Assembly: GCA_031296935.1 (NCBI GenBank)
Contig: JAVDPD010000004.1
Location: 210,056-274,055 of the forward strand
DNA length: 64,000 bases
Source: Cerasicoccus maritimus
GTDB taxonomy: Bacteria > Verrucomicrobiota > Verrucomicrobiia > Opitutales > Cerasicoccaceae
Direction of reading: 5' to 3'
Shown here: in pieces, positions 1 through 64,000 of the stretch
How positions within the stretch are numbered: the stretch's first letter is position 1
Layout: each line of letters opens with the position of its first letter
Translations under genes and position numbers: made by a program
The notes under the pieces: model-generated
The model's database searches: none
What the model saw: the letters and a program-made list of their open reading frames with translations, nothing else
Told to the model about the DNA's origin: nothing

Positions 1-497
1 TGTCGATCATGACGGCCTATGACTGGCCGGGCAACGTGCGCGAGTTGGAAAACCTCGTTTACCGCAGCGCCGTCGTCGCCGGTGGCGAAGCGATTCTCCG
101 CAAGGATTTGCCGGACGAGCTCCTGCATAAATTTAATGACATTCCTACTGGGGGCAGCGCGACGCCAGCTGTAGCAAAGCCAGATGCTGAAGGTCAAACG
201 CCGCCTCCCATGCCGGTGGGCGATGCCTCTCCAACCCAGGCGCAGAGCGCTCCTGCAGTCGTTCCTACTACTCCGATCGAAGCGGCAGTGTCCGGTAATT
301 TGCAGGATGCTTGCGATGCGCTTTACAAGATTCTACGTAAGGATACGGACGAAAATATCCTCAGCGAAATCGAGCGCGAGATGATCGTGCGCGCGCTCAA
401 GGAGTTTGAAGGTAACCAAGTGAAGACAGCCAAGCTGCTCGGCATCACTCGCGCCACCCTCCGCAAACGCATCGAACAACTCGACCTCAAAGTCTAG
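1..497 (+). CDS. sigma-54-dependent response regulator, C-terminal part (5' end outside window)
   Basis: The reading frame is open from the left edge, so only the C-terminal part is seen. It begins in the end of the AAA+ sigma-54 interaction module: YDWPGNVRELENLVYRS is the conserved WPGNVREL segment of NtrC-type activators. A Pro/Ala/Gln-rich linker of about 60 residues follows. The last ~45 residues form a Fis-type helix-turn-helix (IVRALKEFEGNQVKTAKLLG, then TRATLRKRI). Proteins of this kind bind upstream of -24/-12 promoters and use ATP to open RNA polymerase-sigma-54 complexes. Whether it has an N-terminal receiver domain cannot be seen. A sigma-54-like promoter lies upstream of the PII gene at 34.8 kb, but nothing links the two directly. 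Confidence 0.88.
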   Translation, partial: SIMTAYDWPGNVRELENLVYRSAVVAGGEAILRKDLPDELLHKFNDIPTGGSATPAVAKPDAEGQTPPPMPVGDASPTQAQSAPAVVPTTPIEAAVSGNLQDACDALYKILRKDTDENILSEIEREMIVRALKEFEGNQVKTAKLLGITRATLRKRIEQLDLKV

Positions 498-508
498 GCA
501 ACGTCCCG

Positions 509-523
509 GCAACGTCCCGTTGC
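509..523 (+). repeat. short hairpin with TCC loop (weak member of hairpin family)
   Basis: GCAACG-TCC-CGTTGC lies 12 bases after the stop codon of the response regulator and is preceded by a direct repeat of GGCAACGTCCC. The loop and the closing CG pair match those of the hairpin repeats at 15344, 20801 and 23552, but the GGTRGCG flank is missing. It may be a distant family member or an independent terminator-like hairpin. It is followed at 532 by a 19-bp palindrome. Confidence 0.4.
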
Positions 524-531
524 ATCGGTAG

Positions 532-550
532 ATTTTCGCATTGCGAAAAT
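532..550. repeat. 19-bp palindrome, copy 1
   Basis: ATTTTCGCA-T-TGCGAAAAT has perfect 9-base arms around one central base and lies 35 bases after a stop codon. It is preceded by GGTAG. The same design, with compensating changes in both arms, recurs at 20754 and 22396. The remaining intergenic DNA up to 757 holds the CTTTG palindromes and a CTTTAATC tract. Confidence 0.7.
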
Positions 551-603
551 GTGCGGCGAGGCATGTGTGGCTTTGCTTTGTTTGGCAGAGTGGATTTGTG
601 GGG

Positions 604-644
604 CAAAGCAACTTTGTAGTAGAAAGTCGCTTTGTAGTGCAAAG
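604..644. repeat. CTTTG-N5-CAAAG palindrome cluster
   Basis: Two units lie side by side: CTTTG-tagta-GAAAG (612-626, one mismatch) and CTTTG-tagtg-CAAAG (630-644). They are preceded by CAAAGCAACTTTG at 604-616. The same tandem pattern occurs at 58982-59014. They could be operators or mobile palindromic repeats. Confidence 0.5.
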
Positions 645-724
645 TTTGGAAGCTTTTAGAGTGGTTAGATTTGTTCTTCGTTGATTGTTTTTGGTGGTCC
701 GGTTGCTGCTTCGATTTCCCTTTT

Positions 725-750
725 TCCTTTAATCTTTTTCCTTTAATCTT
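725..750 (+). promoter_or_regulatory. CTTTAATCTT direct repeats ahead of queG
   Basis: Two copies of CCTTTAATCTT lie directly upstream of the queG start at 758, with no Shine-Dalgarno sequence between. Similar tracts precede trmB, the DUF4019 gene, obgE and alaS. The function is unknown; they could be translation-initiation enhancers, promoter elements or a spreading short repeat. Confidence 0.4.
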
Positions 751-757
751 CCCCACC

Positions 758-1765
758 ATGTCCGAGATCAAGGAACGTCTGCGCGCGCTAGCTGAAGCCG
801 AGGGTTTCGATGCTTTTGGTGTTGCGCCGGTGGATGTTTCGTTGCGCAGAGACTATTACTTGGAGTGGATTGCGGGTGGGCAGCATGGGGAGATGTCTTG
901 GTTGGAGCGGAATAATGATCGTCGTTTGGTTCCAGAGAATATCATTCCAGAGGCGCGGAGCATTATTTGCGTGGGGCTGAATTACTACCAGCCTGAGCCT
1001 GCGCGCCGTGGGCGCATTGCGAAATACGCACTCGGTAAGGATTACCACAAAACGATCACCAAGAAGCTGAAGCGAATTTGCCTCGTTATGCGGGACGAGC
1101 TTGGCAGCGCGCAGCGTCCATATGTCGATACCGGCCCGGTGATGGAAAAACCCATTGCCGAGCAGGCTGGGTTGGGGTGGCAAGGGAAGAGCACGATTTT
1201 ACTAAACCGCGAAAACGGGACTTGGCTTTTTCTCGGTTTTATTTTCACGACGCTCGAGCTGCCGGCCGACGAGCCGGCGCGCGGTCACTGCGGCACGTGT
1301 ACCCGCTGTATCGACGCCTGCCCGACCGGAGCGATCACTGGTCCCTATCAACTCGATGCACGTCGCTGCATTTCCTATTTGACGATTGAGCATAAGGGCG
1401 CAATCCCGCATGAATACAGGCGGGCGATCGGTGATCGTATTTACGGCTGCGACGAATGTCTGGATGTTTGCCCGTGGAATCGCTGGGCCAAGGTGACGCG
1501 AGAGGCGAAGTTTGCGCCGCGGGATTATCCCGACTTGCGCGTCATGCTTGATTGGGATGAGGCGGACTTTACTGAAGCCTTTGCTGGAACACCGATTAAG
1601 CGCTCGGGGCTGAGTCGCTGGCGTCGCAATGTGTGTGTCGCACTGGGGAATGTCGGTGATGCTGAAGATTTGCCGTCGCTACAGCGGATCGCCAGTTCGG
1701 ATGACGCGCTAGCAGCCGAGCATGCCAGCTGGGCGATTGCGGAGATTGAATCGCGCGACGTTTAG
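758..1765 (+). CDS. queG: epoxyqueuosine reductase QueG
   Basis: QueG catalyses the last step of queuosine synthesis, cobalamin-dependent reduction of epoxyqueuosine in the wobble position of tRNAs with GUN anticodons. The 335-residue protein has the expected parts. An N-terminal cobalamin-binding domain includes the conserved run VDTGPVMEKPIAEQAGLGW near residues 121-140. Two [4Fe-4S] cysteine clusters follow, CGTCTRCIDACPTGA near 178 and CDECLDVCPWN near 231. A short HEAT-like C-terminal end contains AAEHASWAIAEIE. The ATG at 758 is chosen because the in-frame extension upstream is low-complexity (FPFSFNLFPL) and has no family similarity. It is monocistronic as far as can be seen, with short gaps on both sides. 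Confidence 0.95.
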   Translation: MSEIKERLRALAEAEGFDAFGVAPVDVSLRRDYYLEWIAGGQHGEMSWLERNNDRRLVPENIIPEARSIICVGLNYYQPEPARRGRIAKYALGKDYHKTITKKLKRICLVMRDELGSAQRPYVDTGPVMEKPIAEQAGLGWQGKSTILLNRENGTWLFLGFIFTTLELPADEPARGHCGTCTRCIDACPTGAITGPYQLDARRCISYLTIEHKGAIPHEYRRAIGDRIYGCDECLDVCPWNRWAKVTREAKFAPRDYPDLRVMLDWDEADFTEAFAGTPIKRSGLSRWRRNVCVALGNVGDAEDLPSLQRIASSDDALAAEHASWAIAEIESRDV

Positions 1766-1817
1766 TGATTTAGGGAAAATACTTTTAAATTAGGACAGTA
1801 GGTGGTAGCTTGTTCCC

Positions 1818-2078
1818 ATGAGCTTCCCTTTTGAGCTTGGCCCGGGGTTAGTCGCGATCATTGCGATTGTCGAAACCATCTGGTTGTTCGCGGTGGTGTG
1901 CCACACACGGGAGAATGACATGCGCGACGTTGATAAGATTTGCTGGATGGTCGTGTTGTGCACATTGAATGTGGTTGGCTTGGTGCTGTATATTCTCTTT
2001 GCGCCCTTTGCCGTGCGTAGTTTTCGCGAGGCGAAGCGTGTGAAGCCGCCGGAAAAAGAAGGGCTGTTTGAAATCTAA
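1818..2078 (+). CDS. small membrane protein, PLDc_N-like
   Basis: An 86-residue protein with two hydrophobic segments, about residues 8-28 and 42-64, separated by a charged loop (TRENDMRDVDK). The pattern of a W/V-rich second helix after a charged loop, ending in LYILFAPF, resembles the PLDc_N domain found at the N-terminus of cardiolipin synthases and as stand-alone small proteins. No catalytic residues are present. The C-terminal tail is basic, which suggests it faces the cytoplasm. It follows queG at 52 bases on the same strand. The family call is tentative; that it is an integral membrane protein is clear. Confidence 0.6.
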   Translation: MSFPFELGPGLVAIIAIVETIWLFAVVCHTRENDMRDVDKICWMVVLCTLNVVGLVLYILFAPFAVRSFREAKRVKPPEKEGLFEI

Positions 2079-2393
2079 CGCCTGAATTTTTTGCTGAAAT
2101 TGTAGTAAGTGCCCTGAAGATCAAACGATAAGATTATCGAATTACGAGGCATGCTGTAGGACCTAGGTCCAGTTTTTGGAAGCGATGGCGCCTAGATCGC
2201 GTAGGCGTCGTCATTTCGCGCTGGGGTGTTTTTGAGAATTGTATCTCAAGTTTTCATGAAGGAGGCGGCATATTTTTCATTTTCGACGACTCCCCTACCC
2301 TTTGGAGTGAAAAATGTGCATCTGTGCTCGGTTGAAGGTTGAGGATTTTTGTAAAGGCTGGTTCTGTTGGTAGGTGTGAACGGTAACCCCGCG
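2079..2393. other. intergenic region with palindromes
   Basis: No convincing gene was found here. The region holds CGATAA-GA-TTATCG at 2126-2139, the perfect palindrome GGACCTAGGTCC at 2159-2170, and a longer hairpin near 2275-2312 with TTTTTCA and TGAAAAA outer arms and an ACTCC/GGAGT inner stem. These may serve transcription termination of the upstream gene or regulation of the downstream one. Confidence 0.4.
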
Positions 2394-2834
2394 ATGACTT
2401 CTGATACAACGCCACAGAGCGATGTCCCCGAACACACGCTCAAGGGTCTGCGCTACACGCGGGCGATTGGTGTGGCGACGGGCGTGTTTCTTGTTGGGTG
2501 GATTCCGTTCAACGCCGCACGTTGGATGGGCCAAGCGCCGACGGGCTTGCTGGAGTTTGAGGCATTCTATTTTTGCCTGTTTGGCGGCATGTTGATGCTG
2601 CCTTGGTCGCGCATTGCAGCACCAAAGTTATGGCGCGCGCTCTTCATTTCTCTCTGTGTTCTCACGGTGGGCTTCGGCTTTCTGATGGTGATCGACCTGA
2701 TGTTTCTCTACATTTTGGCGGCGAATGCTGGGCAAAAAGTTGCGCCGCCTGCGTTCCAAAGCATGCTTTTGTTCGCCGCGTTGATCCAGGCACCGACCGT
2801 GTATTTCGTGCGCAAACCGCATGCACTGAATTGA
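2394..2834 (+). CDS. hypothetical membrane protein
   Basis: A protein of about 146 residues with four predicted membrane segments, beginning with TRAIGVATGVFLVGWIPF, then LLEFEAFYFCLFGGMLML, a long hydrophobic stretch around ALFISLCVLTVGFGF to LYILAAN, and AFQSMLLFAALIQAPTVYF. The first ~20 residues are polar and Thr/Ser-rich. ATG 2394 is preferred over the in-frame TTG at 2367 because the extra residues add nothing recognisable. I do not recognise the family. It lies upstream of recA but is separated from it by a promoter-like region. Confidence 0.6.
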   Translation: MTSDTTPQSDVPEHTLKGLRYTRAIGVATGVFLVGWIPFNAARWMGQAPTGLLEFEAFYFCLFGGMLMLPWSRIAAPKLWRALFISLCVLTVGFGFLMVIDLMFLYILAANAGQKVAPPAFQSMLLFAALIQAPTVYFVRKPHALN

Positions 2835-2879
2835 CTTCTCGTTCCTAAGTGTTGATAGTCATGCACATAAAAATATGTG
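2831..2879 (+). promoter_or_regulatory. possible recA promoter and operator-like inverted repeat
   Basis: TTGACT (2831-2836) and GATAGT (2854-2859) are separated by 17 bases and resemble a -35/-10 pair. Just downstream is the inverted repeat CACATA-AAAA-TATGTG (2864-2879), in the right place for an operator controlling recA. A LexA-type role would fit recA but the sequence does not prove it. The recA start is about 95 bases further on. Confidence 0.35.
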
Positions 2880-2974
2880 AACAAGTTGCCACAATGAACT
2901 TGCGTCACCGATTGAAACCTGCTTTTCTCTCTCGATAAACAAATTTAATAAATAACCAACTACACGCATAATCC

Positions 2975-4057
2975 ATGGCCGCAAAGAAATCCACGAAAAC
3001 TCCCACTCCCGACAAGCGCGATAATAAGGCGCTCGACCTGGCAATCTCCGCCATTAACAAGCAGTTTGGCGATGGTGCCATCATGAAGCTTGGCGAGGCA
3101 GCGAAGAAGAATATTGATGTCATATCGACCGGCTCGGTCGCGCTCGATCTGGCTTTGGGCGTGGGCGGTTTGCCCAAGGGCCGCATCTGTGAGATCTATG
3201 GCCCGGAGTCTTCGGGTAAGACGACCTTCTGTTTGAGCGTCATTGCGGAGTGCCAACGCCAAGGTGGCAACGCGGTCTTTGTGGACGTGGAGCACGCGCT
3301 CGATCCTCGCTATGCCAAGATCGTTGGTGTGGATTTGGAGAACCTGATGGTGGCGCAGCCGGAGTCCGGTGAGGACGCCTTGAATATCACCGAGACGCTG
3401 ATTCGCTCCGGCGCGGTGGACATCATCGTGGTTGACTCGGTCGCAGCATTGGTCTCCAAGAACGAGCTCGATGGCCAGTTTGGCGACTCGACGGTTGGCC
3501 TACAGGCCCGTATGATGAGCCAGGCGATGCGCCGTTTGACCGCTGCGATCAACCGCACGCAGTGCATTGCGCTCTTTACGAACCAGATTCGTGAGAAGAT
3601 CGGCGTCATGTTTGGTAGCCCGGAGACGACTCCTGGTGGCCGCGCGCTGAAGTTCTTCTCCTCCGTTCGCATGGACATCCGCCGTATTGGCCAGATCAAG
3701 GCGACTGACGGTTCTGTGATTGGCAACCGCACCCGCCTCAAGGTCGTGAAAAACAAGGTGGCTCCGCCCTTCACCGAGTGCGAATTCGACATTATGTATA
3801 ACGAGGGTATCTCTCGCACGGGCTCGATTCTCGACCTCGGTATTGAGCACAAGTTACTCGAAAAGAAGGGCGCCTGGATCAGCTACAAGGGGGATCTCAT
3901 CGGCCAGGGCCGAGAAAATGCGAAGGAATACCTCGGGCAGCACCCGGAAATTATGCAGGAAATCACTGATACCATTCTTGGTAAGGTGGAGGTGCATGGC
4001 GGGGATGCGATCGGCACGGACGGCGATAATCCTGATCTGCTTGACGGGAAGGAGTAG
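2975..4057 (+). CDS. recA: recombinase RecA
   Basis: RecA forms filaments on single-stranded DNA, drives homologous strand exchange and promotes LexA self-cleavage. The 360-residue length is normal. Walker [11 protein letters not shown] lies near residues 73-82, and the Walker B-like strand [10 protein letters not shown] near 150. The L1/L2 DNA-binding loops are present (QAMRRL, then [20 protein letters not shown]). A lysine-rich N-terminal stretch ([15 protein letters not shown]) precedes the fold and an acidic C-terminal tail ends it, as is usual. A strong terminator follows, so recA appears to be a single-gene transcript. Confidence 0.98.
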
Positions 4058-4080
4058 ACTTTTCTTTAAAGCATTCTTCG

Positions 4081-4124
4081 ATGACGGCAATTCTGAACGA
4101 AATGGATTGCCGTCATTTTGTTTC
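4081..4124 (+). terminator. intrinsic terminator after recA
   Basis: A perfect 11-base stem, ATGACGGCAAT (4081-4091) with ATTGCCGTCAT (4106-4116), with a 14-base loop and a T-rich tail (TTTGTTTC). It starts 24 bases after the recA stop codon. Confidence 0.8.
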
Positions 4125-4142
4125 TAGGTTAAATATTTCATC

Positions 4143-4457
4143 ATGAACGCAGTCGCAAGTAACCATCCATTTCAGCTGAATCCCCGGCCAGATCCGTGGT
4201 TTTTGCCGATGATGCTTGCGCCCAGTTTTTACGTCATGTTGAGCTTTGGTGTTTTCTGGGGCACTGGAAATGCGATCCTCTGCTCCCCTGCCCTGCTTTT
4301 GGTCGTCAGTATGTTTGTGTTGGTGTATTGTGGCCGCGGAATTTATAAGCAGCGCGGTCAGCCCTTGCATCGCCAGGTGTGCCATTTCTGTGCGCTGGTG
4401 CTTTTGGTTTACCTGCAATTATTGCTCCCACGCCTGTGGGGGTGGCCGGTAAATTAA
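4143..4457 (+). CDS. small hypothetical membrane protein
   Basis: A 104-residue protein with three hydrophobic segments: PMMLAPSFYVMLSFGVFWG, ALLLVVSMFVLVYCG and CHFCALVLLVYLQLLLP. The loops contain basic residues (RGIYKQRGQPLHR). The family is not recognised. It lies between the recA terminator and mnmE, 65 bases before the latter, on the same strand. It may be a real small gene, but no conserved motif supports a function. Confidence 0.5.
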   Translation: MNAVASNHPFQLNPRPDPWFLPMMLAPSFYVMLSFGVFWGTGNAILCSPALLLVVSMFVLVYCGRGIYKQRGQPLHRQVCHFCALVLLVYLQLLLPRLWGWPVN

Positions 4458-4522
4458 ACGCTGGCACGTGTGAAGTCCGTTTTTGCGTGAACTTTTCGCC
4501 TGCGCTGCTTTAATGCCGCGCC

Positions 4523-5881
4523 ATGCCTTTAGGTGAAACCATCGTCGCTCCAGCCACGCCTTACGGAGAGTCCGCGCTCGCCGTTGTGCGCGTGTCTGGA
4601 CCACTCTGTCCGCAGTTGGCGGCGGACTGTTTGGGCTCGGAATTGGTCCAAAACCCGCGTTTGGCGCATTTGCGTGATTACAAGTCGCTGTCTGGCAAAG
4701 TGTTAGACGGCTGCTTGGCGCTGTATTTTGCAGATAAGCGCAGTTATACTGGCGAACCGTCCCTGGAGCTGTCGCTGCATGGCAACCCGCTGATTGTGCA
4801 GGCGGTGGTTGAGGACTTGCTGGCGCGCGGGTGCCGCATGGCCGAACCTGGGGAGTTTACGCGCACGGCATTCCTGAATGGCAAGCTGGACCTGAGTCAG
4901 GCCGAGGCGGTGACGGATCTCATCTCCGCGCGAAGCGAGAAGGCGCTTCAGGTTGCGCAGCGCCAACTGGATGGATCCATTGGTCGCCGCATGTCGGCGA
5001 TGACGGATCGCTTGCTGGAGATCATAGCTGGAGTCGAGGCTTACATTGATTTCCCCGAAGAGGATTTGCCGCCCGAGGATCAGGCGGGCCCGGTTGCTGG
5101 TCTGGCCACCCTTTCTCAGGAGCTCGGCGAACTCATCGAAACCAGCCATTATAAGACGCTGCTGCACGAGGGTATTCGCACGGTGATCATGGGCGAGCCC
5201 AATGCGGGCAAGAGCAGCCTGTTGAATGCGCTTACGGGCGAAGACCGCGCGATTGTCAGCGCTGAGCCCGGCACGACGCGTGACTTCCTGACCGAGCGTG
5301 TGATGATCGGTAGCTATGGCCTTCAGTTGGTTGATACGGCTGGCATTCGTGAGTCGCAGGGTGATATTGAGCGTCAGGGTATCGAGCGCACGCTCAAGCA
5401 GATCAAAGGCGCGGACTTCTTGCTCGTAGTCGTGGACCAGTCGGTTCCCCCACCCCATTTCCCGGAAGCTGTTGAGGCGCGCCTTGCCGAGCACCGTGTG
5501 CTCGTAGTGGAGAACAAAACGGATTTGCCGCCCCACCCGACTTTTCAAGACGTCCTTCCGGGGCATCCGCGGGTGCGTGTGTCGTTGGCTCAAGGCATTG
5601 CTCTGGATGAGCTGCGCACGAAGATTGCAGAAACCTTGGAGGCGGACCGCGTGGTTCCAGCTGCGGATGACCTGATGGTCTCGGCGCGTCATGCGGATGC
5701 GTTGTCACGTGCACGTGCCTCGATTGATGGAGCCAGAGCGGGTTTGCGAGACGACATCCCGGCCGAGCTGGCTGCTGCGGGTCTGCGGGATGCGCTGGCT
5801 GGCTTTGGTGAAGTCATTGGAAAAGTCGACAACGAGGATATGCTCGATAAGCTCTTCGCTAACTTTTGTATCGGAAAATGA
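4523..5881 (+). CDS. mnmE: tRNA modification GTPase MnmE
   Basis: MnmE works with MnmG to place the (carboxymethyl)aminomethyl group on U34 of certain tRNAs. The 452-residue protein has three parts. The N-terminal tetrahydrofolate-binding domain contains the motif [15 protein letters not shown]. An inserted G domain has a P-loop [12 protein letters not shown] near 223, DTAGIRE near 270 and NKTD near 331. The helical domain ends in the invariant FCIGK, whose Cys is the catalytic thiol. Its stop overlaps the mnmG start (ATGA), so the two are probably translationally coupled. The upstream leader contains a single CTTTAAT but no clear ribosome-binding site. Confidence 0.97.
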
Positions 5882-7809
5882 AGCCACCGCTCAAATTTGG
5901 ACCCAACCAACCCTACGATGTTATTGTTTGTGGCGCCGGCCACGCTGGCTGCGAAGCGGCACTAGCGGCAGCACGCCGTGGTGCCGATGCGCTGCTGCTG
6001 ACGGGTAACGTCGACACCATTGGCCAAATGAGCTGCAACCCGGCTATCGGTGGCCAGGCAAAGGGGCATATGGTTCGCGAGATTGATGCACTTGGCGGCG
6101 AGATGGGCGTCAATACCGACACAACCGCGATTCAGTTTCGCTTGCTTAATGCATCCAAGGGGCCGGCGGTTCAGGCTCCGCGCGCGCAGTGCGACAAGAA
6201 GGCTTATCAGTTTCGCTTGAAGCACGTCGTGGAGTTGCAGCCGAGCCTGACTCTGTTTCAGGCAATGGTTGAGGGACTCATCTTCGAGGGCGACCGCGTA
6301 ATCGGGGTGAAGACCAGCTTCGGCGTCGAGTTCTACGGCAAGACGGTGGTCGTAACGACAGGCACTTTTCTACGCGGTTTGATGCACATCGGCAATCAGA
6401 AGAATGAAGGTGGGCGCTTGGGCGACTTCTCCGCACGCGGCCTTTCTGGTAGCTTTCTAGAGGCAGGCATCGAGCTTCAGCGTTTGAAGACCGGCACGCC
6501 GCCGCGTATCCTCGGCTCTAGTATCGATTTCTCGCAATGCGAGCGCCAGGATGGCGATGCGGACCCGACCTTGTTTGGCTTTTACGATACTCGACTCGGC
6601 GATGAAATGTTCCACGTGGAACAATTGCCTCAGGATTCTGTTGCGGTCGAAGCATTGTTCCACGTGGAACATTCGGGCCAGCGAAAGATGGGTTGGCAGC
6701 CGGGGCAGGATCAGGTGAGCTGCTGGACCACGGAGACAACCGAGGGCACGGCGGACGCAGTCCGGAGCAATCTGCATCGCTCGGCGCTTTACGCAGGCGA
6801 GATCGAAGGGGTGGGGCCGCGGTATTGCCCAAGCATCGAGGACAAGTTTGTTAAGTTTGCCGACAAGGCCACGCACAAGGTTTACCTGGAGCCCGAAGGC
6901 CGCCACACTGACGAGTGGTATGTGAACGGCGTGAGCACGAGCCTACCGTTCGATGTGCAGTTGGAGATGATGCGCAGCATCCGTGGTTTGGAGAATGTCG
7001 TCATGCTGCGACCGGCCTATGCCGTCGAGTATGACTTCGCACCGCCGACGCAGCTGTTCCCGTCGCTTGAATCGAAGAAGGTCGAGGGCCTGTTCTTTGC
7101 TGGCCAGATCAATGGCACCTCGGGGTATGAGGAGGCGGCAGGGCAGGGACTCGTTGCTGGCGTGAATGCCGTGGCGAAGATCCGCGGTGAGGAGCCGCTG
7201 GTCATTGGACGGGATGAGGCTTACATTGGCGTGCTGATTGACGACCTGGTGACTAAGGGCACCCGCGAGCCATACCGCATGTTTACCAGCCGCGCCGAGC
7301 ATCGGCTCTTGTTTAATCACGGGAGCGCGGAGATTCGACTGCTCGACAAGATTAAGCAGTTTGGCTTGGTGGAAGCCGAGCGTTTGGCGCGGATTGAGGC
7401 CAAGGCTGAGGCGGTGCGCTTCTGGATGCAGGAGCTGGAGCGCGTCCGAATCAAGGGCGGCCTGGCGGGGGATATGGTCCGTAAGCATGATGATCTTTCG
7501 CAGGTGGAGTTGCCGCCAAATTTCCTGGCTCTCAGCGAGCCGATTCAGCGCGAGACACTTTACCGCGTGAAATACAAGGGCTACCTGGATCGCGAGGAGA
7601 AGCACATTGCCCGGCTCCGTAATCTAGAGAAGGTGAGGGTGCCGCGCGATCTCGATTTTCTGGAGGTGAGGGGGCTGCGCAAGGAAAGCGCACTGAAGCT
7701 CAACGAGGTGAAGCCTGCCACGCTGGCGCAGGCTGGTCGCATCAGCGGAGTGAATCCGGCGGATATCAGCCTTTTGTTGGTCGCTTTGCAGTCTGGCGCA
7801 TTGAAGTGA
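5878..7809 (+). CDS. mnmG: tRNA uridine 5-carboxymethylaminomethyl modification enzyme MnmG (GidA)
   Basis: MnmG is the FAD-dependent partner of MnmE in wobble-uridine modification. The ATG at 5878 overlaps the mnmE stop by four bases. The dinucleotide-binding motif [20 protein letters not shown] lies at the N-terminus, followed by the family motifs [20 protein letters not shown] and [25 protein letters not shown] and the helical C-terminal tRNA/MnmE-binding domain close the protein (643 residues). Between about residues 244 and 275 there is an extra segment with two FHVE(Q/H) motifs. These are the translations of two parS-like sites embedded in the coding sequence, in a region of the protein that probably tolerates a surface loop. 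Confidence 0.97.
6608..6623. promoter_or_regulatory. parS-like ParB-binding site 1 (inside mnmG)
   Basis: TGTTCCACGTGGAACA is a perfect 16-base palindrome and matches the bacterial centromere consensus recognised by ParB/Spo0J. It lies in frame within mnmG, read as FHVEQ. ParB loads here and spreads to build the partition complex, usually near the chromosome origin. The parA/parB genes are not in the window. Confidence 0.85.
6656..6671. promoter_or_regulatory. parS-like ParB-binding site 2 (inside mnmG)
   Basis: An identical perfect palindrome TGTTCCACGTGGAACA, 48 bases (start to start) after the first and in the same reading frame of mnmG (FHVEH). Two identical sites this close are very unlikely by chance and support a real parS cluster. 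Confidence 0.85.
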
Positions 7810-8037
7810 TTGGCGTGTAGTTTTGCGTCGAAATGCGGCGATTTAGGGGTTGGAATCGTCGTAACATGTCCGTAGCTTGTCTGTAACAGAGAATTTGCTA
7901 AGCGAAAATGGGCGACTAAGCTGCTCTACAAGAGGCACTTGTGGATTTGGTTGAGTCGCTTTTGTGGCCGTTTTGAGGCGGTTGTAACTTTCGTTATTGG
8001 CCAGATACATTCGATTCTCCTATTTCAAAAGGCAATT
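7810..8037 (+). other. leader region of the phoBR-like operon
   Basis: No gene was seen. The region contains three spaced GTAAC words (CGTAACATG near 7860, CTGTAACAG near 7880 and TTGTAACTT near 7983). These loosely recall the repeated half-sites of Pho boxes, so autoregulation is possible, but the match is weak. The frame of the response regulator is open upstream through this DNA; that part has no receiver-domain similarity. Confidence 0.25.
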
Positions 8038-8739
8038 ATGAGCCAGGAAGGTGAAAAAAGCATACTTGTTGTCGATGATGAACCCGATGTCACCGAACTG
8101 GTGGAGTATAAACTTCGCCAGGCAGGGTTTAGGGTCGCGACGATTAACGATCCGCTTTTGATCATGGGCACGGCGCGGGAATTCCAACCGGACCTGATCA
8201 TACTCGATATCATGATGCCGGAACTGAGCGGCATCCAGATTTGCCGGATGTTGCGTGCAGACCCCAGCATGTGCGATATCCCGATCGTGTTCCTCACGGC
8301 GCGCGGCGAGGCTGAAGATCGTGTGAAGGGGCTGGAGACTGGTGCGGACGACTACATCGGCAAGCCCTTTGATTCGCGTGAGTTGCTGCTGCGCGTTTCG
8401 GCGGTGCTGCGTCGCGTGGAGCGGCCCACTGAAGAGCCGGGTAGTACGCTGAGTATTTCGAACATCACCCTCGACATTGAGAAGCACCGCTTGACCTTGT
8501 CTGGTAAGCCCGTTGAGTTGACCGCTACTGAGTTCAAGCTGCTGCGCTTGCTGATGGAGCGCAAGGGGCGGGTGCAGAGCCGCGAGCATTTGCTGGTCAA
8601 CGTTTGGAATTACGAGGCCGACATTGAAACGCGCACGGTGGACACTCACATTCGCCGCTTACGGGAAAAGCTAGGCTCCGAGGCAGGAATTATTGAAACG
8701 GTTCGTGGGGTCGGCTACCGTGCGGTTGATGGGCAGTAG
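8038..8739 (+). CDS. OmpR/PhoB-family response regulator
   Basis: A DNA-binding response regulator of 233 residues. The N-terminal receiver domain starts at once after the chosen ATG (ILVVDDEPDV). The phosphoacceptor Asp is in LIILDIMMPE near residue 55, followed by the conserved Thr in VFLTARGE and Lys in GKPFDSREL near 108. The C-terminal winged helix has the OmpR-type signature, ending in DTHIRRLREKLG and VRGVGYR. PhoB, controlling phosphate uptake, is the closest well-known member, and the adjacent kinase is PhoR-like. The sequence alone does not prove a phosphate role. The gene ends 12 bases before the kinase. Confidence 0.93.
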   Translation: MSQEGEKSILVVDDEPDVTELVEYKLRQAGFRVATINDPLLIMGTAREFQPDLIILDIMMPELSGIQICRMLRADPSMCDIPIVFLTARGEAEDRVKGLETGADDYIGKPFDSRELLLRVSAVLRRVERPTEEPGSTLSISNITLDIEKHRLTLSGKPVELTATEFKLLRLLMERKGRVQSREHLLVNVWNYEADIETRTVDTHIRRLREKLGSEAGIIETVRGVGYRAVDGQ

Positions 8740-8751
8740 CCCGCACCGTTC

Positions 8752-10068
8752 ATGACGATTTTTCTCAGCATTGTTTTCGCGGCTCTGGCTGCATTTTTCT
8801 ACCTTCGCCATCGGAAGGTGCGCAGGATATTGCGCGCGATGGTGGACGCGATTGAGGACCGCCGCGCGTACTTGTTTGACGAGGAGGCGACTTGGGCGCA
8901 GGACTTTGGACTAAACCGACTATCGCTTCAGCTCAATGAGCTACTGGCCGAGCATGAGCGTTCGTCCAAGCAAGAGCTTGGCTACCTTCGACAAATTGAA
9001 ACCACGCTGAGCAATCTGACTGAGGCCGTACTTATCGTGGATGACCGCAGCCTGTTGGTGATGGCGAATTCTGCGGCGCGCCAATTGCTCGGGCTGGGGA
9101 GTGATTGCGAAGGGCGCCGCATGGAAGGCATTCTCAAGAGCGCGGGCTTCCTGGAGTTTATGGAGTTGGCGGAGGAGGGATCTGCTCCAGCCTGGCAGGA
9201 GATCGAGATCACCCGCGGACGAGACAGCTTGTTCGTGGAGGTGACCGGTGCGCGTATCCCGGAGAGTGACGCTGAGAGCCGGCCGTTAACCCTCTTCGTG
9301 CTGCACGATATTACCCGCCTGAAAAAGCTCGAAAGCGTCCGCCGTGAATTCGTGGCCAACGTTTCTCACGAGCTGCGCACACCGGTGACGGTCATTAAGG
9401 GCTTCACGGATACCCTGATCGAGGACCACGAGCACCTGCGCAAAGAGGAGCAGATCCGCTTCCTGCAAAAGATCTACAAGAACGTTGAGCGTCTGCATCT
9501 GCTCTTGGAGGATTTGCTGACGCTTTCGCGTCTGGAAGGGGAGGCGATTAATCTGAACCGCGAGGAGTGTTCACTGCGCAAGCTGATCCACGACATCACG
9601 GAGAACTTCCTGCCACGGCTGAACCTTGATGAGCAAACCCTCGTCTGCGACCTGGACCCCGAGCTGGACAGGGTCAATGTGGACTCGATTAAGATTTCGC
9701 AGGTCCTGCAAAACACGTTGGACAACGCCTTGCGCTACGCCAAGGGCTTCTCGCGCATCACCGTTAGGACAAGTCGCGATGGGAATTTCTTTCTGCTGGA
9801 AGTTGAGGACGATGGCTGCGGCATCCCCGATAAGGATTTGAGTCACATTTTCGAGCGCTTTTACCGGGTGGATAAAGGCCGTTCGCGTGAGTTGGGAGGC
9901 ACCGGTTTGGGGCTGAGTATTGTGAAGCATGTCGTGCAGCTGCATGGCGGCACCGTTGCAGCGGGCAATGTGCCTGCGGGCGGTTTACGCATCACTTGTC
10001 GGATTCCGATCAAGCCACCGCCGCTCAAGACGTCATTTACTTTCCTCAACCAGGATTCGATGGCGTAG
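8752..10068 (+). CDS. PhoR-like sensor histidine kinase
   Basis: A 438-residue membrane kinase. One N-terminal membrane helix (FLSIVFAALAAFFYL) is followed by a linker and a PAS-type sensor region (about residues 85-190). The dimerisation/phosphoacceptor box ANVSHELRTPVTVIKGF has its His near 206. The ATPase domain has the N box NTLDNALRYAKG near 321, G1 DDGCGIPD near 353, and G2 GGTGLGLSIVKHV near 383. Having only one membrane helix and no large periplasmic domain is typical of PhoR rather than of ligand-binding kinases. It forms an operon with the preceding response regulator, which it presumably phosphorylates. Confidence 0.93.
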   Translation: MTIFLSIVFAALAAFFYLRHRKVRRILRAMVDAIEDRRAYLFDEEATWAQDFGLNRLSLQLNELLAEHERSSKQELGYLRQIETTLSNLTEAVLIVDDRSLLVMANSAARQLLGLGSDCEGRRMEGILKSAGFLEFMELAEEGSAPAWQEIEITRGRDSLFVEVTGARIPESDAESRPLTLFVLHDITRLKKLESVRREFVANVSHELRTPVTVIKGFTDTLIEDHEHLRKEEQIRFLQKIYKNVERLHLLLEDLLTLSRLEGEAINLNREECSLRKLIHDITENFLPRLNLDEQTLVCDLDPELDRVNVDSIKISQVLQNTLDNALRYAKGFSRITVRTSRDGNFFLLEVEDDGCGIPDKDLSHIFERFYRVDKGRSRELGGTGLGLSIVKHVVQLHGGTVAAGNVPAGGLRITCRIPIKPPPLKTSFTFLNQDSMA

Positions 10069-10173
10069 TCGGCTGTTTTGTGGACGCAAACCGGACGTCC
10101 ATCTCGGTCGGGCAGGGGAGGGGCGTCGTTTTTTGCTTTAATCTTTCGGCGTTCTGCCTAGCACATCAACTGC

Positions 10174-10764
10174 ATGTCTGAAGGATATCAAGAAGCGCTG
10201 CGGCAACGCGCGGAACGCATCGAGCGGCTACGGGCCTGGTGTACTGAGCACTTGGGTGGCGCTAGCCGCCGCGTGCTCGAGATTGGCTGTGGTCACGGCC
10301 ACTTCCTCACCGCCTATGCGGTGGCGAACCCGGAGCAAGCTTGCACGGGCATCGACTTGGTGACGAAGCGCATTGAGAAGGGCAACGCCAAAGCTGAAAA
10401 GCGTGACCTTGCCCAACTACGCTTCCTCAAGGCCGAGTTGGGTGAGTTCCTTGAGGCGCTGCCCGAGGGGATGCTGTTCGAACGCGTCTTCATGCTTTTT
10501 CCCGATCCTTGGCCGAAGAAGCGGCACTTTAAGAACCGCATGATTCAAGCTTCATTCCTTGAGCGCCTGGCGGAGATCACCACGCCTGATGCCGACTTCT
10601 GCTATCGCACCGACCACGAGGGCTACTTCGCCTGGACCGTAGAGCACATTCAGGCCAGCGCGCAGTGGACGATCAAGCAGGAGGCCGAATGGCCACTGGA
10701 AGAGCGCTCATTTTTCCAGGACATGATGGAGTCCTGGCAGTCTCTAATCGCGGTGAAGGCGTAG
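10174..10764 (+). CDS. trmB: tRNA (guanine-N7-)-methyltransferase
   Basis: TrmB methylates N7 of G46 in the variable loop of many tRNAs, using S-adenosylmethionine. The SAM-binding motif I VLEIGCGHGHFLTAYA lies near residues 34-49. The family-specific motif FPDPWPKKRHFKNR lies near 109-122, followed by the C-terminal YRTDHEGYF. At 196 residues it is slightly shorter than the usual ~210-240, mainly at the N-terminus. A CTTTAATCTTT tract lies about 27 bases upstream of the ATG; no Shine-Dalgarno sequence is visible. Confidence 0.95.
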   Translation: MSEGYQEALRQRAERIERLRAWCTEHLGGASRRVLEIGCGHGHFLTAYAVANPEQACTGIDLVTKRIEKGNAKAEKRDLAQLRFLKAELGEFLEALPEGMLFERVFMLFPDPWPKKRHFKNRMIQASFLERLAEITTPDADFCYRTDHEGYFAWTVEHIQASAQWTIKQEAEWPLEERSFFQDMMESWQSLIAVKA

Positions 10765-10820
10765 GCGTTTGGCTCCGGTTCGTTACTTTGCGGGTTGTTA
10801 AGTGATAGAAATAATTACGC

Positions 10821-11660
10821 ATGGAGCCAGCTGCCAGCAGACAAACCTACGGCATTCCAACGTCTTTACGCTGGTTGATTGTTTTTGCTGCTTCGCTTTT
10901 GGGTGGTTTGGCCGTAAAGGCCTGGATTGAGGACTCTGAGCCAGAGGAGTTGTTGGGCTTCCTGGCTATTACGTTTCTGCTTTTGTGGCTCGCTTGGTTG
11001 GCCTGGGTGCGGGTGCTGGTTACCGAGGATGGCTTAGAGCAGCGCACCTTGTTGGGCGCTGGTCAGCGCATTTCCTGGGGTGAGCTAAGCGAGATCCGAT
11101 TTAACCGCTTGGAAACACGGCTAGAGCTAGTTGGCAGGTGTGGGCGGGTTAGCGTTTCCATTCTGGCTCATGATCTGTTGGAGGTGATAAAGCGGGCAAA
11201 GAAGGAGCGGCCAGATTTGTTCGAGTCTGATCAACGAGAGTTCCGTCGCCGGGCTGGTCTGGCGCATGTGCTATTGCTGCTGGGCGGAGTCGCGGGGATA
11301 ATTCTTGGGTTGGTCATGGACTCGACCGAAGTCGAGTGGTGGGAGCGGGGGATCCTGTGTGTGGGTGGTCTTTTCACGGTGCTATGCGCCGTTATGCCGC
11401 GTGAGCGACACCTGTTGGTTGAGCCGGATCGCCTGCGCTTTATCAGGAGGTCCGCAGAAATCCAGTTGACGCAGGAAGATGTAAGCTCGGTGGCTTTTGT
11501 CAGCGTGCCAGTGGGCTTGAACTTGGAGATGCTTTCGCTCCAGCTGCATCTGGCCAACGGCGAGAAGCGCATGCTGGAGTTTTACGGTGGCGAGCTGTTT
11601 TCGCTCTACTGCGCGCTGCGGGCCTGGCAGCTTGCTGCTTTGCCGCGGAGATCGGATTAG
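10821..11660 (+). CDS. hypothetical membrane protein with PH-like segments
   Basis: A 279-residue protein with two pairs of hydrophobic helices: WLIVFAASLLGGLAVKAWI and LLGFLAITFLLLWLAWLAW near the N-terminus, then HVLLLLGGVAGIILGLVM and ERGILCVGGLFTVLCAVM in the middle. After each pair comes a soluble stretch of similar character (LVTEDGLEQRTLLGAGQRIS and LLVEPDRLRFIRRSAEIQL). The protein therefore looks like an internal duplication of two helices plus a small beta-rich domain, as in bacterial PH-domain membrane proteins. The name is only a guess from architecture. It stands alone between trmB and a convergent gene. Confidence 0.55.
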   Translation: MEPAASRQTYGIPTSLRWLIVFAASLLGGLAVKAWIEDSEPEELLGFLAITFLLLWLAWLAWVRVLVTEDGLEQRTLLGAGQRISWGELSEIRFNRLETRLELVGRCGRVSVSILAHDLLEVIKRAKKERPDLFESDQREFRRRAGLAHVLLLLGGVAGIILGLVMDSTEVEWWERGILCVGGLFTVLCAVMPRERHLLVEPDRLRFIRRSAEIQLTQEDVSSVAFVSVPVGLNLEMLSLQLHLANGEKRMLEFYGGELFSLYCALRAWQLAALPRRSD

Positions 11661-11675
11661 GCTCGTGCCTGTTCG

Positions 11676-12353
11676 CTATTCCCGGTCGACCTGCTTGAGC
11701 TCACCTTTCATGGCAATAGTGCCTGTGGACATCGCGTCTCGTATTTCCTCGTAAGCCTCGATTTGGATGGCTGGGCGACCGTCGACTTGGGTGAAGGTTT
11801 CCGTCGTCGAGGAGCTGAGCTTGTTGACGGCGTTGGCGACGTTCCAGGTGATGGATTTACCGTCAGGCGAAAGGTAGCCGAGGAAAATGCGCTTCACGCC
11901 GTCTTGCTCAACCTCAGTTACGACGCGACCGAACCAGAAATAGGTGAGGGAGGCGGAAAAGGCGATTTTATCACCGGAGGCGTAGACGCTTTGGTTTTTG
12001 AGGACGCGGGTTTTGCCGACAAGGTCCCACTCGTAGGTGGAGCGGGTTTCCATGAGGGTGAGGGTTTGACCGCGGAGAGTCTGGATATTGTAATAGCCTT
12101 CCCAGACGCCAACGTATTGGTTGAGGAATGTTTCGATTTCCTCCTCGGTGTATTGGCCAAAGCGTTCGTGTGTCTGGAGCTCGCCACTGCTTATTTGGTT
12201 TGCCGCCACGAGATCACTCAGGTCGAGCTCGCCGTTGACGGGCATCTCGATCTTGCTCAGGTCCGGGCTGCTGGTCTTTTCGGTTTCGGCCCAGAGCGAT
12301 ACAGCCAAGATGCTAAATGTGAACAGGGCAAACAGTGGACGGTGGAATTTCAT
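11676..12353 (-). CDS. secreted hypothetical protein
   Basis: A 225-residue protein with a clear signal peptide (MKFHRPLFALFTFSILAVSLWA, cut near AETEK). The mature part includes YVGVWEGYYNIQTLRGQTL and a succession of beta-strand-like segments, suggesting a lipocalin-like or beta-sandwich fold. The start at 12353 is chosen because the signal peptide begins there; the longer in-frame reading adds Cys/His-rich sequence without similarity. I do not recognise the family. It is divergent from the MazG-like gene, with only 64 bases between, which contain CATTGC-N7-GCAATG. Confidence 0.6.
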   Translation of the reverse strand: MKFHRPLFALFTFSILAVSLWAETEKTSSPDLSKIEMPVNGELDLSDLVAANQISSGELQTHERFGQYTEEEIETFLNQYVGVWEGYYNIQTLRGQTLTLMETRSTYEWDLVGKTRVLKNQSVYASGDKIAFSASLTYFWFGRVVTEVEQDGVKRIFLGYLSPDGKSITWNVANAVNKLSSSTTETFTQVDGRPAIQIEAYEEIRDAMSTGTIAMKGELKQVDRE

Positions 12354-12417
12354 GTGTGCATGATGCCGACACGTTACGTCATTGCAAGTTCCGCAATGAG
12401 CCCTTATGCCTAGCGGC

Positions 12418-12783
12418 ATGACAGACAGCACCGCCACCGTTCTGAACCTCAAACAGCAGGTGAGCGCCTTTGCCGAAGAGCGCGACTGGCTGCAATTTCA
12501 CTCGCCCAAAAACATCAGCATGGCGCTGGCGGCGGAGTCTGGTGAGCTGATGGAGCACTTCTTGTGGACCGAGTCCGAGGCCTCGATGGAGCGCGCGCAG
12601 GACCCCAAGCGTCGCATCGACATCGAAGATGAGCTGGCCGATGTGGTGATTTACGCCTTGGAATTTGCCAACGTGACCGGCATCGACCTGACTGCCGCAA
12701 TCGAGGCCAAAATGGCCAAAAACGCCACCAAATATCCTGTGGAGAAAGCCAAAGGGCGCTCCGACAAATACACCGAGCTCTAG
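12418..12783 (+). CDS. MazG-like nucleotide pyrophosphohydrolase
   Basis: A 121-residue all-alpha protein of the MazG-like class, which hydrolyses (d)NTPs to monophosphates and clears non-canonical nucleotides. The metal-binding glutamates are visible in ALAAESGELMEHF and in IEDELADVVIYALEFA, the E-x2-E and E-x3-D patterns of the family. The C-terminus contains KNATKYPVEKAKGRSDKYTEL, typical of the short single-domain version. The second in-frame ATG (12418) is used; the first, four codons earlier, is also possible. Confidence 0.88.
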   Translation: MTDSTATVLNLKQQVSAFAEERDWLQFHSPKNISMALAAESGELMEHFLWTESEASMERAQDPKRRIDIEDELADVVIYALEFANVTGIDLTAAIEAKMAKNATKYPVEKAKGRSDKYTEL

Positions 12784-12844
12784 GCGAGTGTGTCGCTGCA
12801 CCCAGGGATTCGCAGCGTGTACAAATGCCAGCCAGGCTGGAACA

Positions 12845-12869
12845 GCGGTTCGAGACGATCCGCGCCACC
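12845..12869 (-). repeat. intergenic hairpin repeat, copy D (partial)
   Basis: Read on the minus strand this is GGTGGCGCGGATCG, TCT, CGAACCGC: the flank, loop and stem of the family seen at 20801 and 22318, with one stem mismatch and without the 3' extension that ends in GGTAGGGCG. Confidence 0.6.
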
Positions 12870-12885
12870 ATTTCTGATGCCCTTA

Positions 12886-12914
12886 CTTTAACCTTTATCC
12901 TTGAGACTTTAATC
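12886..12914 (+). promoter_or_regulatory. CTTTAACC/CTTTAATC tract ahead of the DUF4019 gene
   Basis: CTTTAACCTTTATCC followed by GACTTTAATC, ending 14 bases before the start at 12929. It is similar to tracts ahead of queG, trmB, obgE and alaS. The function is unknown. Confidence 0.4.
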
Positions 12915-12928
12915 ACAACCATGCGGCT

Positions 12929-13405
12929 ATGAAACGCACGAGGTCTTTCTTCTCGCTAATTTGCCTGGCTATTGTCTTCAGCGCCACCAACGCGCTCCGT
13001 GCCGCGCCAACCGTGGAGCTCGCGGCGCGAGAGCAGGCCGATGCTTGGTTAGCCGTTGTGGACAAGGGCGAATATGGTGAAGCCTGGGCGCGCAGTGCGC
13101 CGTTTTTCCGTATCCAGATCTCGCGGGAGGAGTTTGTGAAGGCTCTGGAGAAAATCCGTGAAGACTTGGGGGCCGTTGAGAAGCGCCAGCTCATGCGTTT
13201 GTTTTACACCGTGCGCCTGCCTGGTTCGCCAGATGCGCATTACGTGATGATCCAGTATAAAACGAAGTTTGCCAACCGGGAGGAGCCCGTGGTGGAGATC
13301 ATTACGCCGCTGCTGATCAATTCCGATGGCGACCCGGTCCCAGTAGTAGACGACCCGCTGACGGTCAAGGCGGATTGGCAGGTAGCAGGCTACTATATTC
13401 AGTAA
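12929..13405 (+). CDS. DUF4019-type exported protein
   Basis: A 158-residue protein with a signal peptide (KRTRSFFSLICLAIVFSATNALRA) and a mature part matching the pattern of DUF4019 proteins: ADAWLAVVDKGEYGEAWARS near the N-terminus, ISREEFVKALEKIREDLG, then MIQYKTKFANREEPVVEIIT and a C-terminal WQVAGYYIQ. These domains resemble the SnoaL/NTF2-like fold. The biochemical role of the family is not known. The gene is free-standing and followed by the HAD phosphatase at 65 bases. Confidence 0.8.
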   Translation: MKRTRSFFSLICLAIVFSATNALRAAPTVELAAREQADAWLAVVDKGEYGEAWARSAPFFRIQISREEFVKALEKIREDLGAVEKRQLMRLFYTVRLPGSPDAHYVMIQYKTKFANREEPVVEIITPLLINSDGDPVPVVDDPLTVKADWQVAGYYIQ

Positions 13406-13470
13406 GCCGTAAAGGAGTTTGCTAAACACGCAGCATTGGGTATGATGGTAGCTGTAAGCAGTAGCCAACC

Positions 13471-14223
13471 ATGTTTTCGGATTGCCAGGCGGTGTTCTTC
13501 GACCTCTGCGGCGTTTTGTATGAGGGGGACAGCGTATATCCCGGTGCAGTGGATGCCGTGCAGGCCGCATTGAGGCAAGGCAAGGTCGTCCGATACGTGA
13601 CAAATACTGCGACTCGCAGCGAGACCGATATCTGTGACAAGCTTTTGCGGCTCGGTTTTCCTGTGGAGGATGGGCAGCTCTACGCCGCTCCCCGGGCTGC
13701 CCGAGACTATGTGGCCGCGCGCAACCTACGCCCACTGTGCTTGGTGCACCCGGCCATCTTGGGATACTTTGAGGGCTTGGCCACGGAAGATGAGCCGAAT
13801 TGCGTGGTCCTTGGCGATGCCCGGGAGGGGCTCCACTATGATGCGCTCAACCATGCGTTTCGCGTTTGTATGAATGGGGCGCCGCTGATCGGTATAGGCC
13901 GCAACAAATACTTCAAGGACGCCGGGCAATTGATGCTCGACGCCGGGGCGTTTATTGCCGCGCTAGAGTGGGCCACTGGGGTGGAGGCGGTCATTATGGG
14001 CAAGCCAAGCGAGGACTTCTTTTTGCAGATCGTGCATTCAACTGGTCACGAGCCAAAGGACTGTCTGATGATCGGGGACGACGTCAACGGTGACATCGTA
14101 GGGGCGGTCAATGCCGGGTTGCAGGGTTGCCTTGTGCGCACCGGTAAGTACCGATCCAGCGATGATGACACCTTGCCGGTCAGCGCGCGGATCGTTGATT
14201 CGATTGCGGATTGCATGAACTAG
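13471..14223 (+). CDS. HAD-IIA phosphatase, LHPP/HDHD2-like
   Basis: A 250-residue HAD-superfamily hydrolase of subfamily IIA. Motif I is AVFFDLCGVLYEG near residue 7. The first Asp (nucleophile) is present, but the second Asp of the usual DxD is Cys. LHPP/HDHD2-type enzymes also lack it (DxS). Motif II is YVTNTATRS near 45, the conserved Lys is in IMGKPSEDFF, and motif IV is LMIGDDVNGDIVGAVNAGL. A cap domain lies between II and III. Members act on phosphate esters, phosphohistidine or phospholysine, or pyrophosphate; the true substrate is unknown here. Confidence 0.85.
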   Translation: MFSDCQAVFFDLCGVLYEGDSVYPGAVDAVQAALRQGKVVRYVTNTATRSETDICDKLLRLGFPVEDGQLYAAPRAARDYVAARNLRPLCLVHPAILGYFEGLATEDEPNCVVLGDAREGLHYDALNHAFRVCMNGAPLIGIGRNKYFKDAGQLMLDAGAFIAALEWATGVEAVIMGKPSEDFFLQIVHSTGHEPKDCLMIGDDVNGDIVGAVNAGLQGCLVRTGKYRSSDDDTLPVSARIVDSIADCMN

Positions 14224-14281
14224 GCCCGTATCAACCGAATGAATAAGATGTGCTAATCTGTTCAATCTATGATAAATATTC

Positions 14282-15130
14282 ATGCCTCCGAATGAAGTTG
14301 CACGCTCAGCGCCCTTTTACCAACTTGGCCTCGTGACTCCCCAAAAATTAGCTTACCGTTACTTTGGCGGTGAGGGTAATCCTCCCATTGTCCTGTTGCA
14401 TGGTCTCCTGGGCTCATCCCGAAACTGGGTGAGCGCCGCGAAGGAGTTGGTCAAAGATTACGAAGTCTTTGCGCTTGATTTGCGCAATCATGGCGACTCG
14501 CCCCACTGCGACTCCATGGATTTCGGTGAGATGGCTGCCGATGTTCTGCAATTCCTGGAGGAGCACGAGCTGGATCAAGTCTGCCTTTTGGGCCACAGTC
14601 TTGGCGGCAAGGTCGCCATGCGCGTAGCGATGGAGTCCCCGGAGAGCTTGGAGAGCCTGATCATTGTGGACATTGCCCCGCGCGACTACCCGCCCTACCA
14701 CCAGCGGGATTTCGACGCGATGAACGCCCTGCCACTCGCTGAGTTGACTAGCCGTAAAGACGCCGATGAGCGCCTGGCTGAGCAGGTGCCCGACTGGGCG
14801 CAGCGTCAATTTCTCCTGACCAATCTTGCCCGCGAAGGCGACGCCTTCAAGTGGAGCATCAATCTGCGCGCACTCACGGCAGCGCGTGATGTGATGCGTG
14901 CAAACTCGATTGGCGCGAGTGATGTTTTCAACGGCGCTACGACCTACATACTCGGTGGGCAGTCGCGTTTTGTGCTTCCGGAGGATTGGCGCATCATCAA
15001 CCGCCATTTTCCCAAGGCGCGTATCGAACTAATCGATGAATCTGGGCACAATCCGCACATCGAAAAGCGAGACCGCTTCCTGGGCGCCATCGAGCGCCAC
15101 CGTGAAGTGGACTGGGGCAGCATGGTATGA
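14282..15130 (+). CDS. alpha/beta hydrolase, YbfF-like esterase
   Basis: A 282-residue alpha/beta hydrolase. The oxyanion region is IVLLHGLLGSSRNW, the nucleophile elbow GHSLGGKVAM carries the catalytic Ser, and the terminal His is in DESGHNPHIEKRDRF. The stretch VFALDLRNHGDSPH is typical of the YbfF/abhydrolase-11 group of short-chain esterases. The acid residue is probably in the strand before YILGGQSRFV. Its stop overlaps by four bases (ATGA) the start of a 34-residue membrane peptide, so the two are likely made together. Confidence 0.85.
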   Translation: MPPNEVARSAPFYQLGLVTPQKLAYRYFGGEGNPPIVLLHGLLGSSRNWVSAAKELVKDYEVFALDLRNHGDSPHCDSMDFGEMAADVLQFLEEHELDQVCLLGHSLGGKVAMRVAMESPESLESLIIVDIAPRDYPPYHQRDFDAMNALPLAELTSRKDADERLAEQVPDWAQRQFLLTNLAREGDAFKWSINLRALTAARDVMRANSIGASDVFNGATTYILGGQSRFVLPEDWRIINRHFPKARIELIDESGHNPHIEKRDRFLGAIERHREVDWGSMV

Positions 15131-15231
15131 GTCGTGACGCCATCATCATCTGGGGCGTGGTTGTGCTGGGCGCGATTCTTGTCGGCGTCTGGAAATTCAA
15201 GCTGCTCATGGACATCCTCAGCTCGAACTGA
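15127..15231 (+). CDS. 34-residue single-pass membrane peptide
   Basis: The ATG at 15127 overlaps the esterase stop (ATGA), and the frame runs for 34 codons to TGA at 15229-15231. The peptide begins MSRDAIIIWGVVVLGAILVG and continues VWKFKLLMDILSSN, which is one hydrophobic helix of about 16-18 residues followed by a basic, amphipathic end. The coupling and the clean membrane-helix pattern favour a real small protein. The function is unknown; it may anchor or modulate the esterase. Confidence 0.55.
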   Translation: MSRDAIIIWGVVVLGAILVGVWKFKLLMDILSSN

Positions 15232-15243
15232 CTCGTCTCAAAT

Positions 15244-15259
15244 TGTTCCACGTGGAACC
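15244..15259. promoter_or_regulatory. parS-like site 3 (intergenic)
   Basis: TGTTCCACGTGGAACC matches the two sites inside mnmG at 15 of 16 positions. It lies between convergent genes, about 8.6 kb from the other two. Its imperfect last base may weaken binding. Confidence 0.7.
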
Positions 15260-15271
15260 CAGCGTGCCGCC

Positions 15272-15300
15272 CTGGGGTGAGCTTGCCGAATCCCTGGACC
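15272..15300 (+). repeat. 29-base dispersed repeat, copy 1
   Basis: CTGGGGTGAGCTTG-C-CGAATCCCTGGACC. The reverse complement of 23671-23699 is the same sequence with one difference (T for C). Both copies lie in intergenic DNA next to hairpin repeats. Confidence 0.65.
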
Positions 15301-15343
15301 CAGAGATTTGCTCTGTGAGAAATGGCTATGCGACCACTCTAAG

Positions 15344-15370
15344 GGTAGCGGCCAGCGTCCCCGCTGGCCA
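15344..15370 (+). repeat. intergenic hairpin repeat, copy E
   Basis: GGTAGC precedes the stem GGCCAGCG, loop TCCC and stem CGCTGGCC. An exact reverse-complement copy of all 27 bases lies at 15465-15491, 94 bases away. The stem sequence is entirely different from the copies near 20.8 and 22.3 kb, although loop and flank are the same. Confidence 0.75.
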
Positions 15371-15464
15371 AGCCTGGAACAGAGAGAAAGATCGAATCGG
15401 TCCGCGCTAAACATTGAGAGCAAATATAAGCTTCAGGATAACGCTTTGCTTCCCGCCTGTATCG

Positions 15465-15491
15465 TGGCCAGCGGGGACGCTGGCCGCTACC
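15465..15491 (-). repeat. intergenic hairpin repeat, copy F
   Basis: The exact inverted copy of 15344-15370. The pair could fold into one long stem or two separate hairpins. The 94 bases between them have no coding potential. Confidence 0.75.
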
Positions 15492-15537
15492 TTTATATAC
15501 ATTTGCAATGGACTCCTCGCACGGTCGACTAGCCCAC

Positions 15538-15574
15538 AAAAAAGCCCCGCTCGCACTAGGCAAGCGGGGCTTGG
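15538..15574 (-). terminator. intrinsic terminator of glgP
   Basis: The stem AAGCCCCGCT (15542-15551) pairs with AGCGGGGCTT (15563-15572). On the minus strand it is followed by a run of T (15538-15543 complement), and it lies 22 bases after the glgP stop codon. Confidence 0.8.
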
Positions 15575-15594
15575 AAATGATGCTTAGCCGACGC

Positions 15595-18105
15595 TTATGC
15601 GGTGACGGCCTTGAGATCCCAGATCTCCTTGGCGTATTGATTGATGGTGCGGTCGCTCGAGAACTTACCGACGCAGGCGGTGTTCATGATCGCCATCTTG
15701 GCCCACTTAGCGGTGTCGCGGAAGGCGTCGTCCACGCGCTTTTGGGCGTCGATGAAGGCCTGGTAGTCAGCGCAGACCAGGAACGGGTCGCCGCCGTCGA
15801 GCAGGCTGTTACGGGTCGGAGCCAGTGCGTTGGGATCACCCGGCGTGAAGAAGTCCGAGGCGAGCCAGTCGAGCGCGGCCTTCAGGTTGCCATTACTGTT
15901 GTAGTAATTGTAGGAGTTGTAACCCGAGGCGCGGAGGCGCTCCACCTCCTCAACGGTGAGACCGAAGATGAAGATATTGTCGTCGCCCACTTCTTCGCCG
16001 ATTTCCACGTTGGCGCCGTCGAGCGTGCCAATGGTCAGCGCGCCATTGAGGGCGAGCTTCATGTTACCGGTGCCTGAGGCTTCCTTACCAGCGGTGGAAA
16101 TCTGCTCGGAGAGGTCGGCGGCCGGGATGATCTTCTCGGCCAGCGATACGCGGTAGTTCGGCAAGAAGACCACCTTCAGCTTGTCGCCCACGCGCGGGTC
16201 ATTGTTGACCTTGTCGGCGATTTTGTTGATCGCAAAGATGATTTCCTTGGCCAGGACGTAGCCCGGAGCAGCCTTGGCGCCGAAGATGATGACGCGTGGC
16301 ACGAAGTCGCCATCCGGATTTTGCAGGATCTCCTTGTAGCGCGTCAGGATGTGCAGGAGCTGTAGGTGCTGGCGCTTGTATTCGTGGAGACGCTTGATCT
16401 GGATGTCGAACAGGGCGTCGGGGCTGACCTTGACGCCGCAGTCCTTCTCGATGATTTCAGCGAGGACGACCTTGTTGTCCCGCTTGATCTTCATGAACTT
16501 CTCCTGGAACTTCTTGTCGTCGGCGTATTTGGTGAGGCCCTGGAGCATATCCAAGTCCATCGGCCAGCCATCGCCGATGGTTTCGTCGATAAGGGCGGAG
16601 AGTTCCGGGTTGCAGGCCTTCAGGAAGCGACGCGGCGTGATGCCGTTGGTCTTGTTCTGAATCTTGCCGGGATAGAGGTTGTCGAAGCTGTTGAAGAGGT
16701 GAGCCTTGAGCAGCTCGGTGTGCAGCGCGGCAACGCCGTTGACCGTGTGGCTGCCGATAACCGCCAGGTAGGCCATGCGGATCATCTTGGGCGTGCCTTC
16801 TTCAATGATGGAGAGCTCCATCTTCTTCTTGCCGTCGCCGGGCCACTTGGCTTCGACTTCGTCTTCGAGGAAGCGGCGGTTGATCTCGTAAATGATCTGC
16901 AGGTGGCGCGGCAGGACCTTCTCAAATAGCGGCACGGACCACTTCTCGAGCGCTTCGGGCAGTAGGGTGTGGTTGGTGTAGGCGAAGCAACCGCGGCAGA
17001 TTGCCCAGGCGTCGTCCCAGTCGAGCTTTTCTTCGTCGATGAGGATGCGCATGAGCTCGGCGACGGCCACGGCGGGGTGGGTGTCGTTGAGCTGGATGGC
17101 GGCCTTCTTCGGGAAGTCCTCCCAATCGCTGTTCTTCTTCTTGAAGCGGCGGATGATGTCGTGCAGGGAGCAGGTGACAAAGAAGTATTGCTGGACGAGG
17201 CGCAGCTCCTTGCCGGACTCGGTGGCGTCGTTCGGGTAAAGGACTTTGCTGATCGTTTCGCTGATCGCCTTTTCGCGGACTGCTTCGGTGTAGCCGCCGC
17301 GGTTGAAGGCCTCGAGGTCAAACTCGGTCGAGGCGCGGGATTCCCACAAGCGCAGGAAGTTCACGGTCTGCGCGCCGTAGCCGACAATCGGAATATCCCA
17401 CGGCACACCGACGATTTCCTTGGCGCCAACCCAGGCCGGAGCCCAGTCCCCCGCGTCGTTGGCCTTGTATTCGACGTGGCCATAAAGCGGCACGCGCACT
17501 TCGTATTCCGGGCGCACGATGTGCCACGGATTGCCGTGCTGGAGCCAGTTGTCCGGGCGCTCATGCTGGCGGCCGTTGATGAACTCCTGGCGGAAGAGGC
17601 CAAATTCGTAGTGGATGCCGTAGCCGACTGCCGGGTAATCCAGCGTGGCAAGGGAGTCCAGGAAGCATGCGGCGAGGCGGCCCAAACCACCATTGCCGAG
17701 GCCCATGTCGACTTCGGCGTCGCCGATCTCGCGCAGGTCCATGCCGAGCTCCTTGAGCGCCTTTTCGGCGATGTCGAACATACCGCAGTTGACGAGGTTG
17801 TTCTCCATCAGGCGGCCCATCAGGTATTCCAGCGACAGGTAATAAACGCGGCGGGCGTTGGTGTCGTTGTGAACGCCCTGAGTGGCGATGTAGCGCTCGA
17901 GGATGCGGTCGTTAAGGGCGTGGCAGGTCGCAAGCCACCAGTCGCGCGGCGTGGCGGTCTCGGTGTCACGCGCCAGTTCGTGGACGAGGTTTTCCTCAAT
18001 GCGCTTCTTGAACAACTCCACCGAAGTATCGATGGCGAAAGTTGACTTGGCAGCGGCTTTTTTGGCGGCCTTCTTGGTCGCCTTTTTCTTTTTGGTAGCG
18101 GGCAT
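15595..18105 (-). CDS. glgP: glycogen/alpha-glucan phosphorylase
   Basis: The enzyme releases glucose-1-phosphate from the non-reducing ends of glycogen. The 836-residue protein has the family motifs in order: [54 protein letters not shown], and near the C-terminus [14 protein letters not shown], whose Lys binds pyridoxal phosphate. The start at 18105 (PATKKKK) is chosen over an in-frame start 11 codons upstream. The first ~20 residues are almost only Lys and Ala, a tail not needed for catalysis. The gene stands alone on the minus strand with its own terminator, so its expression is probably independent of its neighbours. Confidence 0.96.
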
Positions 18106-18233
18106 AGTTGCTGGTTGGTGGTGGTGAAAAATTAACAACAGGAACGTCGTTGAAGCAGGCGTTATGCCGTGATTTTATCCGGACGTCAATTGAACTCAAA
18201 CGACGGAATGCTGAAAATGATTTATGGTCGGTA

Positions 18234-19070
18234 TTAGGCGGGCTCCAGCTGGGCTGGAGGCCTCTTAAATAGGGTGAGAAACGCCGCTACCAGGCAAATG
18301 GCCCCTGCGATGAGCGAGGGGCGGCGATTGGGAATGACTTGGGCGTTCTCGACCATGGCTCGGTCGATTAGGCGGATGCCGGCGGAGACGAGCCGTGGGC
18401 CGACGAATTCTGCCGAAAGATCGGCGCTCTCTTGCTGATTGAGGCGTAACTTTTCTTGTACGTCACGCATCTCTCCCTCGAGTTTTTTGAAGTCTCTATG
18501 ATATTTTTCGGTGCTCCGGTCTGTTTTCATGAGCGCCTTAAGCTTTGAGAGCACAACTTCCTGTTGCTCGACGAGGTCAACTCTCTTCTGAAACAGCGAT
18601 TTTCGCTGACCTTCCACTTCTTCAAGGCCTCTCTCGATTTCGGCTTTGACGCGGAGATTGAGCAACTCCTCGGCATAGAGGTTGGCAATTTGGACGGCAT
18701 CGTCGATGCGCGGTGATTCGTAGTTAAGGCTAAACACAGTTGTCGTCGGGTAGATTTCAAGTTTTAGCCCGTCACGAAGGTCGTTCAGTAATTCATCGCT
18801 GGTTTCTTGGCGGTGGTAAGAAATACTGTAATGCTCTTTGAGCCATCTTTGGGATGTAGATTCAGTGAGCTCGTCACTCGCGACCAATGCGTATATTTCC
18901 TTGCGCGTTTCTTTGATCCTGCGGCTCCAGATTTCGTCATCGTTGGGGCCGAGCATTGAGATGCTATTTTTTTGAGGCCAAATTTGCAATGACACCATTG
19001 CTTGGTAAGTGGGCGCCGGCACCCAAAACGCAGCAACGAACAGCCCTCCGGCGGCGCCGAGGAGGATCAA
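18234..19070 (-). CDS. Wzz/chain-length-determinant-like membrane protein, start uncertain
   Basis: A protein of about 278 residues with the architecture of polysaccharide copolymerases. An N-terminal membrane helix (ILLGAAGGLFVAAFWVP) is followed by a large periplasmic part with coiled coil around GLEEVEGQRKSLFQKRVDLV. A C-terminal helix (IAGAICLVAAFLTLF) follows a Pro-rich turn (RPSLIAG). There is no kinase domain. The first usable start in frame is a TTG inside the membrane helix. The frame is open a further ~16 codons upstream (IEGKIRQLKQHPWAL, a typical cytoplasmic lead-in) but contains no ATG, GTG or TTG before a stop. It may be 5'-damaged or use an unusual start. It is divergent from the ArsR operon. 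Confidence 0.6.
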   Translation of the reverse strand: MILLGAAGGLFVAAFWVPAPTYQAMVSLQIWPQKNSISMLGPNDDEIWSRRIKETRKEIYALVASDELTESTSQRWLKEHYSISYHRQETSDELLNDLRDGLKLEIYPTTTVFSLNYESPRIDDAVQIANLYAEELLNLRVKAEIERGLEEVEGQRKSLFQKRVDLVEQQEVVLSKLKALMKTDRSTEKYHRDFKKLEGEMRDVQEKLRLNQQESADLSAEFVGPRLVSAGIRLIDRAMVENAQVIPNRRPSLIAGAICLVAAFLTLFKRPPAQLEPA

Positions 19071-19216
19071 GGCCCAGGGGTGCTGCTTGAGTTGGCGTAT
19101 TTTTCCCTCGATAGCGTATTAGGAAACGATGAAAGCACATTTGTTCGCGGAAATTGGTGACGTTCTTGCGCCGATTCGACCGCCCAAGAAATTTGCGAAA
19201 ATGATTTGCGCGCGGG

Positions 19217-19240
19217 GCATATTCCGTCGATGGTATATGC
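19217..19240. promoter_or_regulatory. candidate ArsR operator
   Basis: GCATAT-N12-ATATGC, a perfect 6-base inverted repeat with a 12-base spacer, ends 4 bases before the arsR-like ATG at 19245. The size and AT content suit a dimeric winged-helix repressor, and the position fits autorepression. The family assignment of the operator is inferred. Confidence 0.45.
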
Positions 19241-19244
19241 AACA

Positions 19245-19607
19245 ATGGAAGTCGTCAAAATATACAAGTGCCTCTGCGACGAGCAGCGCCTGCGCATCCT
19301 GAACCTCTTGCAGGAAGGGCCGCTGTGCGTGTGCCACATCATGGAGGTGCTCGATGCTGACCAAGTGAAGATTTCCAAGCAGCTCCGCTACATGAAGGAG
19401 CAGGGCATGGTCGAGTGCGAGCGCAAGGCCCAGTGGATGATTTACCGCCTCGCCGACGCCGATAACCCGCTGCTCCTCGATAACCTCAAGTGCTTGCAAG
19501 ACAGCGCCGGTGAGAGCCTCCGCTTTGAGGTCGACTTGGCCAAACGCGCCGAGGTCGTGAAGCGCTTTTGCGAGACCTCCCCCGACTACATGGACCAAAT
19601 TTCCTAA
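19245..19607 (+). CDS. ArsR-family metalloregulator
   Basis: A 120-residue winged-helix repressor. The recognition region includes LCDEQRLRILNLLQEGPLCV, continuing CHIMEVLDADQVKISKQLRY. The pair of Cys in LCVCHI at the start of the DNA-binding helix is the arsenic/antimony-sensing pattern of ArsR (ELCVCDL in classical members). Further Cys lie in KCLCDEQ and LKCLQDS. ATG 19245 is chosen because family similarity starts there. It heads an operon with a 54-residue Cys-rich peptide and a DUF318 permease. On binding metalloid it should release the operator and induce the operon. Confidence 0.9.
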   Translation: MEVVKIYKCLCDEQRLRILNLLQEGPLCVCHIMEVLDADQVKISKQLRYMKEQGMVECERKAQWMIYRLADADNPLLLDNLKCLQDSAGESLRFEVDLAKRAEVVKRFCETSPDYMDQIS

Positions 19608-19632
19608 ACCGCCATTTTCCAAAATCACCACT

Positions 19633-19797
19633 ATGAGCACCCAAAAGGTAGAAAAAGAAGCGAAGAAACCAGAGGCCAAGCCAGGCTTTTTCACCCGCAT
19701 CATTAGCAAGCTCGATTCCTCGATGAAGGAAAAGGCCGACGCCAAAGCGCAGCAAAGCTGCTGCGGTGGCGATGGTAAGGGCGGCAAATGCTGCTAG
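19633..19797 (+). CDS. 54-residue Lys-rich peptide with Cys-pair tail
   Basis: Starts 25 bases after the arsR-like stop and overlaps the permease start by 10 bases. The N-terminal part is highly charged ([14 protein letters not shown]), the middle has an amphipathic helix ([16 protein letters not shown]), and the C-terminus is [15 protein letters not shown]. Two vicinal Cys pairs separated by a Gly-rich loop suggest binding of a soft metal or metalloid, or thiol exchange. Placement between a metal-sensing repressor and a metalloid-type permease supports a role as chaperone or accessory. I know no named family for it. Confidence 0.65.
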
Positions 19798-20753
19798 AAA
19801 ACTCGCTGAACGTCCTCGTTTTTGAATGGATTGGCCTCGACCCGGAATCCCGGTTCGGGGGCGCGGTCCATTTTTTCCTCTACGACACGATCAAGATCTT
19901 CCTGCTGCTCGCGGTGATGATCTTCCTGATCGGCGTCGTGCGCACGTGGCTGCCCGAGCACAAGCTGAAGCAGTGGATGAGCAAAGGCGGGCTCTGGGGC
20001 AACCTCGTGGCGGCGATTTTTGGCGCGGTCACGCCGTTTTGCTCCTGCTCGTCGATCCCGATTTTCATCAGCCTGCTCAAGGCCGGCGCGCCGCTCGGGG
20101 TGACGTTTTCCTTCCTCGTCACCTCGCCGATTATCAACGAATACTTGGCCATCCTCATGGTGGGCGAATTCGGCCTGCCGATCACCATTGCCTACGTGGC
20201 CAGCGGGATGCTCGTGGGCGTGTTCGCCGGCGCCGCTATTGGTCGGCTGAAGCTCGAACGTTTCATTGAGCAAGATATGCTCGCCGGAGATGCGGACAAA
20301 GACGTCGTCCGTGAATACACCTGGAAAAGCCGCCTCAAGTTCGGCTTCGACGAATCCGCCGACGTGATCAAGCAGATCTGGCTCTGGGTCCTCGTTGGCG
20401 TGGGCATCGGCGCATTCATTCACAACTACGTGCCACAAGAGGTGATTCAAAACATGATTGCCGCTACTGGCATCTTTGGCGTGCCAATCGCAACCATCCT
20501 TGGTGTGCCGATGTATGGCAGCTGCGCGGCAATTGTCCCCGTGGCCGTGGTCTTGTTCGAAAAGGGCATCCCGCTGGGCACGGCGTTGGCCTTTATGATG
20601 GCGATGGCGGCCCTCAGCCTCCCTGAGGCCATCATGCTGCGCCGCATCATCAAGCTCCCGCTCATCGCGATCTTCTTCGGCGTCACCACAATCGCCATCA
20701 TCGCCACCGGCTACCTCCTCAACTTCCTCGCCAGCATCCTGCTGGACCGGTAG
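19788..20753 (+). CDS. DUF318 (ArsP-type) permease
   Basis: A 321-residue integral membrane protein with about eight helices. The family signature [20 protein letters not shown] is followed by [20 protein letters not shown]; the Cys-x-Cys-Ser run lies within the membrane, near the substrate path. A second similar repeat follows ([20 protein letters not shown], then [20 protein letters not shown]). Some members of this family export trivalent organoarsenicals (ArsP). With an ArsR-type regulator and a Cys-rich peptide in the same operon, export of arsenic compounds or another thiophilic agent is likely. The start overlaps the peptide gene. Confidence 0.88.
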
Positions 20754-20772
20754 ATTTGCGCATTGCGCAAAT
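20754..20772. repeat. 19-bp palindrome, copy 2
   Basis: ATTTGCGCA-T-TGCGCAAAT starts at the first base after the permease stop codon. It is preceded by CGGTAG, as at copy 1. It lies 28 bases before hairpin repeat A. It may act as a terminator or as the end of a composite repeat element. Confidence 0.7.
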
Positions 20773-20800
20773 GGCGGAAGGGCAGACGGCTATTTCAACT

Positions 20801-20866
20801 GTCTGAGGTGGCGCGGATCGTCCCCGATCCGCAGTTTCAGGCTGACGGCAAAAGGTAGGGCGCAGT
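20801..20866 (+). repeat. intergenic hairpin repeat, copy A (full length)
   Basis: GTCTGAGGTGGCG leads into the stem GCGGATCG / CGATCCGC with loop TCCC. A constant 3' part follows: AGTTTCAGGCTGACGG then CAAAAGGTAGGGCGCAGT. Nearly the same 65 bases occur inverted at 22318-22384 and a divergent copy lies at 23552. Confidence 0.8.
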
Positions 20867-20882
20867 AGAAATTGCTAGGCTG

Positions 20883-21728
20883 CTACTGAGCCAATTCTTC
20901 CAGTGATCTCATCCCCGTCTGCGTGGTGGTTTTTCCGCGCCAATACGCACGCATCGCCTTGGTCCAATGCTTGTAGTGTAGAATCGTTACGACGCCTGAT
21001 TGGCCAACGCGGACCGGCAGGATGTTCTGGGTTATCCGTCGGTCTGGCAGAAATCCACGCCGCACGAAAAATGATGACACGCGATAGGGGTAGCGGAGGC
21101 CAAATTCGGCAGGCACGGTCACGCCGCGGTCGCGCGAGTAATCGTCATGAACGACTTGTGCCAACTGCGCCATTTCCGGCGAGCCATCGTAATGAGCCTG
21201 TGAGACAATGTCGGCAGCATACTCGAGTTCATTCAGATCGGCTGTGCCGTCTGGAGTGTCTGAGTAGATGATGAATGCGGGCATTGAGCCAATGCCGTAG
21301 TTGTATAGTTCGCTATTGGCCTTTACAATACAGCCCCAAGTCCTCTTGCCGCGCCAGTAAGTAAAGGGGTGCATGACGATGTTGGCGATAAGCCCATCGC
21401 GGTTAAGGCTACACAGCAGGCCTTGCACGAAATAGAAAATCGTGAAGTCCACCGGGTTGATTCCCGGTAGTGAGCGTTTGACTGACATGCCGCCGGGCTC
21501 CAGATGCATTTGCTGCAAGGTTCCTCCAGAGACCAAAGGCACATGATCAAGCTTCGAGCGGATTTTGATGTCGGCAAAGGCGTAAATCCCGAGCACGGGA
21601 ATGCCGAATGCGACAAAAATAATGCAGCTATCTCTGAAGTTGGCTTCGGCAACGCGCGTAAACCAAAATATCCCGACAAAAGCCAAAAGTAGGGCGGCAC
21701 GTAGGCCCCATTTTAAGTAGGTAATCAT
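20883..21728 (-). CDS. hypothetical membrane-anchored protein
   Basis: A 281-residue protein. Two N-terminal hydrophobic segments (GLRAALLLAFVGIFWFTRV and CIIFVAFGIPVLGIYAF) are followed by a large soluble part of about 225 residues, rich in aromatic residues and without recognisable motifs. Notable stretches are FTIFYFVQGLLCSLNRDGL and RYPYRVSSFFVRRGFLP. I do not recognise the family. It lies between two inverted copies of the hairpin repeat, downstream of a truncated copolymerase gene on the same strand. It looks less GC-rich than the flanking housekeeping genes and may be part of a mobile or decaying segment. Confidence 0.55.
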   Translation of the reverse strand: MITYLKWGLRAALLLAFVGIFWFTRVAEANFRDSCIIFVAFGIPVLGIYAFADIKIRSKLDHVPLVSGGTLQQMHLEPGGMSVKRSLPGINPVDFTIFYFVQGLLCSLNRDGLIANIVMHPFTYWRGKRTWGCIVKANSELYNYGIGSMPAFIIYSDTPDGTADLNELEYAADIVSQAHYDGSPEMAQLAQVVHDDYSRDRGVTVPAEFGLRYPYRVSSFFVRRGFLPDRRITQNILPVRVGQSGVVTILHYKHWTKAMRAYWRGKTTTQTGMRSLEELAQ

Positions 21729-21791
21729 ATAATGCTAGTGTTTCAGGTCGTCTGAGGGTTGGCGCTGTGTATAGCTACGTTCGCCTTCTGC

Positions 21792-22244
21792 TCAGCGTGG
21801 CAACGGCGGCGGGGCGTCGTTCTTTTTGCTACCAAAGGCAAAGAGCAGAGTTGCGAGCAATATGAATACGCCAGCTGGAATAGCAATGCGTAGGGCAAGG
21901 TTCAGCATGATGTTTGGTTTATAGGGGCGGACTGGAGGGGTAGCCTTGTCGATGATCCGCAGTGGTGATGTCGTGAGTGAGACGCTTGCCATTTCTGCCT
22001 GGAAACGTTCCATCATTGAATAATAAAGGCTGCGGTTGGCATCGAATTTTCCCTGGAGAGCTTCGTCTGTTTTACCGTTTCGCTTGCTTGCGGCTAGTTC
22101 TTCGCGGAGATCTTCGACCTTCTCTCGTTGGTGTTCTGCCCGATTTCTCAGATCCTCAACCGCGCGCATACTTGATTCGATGGCGAGGATGACGATTTTC
22201 CAGGTGGTGCCGCGGCGGCATTTTAAATCCATGCAAAATAACAC
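21792..22244 (-). pseudogene. truncated, internally deleted Wzc-like copolymerase remnant
   Basis: The reading frame has two blocks clearly related to the Wzc-like protein at 31110. SMRAVEDLRNRAEHQREKVE is identical over its length to part of that protein. The C-terminal block (MMERFQAEMASVSL, then RIIDKATPPVRPYKPN and a membrane helix) matches MMARYQTEMAQVAL and RIIDKASPSTKPAKPN. Between the blocks about 150-170 residues of coiled coil are missing, and everything N-terminal is absent. No kinase domain follows. The break lies about 75 bases from hairpin repeat B. The DNA differs at many synonymous sites, so the duplication is old. It could still yield a short coiled-coil membrane protein. Confidence 0.7.
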
Positions 22245-22317
22245 GAATTAACTGCGTTGCGTAGTCAAACCTAAGTTGGTTCAATTGCCTTGAGGCAACG
22301 CGGCGGCTTGTCTGGAG

Positions 22318-22384
22318 ACTGCGCCCTACCTTTTGCCGTAAGCCTGAAACTGCGGATCGAGACGATCCGCGCCACCGTAGACAG
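22318..22384 (-). repeat. intergenic hairpin repeat, copy B (full length)
   Basis: The reverse complement matches copy A at nearly every position: GGTGGCG flank, stem GCGGATCG / CGATCCGC with loop TCT, then AGTTTCAGGCTTACGG and CAAAAGGTAGGGCGC. Its inverted orientation relative to A brackets 20801-22384. Confidence 0.8.
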
Positions 22385-22395
22385 TTGGATAAGCC

Positions 22396-22414
22396 ATTTG
22401 CCCAGTGGGCAAAT
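22396..22414. repeat. 19-bp palindrome, copy 3
   Basis: ATTTGCCCA-G-TGGGCAAAT has the same arm length and single-base centre as copies at 532 and 20754, with paired changes in both arms. It lies on the outer side of hairpin copy B, mirroring the arrangement at copy A. Confidence 0.65.
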
Positions 22415-22437
22415 CACTGGGTGCAGCGGCACGCAGC

Positions 22438-23460
22438 CTACCGGTCGCGCAGGATGCTCGCCCAGACTTTGTCGGTGAAGTCCATGTAGCGGACGCCGTC
22501 AGCGAAGCTGGTCAGGGTGACCGGTTTACCGTCGCGAATGGAGTCCACGAAATCCTGCTCCACGCGCCAACCGATGGCTGTGCCGGAGTCGGGGGAGACC
22601 GGTTCTGGTGTGCCGCCAGTGTGGGTCAGGTAGAGCTTGGACTCGGTGACATCGAAGAGAATGCTGCCACTGGAGCACTGGATGTCGAGATGCCAAACGG
22701 GGAAGCCGCTCGCGACGCAGGAGAAATGGCCGAGGAGTTGGGCGCCGTTGTTGTAGCGCCCGATAAAATTCAGGCTGTCGGGAATGGTGACTGGGGCACG
22801 CCCTTGGCCAATGGCGGTGGGGCGCTCGTCGATCACGGTCGTGGCGTCGGCCTGTACCCAGTCAACGTCGACCCCTTGGCCGAGCCAGCGTTGGGCGGTT
22901 TCGAACATGATGCCCATTGTCATGATGTTGTGGCCGGAAAGGTCGGTGCGTTGACGCCAGGTAAGGGGTGAGGTGGGGTCGGCAGCCGCGCCGCCCACGT
23001 GGACGAGACGGACTTGACGCACTTGCCCTAGCTCGCGGAGTAGGCGCTGGGCGGTGGCGTCGTATTCGAGCGTAAAGGGGGCCGGGACTATTTGCGCAAC
23101 TAAGTCGGGCTTGGAGCCTGCGGCAGCCAGCATTTGCTTGGCCTCATCGAGGTTCATCGCCATGCGGGCCTCGGTGAGCACATGCTTGCCGGCGGAGAGG
23201 GCGGCAATGGTCGCCTCGGCATGGAGGTAGGGCCAGGTGCCGATGCAAACGGCGTCGACCGCGTCGTCTTCAATGACGTCCTGCCAGCGCTTCGCGATGC
23301 GTGGGACGCCAAACTCGTCGGCTACGCGCTGCGCGGACTCGGGCGTCCGGTTGGCGATGGTGACGGCTTCCACGCCATCGATAGCCTGAAAGCCAGGAAT
23401 GTGCATGCTGCGGGTATTCGCGCCCGCGCCGATGATGCCAATGCGTAAGGGGTCTGCCAT
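22438..23460 (-). CDS. Gfo/Idh/MocA-family oxidoreductase
   Basis: A 340-residue NAD(P)-dependent dehydrogenase of the glucose-fructose oxidoreductase/inositol dehydrogenase family. The Rossmann motif is IGIIGAGANTRSMHIPGF at the N-terminus. The family signature for the nicotinamide site appears as CIGTWPYLHAEATIAALSAG, followed by KHVLTEARMA, where EKP of typical members is replaced by TEA. The C-terminal half is the substrate domain. The substrate cannot be told. The gene is isolated on the minus strand between repeat-rich gaps. Confidence 0.88.
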   Translation of the reverse strand: MADPLRIGIIGAGANTRSMHIPGFQAIDGVEAVTIANRTPESAQRVADEFGVPRIAKRWQDVIEDDAVDAVCIGTWPYLHAEATIAALSAGKHVLTEARMAMNLDEAKQMLAAAGSKPDLVAQIVPAPFTLEYDATAQRLLRELGQVRQVRLVHVGGAAADPTSPLTWRQRTDLSGHNIMTMGIMFETAQRWLGQGVDVDWVQADATTVIDERPTAIGQGRAPVTIPDSLNFIGRYNNGAQLLGHFSCVASGFPVWHLDIQCSSGSILFDVTESKLYLTHTGGTPEPVSPDSGTAIGWRVEQDFVDSIRDGKPVTLTSFADGVRYMDFTDKVWASILRDR

Positions 23461-23551
23461 GTGGATAACCTAGCACAGCAGGAGTGAATGAAAACTCCGA
23501 ATGGCTGGAAAAATGGGCGATTGGCCGGAAGGCCGTATTTGCAGGTGCAAA

Positions 23552-23614
23552 GTCTGAGGTAGCGCAGGCGCGTCCCCGCGCCGCACCCCATGCTGACGGC
23601 AAAAGGTAGGGCGA
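23552..23614 (+). repeat. intergenic hairpin repeat, copy C
   Basis: GTCTGAGGTAGCG flank, then the stem GGCGCG / CGCGCC with loop TCCC, then a short divergent stretch and the constant 3' part TGCTGACGGCAAAAGG, TAGGGCG. The stem differs from copies A and E but is fully complementary. Confidence 0.75.
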
Positions 23615-23670
23615 CGCTTACAAGCTAGCCGCTCGACGGAGTGGCATTGGCACCCTGCGCCAATCTCCCC

Positions 23671-23699
23671 GGTCCAGGGATTCGACAAGCTCACCCCAG
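23671..23699 (-). repeat. 29-base dispersed repeat, copy 2
   Basis: The inverted counterpart of 15272-15300 with one mismatch (GGTCCAGGGATTCG-A-CAAGCTCACCCCAG on the plus strand). Confidence 0.65.
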
Positions 23700-23777
23700 A
23701 GCGAGATGCTGCGGTCTAGCGGGATGCTGGCTGGTTGCGATTGCCACGTGATGTTTTTTGCCAAATGTAAGGCAGTG

Positions 23778-24188
23778 ATGAAGCCGCTGAGTCACATCAT
23801 TGAAACCTGCCTTTACGTGGACGACCTAGCTGCCGCCGAGCACTTCTATTCCGAGGTGCTGGGGCTGGAGCTGTTTAGCAAAGAGGCGGGGAAGTTTGTG
23901 TTTTATAAAATGACCGAGGCGATGCTGCTGATTTTTGATCCGCGGGCCAGCGACGGTGCTGCGCATGAGTTGCCGGACCACGGGGCTACGGGCCCAGGTC
24001 ACATCTGTTTTCGCATGGACGACGCTGAGTTTCCCGCTTGGCGTGAGCAGTTGGCCAAGCACGGCGTGGCCGTGGAGATGGAGTTCACCTGGCCAAATGG
24101 TGCCCGATCGCTGTATTTTCGCGATCCGGCCGGTAATAGTTTGGAGCTGGCGCCGTGGCGGATATGGGATGCTGAAAACGCTCCCTAG
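23778..24188 (+). CDS. glyoxalase/VOC-family protein
   Basis: A 136-residue single-domain protein of the vicinal oxygen chelate superfamily. It has the two beta-alpha-beta-beta-beta modules: HIIETCLYVDDLAAAEHFYS in the first, and GHICFRMDDAEFPAWREQL with SLYFRDPAGNSLELAPW in the second. Likely metal ligands are His in the first strand, Glu/His in GPGHICF and Glu in LELAPW. The family includes glyoxalases, dioxygenases and antibiotic-resistance proteins, so the reaction is open. ATG 23778 fits the domain start. The 3' end overlaps the convergent TfoX-like gene by four bases. Confidence 0.87.
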   Translation: MKPLSHIIETCLYVDDLAAAEHFYSEVLGLELFSKEAGKFVFYKMTEAMLLIFDPRASDGAAHELPDHGATGPGHICFRMDDAEFPAWREQLAKHGVAVEMEFTWPNGARSLYFRDPAGNSLELAPWRIWDAENAP

Positions 24189-24568
24189 AGCGGTCTTCTG
24201 CGGGCCGCATTTTTTGCCTTTCGCTTTCGGGGAGGCGGGATGACGCCGAATCGCGGATCACCTTGGCGAATGGCTTCGATGACGGCCTCGGCCACGGGCT
24301 CGAAGTCGTCGTGCTCTTCGGGCAGGTAAAGCCACTTGGGCAGGACTTCGTGGGGAGTCAGTTGTGGATAATCCGAGAGGATGGAGCGCTGCTCTGACTG
24401 TTCAACAGTGATGAGCAGTCCGCGCCACGGCTTTTCTCGGGCGGCGAGCACGCAGACCATTTTGCCGCGCAGGTAGCAGCCGACTGCGCCAAACATGGGT
24501 TTGCGGACGAAGGACGGGTCCTCGGCGATTGGTTCGATGAGCCAGTCGTAGGGATGCGGTTTGGGCAT
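24185..24568 (-). CDS. TfoX N-terminal-like protein
   Basis: A 127-residue protein. The segment FVRKPMFGAVGCYLRGKMVC resembles the start of the TfoX N-terminal domain (VRSMFGG-type motif followed by two beta strands). The rest includes LPKWLYLPEEHDDFEPVAEA and a basic tail (PPPRKRKAKNAARRRPL). Full-length TfoX is a competence regulator; single-domain proteins of this kind are common and uncharacterised. It could also be described as a YjbR-like fold. The convergent neighbour overlaps its end by four bases. Confidence 0.55.
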   Translation of the reverse strand: MPKPHPYDWLIEPIAEDPSFVRKPMFGAVGCYLRGKMVCVLAAREKPWRGLLITVEQSEQRSILSDYPQLTPHEVLPKWLYLPEEHDDFEPVAEAVIEAIRQGDPRFGVIPPPRKRKAKNAARRRPL

Positions 24569-24636
24569 GGGGTGGAAGGTTACAGCAGGTTTGTCGATAA
24601 TCTCGGTTTTTCCTTACGGATGATGAGGGCGCGTAT

Positions 24637-24666
24637 CTTTAACCTTTAAACTTTATTCTTTAACCT
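24637..24666 (+). promoter_or_regulatory. CTTTAACC-type tract ahead of obgE
   Basis: CTTTAACCTTTAAAC followed by TTTATTCTTTAACC: four imperfect CTTTAAYC-like units ending 14 bases before the obgE ATG. It is the longest example of the motif in the window. Confidence 0.45.
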
Positions 24667-24680
24667 CATTTTAAGCCGCT

Positions 24681-25691
24681 ATGTTTGTCGACGAAGTAAC
24701 AGTGAAACTCAAAGCGGGTGATGGTGGGAATGGCTGCCTGAGCTTTCGCCGCGAGAAGTATGAGCCCATGGGCGGCCCCAATGGGGGCAACGGCGGGCGT
24801 GGCGGTAATGTGGTGCTCGTTGGCGATGAAAACACTGCGGACTTGGTCGACTACAAATACATGCCGCACGCCAAGGCCAAAAACGGCGAGCCCGGTCGTG
24901 GCTCAGACCAGCACGGCGCCTGGGGGGAGGACAAGCGCCTCCGTCTGCCGCTGGGCACACAGGTGTTTGATGTGGTGAGCGGGCAGATGGTCTGCGAGCT
25001 TCTCGCACACGATCAGGAAATCATTTTGCTCAATGGCGGTCGCGGCGGCTTGGGGAACCTGGTCTTTAAATCTTCAGTCAATCAGGCCCCACGTAAGATT
25101 ACCCCTGGCAAGCCGGGCGAGGAGGGCGAATACCGCCTGGTGCTCAAGACGATTGCTGATTGTGGCTTGGTGGGGTTCCCGAATGCGGGCAAGTCATCCA
25201 TCATGGGGATTTTGACCAAGAATCAGCCCAAGGTCGGCCACTACGCCTTTACCACGTTGACGCCCAGCGTTGGCGTGTTGCATTTCCCGGACACCTACGA
25301 GCGGATGACCATTGCGGACATTCCCGGGCTGATCGAAGGCGCCCACGAAAACCGTGGGCTGGGGCACCGATTCCTCCGCCACGTGGAGCGCTGCCGCATC
25401 CTGCTGTTTATGATCGACATGTCGGGCGAGGAAGACCGCGACCCTCTGGAGGACTACGCACAGCTTTGCAGCGAGCTGGAACTTTATGAGGATGAGCTGG
25501 CTGACCGCGAGCGCATCATCATCGCCAACAAAATGGACGAAGAGCCGTCGGCGGAAAACTTGAAGCGCTTCCGCCAGGCGCATCAGGATTTGAAAATCGT
25601 GCCGATTTCCTGCCTCAGCGAAGAGGGCATCCCCGAGTTGCGCGAAGCGCTCTACAACGCCGTCATCCGCCGTAGGCCGCAAGCGGAGTAG
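24681..25691 (+). CDS. obgE: GTPase Obg/CgtA
   Basis: Obg is an essential GTPase linked to 50S ribosome assembly and the stringent response. The Gly-rich N-terminal Obg fold is clear (KLKAGDGGNGCLSFRREKY, then GGPNGGNGGRGGNVVLVG). The G domain has the P-loop GFPNAGKSSIMG near residue 167, switch regions with FTTLTPSVGV, DIPGLIEGAHENRGLG, and NKMDE near 285. At 336 residues it ends after the G domain, so the C-terminal OCT extension of some Obg proteins is absent, as in E. coli-length variants. It ends six bases before the convergent TPR gene. Confidence 0.96.
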   Translation: MFVDEVTVKLKAGDGGNGCLSFRREKYEPMGGPNGGNGGRGGNVVLVGDENTADLVDYKYMPHAKAKNGEPGRGSDQHGAWGEDKRLRLPLGTQVFDVVSGQMVCELLAHDQEIILLNGGRGGLGNLVFKSSVNQAPRKITPGKPGEEGEYRLVLKTIADCGLVGFPNAGKSSIMGILTKNQPKVGHYAFTTLTPSVGVLHFPDTYERMTIADIPGLIEGAHENRGLGHRFLRHVERCRILLFMIDMSGEEDRDPLEDYAQLCSELELYEDELADRERIIIANKMDEEPSAENLKRFRQAHQDLKIVPISCLSEEGIPELREALYNAVIRRRPQAE

Positions 25692-25697
25692 GGGTGA

Positions 25698-27167
25698 CTA
25701 GCGTGCGTTGGTTGGCTCCAGCCGCGTTTTGAGCGCTTGCAGGGTTTGGGTTTCAGCTGGGGTTCTGGGACCGGGCTGCGCGCTGAGCGTGGCGTAGGCC
25801 TCAGCGAGGATATCGTTTCTGCCGTGGCGCATGGTGAGCAGCTGGGCGATATGCTCGCTGAGTTGTTCGGTTTGCCCGGTTTTGATTTCCAAATCGATTA
25901 ACACAGTCAGCGCGCTCTGGTGTGACGGGTTTTCTTGATGAGCCTTCTGGGCGATGCGCAGGGCGGTGTCCACGTGGCCCAGGTTCTCGAAGCGGCGGGC
26001 AATGGCGTTCAGGGATTCGGCGCGTAGGTAGGGATCGTCCATCAGGGCGTCGATAGCTTCCTCGGCGGCTTCATCGTTGCCCGCACCGGTGTTGGCGACG
26101 GCGATTAGGGCGTTAAAAATCCCTTGGTCGGCTGGCGTGAGCCACTCTGGTTTGGTTATGGTGATCGCTTTGCAGTCGGTGAGGGCCTGTTGGTAATTCT
26201 TCGCGGTGATGTCGCTTTCAATGGCGAGGAGCTCGAAGGGGGCAGGGTCCATTTTTAGCTTAAGCGCGGTTTGGCGGACTTGCTTACAGAGAGCAGGCTG
26301 CCCTTCATCTGCGGCGACGTTGGCGAGCATGATGAGGGCTCTCTGGTCTTCGTGGAACTGCTTAAGTATCTTTGAGGCATGTGCTTGCGCCTCTTTTGTA
26401 TCGCCATTCATGCTGAGGGTGTAGAGTAGATCAATCTGGGCGCCGGTGTCTTCGGGTGCTGCTGCGGCTCTCAGGCGGGCGTATTTGAGGGCTTTGGCTG
26501 GGTGTGGCTCACGGCAATAGTAGGTGAGGTCGGCATAGAGCGCATCGCGTTTGTACTGGTTGTGTGAGAGGGCGTCCTCAAGTAGCAATATGGCTTGGGC
26601 GACATTGCCACGCACATTGGCGATTTTGGCAGACAGCAGGAGGCCATCGGTCGTTTCCGCGAGTTGATACTGCCTAATGCTGGCCTGCGCAGCGTCGAAC
26701 TGGCCGCGATAGAAGAGAGAGGTGGCCATTGAGCTGGCCAAGAGCTTTTTTATGGCCGGTGGTTGCTCTGCTTGAAGTTCCTCTTGTGCGAACGCAATAA
26801 CAGCCTGATCTTTCTGCTGATCCAGAAGTAGCTGGATATAGCGCTGGAAGTATTCATAATTACCGTTTGCGTAGGGTAGTCCTTCGGAGAGGATTTCTTC
26901 GGCTTTCGGGAGGTTGCGGAGTCCGGGGAGATGGACGTAGAATTCGCTCAGTAACAGACGCCCTTCCAAGTTATCGGGCGCATAGTGCACGCCAGTGCGT
27001 AGTTTGAGGAAGGCGTCTTTATAGTCACCTGCTTCGATAGCCTTTTTGGCGGCGGCAATCTGTTTGTCGCCCTTTTGAGTCTGGACGTTTTTGAGGAAAC
27101 TCCAGTCCGCGCCTACCGTTAGCGGCCCGAGCAGCATAAGGCAAATGATAAGCTGCCGGTATCGCAT
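25698..27167 (-). CDS. secreted TPR-repeat protein (paralogue 1)
   Basis: A 489-residue protein with a signal peptide (RYRQLIICLMLLGPLTVGA) and about ten helical repeats of TPR type through its length. Examples are AAKKAIEAGDYKDAFLKLRT and AEEILSEGLPYANGNYEYFQ. ATG 27167 is chosen because the signal peptide starts there. It is a diverged tandem copy of the next gene upstream; the block NLEGRLLLSEFYVHLPGLRN corresponds to NLEGRLLVSEYFIYIPNLRD there. The gap between the two genes is seven bases, so they form an operon. With the divergent polysaccharide export genes, it probably acts in the periplasm as a scaffold for export or assembly. Confidence 0.75.
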   Translation of the reverse strand: MRYRQLIICLMLLGPLTVGADWSFLKNVQTQKGDKQIAAAKKAIEAGDYKDAFLKLRTGVHYAPDNLEGRLLLSEFYVHLPGLRNLPKAEEILSEGLPYANGNYEYFQRYIQLLLDQQKDQAVIAFAQEELQAEQPPAIKKLLASSMATSLFYRGQFDAAQASIRQYQLAETTDGLLLSAKIANVRGNVAQAILLLEDALSHNQYKRDALYADLTYYCREPHPAKALKYARLRAAAAPEDTGAQIDLLYTLSMNGDTKEAQAHASKILKQFHEDQRALIMLANVAADEGQPALCKQVRQTALKLKMDPAPFELLAIESDITAKNYQQALTDCKAITITKPEWLTPADQGIFNALIAVANTGAGNDEAAEEAIDALMDDPYLRAESLNAIARRFENLGHVDTALRIAQKAHQENPSHQSALTVLIDLEIKTGQTEQLSEHIAQLLTMRHGRNDILAEAYATLSAQPGPRTPAETQTLQALKTRLEPTNAR

Positions 27168-27174
27168 AGATGCT

Positions 27175-28818
27175 CTAGCTAGCTTGCTCTTGCGGGCGGA
27201 GGACTGTGTTGAGCTCGATGAGGAGGTTTTCGCGGTCGGGCGTGTAAATGAAGCGGTCGCTGCCGAGTTTCTCGTAGGCTTGCTCAAGAATTTCCACGGA
27301 CGGGCGGCGCATTTGGAGGAGCTTTTTCAGGTAGTTGCCCAACTCGGCGGCGTTGCCGGTTTTGATCTCGATTTCGATCAGATTGGAGAGGGCGGCCTGG
27401 TTTTTGGGATTGTTGATGTAGGCCTGCTTGAGCACGCGCCGGGCAAATTCGTCGCCACCCAGCTGAGTGAAGCGGCGGGAGACGGCCATGAGGGACTCTG
27501 CGCGCAGGTTGGGCTGTTGCAGGAATTGGGCAATGTAGATATCGGCCAGGTTCATGTTGCCTACGCCGTAGTAGGCAACGGAGCGCAAGCTATTGAAGAT
27601 GGGCAGGTTTTGCTCGAGCCAATCGGGGCGCTCTTTGGCGAGTTCCTCGCTGAAGCTGATCGCGCCTTCGAAGTCTTTGGCGGTAATGTGGGACTCGATG
27701 AGGAGCAAGGCGAAGGGCGCGATGGGGAAGTCATTTTCCAGCGCCTGTTCGTAAATGCGGCGTGCCAGGTCGATTTGCCCCTCGTCGGTGGCGAAGTTAG
27801 CGAGCCGGAGCATGGCTTTTTCGTCGTTGCGGAATTGGCGCAGAATGGCGTTGGCCTCTGCTTCGGCGCGCTCTTCCTGGCCTGTCAGGCTGAGGGTGTA
27901 GAGCAGGTCGACACGTGGTGAAACGGCCAGTGGGGCATCGATGTTGCGCAGGACCGCGTATTGACGGGCTTTTTCGTATTCACCGAGGTCGCGGTAGTAT
28001 TGACTGAGCTGGGCGTAGATGGGCTCGTTGGTGTTGAATTTGCCGATGGAGTTTTCCAGTTTGGCGATAGCCGCTCGCTGGGCACCTCGCTCCCAGGAAA
28101 CCTTGGTAGACAATAATAAGCCTTCGATCTGGGATTCGAGGTCGTATTCCTTGATGAAGTCTTCGGCCTCATCGAAATTACCACGGTATAGGTGGGAGGT
28201 CGCGGCTGCGGTAGACAGCAGTTTGCTGGTTTCTTCCTCGGGATTTTCTGCCAGAATTTCATTGGAGACATCGATGACCTGTTGGTCTTCCTGCTGGCGA
28301 ATCAGTAACTGAATGTAGCGCTTGAGGTATTCAGGATTGTCGTGCGCGTAGGGAAGACCCTCCTCGAGTAGTTTCAGGGCGCGATCGAGGTCACGGAGGT
28401 TTGGGATGTAGATGAAGTATTCACTAACCAGCAGGCGACCTTCGAGGTTTTGTGGCGAACGTTGAACGCCCTCGCGGAGGAATTTGAAGGCGTCGCGATA
28501 GTTGCCCTCCTCAAGCATGGTTTTGGCCATCTCGATCTGGTAATCACCGACTTTAGCCCGGTGCTCATCCATGTTGAAGAAGATGGTGAACATGTCCCCG
28601 TATTGAACGTCGTCGAATTTTTGGACCTTTTTGAAAAAGATAAACAGGGCAGTCGCTAGGCAAATGTATCCCAAGACCGCTAATCCGGCAAAAACGGCTA
28701 AAATGCGTCCCCAGCGAAACCTAATGTGCCAACGTCCGCTTGGGCCCCGTCTGCGCACGGCGAACCCGAGTAAGATGCTTCTTTGCTGGTTTTTGGAGCT
28801 AGGGGTCGCATTACTCAT
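27175..28818 (-). CDS. membrane-anchored TPR-repeat protein (paralogue 2)
   Basis: A protein of about 547 residues. A basic N-terminus (FAVRRRGPSGRWHIRFRW) is followed by one membrane helix (ILAVFAGLAVLGYICLATAL) and then a long periplasmic superhelix of TPR-like pairs, for example EMAKTMLEEGNYRDAFKFLR and DLARRIYEQALENDFPIAP. ATG 28818 is used; 28842 is also possible. It is a paralogue of the protein encoded next to it. The gene starts about 280 bases from the divergent beta-barrel gene, and the shared control region suggests joint regulation with polysaccharide export. TPR proteins are common partners of PEP-CTERM/EPS systems, which is the basis for this inference. Confidence 0.75.
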   Translation of the reverse strand: MSNATPSSKNQQRSILLGFAVRRRGPSGRWHIRFRWGRILAVFAGLAVLGYICLATALFIFFKKVQKFDDVQYGDMFTIFFNMDEHRAKVGDYQIEMAKTMLEEGNYRDAFKFLREGVQRSPQNLEGRLLVSEYFIYIPNLRDLDRALKLLEEGLPYAHDNPEYLKRYIQLLIRQQEDQQVIDVSNEILAENPEEETSKLLSTAAATSHLYRGNFDEAEDFIKEYDLESQIEGLLLSTKVSWERGAQRAAIAKLENSIGKFNTNEPIYAQLSQYYRDLGEYEKARQYAVLRNIDAPLAVSPRVDLLYTLSLTGQEERAEAEANAILRQFRNDEKAMLRLANFATDEGQIDLARRIYEQALENDFPIAPFALLLIESHITAKDFEGAISFSEELAKERPDWLEQNLPIFNSLRSVAYYGVGNMNLADIYIAQFLQQPNLRAESLMAVSRRFTQLGGDEFARRVLKQAYINNPKNQAALSNLIEIEIKTGNAAELGNYLKKLLQMRRPSVEILEQAYEKLGSDRFIYTPDRENLLIELNTVLRPQEQAS

Positions 28819-28842
28819 GTTTCCGAGGTTTGCACGCGTCAT

Positions 28843-29096
28843 CAACGGGTCAACCTTAAATAGAGGCTTATGTTCCTTAAAAGCATGATTTGGCGTATTA
28901 GGATATCCTCATGGAGTTCTGAGGTTTACGCAAATGTCACATTTGCAAGCACTTGATGCGGAAAATATTGGAATTTTCATGTTCTAGACGGTTCTTGGGC
29001 TTGATTTTTATAATTCTTTTGCCCAAAGTTGGGATATTCCTTTACCAGACGAAGTTTTGCTATCTTCGGAAAATATCCAGCTACAAAGTTAAAACC
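28843..29096. other. divergent control region of the polysaccharide locus
   Basis: AT-rich DNA between the TPR operon and the beta-barrel gene. No gene and no strong palindrome were identified. The frame of the barrel protein is open upstream with a hydrophobic false N-terminus. Promoters for both directions must lie here, but none is clear enough to mark. Confidence 0.4.
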
Positions 29097-30368
29097 ATGA
29101 AATCCTTTGCTCAGAAAACCCTATTAGCTGCCGCAGCCCTAAGCGCAGGTTCTTTCGCAAATGCCGCACCTCTGGTCTCGATTGGTGATTCCGTTGATGT
29201 CTTCTTCAATGGCAGCACGAATGTCCAATGGCGTTCGAATCTTTTCTACACCGATGGCCAAGTCGGCACAACGCCAACTGGTGTGGTGGTCAATCGCCCG
29301 AAGGACAGCGCCTTCGTATTCTACGTGTCTCCAGGCCTGGAAATTAACATCGGTCGTAACAGTAACGCGAACGTGTCCATCTATTTCCGCGAAGATTTCC
29401 TCTTTTACACCAAGTATGGCAGCCAACTGAATACTGAGCTGGCGAATCTTTATGTTGATGGCACTTACGATTGGGGTAACCTCCAGACTTCAGCCGGTTT
29501 TTCCTTCGTTCAGAGCCAACAGAATACCGCGACGACTTCGGGGCGCAACTTTCAGGCTAACCTTGTAGAAACAGACAACTACCGTGCGTATTTGGATGGC
29601 GATTACGATATTTCACCTAAGGCTTGGGCGAGCGCTGGCTTTACTTGGACCCGTACCGACTATACCAACAACCAAGACTTCGGTAATACATACTCCGATC
29701 TCGATACTTACACCTTGCCGCTTTCTTTCTATTGGCGTGTGACTCCAAAGTTGAGTGTCGGTCCTAGCTTCCGTTTCCGTTACTCCGACCCCAGCAGCAC
29801 TCCTGGAGTGCGTCCGGCGGATTACTTTGACTACTTCTTCAATGTCGCAGTTCGCGGCGAAGTGGCACCTAAATTGAATCTTTCGGTAAATCTTGGTTAT
29901 CAGCTCCGTGATCCAAACCGTGACCGCTTAGTTAGCGGCGTGCCGGTTACGCAAGATACCCGTGGCCAGTTTGCGATTGATGGCACTGCTGAGTATGCTG
30001 TGACTCCTAAGCTGATGACTTACGCGACTCTTTACCACGACTTCGGAGTAGGAGCACAGGGTCAAACCACCACGAACCTTGGTGGTGATATTGGTGCGAC
30101 GTATACCTTCAACGAGTATATTTCCTCCAACGCTGAGTTCGGTATGGAAAATTCAGAGTATCAGAATACGACGGGTCGTGAAGATTTGACCACCACGACA
30201 AGTCTCTCTGTCAACTACACGCCTAACGTTTACTGGCAGCTGAGTGTTGGCTATTACTACATTAATAACCACTCTACTGGAAATTTCAATCCTGTGATTG
30301 GCAGCAACAATACGGGTGCAAGCTTTCAGGCTCACACGGTCAACTTGCAAGCAACCTTCCGCTATTAA
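29097..30368 (+). CDS. outer-membrane beta-barrel protein of polysaccharide locus
   Basis: A 423-residue exported protein. The signal peptide (KSFAQKTLLAAAALSAGSFA, then NAA) starts at ATG 29097; the upstream extension is not used. The mature protein is made of alternating aromatic-rich strands with Tyr/Phe/Asn/Asp turns (YGSQLNTELANLYVDGTYDW, KLSVGPSFRFRYSD, VYWQLSVGYYYINNHS). It ends in an aromatic residue pattern NLQATFRY, typical of Bam-assembled barrels. This composition resembles the EpsL-type barrels of PEP-CTERM-associated polysaccharide loci. It probably forms the outer-membrane pore or a secretion partner for the adjacent Wza/Wzc proteins. Confidence 0.8.
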   Translation: MKSFAQKTLLAAAALSAGSFANAAPLVSIGDSVDVFFNGSTNVQWRSNLFYTDGQVGTTPTGVVVNRPKDSAFVFYVSPGLEINIGRNSNANVSIYFREDFLFYTKYGSQLNTELANLYVDGTYDWGNLQTSAGFSFVQSQQNTATTSGRNFQANLVETDNYRAYLDGDYDISPKAWASAGFTWTRTDYTNNQDFGNTYSDLDTYTLPLSFYWRVTPKLSVGPSFRFRYSDPSSTPGVRPADYFDYFFNVAVRGEVAPKLNLSVNLGYQLRDPNRDRLVSGVPVTQDTRGQFAIDGTAEYAVTPKLMTYATLYHDFGVGAQGQTTTNLGGDIGATYTFNEYISSNAEFGMENSEYQNTTGREDLTTTTSLSVNYTPNVYWQLSVGYYYINNHSTGNFNPVIGSNNTGASFQAHTVNLQATFRY

Positions 30369-30403
30369 GCTAGGTTCTTTGCAGGTCTGATTGAACATTT
30401 TCC

Positions 30404-30445
30404 GGAAAGGAAGGTCTATTGCAGTGCCTTCCTTTCCTCTTTTTT
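30404..30445 (+). terminator. intrinsic terminator between barrel and wza-like genes
   Basis: A perfect 11-base stem GGAAAGGAAGG (30404-30414) with CCTTCCTTTCC (30427-30437), a 12-base loop, and the tail TCTTTTTT. It lies 36 bases after the barrel stop codon and 18 before the wza-like ATG. Confidence 0.75.
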
Positions 30446-30462
30446 ACCAACCAACTCTTTCC

Positions 30463-31068
30463 ATGAAACGTTTCGCCGGCCTTTGCATATTCATTGCTGC
30501 ACTTTTGATTCCATCATTTGCCCAGGCGCAGAACAATGCTGCGAGCAAGAATCGAGGCCTCATTGGCTCCAACTACACTCTACAGCCGCTGGATATTATT
30601 CAGATGACTGTATATAAGGAGCCTGAGTTAGAACAGCAGGTCCGAGTTAGCCAGGAAGGCACTGTAATTTTGCCTTTAATTGGCAAAGTTCATGTGGGTG
30701 ATATGACGATTAATGACGCGACGACGCTCATTACCGATCTCTACAATCGAGATTACTTGGTTAACCCACAGATTACCCTACTGCTGCTTTCATATACTGA
30801 GCGCCGAGCTTATGTTCATGGGCAAGTTAATCGCCCAGGGCCGGTTATTATCCCACCGGAAGAAACCATGACGCTTTCTCAGGTGATCAGTGCAGCTGGT
30901 AGCCGCACTCGACTGGCGAGTGACACCATTCAGGTTACACGCACAGATGAGAATGGCAAAAAGACAGTCTTTGAGCTGGATTTTGATGAAATTCTAGAAG
31001 ACCCAGAGGCGAAGGATATCATCATCGTGGATGGAGATACTATTTTCGTGAAAGAGCGAATCATCTAG
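30463..31068 (+). CDS. polysaccharide export protein (Wza/OPX-type)
   Basis: A 201-residue exported protein with a signal peptide (KRFAGLCIFIAALLIPSFAQ, then AQ). The poly-export domain follows: YTLQPLDIIQMTVYKEPELE, then RVSQEGTVILPLIGKVHVG. A SLBB-like domain contains RRAYVHGQVNRPGPVIIP and EETMTLSQVISAAG. There is no lipobox Cys, and the protein is short compared with E. coli Wza (~380), so it lacks the C-terminal outer-membrane helix. The separate beta-barrel upstream may supply the outer-membrane passage. It is followed 41 bases on by the copolymerase/kinase. Confidence 0.92.
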   Translation: MKRFAGLCIFIAALLIPSFAQAQNNAASKNRGLIGSNYTLQPLDIIQMTVYKEPELEQQVRVSQEGTVILPLIGKVHVGDMTINDATTLITDLYNRDYLVNPQITLLLLSYTERRAYVHGQVNRPGPVIIPPEETMTLSQVISAAGSRTRLASDTIQVTRTDENGKKTVFELDFDEILEDPEAKDIIIVDGDTIFVKERII

Positions 31069-31109
31069 CAGCTCACTTTCTACCCTTACTTTATTATTCC
31101 TCATTGCAC

Positions 31110-33434
31110 ATGAGCGACATCGACAAACGCAACGTTTCGAACGAGTCTACGGGCTCCTATGGTGGATACCAAGGATATGGTTCCTATGGGAATTATGGTG
31201 GCAGCGGCTACTACTATGGCTACGGATACAACTACGGAGGCTATGGAGGCTCGGAGCAAGGCCCTTCACGGTCACTAAAGGACTATCTCGTTATTCTACG
31301 CGAGCGAATTTGGTATCTCGTTGTTACCTTCTTCATTATTTTTGTCGCGACGTTGCTCTACACGTTCAATGTCACGGAGGAATACCGTTCGACTGCCACC
31401 ATTCAAGTGCTCCGCGATAATCCTAAGATTCTACAGGATGATACCGATATTCTAGACAATACTATTCGCGGAATTGAAGACTTTCAGACTCAAGTTAGTA
31501 TTCTGCAAAGTGGGTCTTTGATCAGCGCTGTCGCTGATCGCATTAAAGATGAAGACCGAGTGATCTTCATGGCACCCTACAAGGATCAGTTTAGCTTGTC
31601 TGGCCCATTGTCGCTGGAAGAAGTTTTGGCGAAAAACTTGTCGGTAACGCCACTGCGGATGACTTGGATCGTTGCTGCGTCGTATATGCACCCGGACGCC
31701 ACAATGGCTTCCAAGGTGGCCAATTATTTTGCCGATGAATACATCAACTACAATGTGAAGCTCAATATTGAGACCTCCATGCGTGCGGTAGAAGACTTGC
31801 GCAACCGTGCTGAGCACCAGCGGGAAAAGGTTGAGGAGATACGGGAGCAGATCAACGAATACCGCAAAAAGTTCAAGCGATTAGGGTTTTCGGCCGAAGA
31901 AACTTCCGGTTATGAAGGCAATGAGCTGCTGAAGCTTAAGTCCACGGTCGTTGATGACGAGCGAACATTGTCAATGGCAGAGCGCAACTGGCAGCTGGTT
32001 CAGGAGTATCAGGATGCTGATCGTCCACTTTGGGATATTCCATTCATTGCAGACATGCCGCGCATTTCTAATTTATTAACGCAGCTATCTCAGCAAAATA
32101 TCACCGTTGCGTCTTTGAAAAAGCGCTACCGCGACAAGCATCCAAGCATGATTGAGGCTGTCCGTGCCGTTGAGGAAACCGAAAAGGAAATCAACAAGGC
32201 AGTGAATTCGGCGATCGAAAAGACACGCAATATCTACGAGATGGCCAAGAAGACTTACGAGGACACCAGCAGTCGTCTGGCTGAGAAGGAGCTCGACATG
32301 ATGGACCTAGGGGAGATTGCCGTAAAATACAATTCCATGCTGGATGACCTTGCGGTGAACAATTCGCTTTATCAGGCGATGATGGCACGCTACCAGACGG
32401 AAATGGCGCAGGTTGCGTTAGTTTCTGCGAATGCTCGTATTATCGACAAGGCATCTCCATCCACTAAGCCGGCCAAGCCGAACGTGCTGATGAATCTAGC
32501 CATTGGCATCGTAGGTGGTTTGTTCTGTGGTGCTGGTTTGGTATTCCTCATTGCGATCCTGGACGACCGCATTAAGAGCGCCTATGATATTGAAAATGCA
32601 GTTGGCTTGCCGCTGATTGGCATTGTGCCCCGCATTAAGCGTTTGAATTCTCCGGAAAAGGCACAGGCAGTCGCATCCAATGCAGAGCGTCGTGTCACCG
32701 AGGCTTTCCGTGCGATCCACTCGGCGCTCAAGCTTAATGAGGCTAGCAAAAAGGCAAAAATCATTCTGACGACTTCGACTTCGCCTTCAGAAGGTAAGTC
32801 TTTCGTATCAACGAACTTAGCCATCACCTTTGCGATTCATGGTGAGCGTGTCCTTATCCTTGATGGCGACTTGCGCATGCCCAATGTTGCTAAGTCCTTG
32901 AATATCGATGAGCGCACAGAAGGTGTGGTGAAATACTTCGCAGGTGACTGCTCACTCGATGACGCGATCATTACCGAGCTTTACCCAAATCTCGATGTCC
33001 TGCCTGCTGGCATTAAGGCGAAGAATCCGACGCAGATCCTCAATAGCCCGGATTTTGAGCAACTTCTTGCTACCTTAAGCGAACGTTACGACCGCATCTT
33101 CATTGATACGCCGCCAATTGCGGTAGTGAGTGACGTGTTGACCGTACTGCCCTTTGCCGATGGCATTATTTATGTTATTAAGTTCAATGCGGTGAAGCGC
33201 AAGACAGCCAAGTCTAACTTGCGTCGCATCATCGAGTCGAACACACCGGTCTTTGGGGCAGTGCTCAATCAGATCAGCGTCAACGTTGCGTCGTATTACT
33301 ACGCGAACTATTACGACAAATCTTATGCCGGTTACTACGGTCACGATGAGGATGGTGATGTTCTCGATGTACCCGTAAAGAAGCCAGGTCGCGCCAAGAA
33401 GTCGCAAGACGAAGAAGCGATGCCGCGCACCTAA
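31110..33434 (+). CDS. Wzc-like polysaccharide copolymerase/tyrosine autokinase
   Basis: A 774-residue inner-membrane protein that would set chain length and couple polymerisation to export. It starts with a Tyr/Gly-rich segment (residues ~17-49) such as YGGYQGYGSYGNYGGSGYYY. Then come membrane helix 1 (WYLVVTFFIIFVATLLY), the Wzz domain and coiled coils, the GNVR-like end before helix 2 (LMNLAIGIVGGLFCGAGLVF), and a cytoplasmic BY-kinase. The kinase has Walker A STSPSEGKSFVSTNLA, Walker A' LILDGDLRMPN and Walker B IFIDTPPIAVV. A C-terminal Tyr cluster (YYYANYYDKSYAGYYG) would be the autophosphorylation site. ATG 31110 is chosen rather than the TTG two codons upstream. Confidence 0.93.
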   Translation: MSDIDKRNVSNESTGSYGGYQGYGSYGNYGGSGYYYGYGYNYGGYGGSEQGPSRSLKDYLVILRERIWYLVVTFFIIFVATLLYTFNVTEEYRSTATIQVLRDNPKILQDDTDILDNTIRGIEDFQTQVSILQSGSLISAVADRIKDEDRVIFMAPYKDQFSLSGPLSLEEVLAKNLSVTPLRMTWIVAASYMHPDATMASKVANYFADEYINYNVKLNIETSMRAVEDLRNRAEHQREKVEEIREQINEYRKKFKRLGFSAEETSGYEGNELLKLKSTVVDDERTLSMAERNWQLVQEYQDADRPLWDIPFIADMPRISNLLTQLSQQNITVASLKKRYRDKHPSMIEAVRAVEETEKEINKAVNSAIEKTRNIYEMAKKTYEDTSSRLAEKELDMMDLGEIAVKYNSMLDDLAVNNSLYQAMMARYQTEMAQVALVSANARIIDKASPSTKPAKPNVLMNLAIGIVGGLFCGAGLVFLIAILDDRIKSAYDIENAVGLPLIGIVPRIKRLNSPEKAQAVASNAERRVTEAFRAIHSALKLNEASKKAKIILTTSTSPSEGKSFVSTNLAITFAIHGERVLILDGDLRMPNVAKSLNIDERTEGVVKYFAGDCSLDDAIITELYPNLDVLPAGIKAKNPTQILNSPDFEQLLATLSERYDRIFIDTPPIAVVSDVLTVLPFADGIIYVIKFNAVKRKTAKSNLRRIIESNTPVFGAVLNQISVNVASYYYANYYDKSYAGYYGHDEDGDVLDVPVKKPGRAKKSQDEEAMPRT

Positions 33435-33452
33435 GCGTGCCTTTTTAAATGT

Positions 33453-33492
33453 AAAGCCCCGACTGCAAATTGCACGCGGGGCTTTGCTCTTT
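33453..33492. terminator. bidirectional terminator between wzc-like and sua5-like genes
   Basis: AAAGCCCCG (33453-33461) pairs with CGGGGCTTT (33477-33485); the inner part also has TGCAAATTGCA symmetry. T-rich sequence follows on the plus strand. It serves two convergent genes, ending both transcripts. Confidence 0.75.
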
Positions 33493-33493
33493 C

Positions 33494-34486
33494 TTAGCGT
33501 TTACTCGCTCGATTAAGTCGGTCGCGAATGGCGTCGGCTATGCCGGGTCCTGCGGGTGGCATTTCACAGTGTATGTGCTGAATCGCTTCGTCGGCATCCA
33601 ATGCGCGCAGTAGGCTGAACAGGTTTTGGGCAACTTCATTTAGGTTACCGGACTCACTCAGCCAAAAGGTATGCTGGCTATCAGCGTTTGGAGGGCGCTG
33701 TAGTAAAAGTTTTGCTTCGCCGGTATGTGTTGCGGGCAGGCTACCGGCGGTGTGTAGGCTTAGCTTGGTGCGCGGGCTGTAGTGTCGCTCGAGCATGCCT
33801 GGGGCCAGGGAGGCGTCGCTGGCTGGGGCGGGGCGTTTTACTGATAGGTGCAGAACATCCTTCAGCTGCTCCAGACCGATGGGGCCAGGCCTTAAGAGGA
33901 CTGGTGCACGGGGATCGCGTAAGTCGATGATCGTGGATTCCACTCCGTTTTCACAAGGGCCGCCATCCAGGATGTGTGGACAGCGAATGCCGAGAGATTC
34001 GCGCACGTGTTGGGCGGTGGTCGGGCTGATATAGCCAAAAGGATTGGCGCTGGGCGCGGCTAGGAAGAGACCGCTGGTGCGTAACAATTCACGCATGACT
34101 GGGTGTGCGGGCTGGCGGATGGCCACGCTGTCGCGGTTCGCTGTTACCAATCCAGAGACCGCTTTGGTTTTGGGGAGAACCATCGTTAACGGGCCTGGCC
34201 AGAATTCGGCAGCTAACAGCTTTACGGCCGAGAGCTGTTCATCGTCGAGTCGAGTGAGTTCCGTTAATTGTTCGATAGCATGTATATGCACAATCAGCGG
34301 GTCGATGTAGGGGCGGCTTTTAATTGCAAAAATACTGCGCACCGCGTGCTCGTTGAAGGCATTGCCTGCAAGGCCATAGACGGTCTCTGTGGGCGCGGCA
34401 ACGCACTGGCCCGCGTGGAGCAGTTTGGCCGCTTTTTGAATGCCGACCGCATCGCCGGTGAGGAAGTCTGGGTGAGATGCGTCCAT
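33494..34486 (-). CDS. L-threonylcarbamoyladenylate synthase (Sua5/YrdC family)
   Basis: This enzyme makes threonylcarbamoyl-AMP from Thr, bicarbonate and ATP, the first step of t6A37 formation in tRNAs that read ANN codons. The YrdC domain shows VAAPTETVYGLAGNAFNEHA near residue 30, IFAIKSRPYIDPLIVHI near 54, FWPGPLTMVLPKT, and GVESTIIDLRD. At 330 residues it also has the C-terminal Sua5 domain (after LLRPGPIGLEQL, with LAPGMLERHYSPRTKL), so it is Sua5 rather than TsaC type. Its ATG directly follows the T-run of the rpsR terminator, leaving no room for a Shine-Dalgarno sequence. Confidence 0.94.
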   Translation of the reverse strand: MDASHPDFLTGDAVGIQKAAKLLHAGQCVAAPTETVYGLAGNAFNEHAVRSIFAIKSRPYIDPLIVHIHAIEQLTELTRLDDEQLSAVKLLAAEFWPGPLTMVLPKTKAVSGLVTANRDSVAIRQPAHPVMRELLRTSGLFLAAPSANPFGYISPTTAQHVRESLGIRCPHILDGGPCENGVESTIIDLRDPRAPVLLRPGPIGLEQLKDVLHLSVKRPAPASDASLAPGMLERHYSPRTKLSLHTAGSLPATHTGEAKLLLQRPPNADSQHTFWLSESGNLNEVAQNLFSLLRALDADEAIQHIHCEMPPAGPGIADAIRDRLNRASKR

Positions 34487-34512
34487 AAAAAAAGCGCCAT
34501 TGGGCGCTTTTC
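34487..34512 (-). terminator. intrinsic terminator of rpsR
   Basis: On the minus strand AAAGCGCCC-AAT-GGCGCTTT is followed by a run of seven T, which ends exactly at the ATG of the sua5-like gene. It lies 30 bases after the rpsR stop. Confidence 0.75.
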
Positions 34513-34542
34513 GAGGTTTTCGGGTTTTTTAGGCCGACATGC

Positions 34543-34734
34543 TTACTTCATCAGAAGCATGTTGCGCGCGCGCTTGATGGCCTTGGTAACGCGGCGCTGC
34601 TGAAGGGCGGTCAGTCCGGTAATGCGACGTGGAAGAATCTTGCCCGTATCTGTTACGTAACGGGAAAGTTGTTCGACATCATTGAAATCGAAATCCAGCG
34701 GCGTGCGGCTTTGCTTTTTTGCTTCTTCGCTCAT
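34543..34734 (-). CDS. rpsR: 30S ribosomal protein S18
   Basis: S18 sits on the platform of the 30S subunit beside S6. The 63-residue protein has the family core: [20 protein letters not shown] and [20 protein letters not shown], then [11 protein letters not shown] 34734 is chosen because S18 similarity starts close after it and the upstream in-frame sequence is unrelated. The gene is not next to rpsF or rplI here. A hairpin terminator separates it from the downstream sua5-like gene. It is divergent from the PII gene. Confidence 0.96.
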
Positions 34735-34768
34735 GGTGATAAATTGGAAAACGCTCCAGCAAATAGCC

Positions 34769-34784
34769 TGGCAAGTGGATTGCA
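34769..34784 (+). promoter_or_regulatory. candidate sigma-54 promoter of the PII gene
   Basis: TGGCAAGTGGATTGCA fits the -24/-12 consensus: GG (34770-34771), ten bases, then GC (34782-34783). It points toward the PII gene, whose GTG start lies about 220 bases downstream. Sigma-54 control of PII genes is common. Confidence 0.4.
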
Positions 34785-34925
34785 AGAAAAAAGTTTCGCC
34801 CCCTGTCGCGGCATAACGGCACCCCACGCTCAAGTTAATGGTGGCGGCGAGGAGAGGTGACTTTGAGCAAGGTTTGGCTAATTGGAGACTGTAGTTGGGC
34901 TACTGAATGGCGGTGCGGGCGTTAG

Positions 34926-35611
<686 letters not shown>

Positions 35612-35656
35612 TTGGTTGGTTGGATTAAACAGGAAGATCGGGGAGTTGAAAATATT

Positions 35657-36052
35657 TTATGAACCCAGATCTTCAACAAGGTCCTTTAGCGCCAGGACAA
35701 GCGACGTTACCTTTTCGTCTTGGATTACTACTTCAGAGGTAAAGTTCCTTCCACAGGCACACAGAATAAATCTAACCCCTAATTCCGAGTTTTTGTAGAT
35801 TCGGATTTCCTCCTCTTCGCTTTTGAAAATGCAGTGGGATTGGTGGCCGGATGTCGATGAATGCTTCTCTAAAAATGTGTAGAAGTCCCTTATGGATTCG
35901 GGGCCGTCGAGTTTTATGCGAAGACTCCAACTTGGGCCGGACAGAGTGAGCTCCCACAAGGTGTTCTTGTCGATTGGCTCGTCAAGTTCCGCCGTAAATG
36001 AGTCATGACTTCCTATGCCAGCAAGCCCCCATTTCTGTCCTTCATTGTCCAT
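35657..36052 (-). CDS. hypothetical protein
   Basis: A 131-residue soluble protein, acidic, with mixed alpha/beta character (FTAELDEPIDKNTLWELTLS, SEVVIQDEKVTSLVLALKDL). There is no signal peptide or membrane helix. The coding DNA is AT-richer than yhbY and alaS on either side, which suggests a recent arrival or weak codon selection. I do not recognise the family. It lies 39 bases upstream of alaS's stop codon side, on the same strand as its neighbours. Confidence 0.5.
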   Translation of the reverse strand: MDNEGQKWGLAGIGSHDSFTAELDEPIDKNTLWELTLSGPSWSLRIKLDGPESIRDFYTFLEKHSSTSGHQSHCIFKSEEEEIRIYKNSELGVRFILCACGRNFTSEVVIQDEKVTSLVLALKDLVEDLGS

Positions 36053-36091
36053 TGGTTTGTGGTCGACGCCGCCTATGAAAGAATATTTCGT

Positions 36092-38917
<2,826 letters not shown>

Positions 38918-38952
38918 GGGAAAACCGGAGACAATGGCAGGCGTTGGCGCGG

Positions 38953-38974
38953 GATTAAAGTCTAAAGATTGGGG
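38953..38974 (-). promoter_or_regulatory. CTTTAATC-type tract ahead of alaS
   Basis: On the minus strand this reads AATCTTTAGACTTTAATCCC and ends about 35 bases before the alaS ATG, overlapping the stop codon of the upstream gene. It resembles the tract before the DUF4019 gene (GAGACTTTAATC). Confidence 0.4.
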
Positions 38975-40497
38975 ATTGCGGGACTGGGCGGTCTGTTTGC
39001 GGCGTGGCTTGCTGAGGGCGAAAACTCCAACAGGAAGCAACTGGCGCCCTGGGCGTCTTGTCGGGCAAGTTGTTGGGCGTCTTTTGAGGTCAGCTCGTCA
39101 ATGAATCGGGCGCCTTGCCCGGGGCGAACCGAGAACAGAAACCAGATGCGTCCACTGGGCGCCTGCTCGGCCATGAACTGTTTGGCCTCCGGGTAGCTCC
39201 TCACTTTGATGTCAGGCGGGTTGCTCAATTCGTAAACCGGGCTGTAGTAAAAGTAGGTCAGGTAGCTCCAACGGCTGACGGCGATTTGGTCGCCCGGCTC
39301 CGCATGGGCCTGGATGTAAGCCATGACGGCTTTGATATCTTGATGTTGAGTTGGTCGTATCGCTGTCCATGCCGCGCTCAGCGCCAGTAAGCCGAGTAGG
39401 GCGCTGGAGTAGGCGATCCCGACCCAGCGCAGGGTTTTGCGGGGGGCGCAGAGACAGTAGTCCAGCCCACTGGTGAGCGCGAGATAGACCAGCGGCGTTA
39501 AGCCCAGCAGCATGCGGTTGCGAAAGGGGTAGAGCTCGACCGCGGAAGCGCCAATCATGATTGCGGCGGCCAGCGCGATTGCGACGAGTGGACGCTGCTT
39601 GCTGCGAAATCCACAGGCTAAGCCTATGGCGATTAGCGTGAGCGCCGTCAGGTTGCTCCAGTTAAACCAATCCAGGCTGCTCTTCAGGCCGTTGGGCCTA
39701 TCCTGAAAGAGTGACAGGTGGCTGAGCCCCAGCAGGGATTCCCCGAGCCAGGGAATTGCTTGCCCGGGTGCATGGGGCATGAATCCGCTTTGCCAGTAGT
39801 CCTGCATGTAGTCGCTGTTATGGCTGCCCCGGATGAAGACCGCATAGATCGCGGCAAATGTGATGAGCCAGCAGCTGGAAATGACGGCGGCGTGGATTGC
39901 GGGCTGGCGTTTCCCCTGGCGAATGTTTCGCAGGAACTCCAGCGCGCCGATGGCCGCCAATACGAAGCAGGCCGGAAAGCTGAAGAGGAGGCTCGCGGCG
40001 CCAATCGCCCAAAGCGCCCACGGGCGCAGTTTGTCGGCGCAATAGCATTGGTAGGCGTAGAGGTTGAGCAGTGCAAAAAATGCGTCGAGTTCGTAGGGCT
40101 TAACCTCGTTGGAGTAGTAGACGAGGATGGGGGAGAGGGCGATGAGGCTGGTGAAGCACAGGGCGCTCCATGCGCTTTTGAAGGCGCTCCGCCCCAGCAG
40201 GTAGGCAAGCGGTAGTGAACACACGCCAAAGATGAAGGCTGGCATGCGAAACCCCAATTCATTCGGCCCAAACAAGATCACGGAGAGCTTTCCCAGTACC
40301 AAATAGCCCACGGGGGCAAGTTGATCGAAATCCAGCGGCGAAAACATCAGCTCCTGAAAACTTTTAGCATAAAGGTTCATGGCCAGCATGGTTTCGTCGC
40401 ACCACAGTGAGCGAATCGCCAGCAGCTGCCGCAGGCGAAGCAATGCTCCAACGGTGATCACGAAAATCGCTAACTTGCGCTGCAATACTGTTCCCAT
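38962..40497 (-). CDS. GT-C fold membrane glycosyltransferase (GT39/83-like)
   Basis: A 511-residue polytopic protein with about eleven membrane helices. The first periplasmic loop carries the acidic catalytic motif SLWCDETMLAMNLY, as in ArnT/PMT-type transferases that use lipid-linked sugars. Conserved downstream features are SPLDFDQLAPVGYLVLGKLS and FRMPAFIFGVCSLPLAYLLG. The C-terminal ~110 residues are soluble and periplasmic. ATG 40497 is chosen at the basic N-terminus before helix 1. The acceptor is unknown; a surface glycan or protein is likely given the nearby PEP-CTERM genes. alaS lies 44 bases downstream. Confidence 0.82.
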   Translation of the reverse strand: MGTVLQRKLAIFVITVGALLRLRQLLAIRSLWCDETMLAMNLYAKSFQELMFSPLDFDQLAPVGYLVLGKLSVILFGPNELGFRMPAFIFGVCSLPLAYLLGRSAFKSAWSALCFTSLIALSPILVYYSNEVKPYELDAFFALLNLYAYQCYCADKLRPWALWAIGAASLLFSFPACFVLAAIGALEFLRNIRQGKRQPAIHAAVISSCWLITFAAIYAVFIRGSHNSDYMQDYWQSGFMPHAPGQAIPWLGESLLGLSHLSLFQDRPNGLKSSLDWFNWSNLTALTLIAIGLACGFRSKQRPLVAIALAAAIMIGASAVELYPFRNRMLLGLTPLVYLALTSGLDYCLCAPRKTLRWVGIAYSSALLGLLALSAAWTAIRPTQHQDIKAVMAYIQAHAEPGDQIAVSRWSYLTYFYYSPVYELSNPPDIKVRSYPEAKQFMAEQAPSGRIWFLFSVRPGQGARFIDELTSKDAQQLARQDAQGASCFLLEFSPSASHAANRPPSPAIPNL

Positions 40498-40708
40498 CTG
40501 TGTCTCTGTTTTGGGCTTGAGCCCACCCCACGAAACGCCATTTCGGCGAATTTCGATCAACGCTACTTTGCCAAATTGGGGCAATCATAAAAAGTACGGA
40601 CTATCGTTGTATGGCGTCTATGATCCAGTTGACGGTTTTTTTACCAGATTGCAGGGGGCGCGCTTGGCTTCTCGCGTCGCTCGGGCTGCGCCTGGCGAGA
40701 TTGGCCAG

Positions 40709-40730
40709 CCCCCTCCAAGGGGGGATACCG
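40709..40730 (+). repeat. upstream hairpin of PEP-CTERM gene 1
   Basis: CCCCCTCCAAGGGGGGATAC can form a C/G hairpin and is followed by CGCAATG. A diverged copy (CCCCTCCAAAGAGGGATAT, then CGCAAATG) lies at 41368, before the second gene. The tandem duplication therefore includes this leader. Confidence 0.6.
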
Positions 40731-40760
40731 CAATGTAGCGACTTGGGGTAAGGTGCGCTT

Positions 40761-41363
40761 ATGCGTAACTTAATTCTTCCTGCTGCCATTACCCTCCTAA
40801 TCGCTGCTGCCAGTCGCTTGCCTGGCGCACTGGTCATCAACATGCAGGAGGTGGGCGCGGATGTGGTCGTGACGGCGAGTGGGTCGCTGGACATGACGGG
40901 CGCTGTGTTCCAAACAAGCTTCAACAACACGGACCCGCGGCAACTCCTTCGTGCGAGGGCAGATCTGCTTCGTCAGTATGCCTTGGGCAATATAGATGCC
41001 TACTCCCTCACAGGTGGAACCCATGATTTAGGGGATGGCGGTAATAACAGAGCGGATAGTATTCTCGGTGATACATACGGGATCAATGGCAATGATACCT
41101 TGTACGTTCCCGGTGGTTATGCAGGTGGGCCATTGTCTGGATCCAGTATCATCCTTGGGAAATCGATTGCCGGGATGGGCTTCATCCCCGGCTCCTACAC
41201 CTGGACGATTCCCAGCGACTCGATTACTCTCAATATTGGCGCGGTAACCCCTGTTCCGGAGCCCGCGACCTACATTGCCTTGGCGGGCTTTGGCGGCTTG
41301 GGGGCATTGGTTTGGCGACGCTGCGTGGCGAAGCGGAAGGCTACTTCAGTCGAGGCGGTTTAG
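40761..41363 (+). CDS. PEP-CTERM surface protein (tandem copy 1)
   Basis: A 200-residue exported protein. A signal peptide (RNLILPAAITLLIAAASRLP) is followed by a mature domain starting ALVINMQEVGADVVVTASGS. The C-terminal sorting signal is VPEPATYIALAGFGGLG, a hydrophobic helix, then WRRCVAKRK. An exosortase cuts at such VPEP signals and transfers the protein to the envelope. The ligand or role of the mature domain is unknown. It is tandem with a close paralogue, and the last ~125 coding bases are almost identical in the two. Confidence 0.9.
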   Translation: MRNLILPAAITLLIAAASRLPGALVINMQEVGADVVVTASGSLDMTGAVFQTSFNNTDPRQLLRARADLLRQYALGNIDAYSLTGGTHDLGDGGNNRADSILGDTYGINGNDTLYVPGGYAGGPLSGSSIILGKSIAGMGFIPGSYTWTIPSDSITLNIGAVTPVPEPATYIALAGFGGLGALVWRRCVAKRKATSVEAV

Positions 41364-41367
41364 CATA

Positions 41368-41390
41368 CCCCTCCAAAGAGGGATATCGCA
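41368..41390 (+). repeat. upstream hairpin of PEP-CTERM gene 2
   Basis: The diverged duplicate of 40709-40730, lying directly after the stop of the first PEP-CTERM gene and 29 bases before the second start. Confidence 0.5.
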
Positions 41391-41418
41391 AATGAGTGAT
41401 ATGCGCTAGACTAATGGG

Positions 41419-42015
41419 ATGCTGCGAAAAACATTAATCCTACTCTTGGCAACTTTGTCCTCCGCGAGTGTGCCGGCGGCTCTGGTGATTAACGTTCAGG
41501 AGGTCGGCGCAGATGTCGTGGTGACCGCCAGCGGGTCTCTGGACATGACGGGCGCGCTGATTCAGTCGAGTTTTAATAATACCGATCCGCGGCAGTTAAT
41601 TCGCCCCTCCTCAGACCGTCTGCGGCAATACGCCCTGGGTAATATCGACACCTATCTTTTATCGGGGGGAATCCATGATTTGGGGGTTGGGTCAAACACC
41701 ACCACGAATAGTATTTCTGGCGATACTTTTGGCGTCAGTGGTAATTCTATTTTCTATGTGCCCGGAGGTTTCGTTGGCGGGCCTTTATCGGGGTCTGCGA
41801 CTTACAGCGGTGTGACAATCGCCGCCATTGGCCTCATCCCCGGTTCCTACACCTGGACGATTCCCAGCGACTCGATTACGCTCAATATTGGCGCGGTAAC
41901 CCCCGTTCCGGAGCCCGCGACCTACATTGCCTTGGCGGGCTTTGGCGGCTTGGGCGTGTTGGTTTGGCGTCGACACAAGGCTTATAAGACACAGCGGCAT
42001 ACTGTTAACAGTTGA
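41419..42015 (+). CDS. PEP-CTERM surface protein (tandem copy 2)
   Basis: A 198-residue paralogue of the preceding gene with the same layout: a signal peptide (RKTLILLLATLSSASVPA), mature start ALVINVQEVGADVVVTASGS, and sorting signal VPEPATYIALAGFGGLG before WRRHKAYKT. The middle (SNTTTNSISGDTFGVSGN) has diverged strongly from copy 1. The two genes arose by duplication of a unit that includes the leader. Probably both are exosortase substrates anchored in the cell envelope or exopolysaccharide. Confidence 0.9.
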   Translation: MLRKTLILLLATLSSASVPAALVINVQEVGADVVVTASGSLDMTGALIQSSFNNTDPRQLIRPSSDRLRQYALGNIDTYLLSGGIHDLGVGSNTTTNSISGDTFGVSGNSIFYVPGGFVGGPLSGSATYSGVTIAAIGLIPGSYTWTIPSDSITLNIGAVTPVPEPATYIALAGFGGLGVLVWRRHKAYKTQRHTVNS

Positions 42016-42050
42016 CCTAATGCGTTGGGCGGTTTACCTGATATGTCTTG

Positions 42051-42887
42051 ATGCCTTTAAGCCACGCGCAAGTTGAAAAGTTTTGCCTGGCGTCGGAGCG
42101 ATTGCTGCGGCCCGATCTTGGCTTGGACAATTATGCGGAGCGCTCCTTTGAATTTATTGATACGCTGCTATCAAGTGAGTTCGTTATCTTTGGGACGCTG
42201 GACCCGCAGACGCAGGTGCTGGAAATCTCCGTGAACAAGGAGATCGTCGGCTGGACCGAGGCCATTACGGCCTATGGCGAGGTCATGGCCGACTACAAAC
42301 TATGGGACTGGGATCACACCGTGAATGGTGGTAAGCCCTTCACCCGTAGTGACTTCTTTTCCAATCGTCAGTTTCGCGACACCTCGATGTTCAGCGAGGT
42401 GTATGGCCCGCTGGGCATTGACGACCATTGCGCGGTCCATGTGCCGGGAGTGAGCGGCGAGATCCCGTTTTTCGGCGTTGAGCGTCAGGGCGGGACGGAT
42501 TACACTGCCGACGAACGGGATTTGCTGCGCCTGGCGCAATCCCTTCTGGGCAATGCGCGATCCATCGCCAAGGCGCGGGACAATCTCTCGATCGCGAGCG
42601 CCAAGGCGGCGGCACTGTGCCGGGCGGGGCTTACTCCACGAGAGGCTGATGTGCTGTATTTGCTGTCGGAAGGAAAGACCAACGAGGAGACCGGCATCAT
42701 TCTCGGTATTGAAATCTACACCGTCAAAGACCACGTGAAAAATATCTACCGGAAGACTGGCTGCTCAAATCGTCTTTCTGCCGCGCTGTGGGCGCTGCAA
42801 ACGACTCGTCTTGATGAGACTCGCGCCCTAAAGCGTCACCTGTCGGTCGCCGCAGTCAGTGTGACGGATTGGGCGGGGCGGAGCTAG
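42051..42887 (+). CDS. LuxR-type transcriptional regulator
   Basis: A 278-residue regulator. The C-terminal HTH (GLTPREADVLYLLSEGKTNE, continuing ETGIILGIEIYTVKDHVKNI) is the LuxR/FixJ-type DNA-binding domain, with the TPRE and TVKDHVKNIYRK features. The N-terminal ~190 residues (FGTLDPQTQVLEISVNKEIV) look like a GAF/PAS-type sensory domain without a receiver Asp. ATG 42051 directly follows an in-frame TTG. It starts 35 bases after the second PEP-CTERM gene, on the same strand, so co-expression and control of surface-protein genes are plausible. Confidence 0.85.
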   Translation: MPLSHAQVEKFCLASERLLRPDLGLDNYAERSFEFIDTLLSSEFVIFGTLDPQTQVLEISVNKEIVGWTEAITAYGEVMADYKLWDWDHTVNGGKPFTRSDFFSNRQFRDTSMFSEVYGPLGIDDHCAVHVPGVSGEIPFFGVERQGGTDYTADERDLLRLAQSLLGNARSIAKARDNLSIASAKAAALCRAGLTPREADVLYLLSEGKTNEETGIILGIEIYTVKDHVKNIYRKTGCSNRLSAALWALQTTRLDETRALKRHLSVAAVSVTDWAGRS

Positions 42888-43183
42888 GGCGTGTATTTGC
42901 CAGTCATAAGCCTGCGTGCCAAAAGCCAACGTCGCCTTGCGCTGCATCCAATCTTCTTCCCACCTGATTCGGAAGGTCAGAAAGTTTGCTTTAGTTGCCA
43001 TGAATTTGCCGCGAAATGGCCTCATAATGGCATAAAAGTACTGGTTTTGCGCCGATAGGGAGCGTTTATAGGTTTCTAAGCGCCTAATTAACATTGGCTT
43101 ACGGAATTTTTGCGAGTCGAAGCGCGTGAGGGGGCTGTTCTTCGCTAAATTGCTCATTTTGCGGCCCCGAATGAAGGGTTGTT
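42888..43183. other. intergenic region without a supported gene
   Basis: It lies between the LuxR-type gene and the convergent TAXI-type gene. A 109-codon minus-strand frame spans most of it and overlaps the regulator, but it has no recognisable domain, and I do not call it. No clear terminator hairpin is visible. Confidence 0.4.
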
Positions 43184-44536
43184 TTAGGCCTGCGGGTTGG
43201 GCTCGGCCTTGGTCTGGCTGTCGGGGTGCAGGGCGAGGAGGCGGCGGGAGAGCAGTCGGTTTTCGATCTTGCGGCAGAGGCTGTTGCTCTGCTCCAGGAA
43301 GATGGAAAACATGCGGTCGCCGAGTAGGTCGTCCTCGGTCAACTCGCTCAGGGCCAGGTGCTGGAGTTCGGTTGTTTTGCGGTGCAGGTCGCGCAGCTCC
43401 TCGGTGCAGGTGGTGTCGTTGAGCTGTTTATCGAGCTCAAGCGTGCGGTTGACGAAGATGTCGAGGCGCTCCTTTTGAATCTTGAGGCCCTCCTTGCGCT
43501 CCTCTTCGCGAAGTAGGCGGTAGCGCTGCCAGCCCAGCCAGAGCAGCGCAATGAGCGCCACGACCAGCTCTTTGGCCGCCGAAAGCGACTCGAGGAAGCT
43601 GGCCACGGTGTCGATGCCCGCGTAGGGCTGCAGGTAGTTGTGGCTGGCGGCGTGCCAGCTGGGGGCGATGCGCTGCTCGGCCTCGGCACGGCTAAGCAAA
43701 CCGGGGAATTCGCGCTGCATGCGCTCGCCAAACAGGGCGTCGAGCGTGGCGTTGATGAGGGGCTTGGGGGCGTCCTTGCTGGCGGCGAGCCGGGCGGTGC
43801 AGGAGAGGGTTTCTACGGGCACGGGCGGGATGGCTAGTTGGCCGGAATAGAGCCCGCGCGGGATGTCGCCCACATTATAGTAGTTGTGGTCAAAGGCGAT
43901 GGCGCGGGCGTCGTCGATTGGGAGCAGGCGGTAGTCACCGCTGGTCATCATTTGTCGGAGGCCCGGGCTGCTGAGGCTGGTGATCTCGATGGCGGCCTCC
44001 ACGTCGGGCAGGAGCGGCAGCTCGTAGGTCTCGCCCCACTGCGCGGATTCCTTGGAAGGGGTGACGCCGTAGTGGTGGAAAATCACCTCCGCATGCGCGT
44101 GGTCGGCGGACCCGGGTGACCCGCTGATGATGTGCTTGCCGTTGAGGTCGGTGATGCGGCGCACGTGGGAATCGCGCCGCACGATGATGTGCACGAACTC
44201 GTCGTAAACCGGTGCCACGACTTCCGTGCCTGGGCCGAGCAGGGTGTCCGCCGAGATCATGGCTAGGTCGACTTGTCCGCTGGCCAGCAGCTCGCGGTTG
44301 TCGATGGAGCCGTCGGTGTGGATAACCACGACTTCGGCGCGGGTCGACCGCCTGAGTTCCTCGGCCAGCATTTGGCTGAGGTGGTTAAAGGCCCCACCGC
44401 GAATGCCGCCCGCGATGGTGATCTTTTCCGGCATGCGCTCCCGCGTGCCCAGCCAAATAGCCAGGGAGAGGATGAGTAGCGCGGCCATCAGCAGGGCGAT
44501 GCTGCGGCGCACGGTGGCGGTCTTGATTTTACTCAC
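43184..44536 (-). CDS. TAXI-type solute-binding protein with membrane anchor and cytoplasmic coiled coil
   Basis: A 450-residue protein with a GTG start. An N-terminal membrane helix (SIALLMAALLILSLAIWLG) precedes a periplasmic TAXI-type binding domain (ITIAGGIRGGAFNHLSQMLA, LLASGQVDLAMISADTLLGP, GKHIISGSPGSADHAHAEVI). A second membrane helix near residue 340 (LVVALIALLWLGWQRYR) leads to about 90 residues of charged coiled coil. Classical TAXI proteins serve TRAP transporters, but no DctM/DctQ genes are near, and the anchored, two-helix layout suggests a sensor rather than a free binding protein. It stands alone on the minus strand. Confidence 0.8.
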   Translation of the reverse strand: MSKIKTATVRRSIALLMAALLILSLAIWLGTRERMPEKITIAGGIRGGAFNHLSQMLAEELRRSTRAEVVVIHTDGSIDNRELLASGQVDLAMISADTLLGPGTEVVAPVYDEFVHIIVRRDSHVRRITDLNGKHIISGSPGSADHAHAEVIFHHYGVTPSKESAQWGETYELPLLPDVEAAIEITSLSSPGLRQMMTSGDYRLLPIDDARAIAFDHNYYNVGDIPRGLYSGQLAIPPVPVETLSCTARLAASKDAPKPLINATLDALFGERMQREFPGLLSRAEAEQRIAPSWHAASHNYLQPYAGIDTVASFLESLSAAKELVVALIALLWLGWQRYRLLREEERKEGLKIQKERLDIFVNRTLELDKQLNDTTCTEELRDLHRKTTELQHLALSELTEDDLLGDRMFSIFLEQSNSLCRKIENRLLSRRLLALHPDSQTKAEPNPQA

Positions 44537-44660
44537 AGCGAGAGACGTTTCACGGTATCACAGCGTGTGGTCGGGGAAATGTCCAGCCCGGCCTTGCCAG
44601 CGTCTGCGGGGTCTGCAAGTTGTTGGAAAGGTAACGAATCGCTGTTCTTAATTGTTCTCA

Positions 44661-44702
44661 AAATCGCAATCACTAACGGAATCGTAATCGCTATCGATAA
44701 TT
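44661..44702. repeat. GATTGCGAT-type repeat upstream of four-helix-bundle gene
   Basis: AAATCGCAATCACTAACGG followed by AATCGTAATCGCTATCGAT. These are the reverse-complement words of the repeat at 45102-45130; ATCGCAATC and TCGCTATCG occur in both when one side is reversed. The pair brackets the gene as imperfect inverted repeats. Confidence 0.6.
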
Positions 44703-45155
44703 ATGGCTCTAGGACACGAGAAACTGGATGTTTACCGCCTGGCAATTGGCTATGTCGCTTGGGTCTTTGAGCGTGCTGAGCAACTGAGTGGCTTGCACCG
44801 GCATGCGCGTGATCAGTGGTTGAGGGCTAGTCAGTCGATCCCGCTGAATATTGCGGAGGGCAACGCGAAGGCGACGGAGGCTGATCGGCGGAAGTATTTC
44901 GAGATTGCCCGTGGCTCTGCATTGGAATGTGCGGCAATACAAGATGTGCTTGTTGTTGGGAGAGCGTTGGATAATGGGCTTAGTCAACAGCGGAAGTCGG
45001 ACCTGGATCGGATCGCGGCAATGCTGACTAAGCTGGGGAGGCGTGGCTATACGGTTGGTGAACCAGAGCGGTCGTTAGATGCTGTGCGAAGCCCGGCTGG
45101 GGATTGCGATAGCGAATCCGATTGCGATAGGGAGGGGCTTGGGAGTGGAGAATAA
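44703..45155 (+). CDS. four-helix-bundle protein (23S rRNA intervening-sequence/Avd-like family)
   Basis: A 150-residue protein whose first ~115 residues match the four-helix-bundle family of TIGR02436 type: HEKLDVYRLAIGYVAWVFE, LHRHARDQWLRASQSIPLNI, AEGNAKATEADRRKYFEIAR and GSALECAAIQDVLVVGRAL. These proteins are often found in intervening sequences of 23S rRNA genes, and Avd of diversity-generating retroelements has the same fold. The C-terminal tail (GDCDSESDCDREGLGSGE) is encoded by the GATTGCGATAGC repeat itself. No reverse transcriptase or rRNA gene is near. The gene looks like a small mobile or laterally spread unit. Confidence 0.85.
   Translation: MALGHEKLDVYRLAIGYVAWVFERAEQLSGLHRHARDQWLRASQSIPLNIAEGNAKATEADRRKYFEIARGSALECAAIQDVLVVGRALDNGLSQQRKSDLDRIAAMLTKLGRRGYTVGEPERSLDAVRSPAGDCDSESDCDREGLGSGE
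45102..45130. repeat. GATTGCGAT-type repeat at 3' end of four-helix-bundle gene
   Basis: GATTGCGATAGC-GAATCC-GATTGCGATAG: the word GATTGCGATAG occurs twice in 29 bases within the 3' end of the gene, and its complement occurs upstream at 44661. Confidence 0.6.
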
Positions 45156-45214
45156 TTTCCTCCCGCCGCCTTTCCGTTGGTGATACTTATATTCGAACGA
45201 AACAAACGCTCTGC

Positions 45215-46270
45215 ATGCAAACGGCTTCCCTTCCCCTCTCCCTGGCCCCCGGTTGGAAAAATGTCCCACCGCGCGCGACCGGGCGTCGGCTGGTCTGGAA
45301 GCGAGACGGGCGCTGGCTGCTTTCGGATACCGATTTCGCCGACCCGATCGACCTCGGCCCCACAAGCCCGGTCGATTGCCCGGTGGCCTACGACCCGACT
45401 CGCGAACGCATCTACCGCTACCATTGCGCCCAGTGGGGCGACCGCCGCGACGCCAGCGAGTTGCGTCAAGTGGGGGTTGACGGCGGCGGCGAGGACCGGC
45501 TGTTTGCCTTGGGGCTGAACAAGTGGGCGCTCTGGCTCTGCGAGTATTTGCCGGAGTCGGATTCCCTGGTGGCCTTGGTCGCCACCGAGATGCCGCACAA
45601 GGCTGACGGCACGGTCGTCATCCAGCACCAGCTCTGCCGCTACAATCTGGCGCAAGGCCAGTCCCTCTTGGTCAATCTCCCCCGCGACTGCTTTTTCCCA
45701 TTGGCGCTGCACGCTGCGAGTCAGCGTTTGCTGTTTCATGGGGCGGAGGGCTACCAGGTGGTGGATTTTTCCGGCAAGCGGCTTTATCGACTGGGTTCCC
45801 GTGGGCTGCCGGAGGGGCGCGGCGGGTCGTTTCACCCTCATCGTCCGGACGAGCTGGCGCTCGGCGGCGGGGGGCTGATGCGCGTACGGCGCAATGGTGA
45901 ATTCGTGCTCCTGCGCGACAGGGGGATTAATCCGGTTTGGTCACCCGATGGCGAGCGGCTTTACTTTGCCGAAAGCAGCAGCGATCTCTGGATGCGCTCC
46001 GCCGACGGCGAAAGCGTGCGCCTCCTGGCAGTGGCTGGCAACCGCTACTCGGAGGTCAACCGTGCCCGCCCGGCTCGTTTGACCGCCGATGGCCGCTACC
46101 TCGCGCTGCCGCTGACGCGTCGCATCCGTCGGCAGAGGGTGGAGGGCGTGGCCTCGTCGCGTGATGGCTCTCCGGCCTGGGTGGAGTGGCAAGCGCTTTG
46201 TATATTGGACATGGAGCAGTGCATTGCGTGGCAATCCCCGGGCGCGGGCCCAATTCTTTGGCTTTCGTAA
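45215..46270 (+). CDS. beta-propeller-like protein
   Basis: A 351-residue protein without a signal peptide. It consists of repeated four-strand units in which short motifs recur, such as NPVWSPDGERLYFAESSSDL and RPARLTADGRYLALPLTRRI, the SPDG/TADG turns typical of TolB-like or WD40-like PD40 propellers. About six blades can be guessed. No enzyme motif was recognised. It is flanked by the four-helix-bundle gene and a surface-protein gene and shows normal GC content. Cytoplasmic location is inferred from the lack of a signal. Confidence 0.6.
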   Translation: MQTASLPLSLAPGWKNVPPRATGRRLVWKRDGRWLLSDTDFADPIDLGPTSPVDCPVAYDPTRERIYRYHCAQWGDRRDASELRQVGVDGGGEDRLFALGLNKWALWLCEYLPESDSLVALVATEMPHKADGTVVIQHQLCRYNLAQGQSLLVNLPRDCFFPLALHAASQRLLFHGAEGYQVVDFSGKRLYRLGSRGLPEGRGGSFHPHRPDELALGGGGLMRVRRNGEFVLLRDRGINPVWSPDGERLYFAESSSDLWMRSADGESVRLLAVAGNRYSEVNRARPARLTADGRYLALPLTRRIRRQRVEGVASSRDGSPAWVEWQALCILDMEQCIAWQSPGAGPILWLS

Positions 46271-46486
46271 AAAAGTGGGAATAAGGCTGAAGGTCCTCGA
46301 CTCCTTACTTCGCGTACTGTAGCAGTGGTTCCGTCTTAATAGCGGATTCGTTGCGATCAATGCTGATAAAACACACACATAGTTGTCACACGGTGGGCTA
46401 AATATTTTGATTGCGCTGGGCTCCGTTCTGGCTCATTATCTTATCTATCTTCACCTGCCAGGTCTAGTAATCACTATAATCTTGTC

Positions 46487-47422
46487 ATGAAACTACTTTC
46501 CACTCTTTCAATTTTAACGGGCGTCGCCGCGTTTGCTGTCCCTAGTCTAACCGCAACAACTGAAGTCGCCACCGTGCCGGTCGGTGTGGTGGAGATGACG
46601 ATTCCCGCAGGGCGTTCCGTGGTCGCGCCTCTCTTTGTTAATGCTAACGTATTTCAAGGAGAGTCTACTGGGGTAAGCGAAGATATCGAGGCAGAGACAA
46701 CGACTATTTCTTTTTCCTCGTCTGGTTTTACGGCAAACGAGTTCGATGAGGGAGATTTTCCAGTCTACTACGCTGAGTCGATTGGTGATTCCGTGTCTGA
46801 GGGCTTTGCGTTTGACATCATTTCCAACGACGAAAGCTCAATAACGGTTGCTGGCCTTCTTTCAAACGTTGGTCTCACTTCTGGACAGGTTTTTGCAATT
46901 CGTGAGCATGTCACCTTGGGGCAGTTTTTTGAAGGCTCTACTGGTTTGGCAGTTCTTGATGAAGTGCAGTTTTTTACATCTGACGGTGGTTCCAGTATTT
47001 ACATTTGGACTGGTTCTAACTGGTTTGGAAGCCCGCTCGGTGATGCTAAGCCTATCTATCCCGGCACTGGCTTTTTGACGACTCTCAGCGCTGTTGTTGA
47101 TATTACTACCACCGGGACTGTAAAGTCCACTTATACTCAGGTCCCACAGTTTTCAGGCGCTATCAATTTAATGTCATCTGCTAGCCCGGTTGGCAAGGAG
47201 GTCGGTGATTTGGACATCTCTAGTCAGATTGGAATTCTTGGTGAATTGCAGTTCTTTACGCCAGGAGATATTAATGATACGGTAATAATAATTTCTAACG
47301 GAAGTGGCGATTATTTTGGCGGTTCTGGAACATCGACGCCTGTAGATGCTGGCCAAGCCATGTTAGTTCGTAGCCAAGGTTCGTCTGGTTATGTCGCTCT
47401 CCCTCCAGCATACACAGAATAA
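46487..47422 (+). CDS. TIGR02597-like secreted protein
   Basis: A 311-residue exported protein with a signal peptide (KLLSTLSILTGVAAFAVPSL) and a mature part of low-complexity beta type. The opening EVATVPVGVVEMTIPAGRSV and the later segments FTSDGGSSIYIWTGSNWFGS and GQAMLVRSQGSSGYVALPPA match what I remember of the Verrucomicrobial family TIGR02597. It has no VPEP sorting signal. The family function is unknown. The gene and the next one are AT-richer than the surroundings. It precedes a PEP-CTERM gene by 42 bases, suggesting joint expression of surface components. Confidence 0.7.
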   Translation: MKLLSTLSILTGVAAFAVPSLTATTEVATVPVGVVEMTIPAGRSVVAPLFVNANVFQGESTGVSEDIEAETTTISFSSSGFTANEFDEGDFPVYYAESIGDSVSEGFAFDIISNDESSITVAGLLSNVGLTSGQVFAIREHVTLGQFFEGSTGLAVLDEVQFFTSDGGSSIYIWTGSNWFGSPLGDAKPIYPGTGFLTTLSAVVDITTTGTVKSTYTQVPQFSGAINLMSSASPVGKEVGDLDISSQIGILGELQFFTPGDINDTVIIISNGSGDYFGGSGTSTPVDAGQAMLVRSQGSSGYVALPPAYTE

Positions 47423-47464
47423 TTGTACAGCCAGTATTTCTTATCTATCCATTGCTCTAAAACT

Positions 47465-48106
47465 ATGAAAAAGTCACTCACTTTTTTAGCCTTATTCGCA
47501 GCATGCTCTAGCCTACAGGCAGCATTCACAATCAGTATTTCTCTCAATGATTTTTTTGGGAAATACTATCAAAATGAATCTTCGGGTACACTTACCTCTG
47601 ATTATTCATTTTCATTCAGTACGGTATTTGATTTAGATACTTTCAATTCACTTACTGAGGCACAAAAATCTGATTTTGCCACTGTTAGCGCACTGTTTTC
47701 AACAGACGCAAGCCAAACAACTGCATTTGGAACTAACACTGGTTCAAGTCCTATCCCTGAGGATAACATTCTCGCACAGCCGCTGAACACTTACACGACT
47801 CTGGCTGGAGATTCAACACCTACCGAGGGGGATCAAATCTACGTTCTCGTATATAATTCTCTAATGAATAATTGGGGTCTCTTTACTGACACCAACTGGC
47901 AGGTTCCTGCAACCAATGACTCGATTCCGGATAATTACACTATCAACAATTTTTCTCTCAGCACTTCTGGGACAGCACTCGTTGGGTCGATTAATGGAGT
48001 TAACGGCATTTTGATTACCGCCGTTCCTGAGCCTTCCACTTATGCGTTCATGGCTGGTTTGATGACTTTGGGCCTTGTTGCTTACCGTCGTCGTCAGAAG
48101 GCGTAA
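47465..48106 (+). CDS. PEP-CTERM surface protein (third copy, unrelated mature domain)
   Basis: A 213-residue exported protein with a signal peptide (KKSLTFLALFAACSSLQAA) and the C-terminal sorting signal VPEPSTYAFMAGLMTLGLVA followed by YRRRQKA. The mature domain (FTISISLNDFFGKYYQNESS) is not related to the tandem pair at 40.7-42 kb. ATG 47465 is chosen at the signal peptide. The gene is followed by a strong terminator. Its substrate status for an exosortase is inferred from the motif. Confidence 0.88.
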   Translation: MKKSLTFLALFAACSSLQAAFTISISLNDFFGKYYQNESSGTLTSDYSFSFSTVFDLDTFNSLTEAQKSDFATVSALFSTDASQTTAFGTNTGSSPIPEDNILAQPLNTYTTLAGDSTPTEGDQIYVLVYNSLMNNWGLFTDTNWQVPATNDSIPDNYTINNFSLSTSGTALVGSINGVNGILITAVPEPSTYAFMAGLMTLGLVAYRRRQKA

Positions 48107-48126
48107 GCTGACTTTTAATTTTTCGA

Positions 48127-48160
48127 AAATCCCCCTGGCTCTGGTTAGGGGGATTTTTTG
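48127..48160 (+). terminator. intrinsic terminator after PEP-CTERM gene
   Basis: AAATCCCCC (48127-48135) pairs with GGGGGATTT (48148-48156), with a 12-base loop and a T run. It separates the surface-protein pair from the type II secretion operon. Confidence 0.82.
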
Positions 48161-48244
48161 TTGTTCTGCAACATTATGCGCGGTAGTTAGGTTATATTAC
48201 ACGACTGTAAGGAACATTCTTTCAATAAATCTCTCTTACTTAAC

Positions 48245-48703
48245 ATGCAAATGACCTCTACTCCCTTGAAGCAGCAGGCGCGGGCGCGCGCGGCTGGCTT
48301 TACGCTTTTGGAAATCATCATTGTTGTCGGCTTGATTGCAGCGCTCTCTGGCGCGTTGATCATGGGCTTGCAGGGCAGTAGTAATTCTGGCCAAATCGCG
48401 ATTACCAAGCAGTTTGTGACGGCGGGCGTGAAGGCCCCGCTCATGAGCTACCGCTTGCAGATGGGCGACTACCCGAGCACTGAGCAAGGGCTGGGCGCTT
48501 TGGTCACTGCGCCCAGTGGCGCGGGCAGCAAGTGGGCCGGCCCATATTTGGAGCAAGAAGCTACTGACCCGTGGGGCCAAGCTTACAACTACCGCTACCC
48601 GGGCACGAACAACAAGAACGGCACGCCCGACATCTGGTCCAGTGGTCCGAATCGCCAGAATGAAGAAGGTGGTGGTGACGACGTGAACAATTGGGATAAG
48701 TAA
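48245..48703 (+). CDS. gspG: type II secretion major pseudopilin GspG
   Basis: The main subunit of the T2SS pseudopilus. The prepilin signal ARAAGFTLLEIIIVVGLIAA has the Gly-Phe cleavage site and Glu at +5. The C-terminal half has the GspG calcium-site pattern: MGDYPSTEQGLGALVTAP, YLEQEATDPWGQAYNYRYPG and PDIWSSGPN. It is 152 residues, normal length. It is the first gene of a ten-gene operon in the order G-H-I-J-K-L-M-D-E-F. Confidence 0.95.
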   Translation: MQMTSTPLKQQARARAAGFTLLEIIIVVGLIAALSGALIMGLQGSSNSGQIAITKQFVTAGVKAPLMSYRLQMGDYPSTEQGLGALVTAPSGAGSKWAGPYLEQEATDPWGQAYNYRYPGTNNKNGTPDIWSSGPNRQNEEGGGDDVNNWDK

Positions 48704-48725
48704 CCCGCCCCAACCACGTTGGCTC

Positions 48726-49385
48726 ATGCATGCCTTGACGCGTCATTCCGGGCCTGGTGTCGATTTTAGTGACGATGGCTGGCGCGGCTTCACGCTGCTG
48801 GAGGTCATCTTCGTGCTCGCCTTGATCACCCTCATGGCGGGCGTTGTGGCGTCCTTTAACCTCGATTCCATTCTCAAAAGCAACGGTGCGAAGCCTGCCT
48901 ATGAGGTATTCCGCGAGGCGACTCATGAAGCGCGGATCAAAGCGATTAATGACGCCAGCGTGGTCTTCCTGAGTTACGATGCCGAGACTCAGCAGTTTCG
49001 ACTGAGGACGGATGCCGATAGCATCACTGCGGCAGAGGAAGCCGACCGTGCTCTGCCGACGTTCAACCGCTATGGCTACTTGGATGAGGCGCCCGAGGAA
49101 GAATCGGCGCCGCCACGCACTGATAGTGCGCCTACGATGTTTCAGGTTTACGAGGACGAGTTGACGGTCGAGATTCGCGGCATTCGGGCCGAAAACACGG
49201 GCGTGGCTCTGTCCTCCAGTGAGTATTCCAGCGAGCCGCTGCCGTATTTGACGTTTCACCCGAGCGGCGTCTCCACCCCAGCGATCGTCACCTTGCGCAA
49301 CGCTGATGGCGACGAGACCACTCTCACGCTCGATACATTTTCCAACGGTCCGCAACTTTCTCGTGACGAGCGTGTTGGATACTAG
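48726..49385 (+). CDS. gspH: type II secretion minor pseudopilin, GspH-like
   Basis: A 219-residue pseudopilin with a long N-terminal leader of about 20 residues before WRGFTLLEVIFVLALITLMA (Glu at +5 present). The rest is a beta-rich domain, longer than E. coli GspH, with an acidic, Glu/Pro-rich middle (EAPEEESAPPRTDSAP). The assignment to GspH rests on position in the operon and the LEV helix. It would join the tip complex of the pseudopilus. Confidence 0.82.
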   Translation: MHALTRHSGPGVDFSDDGWRGFTLLEVIFVLALITLMAGVVASFNLDSILKSNGAKPAYEVFREATHEARIKAINDASVVFLSYDAETQQFRLRTDADSITAAEEADRALPTFNRYGYLDEAPEEESAPPRTDSAPTMFQVYEDELTVEIRGIRAENTGVALSSSEYSSEPLPYLTFHPSGVSTPAIVTLRNADGDETTLTLDTFSNGPQLSRDERVGY

Positions 49386-49449
49386 ACTAGATCCTAAAGA
49401 CCATCTCCAATAACCACCTTTTATCGTAGCTCCCCGGTGGGCTATTATC

Positions 49450-49905
49450 ATGAAAACCTGTCGCCAGTATCGACGTGATGGCTTTACCTTGATCGAGGCA
49501 TTGCTGGCCATTGGTTTGTTTACCATTGCGTCGGCAATGTTGATCCAGGCTGCATTTAATTCGGTTTATGCCTTCGAGGCGATACAAAGCAATTCCGACA
49601 AGGAGCAGCTTTACCGTTACCTGCTGCGCTCGATCATTGCGATCGAGGATCAGGAAACCATGGAAGAGGGCGGTGATTGGCAAATGCCTGATGAGACCCA
49701 AGCGAACTGGGAGGTCGTCATTGAGGATGCGGAGATGGTGGACCTTTATCGTGTGGTCATCTCGATCACGCTGGAAGAAGACGATGAAGCGCGGGAATTT
49801 GAGGTGCATCTTTATCGACCCGATTGGTCATCAGTTGATGGCGACCGCGAGCAACTGCTCAACGACCGCGCTAAAAACCTGGAGGAGCGCCGCGATGGAT
49901 ACTAA
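49450..49905 (+). CDS. gspI: type II secretion minor pseudopilin, GspI-like
   Basis: A 151-residue pseudopilin. The N-terminal signal is YRRDGFTLIEALLAIGLFTI, with Glu at +5. The domain after the helix is short and acidic (EDQETMEEGGDWQMPDETQA), and the C-terminus has AKNLEERRDGY. It overlaps the next gene by 11 bases. The GspI assignment comes from position and size. Confidence 0.8.
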   Translation: MKTCRQYRRDGFTLIEALLAIGLFTIASAMLIQAAFNSVYAFEAIQSNSDKEQLYRYLLRSIIAIEDQETMEEGGDWQMPDETQANWEVVIEDAEMVDLYRVVISITLEEDDEAREFEVHLYRPDWSSVDGDREQLLNDRAKNLEERRDGY

Positions 49906-50596
49906 TCGCTCGTTCCAGGGCCATCATCGCCGCAGTCGCATGGCTGGTTTTACGCTGATTGAGGTCCTCTTGGTAGTGGGCTTGTCTAGCCTGTTGTTGA
50001 CCGCTGCGGTGTCGCTGGTGTTTGGCCTGATGTCGCTCAAGACCAGCGCCGAAGGCGCGCCCCAGCGTGATGAGCATATCGCGAATGTGCGACGCTTCAT
50101 GGAGTATGCCTTTGCGGAGGCGCAGCCGATCGAGAACCTCGGCGATGAAGGTGGCGAAGCGCCAGAAGATGCGGTGAGTTGGCGTCAATTGCCCGGGCTT
50201 AGTGGTCTCAATGAGATGGCCCTTGCTTTTCGCTTGCCGGGAAAAATCCCGCTGCTTTCGGATAACGAGCTCTATGCGCCTGAGGTAGATTGCTACCTGC
50301 GCTTCGTGGAAGACGAGGGGCTTTACCTGTATTGGCAGTCCGACGCCATGGCCAGTGAGGACACCGATGATCTGCGCCGCAGTTTAGTATCCCCGCTCGT
50401 GACGAAACTCGAATACCTCTGGTATGACGAAAACGACGAGCGCTGGGACGTATCGGAGGAAATGGAGGACAATGACGAGGGCGAGAACACGGCCCCGCAG
50501 TTCATCCGCTTGAGCTTTGGCCAAGATAAGAAAAACAAAGCGGTGACGGCTCTGCTGTTGCTGCCTCCCAGCGGTGAGGAGACTCCGCGGTTATGA
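49895..50596 (+). CDS. gspJ: type II secretion minor pseudopilin, GspJ-like
   Basis: A 233-residue pseudopilin starting at ATG 49895, inside the end of the preceding gene. The prepilin signal is RSRMAGFTLIEVLLVVGLSS with Glu at +5. The long globular part includes PEVDCYLRFVEDEGLYLYWQ and SPLVTKLEYLWYDENDERWD, which fits the two-lobed GspJ domain. Longer readings of the frame upstream only retranslate the GspI gene and are not real. The end overlaps gspK by four bases (ATGA). Confidence 0.82.
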   Translation: MDTNRSFQGHHRRSRMAGFTLIEVLLVVGLSSLLLTAAVSLVFGLMSLKTSAEGAPQRDEHIANVRRFMEYAFAEAQPIENLGDEGGEAPEDAVSWRQLPGLSGLNEMALAFRLPGKIPLLSDNELYAPEVDCYLRFVEDEGLYLYWQSDAMASEDTDDLRRSLVSPLVTKLEYLWYDENDERWDVSEEMEDNDEGENTAPQFIRLSFGQDKKNKAVTALLLLPPSGEETPRL

Positions 50597-51792
50597 GGCG
50601 CTCGATGTGTAGACAGATTGTGTGGGGGGCGCACCCGGCCTATTTGTTGATCATGGTGCTGGTTTTCCTGTTCTTGGCGGCCGGAATTACGGTTTCTCTC
50701 TCTGAGAGCATGTTGCGTAATATTCGATCAGCAGCGACGGCGTCGGCGCGCGATGATCTGCGTTTGACTGCGTTTTCAGCCATGGAAATTTCTTTGGCGG
50801 CACTGTCTGAAATCAAGGAGCTCGACGGCAAATTACACAGCCCGAGCCAGGGTTGGGGGGACCCGATCAGCTATTCGCCCGTAGCGTGGCCGGCAAACCA
50901 GAACGTCACAGTGACGATTGCGGACGAGACCGGGCGCATCCCGCTCAATCCCGTCGATCGTGAGCGCCTGCAGCAGTTTTTTGATCAATTGGGCATCGAC
51001 TATACGACATCCGAAGAGCTGATTGACGCCTACTTGGACTGGATTGACGAAGATGACCTGGAGCGACTCAATGGCGCTGAAGCCGATTACTATGAACGGC
51101 TTTCCCCGCCTGTGACGCCGCCTAATCAGCCCATTAAGTCGCACGATGACTTCCGCTATATTAAGGGCTATGCCGAGATATTCTTCAACGAAGACGGCTC
51201 GCCCAATGCGCTCTTTAAACAATTTAAGGAGTCGACGACTTTCCACCACGAATATGATGTAAACATCAACTCGGCTTCGCCAGCAGTTCTGGGTATGTTG
51301 GAGGAGAATTCTGGGCTCGATCGTCGCGCGTTGGAGGATCTCCAATATGGGCTGGATGGAATTCCAGGCACGGAGGACGATGGCTGGCCTGCAAGTAGCG
51401 ACGACATCACTATAAATTCTGATGCGGCCGTGGGCTACGAAGCGCATGTGTTCCGCATCACCGTGCGGGTGGAGCAGGGTGGCAAGCAATTCCAGCTTTC
51501 CGCACTGGTGGATGACGGTAGCTCCAGTTCCAGCAGTAGTAGTGATAGCTCTGACAGCAGTAGCTCAGAGGATGATTCAACCGACAGCACCAACGACCGC
51601 AGTTTGTCGGCCACGGGCGGTAATAGCCCTTCCCTCAGTATTAACACGACCGGTAGCAACACGGAATCCGAGGCTGACAGCACCTCGACTGGAACGAGCT
51701 CCAGCACGAGCGATTCAGAGGCCACTGTCCTTTATGTCAACGGCGATTGGCGCTTTTTAGAGTTCAACGAGAATCGACCGGAAGACGGTTGA
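50593..51792 (+). CDS. gspK: type II secretion minor pseudopilin GspK
   Basis: A 399-residue protein. The membrane helix AYLLIMVLVFLFLAAGITVS lies near the N-terminus and, as usual for GspK, lacks the Glu at +5. The family core follows with VTIADETGRIPLNPVDRERL and ELIDAYLDWIDEDD, the alpha-helical insert that caps the pseudopilus. The C-terminal ~90 residues are an unusual Ser/Thr/Asp tail (SSSSSSSDSSDSSSSEDDST), not seen in typical members. It starts within the gspJ stop. Confidence 0.9.
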   Translation: MRRSMCRQIVWGAHPAYLLIMVLVFLFLAAGITVSLSESMLRNIRSAATASARDDLRLTAFSAMEISLAALSEIKELDGKLHSPSQGWGDPISYSPVAWPANQNVTVTIADETGRIPLNPVDRERLQQFFDQLGIDYTTSEELIDAYLDWIDEDDLERLNGAEADYYERLSPPVTPPNQPIKSHDDFRYIKGYAEIFFNEDGSPNALFKQFKESTTFHHEYDVNINSASPAVLGMLEENSGLDRRALEDLQYGLDGIPGTEDDGWPASSDDITINSDAAVGYEAHVFRITVRVEQGGKQFQLSALVDDGSSSSSSSSDSSDSSSSEDDSTDSTNDRSLSATGGNSPSLSINTTGSNTESEADSTSTGTSSSTSDSEATVLYVNGDWRFLEFNENRPEDG

Positions 51793-51831
51793 TTTATTTC
51801 CTACATGTCTTGATACTTCGCACTTTTCCAA

Positions 51832-53073
51832 ATGCTGAAACTCCCCGACAATCTAATCCGTGTAGCTGAGGCAAGAGCGCCCGAGGTGTTGCTCACGCCT
51901 GGGGGATACTTCTTTTGTCGGCTGATCCCGCTGCCCGAGGAGTTGACGCGGTCGGAATATGCGTCTTTGGCGGAGTTGACGTTGGAGGAATGCGCGCCGT
52001 TTCCGCTGGAGCAGCTGGCATGGGGCTTCATGGTGGATGATGCGCGTCGTGAACTGTGGATTTTTGCCGCCTGCCGCCCCCGTATCGGTCAAAGCGCATT
52101 GGATGAGTGGGATGATGCCGAGCACGTTTTTCCAGCCTTCCTGCCGCTCTTGTTGACTTTCCCAGAGCCTCCCAGGCAACTGGTTTGGCAGTCGGAGCAG
52201 GAGGTCATGTTGATGGAGTTCGCCGAGGGCGCTCGCTTTCCTCAGCGTATTCGCCACCGCCGCTTCACGGAGCGCAGTGAAGATGACGAAACCCCGATAG
52301 TTACGCGCACTGATGAGGTTCGCGATTATCTGGTTAGTCAGGGAGTGGACCCGGAGGCGACGCCCATATATCAATTACACGAAACGCGTGTAAGCGCTGA
52401 CCGGCAGGTTACTTTTGTCGTGAGCCAATCAGCTGAAGGCGCTGAGCCGGAGGTGCCTGCGGTTATCGAAAGCGTGGAAGCCAGCTGGTGGGCCGATTTG
52501 CGAGCGCCGGAGTTTATTGCCTCAGAGCAACGTTCGCGCCGCTGGCAGAACAATCTATGGGTTGCGCTGAAGTGGTCAGGCTGGGCGGCGGTCTTTTTGA
52601 TCTGCATGCTCCTGTTTAACTTCGTGGGTAACGTCCTCGTGGAGCGCAGGCAGGATAAGATCATTGCTCAGGATCCCGTGGTGTTGGCCGTTGAGCAAAA
52701 CGCAAACTTCCTCGCGGATCTGCGTCGCTTCACCGAAAGTCCGCTCCAGCCATACGAAATCCTTGGTCTCACGAATCTGAAGCGTCCGATTAAAAACATC
52801 TGGTACCGCGCGGCCGAGGTGGACAACACCGACGGCGTCACCATCCAGGGCTACGCAAATAGCGTGAATGAGGTGAATGATTTTTGGCGTTCGTTGACCA
52901 ATAGCGGTGAATTCAAGATGCTGGAAACCGCGCGCTATCGTCGGCGTGGCAGCGAATACGAGTTCACGCTCCGATTGGACTATGTTGGCCAAGACGTCGA
53001 TGTGGGGGAATCGCTGGCTGCGATGGATGCGCCATTGGTGGAAGAGTCGATCGTGGAAGGGAGCGGACAATGA
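51832..53073 (+). CDS. gspL: type II secretion GspL-like inner-membrane protein
   Basis: A 413-residue bitopic protein. A long cytoplasmic N-terminal part (~250 residues, LLTPGGYFFCRLIPLPEEL, AELTLEECAPFPLEQLAWGF) is followed by one membrane helix (WSGWAAVFLICMLLFNFVG) and a periplasmic ferredoxin-like domain. This is the GspL layout, where the cytoplasmic part recruits GspE. Sequence similarity to classical GspL is weak, so the name rests largely on architecture and position. Confidence 0.75.
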   Translation: MLKLPDNLIRVAEARAPEVLLTPGGYFFCRLIPLPEELTRSEYASLAELTLEECAPFPLEQLAWGFMVDDARRELWIFAACRPRIGQSALDEWDDAEHVFPAFLPLLLTFPEPPRQLVWQSEQEVMLMEFAEGARFPQRIRHRRFTERSEDDETPIVTRTDEVRDYLVSQGVDPEATPIYQLHETRVSADRQVTFVVSQSAEGAEPEVPAVIESVEASWWADLRAPEFIASEQRSRRWQNNLWVALKWSGWAAVFLICMLLFNFVGNVLVERRQDKIIAQDPVVLAVEQNANFLADLRRFTESPLQPYEILGLTNLKRPIKNIWYRAAEVDNTDGVTIQGYANSVNEVNDFWRSLTNSGEFKMLETARYRRRGSEYEFTLRLDYVGQDVDVGESLAAMDAPLVEESIVEGSGQ

Positions 53074-53618
53074 AGGCGCGTCAATTATTCCAACGGATGA
53101 CTTCACGCGAAAAGACGCTGCTCGTTGCGTTTGTGTGGGTGATCCTGATCATCGTCTTTTCTTTTGCGCTTCGCGATTTCCGACAGTTTATGAGTAGTTG
53201 GTCTGACACTGGGCGCCAGCTAGATGCGCAACAGGGCTTGCTTAATAACGCTCCAGTGGTCAATGCGGAACTGGAGAAAGAACTCGAGTTCTACAAGTCC
53301 GACCGCATCTACGACCTGCCTTCACTTACGGGCCGGGTGGACCAGTTGGCCAAGCAGGCGGGCGTGACAAACTTTACCTTCAACACTGGCAGCGAGGAAC
53401 AGGATATCCACGTGGCTCACACGATTCGCCTCAACATCAAAGATACGCCGATTGAAAATCTGATGACGCTCGATCAGGCGCTCAACGCCGAGTCGCCGTA
53501 CATCAACAAAGTCTCCGTTAGCCTGAAGGCCGATACGCGTAACGATGAGCTGCTCGACGCCACCATCATTTTAAACTCTTTCGAACTCAAATCCAGCGGA
53601 CTAGCCGCGAACCCGTAA
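53070..53618 (+). CDS. gspM: type II secretion GspM/PilO-like protein
   Basis: A 182-residue bitopic protein: a short basic cytoplasmic end, helix LLVAFVWVILIIVFSFAL, then a coiled coil and a ferredoxin-like periplasmic domain (HTIRLNIKDTPIENLMTLDQ). It is the expected partner of GspL. The start overlaps the gspL stop by four bases (ATGA), indicating coupled translation. Confidence 0.75.
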   Translation: MKARQLFQRMTSREKTLLVAFVWVILIIVFSFALRDFRQFMSSWSDTGRQLDAQQGLLNNAPVVNAELEKELEFYKSDRIYDLPSLTGRVDQLAKQAGVTNFTFNTGSEEQDIHVAHTIRLNIKDTPIENLMTLDQALNAESPYINKVSVSLKADTRNDELLDATIILNSFELKSSGLAANP

Positions 53619-53621
53619 ATT

Positions 53622-55961
53622 ATGTCTCTGCGCGCCAACGCAATCCCCTTCGCTCGTCTGTGGTCCTTTCTGGCCGCGATGTGCGTCCTATGCGCAACCC
53701 AGCTTTTTGCCCAAACCAATACTGGAGAGCCCCCGGAATCGGCAGAGTCATCGACTCCGCCACAAGTCAACGCGCCTGGTGGGCGAGGCGCGCCGTCGAT
53801 TGTGCCGCGTAGCGCACGCATTCCTACTCCAGAGCGTTTGGACCCACCTGCCACGCCAGCAACAGAGGCGGCGGATGTCGACCTAGTCATGGTCGACATG
53901 GAGCTGAATGATGTGTTGCTCAACCTCGAGAAGTTGACTGGTAAGCCGATCATACGTTCGCAGTCGTTGCCCGCTGTGAAGATCAATTTCAATGGGCAGG
54001 GTTCGATGACCAAGAGCGAGGCGATTCTGGTCATTAAGAGTTTACTCGCGCTGAATGCAGTGATCGTTACGGATTTGGGCGATGATTTGATTAAGGCAGT
54101 GCCGGCTGCTGGCGCCCAAGGGCCGTCGGCGCAGGTGCCGGAATTTCTTCATGGCTCCACTCTGGATTTGCCGCCGAGTCAGGTTTACTACACGAAGTTT
54201 TTTAAATTCAACTACCTCGATGCGGAGAAAGAAGGCGTGCAAGTGGTGACGTCTTTAGGCGCAAGTGGCGGTAATCCGCTGATGCTGCCTAAGAACAACG
54301 CGTTGCTTGTCACGGATATGCTCGTCAACCTTCAGCGTATGGAGGAGGTGCTGATCACCGCTGATACGCCGGACTACGATAGCGAGCGCATCTTCTTCTT
54401 CACGCTCAAGCACATCAAGGCGGCTGACTTGGCCCAACGCCTGACCAAGCTCACCACGGGCACGTCTGGCATTGCGCGTTACTTTAACAACAATACCACC
54501 TTTGAGGCGGACGAGCGCACCAACCAACTGATCGCCATCACTCATCCGTCCAACGAACCGATCTTGCAGAACTTGATTGATGAGCTGGACAAGGACGTGG
54601 AGCCCATCACTTCCAGCGAGGTCTTCTACATCAAGCACGCGCAGGCGACCGAAATTGATTCCCTGCTCGAAGAGGTCATCTCAGGTCAGCAAAATGCGCG
54701 CAACAAGTCCGAAAGCGCTGACAAGAACAAGCAGACGTCGCCGGAATCCAACACTGCTCCTGGGCCGGGTGGAGTGGATGCGCAGGTGGCCAATACCGCG
54801 CCGATGCCAGCGGCGGACTCCGGCCTCGTTGTCGCCGAGCTGGGTATAAACTTGCAGTTCTCGGACTTCGTTACCGTTGTTGCCGACGAGCGCTCCAATG
54901 CGATTGTCGCCTACGGAACCAAGAGTGACCTCTTACAGATTGGCCGTCTTATCGAACAGATCGATGTACTGCTGGCGCAGGTTTACATTGAGGTGCTCAT
55001 TGCCGAAGTTACCTTAACGGATAACGCGGCCAGCGGCTTCAGTGAGTTTAATATCCAGGGCACGGGCGACCTGGCGACCACCTTGCTTGACCCGGCAACT
55101 TCGTTTGCGGCGTCCACCGCGGTGAACCAGGGGCAGTTGGCGAACTCTCCGTTTGAGGCCGCCATTACACTCAATCCGGATGACTTCGCGGTCATCCTCC
55201 GCACGGCGGCGGAAAACACCAACATCCGCATCTTGTCCGTGCCGAACATCGTCACCACGCACAATCAGGAGGCCAACGTTAATGTCTCGCAGTCGCAGCC
55301 GATCATTACGAGCTCGGTGACGAACCTCACCACGAACAGCACCGATGGCACGACTTCCAACGACGTGCAATACCGCGACATCGGTATCCAGTTGACCGTC
55401 AAGCCGCTCATCGGTAGTAACGGCATTATCCAGATGGAGATCGAACAGATCGTCGAAAACGTGGTGACCACCACATCGATTAACGGCACCGATCAGCCGA
55501 TCATTGGTAAGCGTGAAGCGACTTCGTTTGTGAGCGTTTCCGATGGCCAGGTTATTGTCTTGGCGGGTTTGCAGGAAACACTGTTTAATACAAGCGATGG
55601 CAAGCTGTGGCTCATCGGCGACCTCCCGATCATTGGTGATCTGCTCAACCCGGAATCGGAGTCGAATGACCGCCGTGAGCTGATGATCTTCATTCGTCCG
55701 ACGGTTTACTTCGGGCCGGAGGATGCGCATAAGCATGCGCAGAAAGTTATTGGCAACTTGGATAACGGTGCCGATGTCCAAACTTTCCTCGAGACGGACG
55801 ATATGACGCAGGTCACGAAGGTGCAGCGCATCGAGGCACTCGAGCAGTCTAAGGAGTTAGAAGAGCAAACCGGTGAAGGTCATCCTCTGAATGTCAACGC
55901 GCCGCTGGATGACTCGCAGTCAAAGAAGAGCGCCAAACGATCACCCTACGCTGGCAACTAA
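53622..55961 (+). CDS. gspD: type II secretion secretin GspD
   Basis: A 779-residue outer-membrane secretin. A signal peptide ([18 protein letters not shown], starting after residue 13) is followed by a Pro-rich linker. N0/N1-N3 domains follow ([40 protein letters not shown]). The secretin core includes [34 protein letters not shown] and [15 protein letters not shown] Gly/Pro/Ala insert (residues ~365-400) sits between N domains. The C-terminal tail is charged. It is the pore of the T2SS and presumably needs a pilotin not seen here. Confidence 0.95.
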
Positions 55962-57676
55962 TGGACGATGTGCCCAACAGTTGGCTTGAGCGCCTCGACG
56001 AGGAGCAGCAGGAGCACTTCGCTGAAGCGCCTCGCCAAGATCGCGTGAAATACCTCGCCGGCATTTGGCAGGAGCAGGAGGCCGATGTCTTTGCGCGCCT
56101 CGCCGCAGAAACGCAGACGCCGGTGCTCGATTTGATCCGCCTATCCGAAGCGCCGGAAGACCACCTGCCGCTGCGCCTTATTCACGAATACCAATGCCTG
56201 CCCGCGACGGTAGAGGAGCATGGCGGCGAGCTATGTCTGGTGACGGTTTGGCCGCCATCACCGACGATGAGTGATTGGGTTATTGCGGCGACTGGCCGCG
56301 AGCCGCGTTGGTTCATTGGCGATCCCTCAGAAGTCGCCGAGCTCATCACCCAGGCTTATGGTGTGGGTTCGGGTAGCCTTGAGGAGCAGGACATGGAGGG
56401 CTTCGCCGACTCCGAGCAGAACGAGGAGGAGGAAGACGAGGACGCAGCGCTGATCCGCTTTGTCAACGAGGTCATTTCCAAGGCCATTGCTGACCGCGCG
56501 ACGGACATCCATTTCGAGCCGCAAAAGGAAACGCTCAACATTCGCTACCGCATCGACGGCGTGCTCGTGCCCGTCCGTGTGCCGGAGAATTTGAAGACTT
56601 TCCAGCGGGCGATTATTTCGCGCCTGAAGATCATGGCCAAGCTGAACATCTCCGAGCGTCGCCGCCCGCAAGACGGTCGCATCGGGTTCAACTATGGCAA
56701 TGAGGAGCTGGATATCCGTATTTCGTCCCTGCCGACGATGTATGGCGAAAGCATCAGCTTGCGCTTGCTGTCCGATAAAACACAGCCGGTCACGATCGAA
56801 GACCTTGGCTTCATGCCGAACGACGTCAAGATGCTCGACACCATTTTGCAGCGTCCGCATGGCATCATTCTGGCCACTGGGCCGACCGGTGCCGGTAAGT
56901 CGACGACGCTGAGCTCGTTCATTCGCCGCATTCGTGATCCGCGCCGCCGCATCGTCACGATTGAAGACCCGGTCGAATACGAAATCGACGGCGTCAACCA
57001 GACGCAGGTGCAGAGCGAAATTGGCCTGACCTTTGCCAACAGCTTGCGCTCGGTGCTTCGCCAAGATCCGGACGTCATCATGGTCGGGGAAATTCGTGAC
57101 GGCGAAACGGCAGACATCGCGATTCGCGCTTCGCTGACGGGTCACTTGGTGCTTTCTTCGCTGCATACGAACGATGCTCCGGGCGCCATTACGCGTCTCA
57201 TCGATATGGATATCGAGCCCTTCCTCATCGCTTCGTCGGTTGAGCTTGTTATCGCGCAACGCCTGGTGCGCCGTATCTGTCCTCACTGTTCGCTGCCCGC
57301 GGATATTGAGCTGAAGGAGCTGAGTTCCTGCCTCATGGCAATGCACATTCCGGCGTCCGAAATCACCGAAGCTCACCTCGTGCAAAAGCCAAACGGCTGT
57401 GAGCGCTGCCGCAACCTTGGCTTCCGAGGTCGCGTGGGCTTGTTCGAAATTTTGCGCATTAACGACGCCATTCACGAGCTGATCATTCGCCGCGCCTCGG
57501 CTTGGGAAATTCGCAAACTTGCTGAAGAGCAGGGCATGGCCACGCTCCAGCGCAGTGGCTGGGAGCAGGTCAAACGCGGCATCACCTCGTTGCCAGAAGT
57601 GATGCGCTACGCTGATGTCATCAGCGAAGAGGAAGAAAAAGCCAGCGCCGATCAACCCGGAACCAACGCCTCGTAA
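55961..57676 (+). CDS. gspE: type II secretion ATPase GspE
   Basis: A 571-residue hexameric ATPase that drives pseudopilus assembly. Its start overlaps the gspD stop by one base (TAATG). The N1E-like region is followed by the catalytic core: Walker [17 protein letters not shown] near residue 305, Asp box [18 protein letters not shown] near 335, Walker [21 protein letters not shown] near 370, and a His box with [17 protein letters not shown] zinc-binding domain has CPHC and CERC. Length and motifs are complete. Confidence 0.97.
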
Positions 57677-57691
57677 ACGTCTACTGCTTTC

Positions 57692-58981
57692 ATGCCGACC
57701 TTCAGCTACAAAGGAATCGATTCCGGCGGCGCCACCGTTACGGGGGTTGTTGAGGCGGTGGACCGCAAGCAGGCTTTGCGCAAGATTCGCGCGGGCAAAG
57801 TGCGCCCGCTCGATGTGAAGCAGGGCAAAGGTAAAGTCGGTCGCACGAAAGCAAAGCCGGTGAAGGCCGACGCTGAGGATGCCGAAAATTTCACTGCGAG
57901 CAGTAGTGATAAAAAGTCGCGTCGCCTCTTCGCGCGTAACAAGCCGAGCCGCAAGCTCGCGCTGCCGTTCTTTCGCAAGCTTTACCAATTGCACAAGAGC
58001 GGCATGCCGATTGGCGACGCGATGCAGATCATGAGCACGCGCATGGGCGACCCCGCACTCAAAGTGTTGTCGAATGTCGTTTACCGCGACCTTAGCGAAG
58101 GCCGTACGCTAGCCAGCTCCATGCGCGGCAACCCCGAGTATTTTGAGCCAACGATGTCCTTCCTGATTGAGGCCGGAGAAGCTACGGGTAACGTGCGGCC
58201 AATCCTCGAAAACATCATCGATCACTTGGAGCGCAAAGCCGCGCTACAAAAGGAAGTGCAGGGGGCAATGGCTTACCCGATCATGATTTGCTTGGTGGCG
58301 ATGGGCGTGGTCGCGCTGTTTCTTTTTTATCTGATGCCGCGTATTCAAAGCATGCTCGATAGCATGGGTGGTGAGCTGAATATGGCTGCGCGTATCATGA
58401 TCGGCGCTGCGGACTTTGCGCTCCTGCAAGGGCCGTTTATCCTCGTTGCATTGGCCATCGTTGCACTCTCGATTTTTCAATGGCGCAAGACGGATAAAGG
58501 GCGGCTGGCTACGGACGCCTGGGCGCTGAAACTGCCGATCATCTCCGGCCTGTATTACAATGCGGACATCTGCCGCGTTTCGAATATTCTCTACGTGCTC
58601 TTGTCCAACGGCGTGAACACTACGGAGAGTTTGCGCTTGGCCGAGAATACTTTGCAAAACAAAGTATTGGTAGGCAAATATGTGGCAGCGCGCACGATGG
58701 TGAACGATGGCGCGCCGTTTTCGGCGGCGTTCAAGCGCTACGGCCTACTGCCCGATATGGACCAGGATATCCTGAGTATTGGTGAGAACACTGGTAGCCT
58801 TGCGCCCAGCTTTAACGAAATTTACAACACGCACGCTGAGGAGTTGTCGGGCAGGCTGAACGTGTTGACGAAGCTCATCGCGGGTGTGGCGTTGGGCTTT
58901 GCCTTTACCTTGGTGTTTGTGCTCACGCTGGCCATCGTCATGAGTATTCTCAATATGACGCAGAGCATTATGGTGCGTTAG
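57692..58981 (+). CDS. gspF: type II secretion inner-membrane platform protein GspF
   Basis: A 429-residue polytopic protein with two T2SF repeats (FRKLYQLHKSGMPIGDAMQI and DICRVSNILYVLLSNGVNTT) and three membrane helices (MICLVAMGVVALFLFYLMP, ILVALAIVALSIFQW, FAFTLVFVLTLAIVMSIL). The N-terminus YKGIDSGGATVTGVVEAVDR is typical. A Lys/Ser-rich linker (KPVKADAEDAENFTASSSDK) precedes the first domain. It ends the operon. Confidence 0.95.
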   Translation: MPTFSYKGIDSGGATVTGVVEAVDRKQALRKIRAGKVRPLDVKQGKGKVGRTKAKPVKADAEDAENFTASSSDKKSRRLFARNKPSRKLALPFFRKLYQLHKSGMPIGDAMQIMSTRMGDPALKVLSNVVYRDLSEGRTLASSMRGNPEYFEPTMSFLIEAGEATGNVRPILENIIDHLERKAALQKEVQGAMAYPIMICLVAMGVVALFLFYLMPRIQSMLDSMGGELNMAARIMIGAADFALLQGPFILVALAIVALSIFQWRKTDKGRLATDAWALKLPIISGLYYNADICRVSNILYVLLSNGVNTTESLRLAENTLQNKVLVGKYVAARTMVNDGAPFSAAFKRYGLLPDMDQDILSIGENTGSLAPSFNEIYNTHAEELSGRLNVLTKLIAGVALGFAFTLVFVLTLAIVMSILNMTQSIMVR

Positions 58982-59014
58982 CTTTGCCAGACAAAGTAAC
59001 TTTGAGATGCAAAG
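58982..59014. repeat. two CTTTG-N5-CAAAG palindromes
   Basis: CTTTG-ccaga-CAAAG (58982-58996), then TAA, then CTTTG-agatg-CAAAG (59000-59014). They directly follow the gspF stop codon and overlap the first ATG of the next gene. The same tandem layout occurs at 612-644. Confidence 0.6.
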
Positions 59015-60047
59015 TATGTGCGCAGATTGTTTGACGTCCGAAGAATCCGAGCAAATGCGCAAGCTGCTTTGCGCACTGCAAAATGACCTTCTTGGAACCA
59101 TGCTACGAGAGCGCGCGGCCTCGACTGAGGCGATGCACGGTATTGCGGAGGTGACACCCGCAGACACGATTTACCAGATTGATAAAATCAGCGAGCGTGC
59201 GATTTTGGAGTGGTTCGATGCGCATTGGCCGAAGGAGTGGCCTGTCGAGATCGTAATGGAGGGCTTGGAGGAAAAGGGGCCGTTTACTTTTCCGGCGGTT
59301 GATGTTTCGACGACTCAATTTAAGTGCATTCTCGATCCCATCGACGGCACGCGCGGCATCATGTATGACAAGCGTTCGGCGTGGACGCTCGCAGGGATTG
59401 CGCCGCAGCGCGGCCACGCGAACCAACTGAGCGATATCTTCGTCGCGGCGATGACGGAGCTGCCGACCACGAAGCAATGGCGCGCGGATCAGCTGAGCGT
59501 CGTTGTCGGGCGGCCGTTGGTCGCCGAGTCGATCAATGTGCTGACAAATGAGCGCGCGCCTCTGGTCGTGCAGCCGTCGAACGCTACTGGTCTAGAGCAT
59601 GGCTTTTCCACGCTGTGCCGTTTCCTGCCAGCGGGGCTGGAGCTGCATTCGCAGATTGAGGCCGAGCTGTGGCGCCGCATTGAGCCGGGGCGTGAAGCAA
59701 CGTTGGCCATCTTTTGCGATCAGTACATCAGCACTGGAGGCCAGCTTTACGAAGTCATGATGGGGCGCGATCGCTTCATTGCCGACGTTCGCCCGTGGGT
59801 GTTTGCCGAGTTGGGCCTCGTTACGAGCCTGACCTGTCACCCCTACGACATCGGCGTTTGGCCACTGGCCAACGCAGTGGGCGTGATTGTGGAAGACCCG
59901 GTGACAGGTGGCTCCGTGCGCGGGCCGATGGATACGACGAGTCCGATTGGCTGGGCGATGTATGGCAACGAAACGCTGCGCGACCTGATTGCGCCGCGCT
60001 TGCGAGACATTCTGTATGAGCTTTGCCCGAAGGCTTTTGGCTCTTAG
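59007..60047 (+). CDS. inositol-monophosphatase-family-like protein
   Basis: A 346-residue protein of the IMPase/FBPase-like superfamily. The metal-binding motif appears as CILDPIDGTRGIMYDKRSAW near residue 108, and the C-terminal motif HPYDIGVWPLANAVGVIVED near 290 corresponds to WDxxAG of the family, with differences. The first motif's Glu lies in EIVMEGLEEKGP. Compared with IMPase it has extra sequence at the N-terminus and in the middle. The substrate is unknown. Start choice is uncertain: ATGs at 59007, 59016 and 59055 are in frame, and the first lies inside a palindrome. Confidence 0.75.
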   Translation: MQSMCADCLTSEESEQMRKLLCALQNDLLGTMLRERAASTEAMHGIAEVTPADTIYQIDKISERAILEWFDAHWPKEWPVEIVMEGLEEKGPFTFPAVDVSTTQFKCILDPIDGTRGIMYDKRSAWTLAGIAPQRGHANQLSDIFVAAMTELPTTKQWRADQLSVVVGRPLVAESINVLTNERAPLVVQPSNATGLEHGFSTLCRFLPAGLELHSQIEAELWRRIEPGREATLAIFCDQYISTGGQLYEVMMGRDRFIADVRPWVFAELGLVTSLTCHPYDIGVWPLANAVGVIVEDPVTGGSVRGPMDTTSPIGWAMYGNETLRDLIAPRLRDILYELCPKAFGS

Positions 60048-60104
60048 TTGTATGCTGCGCAGCGGAGTCCGCCCTTGCATTTTGAGCGCCCGCTAGCGAT
60101 AGAT

Positions 60105-61370
60105 ATGAGCATGGGAAGCATCGATAGTTGGCGTGAGAAAGTTCAGGCGAATCCGCAGGCAGTAGCGGATCAATTTCTGGCTGATGTCGCGGCCTTGCCC
60201 GAGGCAGAGCGCCGCGCGGTGTTTTACTGGTTGCCCAGCCGTGAGCAATTGGGCTCGGCGCTGACGGCCTGCTCGAAGGCTGAAGGTTCGCTCGCAGGTC
60301 TGCCTTATGGGTTGAAGGATTTATTCGATGTGGTTGGGTTGGAAACCACGGCGGGTTCGAGCTTCCTCGCTGAAGAGCGTCAGATGCCGGGCGTGACTTC
60401 GCCCATTGTCGATAAGCTCCAGTCCGCTGGCGCGGTGATGGCCAGCAAAGTGGCGACGGTGGAGTTTGCCTACGGCATGTCGGGCGAAAATGTTTGGTAT
60501 GGCGATGTGCCGCACCCGAAGCGGGCTACGTCGCTGGCGGGTGGCTCCAGTAATGGCTCGGCCTACGTTGTTGGTCGCGGCTTGTTGCCGTTTAGCATCG
60601 GCACGGACACCAGCGGCTCAATGCGCGTGCCCGCTGCGTTTTGCGGTTTGTATTCGTGGCGCGATGAGCCGGCAAGCTTTGGCGGCAAGGGGGTCTTCCC
60701 TCTGGCACAAAGCTTCGATACGCCTGGTTGGTTTGCCGCCGATGTTGAGAGCTTGCAGACGTTGAACAGCGTGATGCTGCCCGCGGGCGAACCTGTTGCT
60801 GAGCCGCATTTGCTGGATTTATCCGACTACGCCGAAGGCCTCGACCCCGAGCTTCGTGCGGCGGGTGATGCTTTGTTAAAGAAGCTTTGTGCGACAAAGT
60901 CAGCTACCGCTACGGCGCTGGCCAGCGAGGCGTTTAGCGAGTGCTTTGACGCCTATAACATTCTTGGCAGCACCGAGGCTTATGCGGTGCACGCTCAGTG
61001 GCTGGATGCCTGCAAGGACCGCTACGATCCAGTGGTGTGGGGCCGTATCAATCGCGGGCGCAATTGGAAACCGAATCAGTTTGATTGGGCCATGCGCAAG
61101 GAAGCGGCGGTGTTGGATGCATGGACCAGACTCTTTGGCGATTACAATGCGGTCGCGCTGCCGATTACACCAATTGCTTCGCCGACGAAGGCCGACATGA
61201 CGGAGGACTTCCGCACACAATTGCTCAGTCTGAACACACCTGCTAGCTTGGGACGTTGCCCGGCGTTGACCATCCCACTCATGCTGGAAAACGGTCGCAG
61301 CGGCGGCATTCAAATTCTCTTCCGTAACAACCGCAAGGAAGTCGCCCGCGCACTGATGGCGCGTTTGTAG
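60105..61370 (+). CDS. amidase-signature-family hydrolase
   Basis: A 421-residue amidase. The Ser-cisSer-Lys triad is visible: Lys in GLPYGLKDLFDVVG (near residue 71), cis-Ser in SLAGGSSNGSAYVV (near 149) and nucleophile Ser in GTDTSGSMRVPAAFCGLY (near 170). GatA-like enzymes share this core, but the shortened C-terminal part and lack of gatB/gatC nearby argue for a free amidase such as allophanate- or glutamyl-amide-type. ATG 60105 fits the N-terminus. A CTTTG-N5-CAAAG palindrome occurs within the gene at 60888-60902. Confidence 0.87.
   Translation: MSMGSIDSWREKVQANPQAVADQFLADVAALPEAERRAVFYWLPSREQLGSALTACSKAEGSLAGLPYGLKDLFDVVGLETTAGSSFLAEERQMPGVTSPIVDKLQSAGAVMASKVATVEFAYGMSGENVWYGDVPHPKRATSLAGGSSNGSAYVVGRGLLPFSIGTDTSGSMRVPAAFCGLYSWRDEPASFGGKGVFPLAQSFDTPGWFAADVESLQTLNSVMLPAGEPVAEPHLLDLSDYAEGLDPELRAAGDALLKKLCATKSATATALASEAFSECFDAYNILGSTEAYAVHAQWLDACKDRYDPVVWGRINRGRNWKPNQFDWAMRKEAAVLDAWTRLFGDYNAVALPITPIASPTKADMTEDFRTQLLSLNTPASLGRCPALTIPLMLENGRSGGIQILFRNNRKEVARALMARL
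60888..60902. repeat. CTTTG-N5-CAAAG palindrome inside amidase gene
   Basis: CTTTG-tgcga-CAAAG, in frame within the amidase coding sequence, with the same arms as at 630 and 59000. As a single site inside a gene it could be chance. Confidence 0.35.
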
Positions 61371-61384
61371 AAGTGGGCGGGGAC

Positions 61385-62632
61385 TTACCCAAGCATCATC
61401 TGCGCCTTCTTGATGCTCTTCACGAGGGCGTCGACTTCTTCCAGCGTGTTGTAGAATGCAAAGGAGGCGCGGGCGCTACCTTCGAGGCCAAAGCGGGCCC
61501 AGAGCGGCATGGTGCAGTGGTGGCCGGTGCGGATCGCGATGCCGTCCATGTCGAGCATTGTGCCGAGGTCGGCAGGGTGCACGCCGTCGATCACAAAGGA
61601 CACCACGCTGACCTTGTGCGCGGACTCGCCGTAAATTTTCAGGCCTTTAATCGCCTTGAGCTGTTCCGTTGCGTAGCCGAGTAGCTCGCGTTCGTAGGCG
61701 TCGAGTGCGGCTTGGTCACGGGCCATGAGATACTCCACCGCTGCGCCAAGGCCGATGGCGCCCGCGATATGCGGCGTGCCCGCCTCGAAGCGTTCGGGGA
61801 TCTGGCGGTAGGTTGTGCCGTCGAAGCTTACGCGGTCGATCATATCGCCGCCGCCCTGGTAGGGAGGCATGGCGTTGAGCAGCTCGGGCTTGCCCCAGAG
61901 GACGCCGATGCCTGTCGGTCCGCAGACCTTGTGTCCGGAAAAGACGAGAAAATCGCAGCCCAGCGCGGACACGTTGACCGGGAAGTGCGCCGTGGATTGA
62001 GCGCCGTCGATCAGCACCGTGATGCCCTTGGTCTTGGCCAGCGGAATGATCTGCTCGACGGGGTTAATGGTCCCCAGTGAATTCGACACATGGCAGAGTG
62101 AAAGCAGCTTCACGCGCTCGGTCAGCAGGCCGGGTAGGGCGTCGAGGTCCAGCTCGCCAATGTCGGTCACGGGAATGACTTTGATCGTTGCGCCGACGCG
62201 ATCAGCCAGCAGTTGCCAGGGCACGATGTTGGCGTGGTGCTCCATGTGGGAGACAACAATTTCGTCGCCCGCGCCGATGTTGGCGCTGCCCCAGGTTGCG
62301 GCCACGAGGTTGATGGCCTCTGTGGCGTTGCGGGTAAAGATGCAGCTGCGGCTTTCGGGCGTGCCGATAAATTTGGCCACCGATGCACGGGCGGCTTCGT
62401 AGGCGCCGGTTGCCTCCTGGCTCAGCGCATGCACGCCGCGGTGGATGTTGGCGTTTTCAGTGCGGTAATAGGCGTCCAGGCGCTCGATGACCGCCAGCGG
62501 CTTTTGCGCCGTCGCGGCGTTGTCGAGGTAGACGAGCGGATGCCCGTTGACTTGCTGCCCCAAAATGGGGAAGTCTGCGCGCACGGATGCGACGTCCCAT
62601 TGCGCCGCTAAACTGGCCCTATCTAGAATCAT
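61385..62632 (-). CDS. sufS: cysteine desulfurase SufS
   Basis: SufS removes sulfur from cysteine for Fe-S cluster assembly. The 415-residue protein has [20 protein letters not shown] near the N-terminus, [17 protein letters not shown], the PLP Lys in [20 protein letters not shown] and the active-site Cys in [18 protein letters not shown]. The RxGHHC layout is class II (SufS) rather than IscS. ATG 62632 is chosen; longer readings are not family-like. No other suf genes are adjacent on this side; the partner SufE or SufU must lie elsewhere. Confidence 0.95.
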
Positions 62633-62742
62633 TCTAAATTGAGACTCTAGCTCAACAACTGCCCAATGCAATGCCGAAAGCGGGATTTTTTGCGAATATT
62701 AGCGGTCGGCTTAAGGACGCATAGTAAATCAAGCGCCGCCGC

Positions 62743-63663
62743 CTACTTGGCCGAATAGCGTATGCTCGGATTTTGAAAGATATAGCTTGGCACGCTGGCG
62801 TTGACTTCCATTTCGTCGATGGTCGCCACGGAATACGTTTTGCCCTCGCTGGAAGTCACAATCTTCGTGGGCATGACAACACCATCGTCGGCGCGATGGT
62901 TGGACATCCGCATGATCGCCGCTGGGCGCGAGTTGTCGTGGTAGTGGCGCTCGTTGGCGACCTCCCAGTAGGTGTCCGGATCGAGGTAAGTCAGCACGCG
63001 CTCATGCTCGTCTTCATAGGCGATGACGTGGCAGATTTTGCCGTCGAACGGGGCATCGTTCAGCAGTGAGAAACGCTCTGGCGTCTCCTGGTATTTCCAC
63101 AGGCAACTACCCAGGCGGGCTGCTTCCTTGAACTGACTGCGCATGTCCTCAGACAATTCATCTACCTGACGCGTGGCACCGTTGAGCCCGATTTGCTGCG
63201 CCCAAATCTCCTGGCCGTCATAGCCCATTTCGAGACGGAGGCCATCGTGGATCATCACGCGGCGCGCTAGGTTGGGCTGGCGAAAGTAAAACACGATCTC
63301 GTGCTGTTTTTCGGGGTCGCCGTCAGCCCCCATTTGCAGTTGCGCATGAAGCTTGAGCGTGGTCACCTGGTCAATCTTGGTGGCCGCAAAATGTCGTAGG
63401 ATGATTTGCTCCAGAGGGCTGGTCGATTTTATTTCGGCCAGTTGTTCCTCCAGTGTTTTTTCTTTGCCAACCTTAGTCTCGCCTTCGGTCAATAGCGTAG
63501 TGTCTGACTCCTGTTGTTGGGATAACTGCGCTTCCTTGGACAGAATCAATGCAGCGACACCACCGACCGTAATTACGATCAACGCCGCGACTCCAATGAT
63601 GATGCCGCGGGGACTTTTCTTCTTACGGATTCGCTTAACTGCTCGACGCTTGCTTGGGGCCAT
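62743..63663 (-). CDS. membrane-anchored hypothetical protein, LolA-like outline
   Basis: A 306-residue protein. The N-terminus is strongly basic (KRRAVKRIRKKKSPRG), followed by one membrane helix (IIIGVAALIVITVGGVAALI), a coiled linker, and a beta-rich domain from about residue 80 (TTLKLHAQLQMGADGDPEKQ, ICHVIAYEDEHERVLTYLDP). The order of strands and the phrases HEIVFYFRQPNLARR and EMEVNASVPSYIFQNPS recall the half-barrel of LolA/outer-membrane lipoprotein-sorting proteins. That is only an outline similarity. It lies 110 bases from sufS, on the same strand. Confidence 0.55.
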   Translation of the reverse strand: MAPSKRRAVKRIRKKKSPRGIIIGVAALIVITVGGVAALILSKEAQLSQQQESDTTLLTEGETKVGKEKTLEEQLAEIKSTSPLEQIILRHFAATKIDQVTTLKLHAQLQMGADGDPEKQHEIVFYFRQPNLARRVMIHDGLRLEMGYDGQEIWAQQIGLNGATRQVDELSEDMRSQFKEAARLGSCLWKYQETPERFSLLNDAPFDGKICHVIAYEDEHERVLTYLDPDTYWEVANERHYHDNSRPAAIMRMSNHRADDGVVMPTKIVTSSEGKTYSVATIDEMEVNASVPSYIFQNPSIRYSAK

Positions 63664-63903
63664 TCCCTAGCCACTCAGATTTGGCGCAATAGGGAAATAC
63701 TGGAAGTGTCATTTTACCGTGCCGAATATGGCGATTTAAAGACTTTGTTAAGAACGGGTTGCCAATCCGTCACATTAGCTGAAGTAGTTACGAGGCAATC
63801 TGACAGTTGTGTGATAGACCATGGATTATCAGTCTGGTCCTAATGCAAGAACGACGAAGGTGACACTGCCCCCATGGGAGGCGGCGCGCCCGAGACTGAA
63901 GAC

Positions 63904-64000
63904 ATGAGTATCAACGAAAAAATCATCCGTCACAAAGTAGGCCTGTTGAACCTGGCCGAAGAACTGGGCAACGTTTCGAAGGCCTGCCAGATCATGGGGC
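63904..64000 (+). mobile_element. IS481-family transposase, N-terminal fragment (continues beyond window)
   Basis: The last 97 bases encode SINEKIIRHKVGLLNLAEEL followed by GNVSKACQIMG, which matches the N-terminal helix-turn-helix of IS481-type transposases as I remember them. ATG 63904 fits; an in-frame ATG 30 bases upstream is also possible. The DDE domain lies beyond the right edge. The left inverted repeat should lie in 63664-63900, but cannot be fixed without the other end. Confidence 0.75.

Follow-up and report, generated by a model that had tools for sequence, protein, structure and literature searches.

Intergenic hairpins of Cerasicoccus maritimus as probable REP and REPIN elements of the GTAG superfamily

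The window, i.e. the whole 64-kb stretch of Cerasicoccus maritimus DNA that was analysed, contains six short hairpins with the foot GGTRGC (6/6), a GT(A/G)G tetranucleotide standing 5' of the hairpin in all of them. The stems comprise 8 bp, with a bulge in one class, and the loops 3-4 nt, the loop being TCCC in four hairpins and TCT in two. Three stem classes were distinguished. Class A (GGCCAGCG/CGCTGGCC, n = 2) is found at 15344..15369 (+) and 15466..15491 (-), both times with the loop TCCC. Class D (GCGGATCG/CGATCCGC, n = 3) is found at 20807..20832 (+) with the loop TCCC, and with the loop TCT at 22352..22376 (-) and 12845..12869 (-). Class C, GC(A)GGCGCG/CGCGCCGC with a bulged A (n = 1), lies at 23558..23584 (+) and again has the loop TCCC. 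Pairing is perfect in four of the six hairpins, interrupted by the bulge in one and by a single mismatch in the copy at 12845. In fold predictions of the five hairpins other than 22352-22376, four fold singly and one more pairs inside the composite element described below. Judged by eye from the open reading frames of the window, all six hairpins lie between likely genes, two of them overlapping mechanical antisense ORFs. The neighbouring likely genes are convergent, tandem or divergent, such that the placement is mixed.

An earlier note on this DNA had listed six copies with a common flank, a TCCC or TCT loop and stems that differ completely while remaining paired. Hairpins are present at all six places, with some starts a few bases off, and flank and loop were recovered as described. 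The stems do stay paired apart from the bulge and the mismatch, but their differences reduce to the three classes of the window, and four stem classes are shared by three genomes from this genus. The 3' module that the note had seen in three copies was also confirmed: it contains CAAAAGGTAGGGCG and follows three hairpins as GGTAGGGCG at 20854..20862 (+), 22330 (-) and 23605..23613 (+), while the hairpin at 12845 stands without it. A second REP class has this module as its foot, and a perfect copy of that class, GGTAGGGCGCAGTCTCCAGACAAGCCGC, occupies 22303..22330 (-). This copy is an imperfect palindrome with a weak predicted fold, the fold of the second class showing no gain over shuffled sequences (z -0.26).

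The copy number was determined in the whole genome of 4.81 Mb. The exact pattern GGTRGCGN4-14CGTCCCCG gave 34 matches compared to 0 for its reversed form, such that the family is by no means limited to few copies. A pattern fixing foot and loop while leaving the inner pairs free gave 42 matches compared to 7 for the reversed control, and 36 of the 42 pair at 6-7 of the 7 free positions, the 27-mers being granted one bulge. The second REP class, with 52 copies (control 0), outnumbers the first by either pattern. The foot-and-loop pattern combined with arm swaps provides a test of pairing that is free of finder bias. Ten genomes were searched, and six of them contributed 44 distinct 26-mers. Of these, 32 pair at 6-7 of the 7 free positions, whereas 500 swaps of the 3' arms gave a mean of 6.7 and a maximum of 13. 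The stems are thus far more complementary than expected by chance. Where family 26-mers carry a single mismatch on the GGTRG strand, it is G-T in 8 cases and A-C in 0.

The two class A hairpins are the ends of a REPIN of 148 bp (15344..15491), in which two inverted REPs head outward from a spacer that resembles those of other copies. Predicted as single-stranded DNA the element folds end to end, with z of -7.9 and -8.1 on its two strands. Further head-outward REPINs with regular spacing measure 140-148 bp, and nested REPINs occur in the same genome (L235) and in genome G001 (L223, L225). In G002, a genome of the same genus, a REPIN with another stem (L206) sits in the same gene gap as the window REPIN. 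When spacers were compared with the class A reference, z exceeded 5 for six of eight GGCCG-type REPINs of G002 (the others being L210 with 1.8 and L211 with 1.3) and for four of six other REPINs with A stems (L230 reaching 3.6 and L232 3.7). Homology between the A and B spacer lineages is not claimed: nine B/D REPINs gave z of 1.9 to 4.5 against the A reference and -0.1 to 4.0 in reverse. REPINs with homologous spacers bear different, compensated stems, the difference amounting to at most 4 compensated pairs at each end with foot and loop fixed. Unlike stems also occur at the two ends of one REPIN, as in L211 and L216.

In the aligned REPIN rows 99.2% of the stem-pair cells are paired, a value that is partly built in by the finder, which asked for 7 of 8 pairs. 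Stem covariation was measured in 15 rows out of the 25 spacer-compared REPINs, two rows being without spacer homology. In these rows 8 pairs changed on both sides compared to 6.4 in shuffles (81 of 500 shuffles reached this number), and 10 further pair types were found compared to 16.4 in shuffles. Overall, two of the five covariation measures do not favour structure.

The earlier note had also proposed a search for a REP-type (TnpA-REP) transposase, and genes of this kind, REP-associated tyrosine transposases (RAYTs), were found with REPs beside them. The C. maritimus genome yielded three Y1-type genes, all of them interrupted. The PF01797 profile matched twice in this genome; the match on C5 (L031), a different sort of Y1 gene with a broken frame and no adjoining REP-like hairpin, was set aside. 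A REPtron arrangement is seen for the second class, inverted perfect copies of which bracket the broken RAYT remnant at C4:176388-176826(-). In G002 an intact RAYT (C3:226890-227330(-)) has a REPIN of GCGGAGCG, another stem class also present in C. maritimus, 29 bases upstream (227359-227524); the opposite flank of the gene showed no REP. A second intact RAYT of G002, on C2, is bracketed by inverted GGTAGGGCGCAGCTT copies, and a RAYT of G048, from the same order, has GGTAGC-8bp-TCCT/TCTC REPs on both sides. The three proteins, two from G002 and one from G048, scored 91.8, 93.5 and 92 bits with NF047646, all above its cut-off of 80 bits. None of the nine family loci scanned had a RAYT adjoined by REPs of class A, C, D or GCCCGTTA. 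Genome G001 gave no RAYT match at E <= 1e-5, yet carries REPs of these classes.

A survey of 80 RAYT genes extended this association. GGTRG hairpins numbered 266 in 69,564 bp near RAYT genes compared to 71 in 344,195 bp elsewhere, an 18.5 times higher density, with hairpins inside the RAYT gene counted as elsewhere and thus working against the enrichment. A near hairpin was present at 67 of the 80 loci; the other 13 had none by the survey rule.

The window hairpins are very probably REP and REPIN mobile elements of the GTAG superfamily, which would be handled as single-stranded DNA by RAYTs reading foot and loop. The REP/MITE-like family suspected in the earlier note can accordingly be named. 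Such REPs would stand single or be joined into head-outward REPINs of about 145 bp, and both would be non-autonomous mobile DNA whose single strands are processed by RAYTs (TnpA-REP). We infer that the RAYTs found here mobilise these REPs and that, on the folded strand, they read the loop together with the GTRG foot. Stem bases would then be free to change provided that both arms change together, and several stem lineages common to the genus could coexist. In C. maritimus the elements are probably no longer mobile, because its three Y1-type genes are all interrupted.

How one RAYT relates to several stems is a more tentative matter. Possibly, a single RAYT specificity, restricted to foot and loop, serves many stem classes, the stems being nearly free, self-templated and drifting by paired changes that pass, on the recognised strand, through G-T intermediates; the two orientation-specific stems per RAYT in many Verrucomicrobiota and relatives would then mark left and right rather than the identity of the transposase. 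A possible but likewise doubtful alternative within REP biology is a dedicated RAYT for each stem class, with the stem as specificity code and a stem change reflecting a change of transposase. This agrees with the published view (PMC6006769) that each tnpA-REP gene has its own REP family, and with the different REP classes that adjoin the two intact RAYTs of G002. Against a stem code speak the different stems on homologous spacers and the REPINs with unlike ends (see above), as well as the surveyed RAYT loci, across which loops follow the RAYT while stems change faster and often differ by orientation. Among the 51 loci having both orientations, the dominant stems of the two differ at at least 2 of 7 bases in 31, and 28 of these 31 keep the first two loop bases in common.

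The earlier note had taken the paired stems as a sign of selection for structure in RNA or single-stranded DNA. The arm swaps and the compensated stems support a constraint on pairing; an RNA role is not needed for it. A family of structured RNA, be it a regulatory leader, a terminator or a small RNA, whose hairpin works once transcribed, would account for the compensated stems, and one-strand G-T mismatches (19 G-T compared to 2 A-C single mismatches on the GGTRG strand over the 80 RAYT loci taken whole) would fit RNA too. Such a family is nevertheless very unlikely: an Rfam search of the whole 64-kb window at gathering score returned 0 matches, placement among the likely genes is mixed, relatives of the hairpins adjoin transposase genes, and inverted pairs give both strands the same role. 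Classical MITEs, with terminal inverted repeats moved by the DDE transposase of an unrelated insertion sequence, would share the inverted ends, the length of about 145 bp and the nested copies, but are extremely improbable given that each end is itself a GTRG-footed hairpin and that such hairpins cluster around RAYT genes.

Interpreted as REPs and REPINs, the elements extend REP/REPIN/RAYT biology in Verrucomicrobiota, a phylum for which a literature search on REPs and transposase gave one paper. REPINs with homologous spacers, compensated stem differences and constant foot and loop amount to a natural experiment on RAYT recognition, and the orientation-specific stems around RAYT genes are open to direct in vitro testing.

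The biology is of a known kind; the families are apparently new, although identity with one of the GTAG families listed in the literature is possible. GTAG REPs, including those of Opitutus terrae, and complementary stem variants have already been published (Di Nocera and colleagues 2013, PMC3733652). As far as the text of that paper describes them, these families likewise have a GTAG/GTGG foot, stems of mostly 6-9 bp, short loops, dimers whose outer ends are GTAG, sub-families that differ in stem residues but keep them complementary, REP-flanked RAYT genes and a Verrucomicrobium host. The Cerasicoccus stem classes and the genus itself are absent from this text. E. coli BIMEs with their y and z REPs similarly combine two related inverted REP types with one TnpA-REP (PMC6006769 and PMC8266576); in E. 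coli the REPs have bulges and are long, whereas Cerasicoccus REPs are short and mostly perfect palindromes. The REPINs of Pseudomonas fluorescens (Bertels and Rainey 2011, PMC3116915) are also inverted REP doublets with a spacer that form one joint hairpin, are linked to RAYTs and commonly show compensatory hairpin changes. They retain a conserved 16-mer at each end, while in Cerasicoccus the REP stem itself varies on homologous spacers. The Stenotrophomonas group 3 REP/TnpA-REP system has 8-9 fully complementary bases adjoining the foot (PMC3686654), as found here; its loop is GCT compared to TCCC in the Cerasicoccus elements, which are known from sequence alone. For this group PMC8266576 reports that in vitro GTAG, a loop base and pairing outweigh the stem sequence.

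The earlier note had described six intergenic hairpins in the window with a constant loop and flank and with stems that differ yet remain paired. All six copies are real and fit a plan of foot, stem, loop and arm: on the GGTRG strand GGTRGC leads into a stem of 8 bp whose two arms enclose a loop of TCCC or TCT (6/6). Such short GTRG-footed palindromes are REPs, and two inverted REPs with a spacer, heads outward, make up a REPIN. Within the window these REPs belong to three stem classes: GGCCAGCG (class A), GCGGATCG (class D) and GC(A)GGCGCG, in which the bracketed A is bulged (class C). The pair of class A copies found at 15344 and 15491 faces outward and forms one 148-bp element, whose end-to-end fold as single-stranded DNA gave z values of -7.9 and -8.1 for the two strands. 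The window also holds another repeat family, CTGGGGTGAGCTTGCCGAATCCCTGGACC (15260-15326 and, in reverse, 23671-23711), with 80-88% matches elsewhere in the C. maritimus genome and in the same-genus genome G001. Small palindromes, ATTTGCGCATTGCGCAAAT and ATTTGCCCAGTGGGCAAAT, adjoin REPs at about 20750-20775 and 22395-22416, and palindromes resembling them also lie beside REPs at other sites of the genome.

Throughout the C. maritimus assembly (4.81 Mb, 66 contigs, 97.56% complete) the exact pattern GGTRGCGN4-14CGTCCCCG was found 34 times, compared to 0 for the reversed pattern. With only the foot, the TCCC and the outermost pair fixed, 42 matches were obtained versus 7 for the reversed pattern, and 36 of the 42 had 6-7 of 7 free positions paired. 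Six of the ten family genomes that were searched contributed 44 distinct 26-mers, 32 of which were equally well paired, compared to a mean of 6.7 and a maximum of 13 upon swapping 3' arms; for distinct 27-mers with one bulge allowed the values were 9 of 24 versus a mean of 3.1 and a maximum of 7. The stems GCGGAGCG, GGCCAGCG, GCGGATCG and GCCCGTTA are each present in C. maritimus, G001 and G002, another same-genus genome. Eight G002 REPINs whose stems are of the GGCCG(A/G)T(A/G) type were compared to the reference locus L019: in six the spacer was like that of class A with z above 5, in two z was not above 5. The GCGGATCG REPINs have the same spacer as those with GCGGAGCG stems (2/2 GCGGATCG REPINs, z of 11.9 and 7.4). 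For 15 aligned REPINs, whose rows were preselected for pairing and for which some further measures do not favour structure, both sides of a pair changed in 45 cells compared to 17.1 in shuffles (0/500 as high), and the covariation score was 0.500, where shuffles gave 0.263 and slid partners did not exceed 0.144. At two loci (L211, L216) the REPIN ends have unlike stems, each self-paired apart from G-T.

A second class of REPs, GGTAGGGCGCAGTCTCCAGACAAGCCGC, has as its foot GGTAGGGCG, the 3' module shared by window copies. Allowing up to 3 mismatches, GGTAGGGCGCAGTCTCCAGACAAGCCGC was counted 52 times in C. maritimus, 41 times in G002 and 80 times in the relative G004; its reversed control gave 0 in each. 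Exact GGTAGGGCG in direct orientation lay within about 100 bases after 9 of the 17 copies of classes C and D in the loci examined; one further copy (L001), followed by GGTAGGGCA, was scored as a miss. A tandem array at C9:140598-140838 of C. maritimus (L018) has a unit of about 107 bp consisting of a class C REP and a second-class (GGTAGGGCG) REP.

In the same-genus genome G003, which matches Cerasicoccus arenae KCTC 12870 at 100% across 3,432 bases, the blocks aligning on either side of the window REPIN are 69 bases apart compared to 438 in the window. This gap contains no REPIN and is also short of other sequence, such that it is not a clean empty site. The same gap holds other sequence in G001, and in G002 a GGCCGATA-type REPIN whose right end is degenerate. 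Nested elements were found as well: within GCCCGTTA REPINs lie a GCGGAGCG REPIN (C. maritimus, L235), an A REPIN (G001, L223) and a REPIN that has one GCGGATCG-like and one GCGGAGCG end (G001, L225).

A broken gene for a REP-associated tyrosine transposase (RAYT) is located at C4:176388-176826 (minus strand) of C. maritimus, between inverted perfect second-class copies with heads outward. The remaining two Y1-type genes found in this genome are also interrupted, by a frame break according to our reading of the sequence (L031) and by an internal stop (L051). G002 has an intact RAYT on C3 with a GCGGAGCG REPIN 29 bases upstream and no GCGGAGCG-class element seen on the far side, and a second RAYT on C2 with inverted GGTAGGGCGCAGCTT... 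copies on either side. One RAYT of G004 has second-class variants on both sides, and a RAYT of the same-order genome G048 is flanked on either side by GGTAGC-8bp-TCCT/TCTC REPs that share one orientation. Two proteins from G002 and one from G048 (3/3) scored above the curated threshold for REP-associated tyrosine transposase, NF047646. A different RAYT-like Y1 gene (L051, C. maritimus C3:192979-193365; L053, G002 C3:599140-599526) is flanked on both sides by palindromes without a GTAG foot, GGAGGGCAACGCTTCGTCGTTGCC-type in C. maritimus and GGAGGGCGACGCTCCGTCGTCGCC-type in G002, in a TIRtron-like arrangement. Two further Y1 genes of G002 have their own palindrome families nearby, GAACGCGAACCTCTGTGTTCGC (L055, C11:21965-22306) and GTAGCATAGGCGTCCCGCCTGTGCC (L056, C3:558948-559226).

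RAYT profile relatives in the genome collection numbered at least 398 among at least 589 candidate stretches, and the 80 best were retained. In these 80 loci the stretches up to 450 bases from the RAYT gene contained 266 GGTRG hairpins in 69,564 bases compared to 71 in 344,195 bases for the rest, a ratio of 18.5. At least one near hairpin was present in 67/80 loci, and heads-outward hairpins on both gene sides in 45/80. The loops around these genes took few forms and the stems were highly varied. Among single-mismatch stems on the GGTRG strand, G-T was found 8 times versus 0 for A-C in distinct family 26-mers (A-G 4, T-T 1) and 19 times versus 2 in the 80 loci taken whole (A-G 46, G-G 5, C-T 4, C-C 2, T-T 1). 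Since G-T outnumbers A-C, these sequences, which are not independent, point to the GGTRG strand as the one that is folded and selected, as DNA or RNA. One group of RAYT-flanking REPs with ACC/GGG arms (e.g. L087, L091, L112, L133, L155) repeatedly shows an A-G mismatch close to the loop, similar to the bulge needed by E. coli REPs.

The least expected feature is that stems around RAYT genes are orientation-specific. Both orientations were represented among the hairpins of 51 of the 80 loci. There, stems, taken as the seven loop-proximal bases and thus possibly tied in part to the loop, differed by 0.91 of 7 bases within an orientation (240 pairs) and by 2.52 between orientations (300 pairs). 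The dominant stems of the two orientations were identical in 10/51 loci and at least 2 bases apart in 31/51. The first two loop bases were the same in both orientations in 45/51 loci, compared to 21.4 expected and at most 30 in any of 1000 shuffles. Among RAYT pairs of 40-50, 50-60, 60-70 and 70-80% identity (n = 1329, 472, 20 and 17) loop sharing was 0.33, 0.51, 0.85 and 1.00; the corresponding values for stems were 0.03, 0.06, 0.25 and 0.35. The A and B REPINs of the window's own genus are mostly symmetric.

Several of these features are known from other bacteria. GTAG repeats have stems of mostly 6-9 bp, most of their families are divided into sub-families by alternative complementary stem residues, and REPs flank RAYT genes; Opitutus terrae is highly enriched in such repeats, and most of its GTAG-20 elements have GTGG in place of GTAG (PMC3733652). 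REPINs have been defined and compensatory changes noted (PMC3116915), and REP classes were connected with their cognate RAYTs and with the loss of RAYTs (PMC3686654). In Stenotrophomonas the stem sequence matters less than GTAG, a loop base and pairing (PMC8266576), and the one REPtron of E. coli contains y and z2 REPs (PMC6006769). A literature search for REPs in Verrucomicrobia and for compensatory changes in RAYT/REPIN systems returned nothing beyond these works, and the titles on Cerasicoccus genomes and repeats gave no link to REPs. Given these published features and the outcome of the search, the elements of the window's genus are an addition to the already known REP/REPIN biology.
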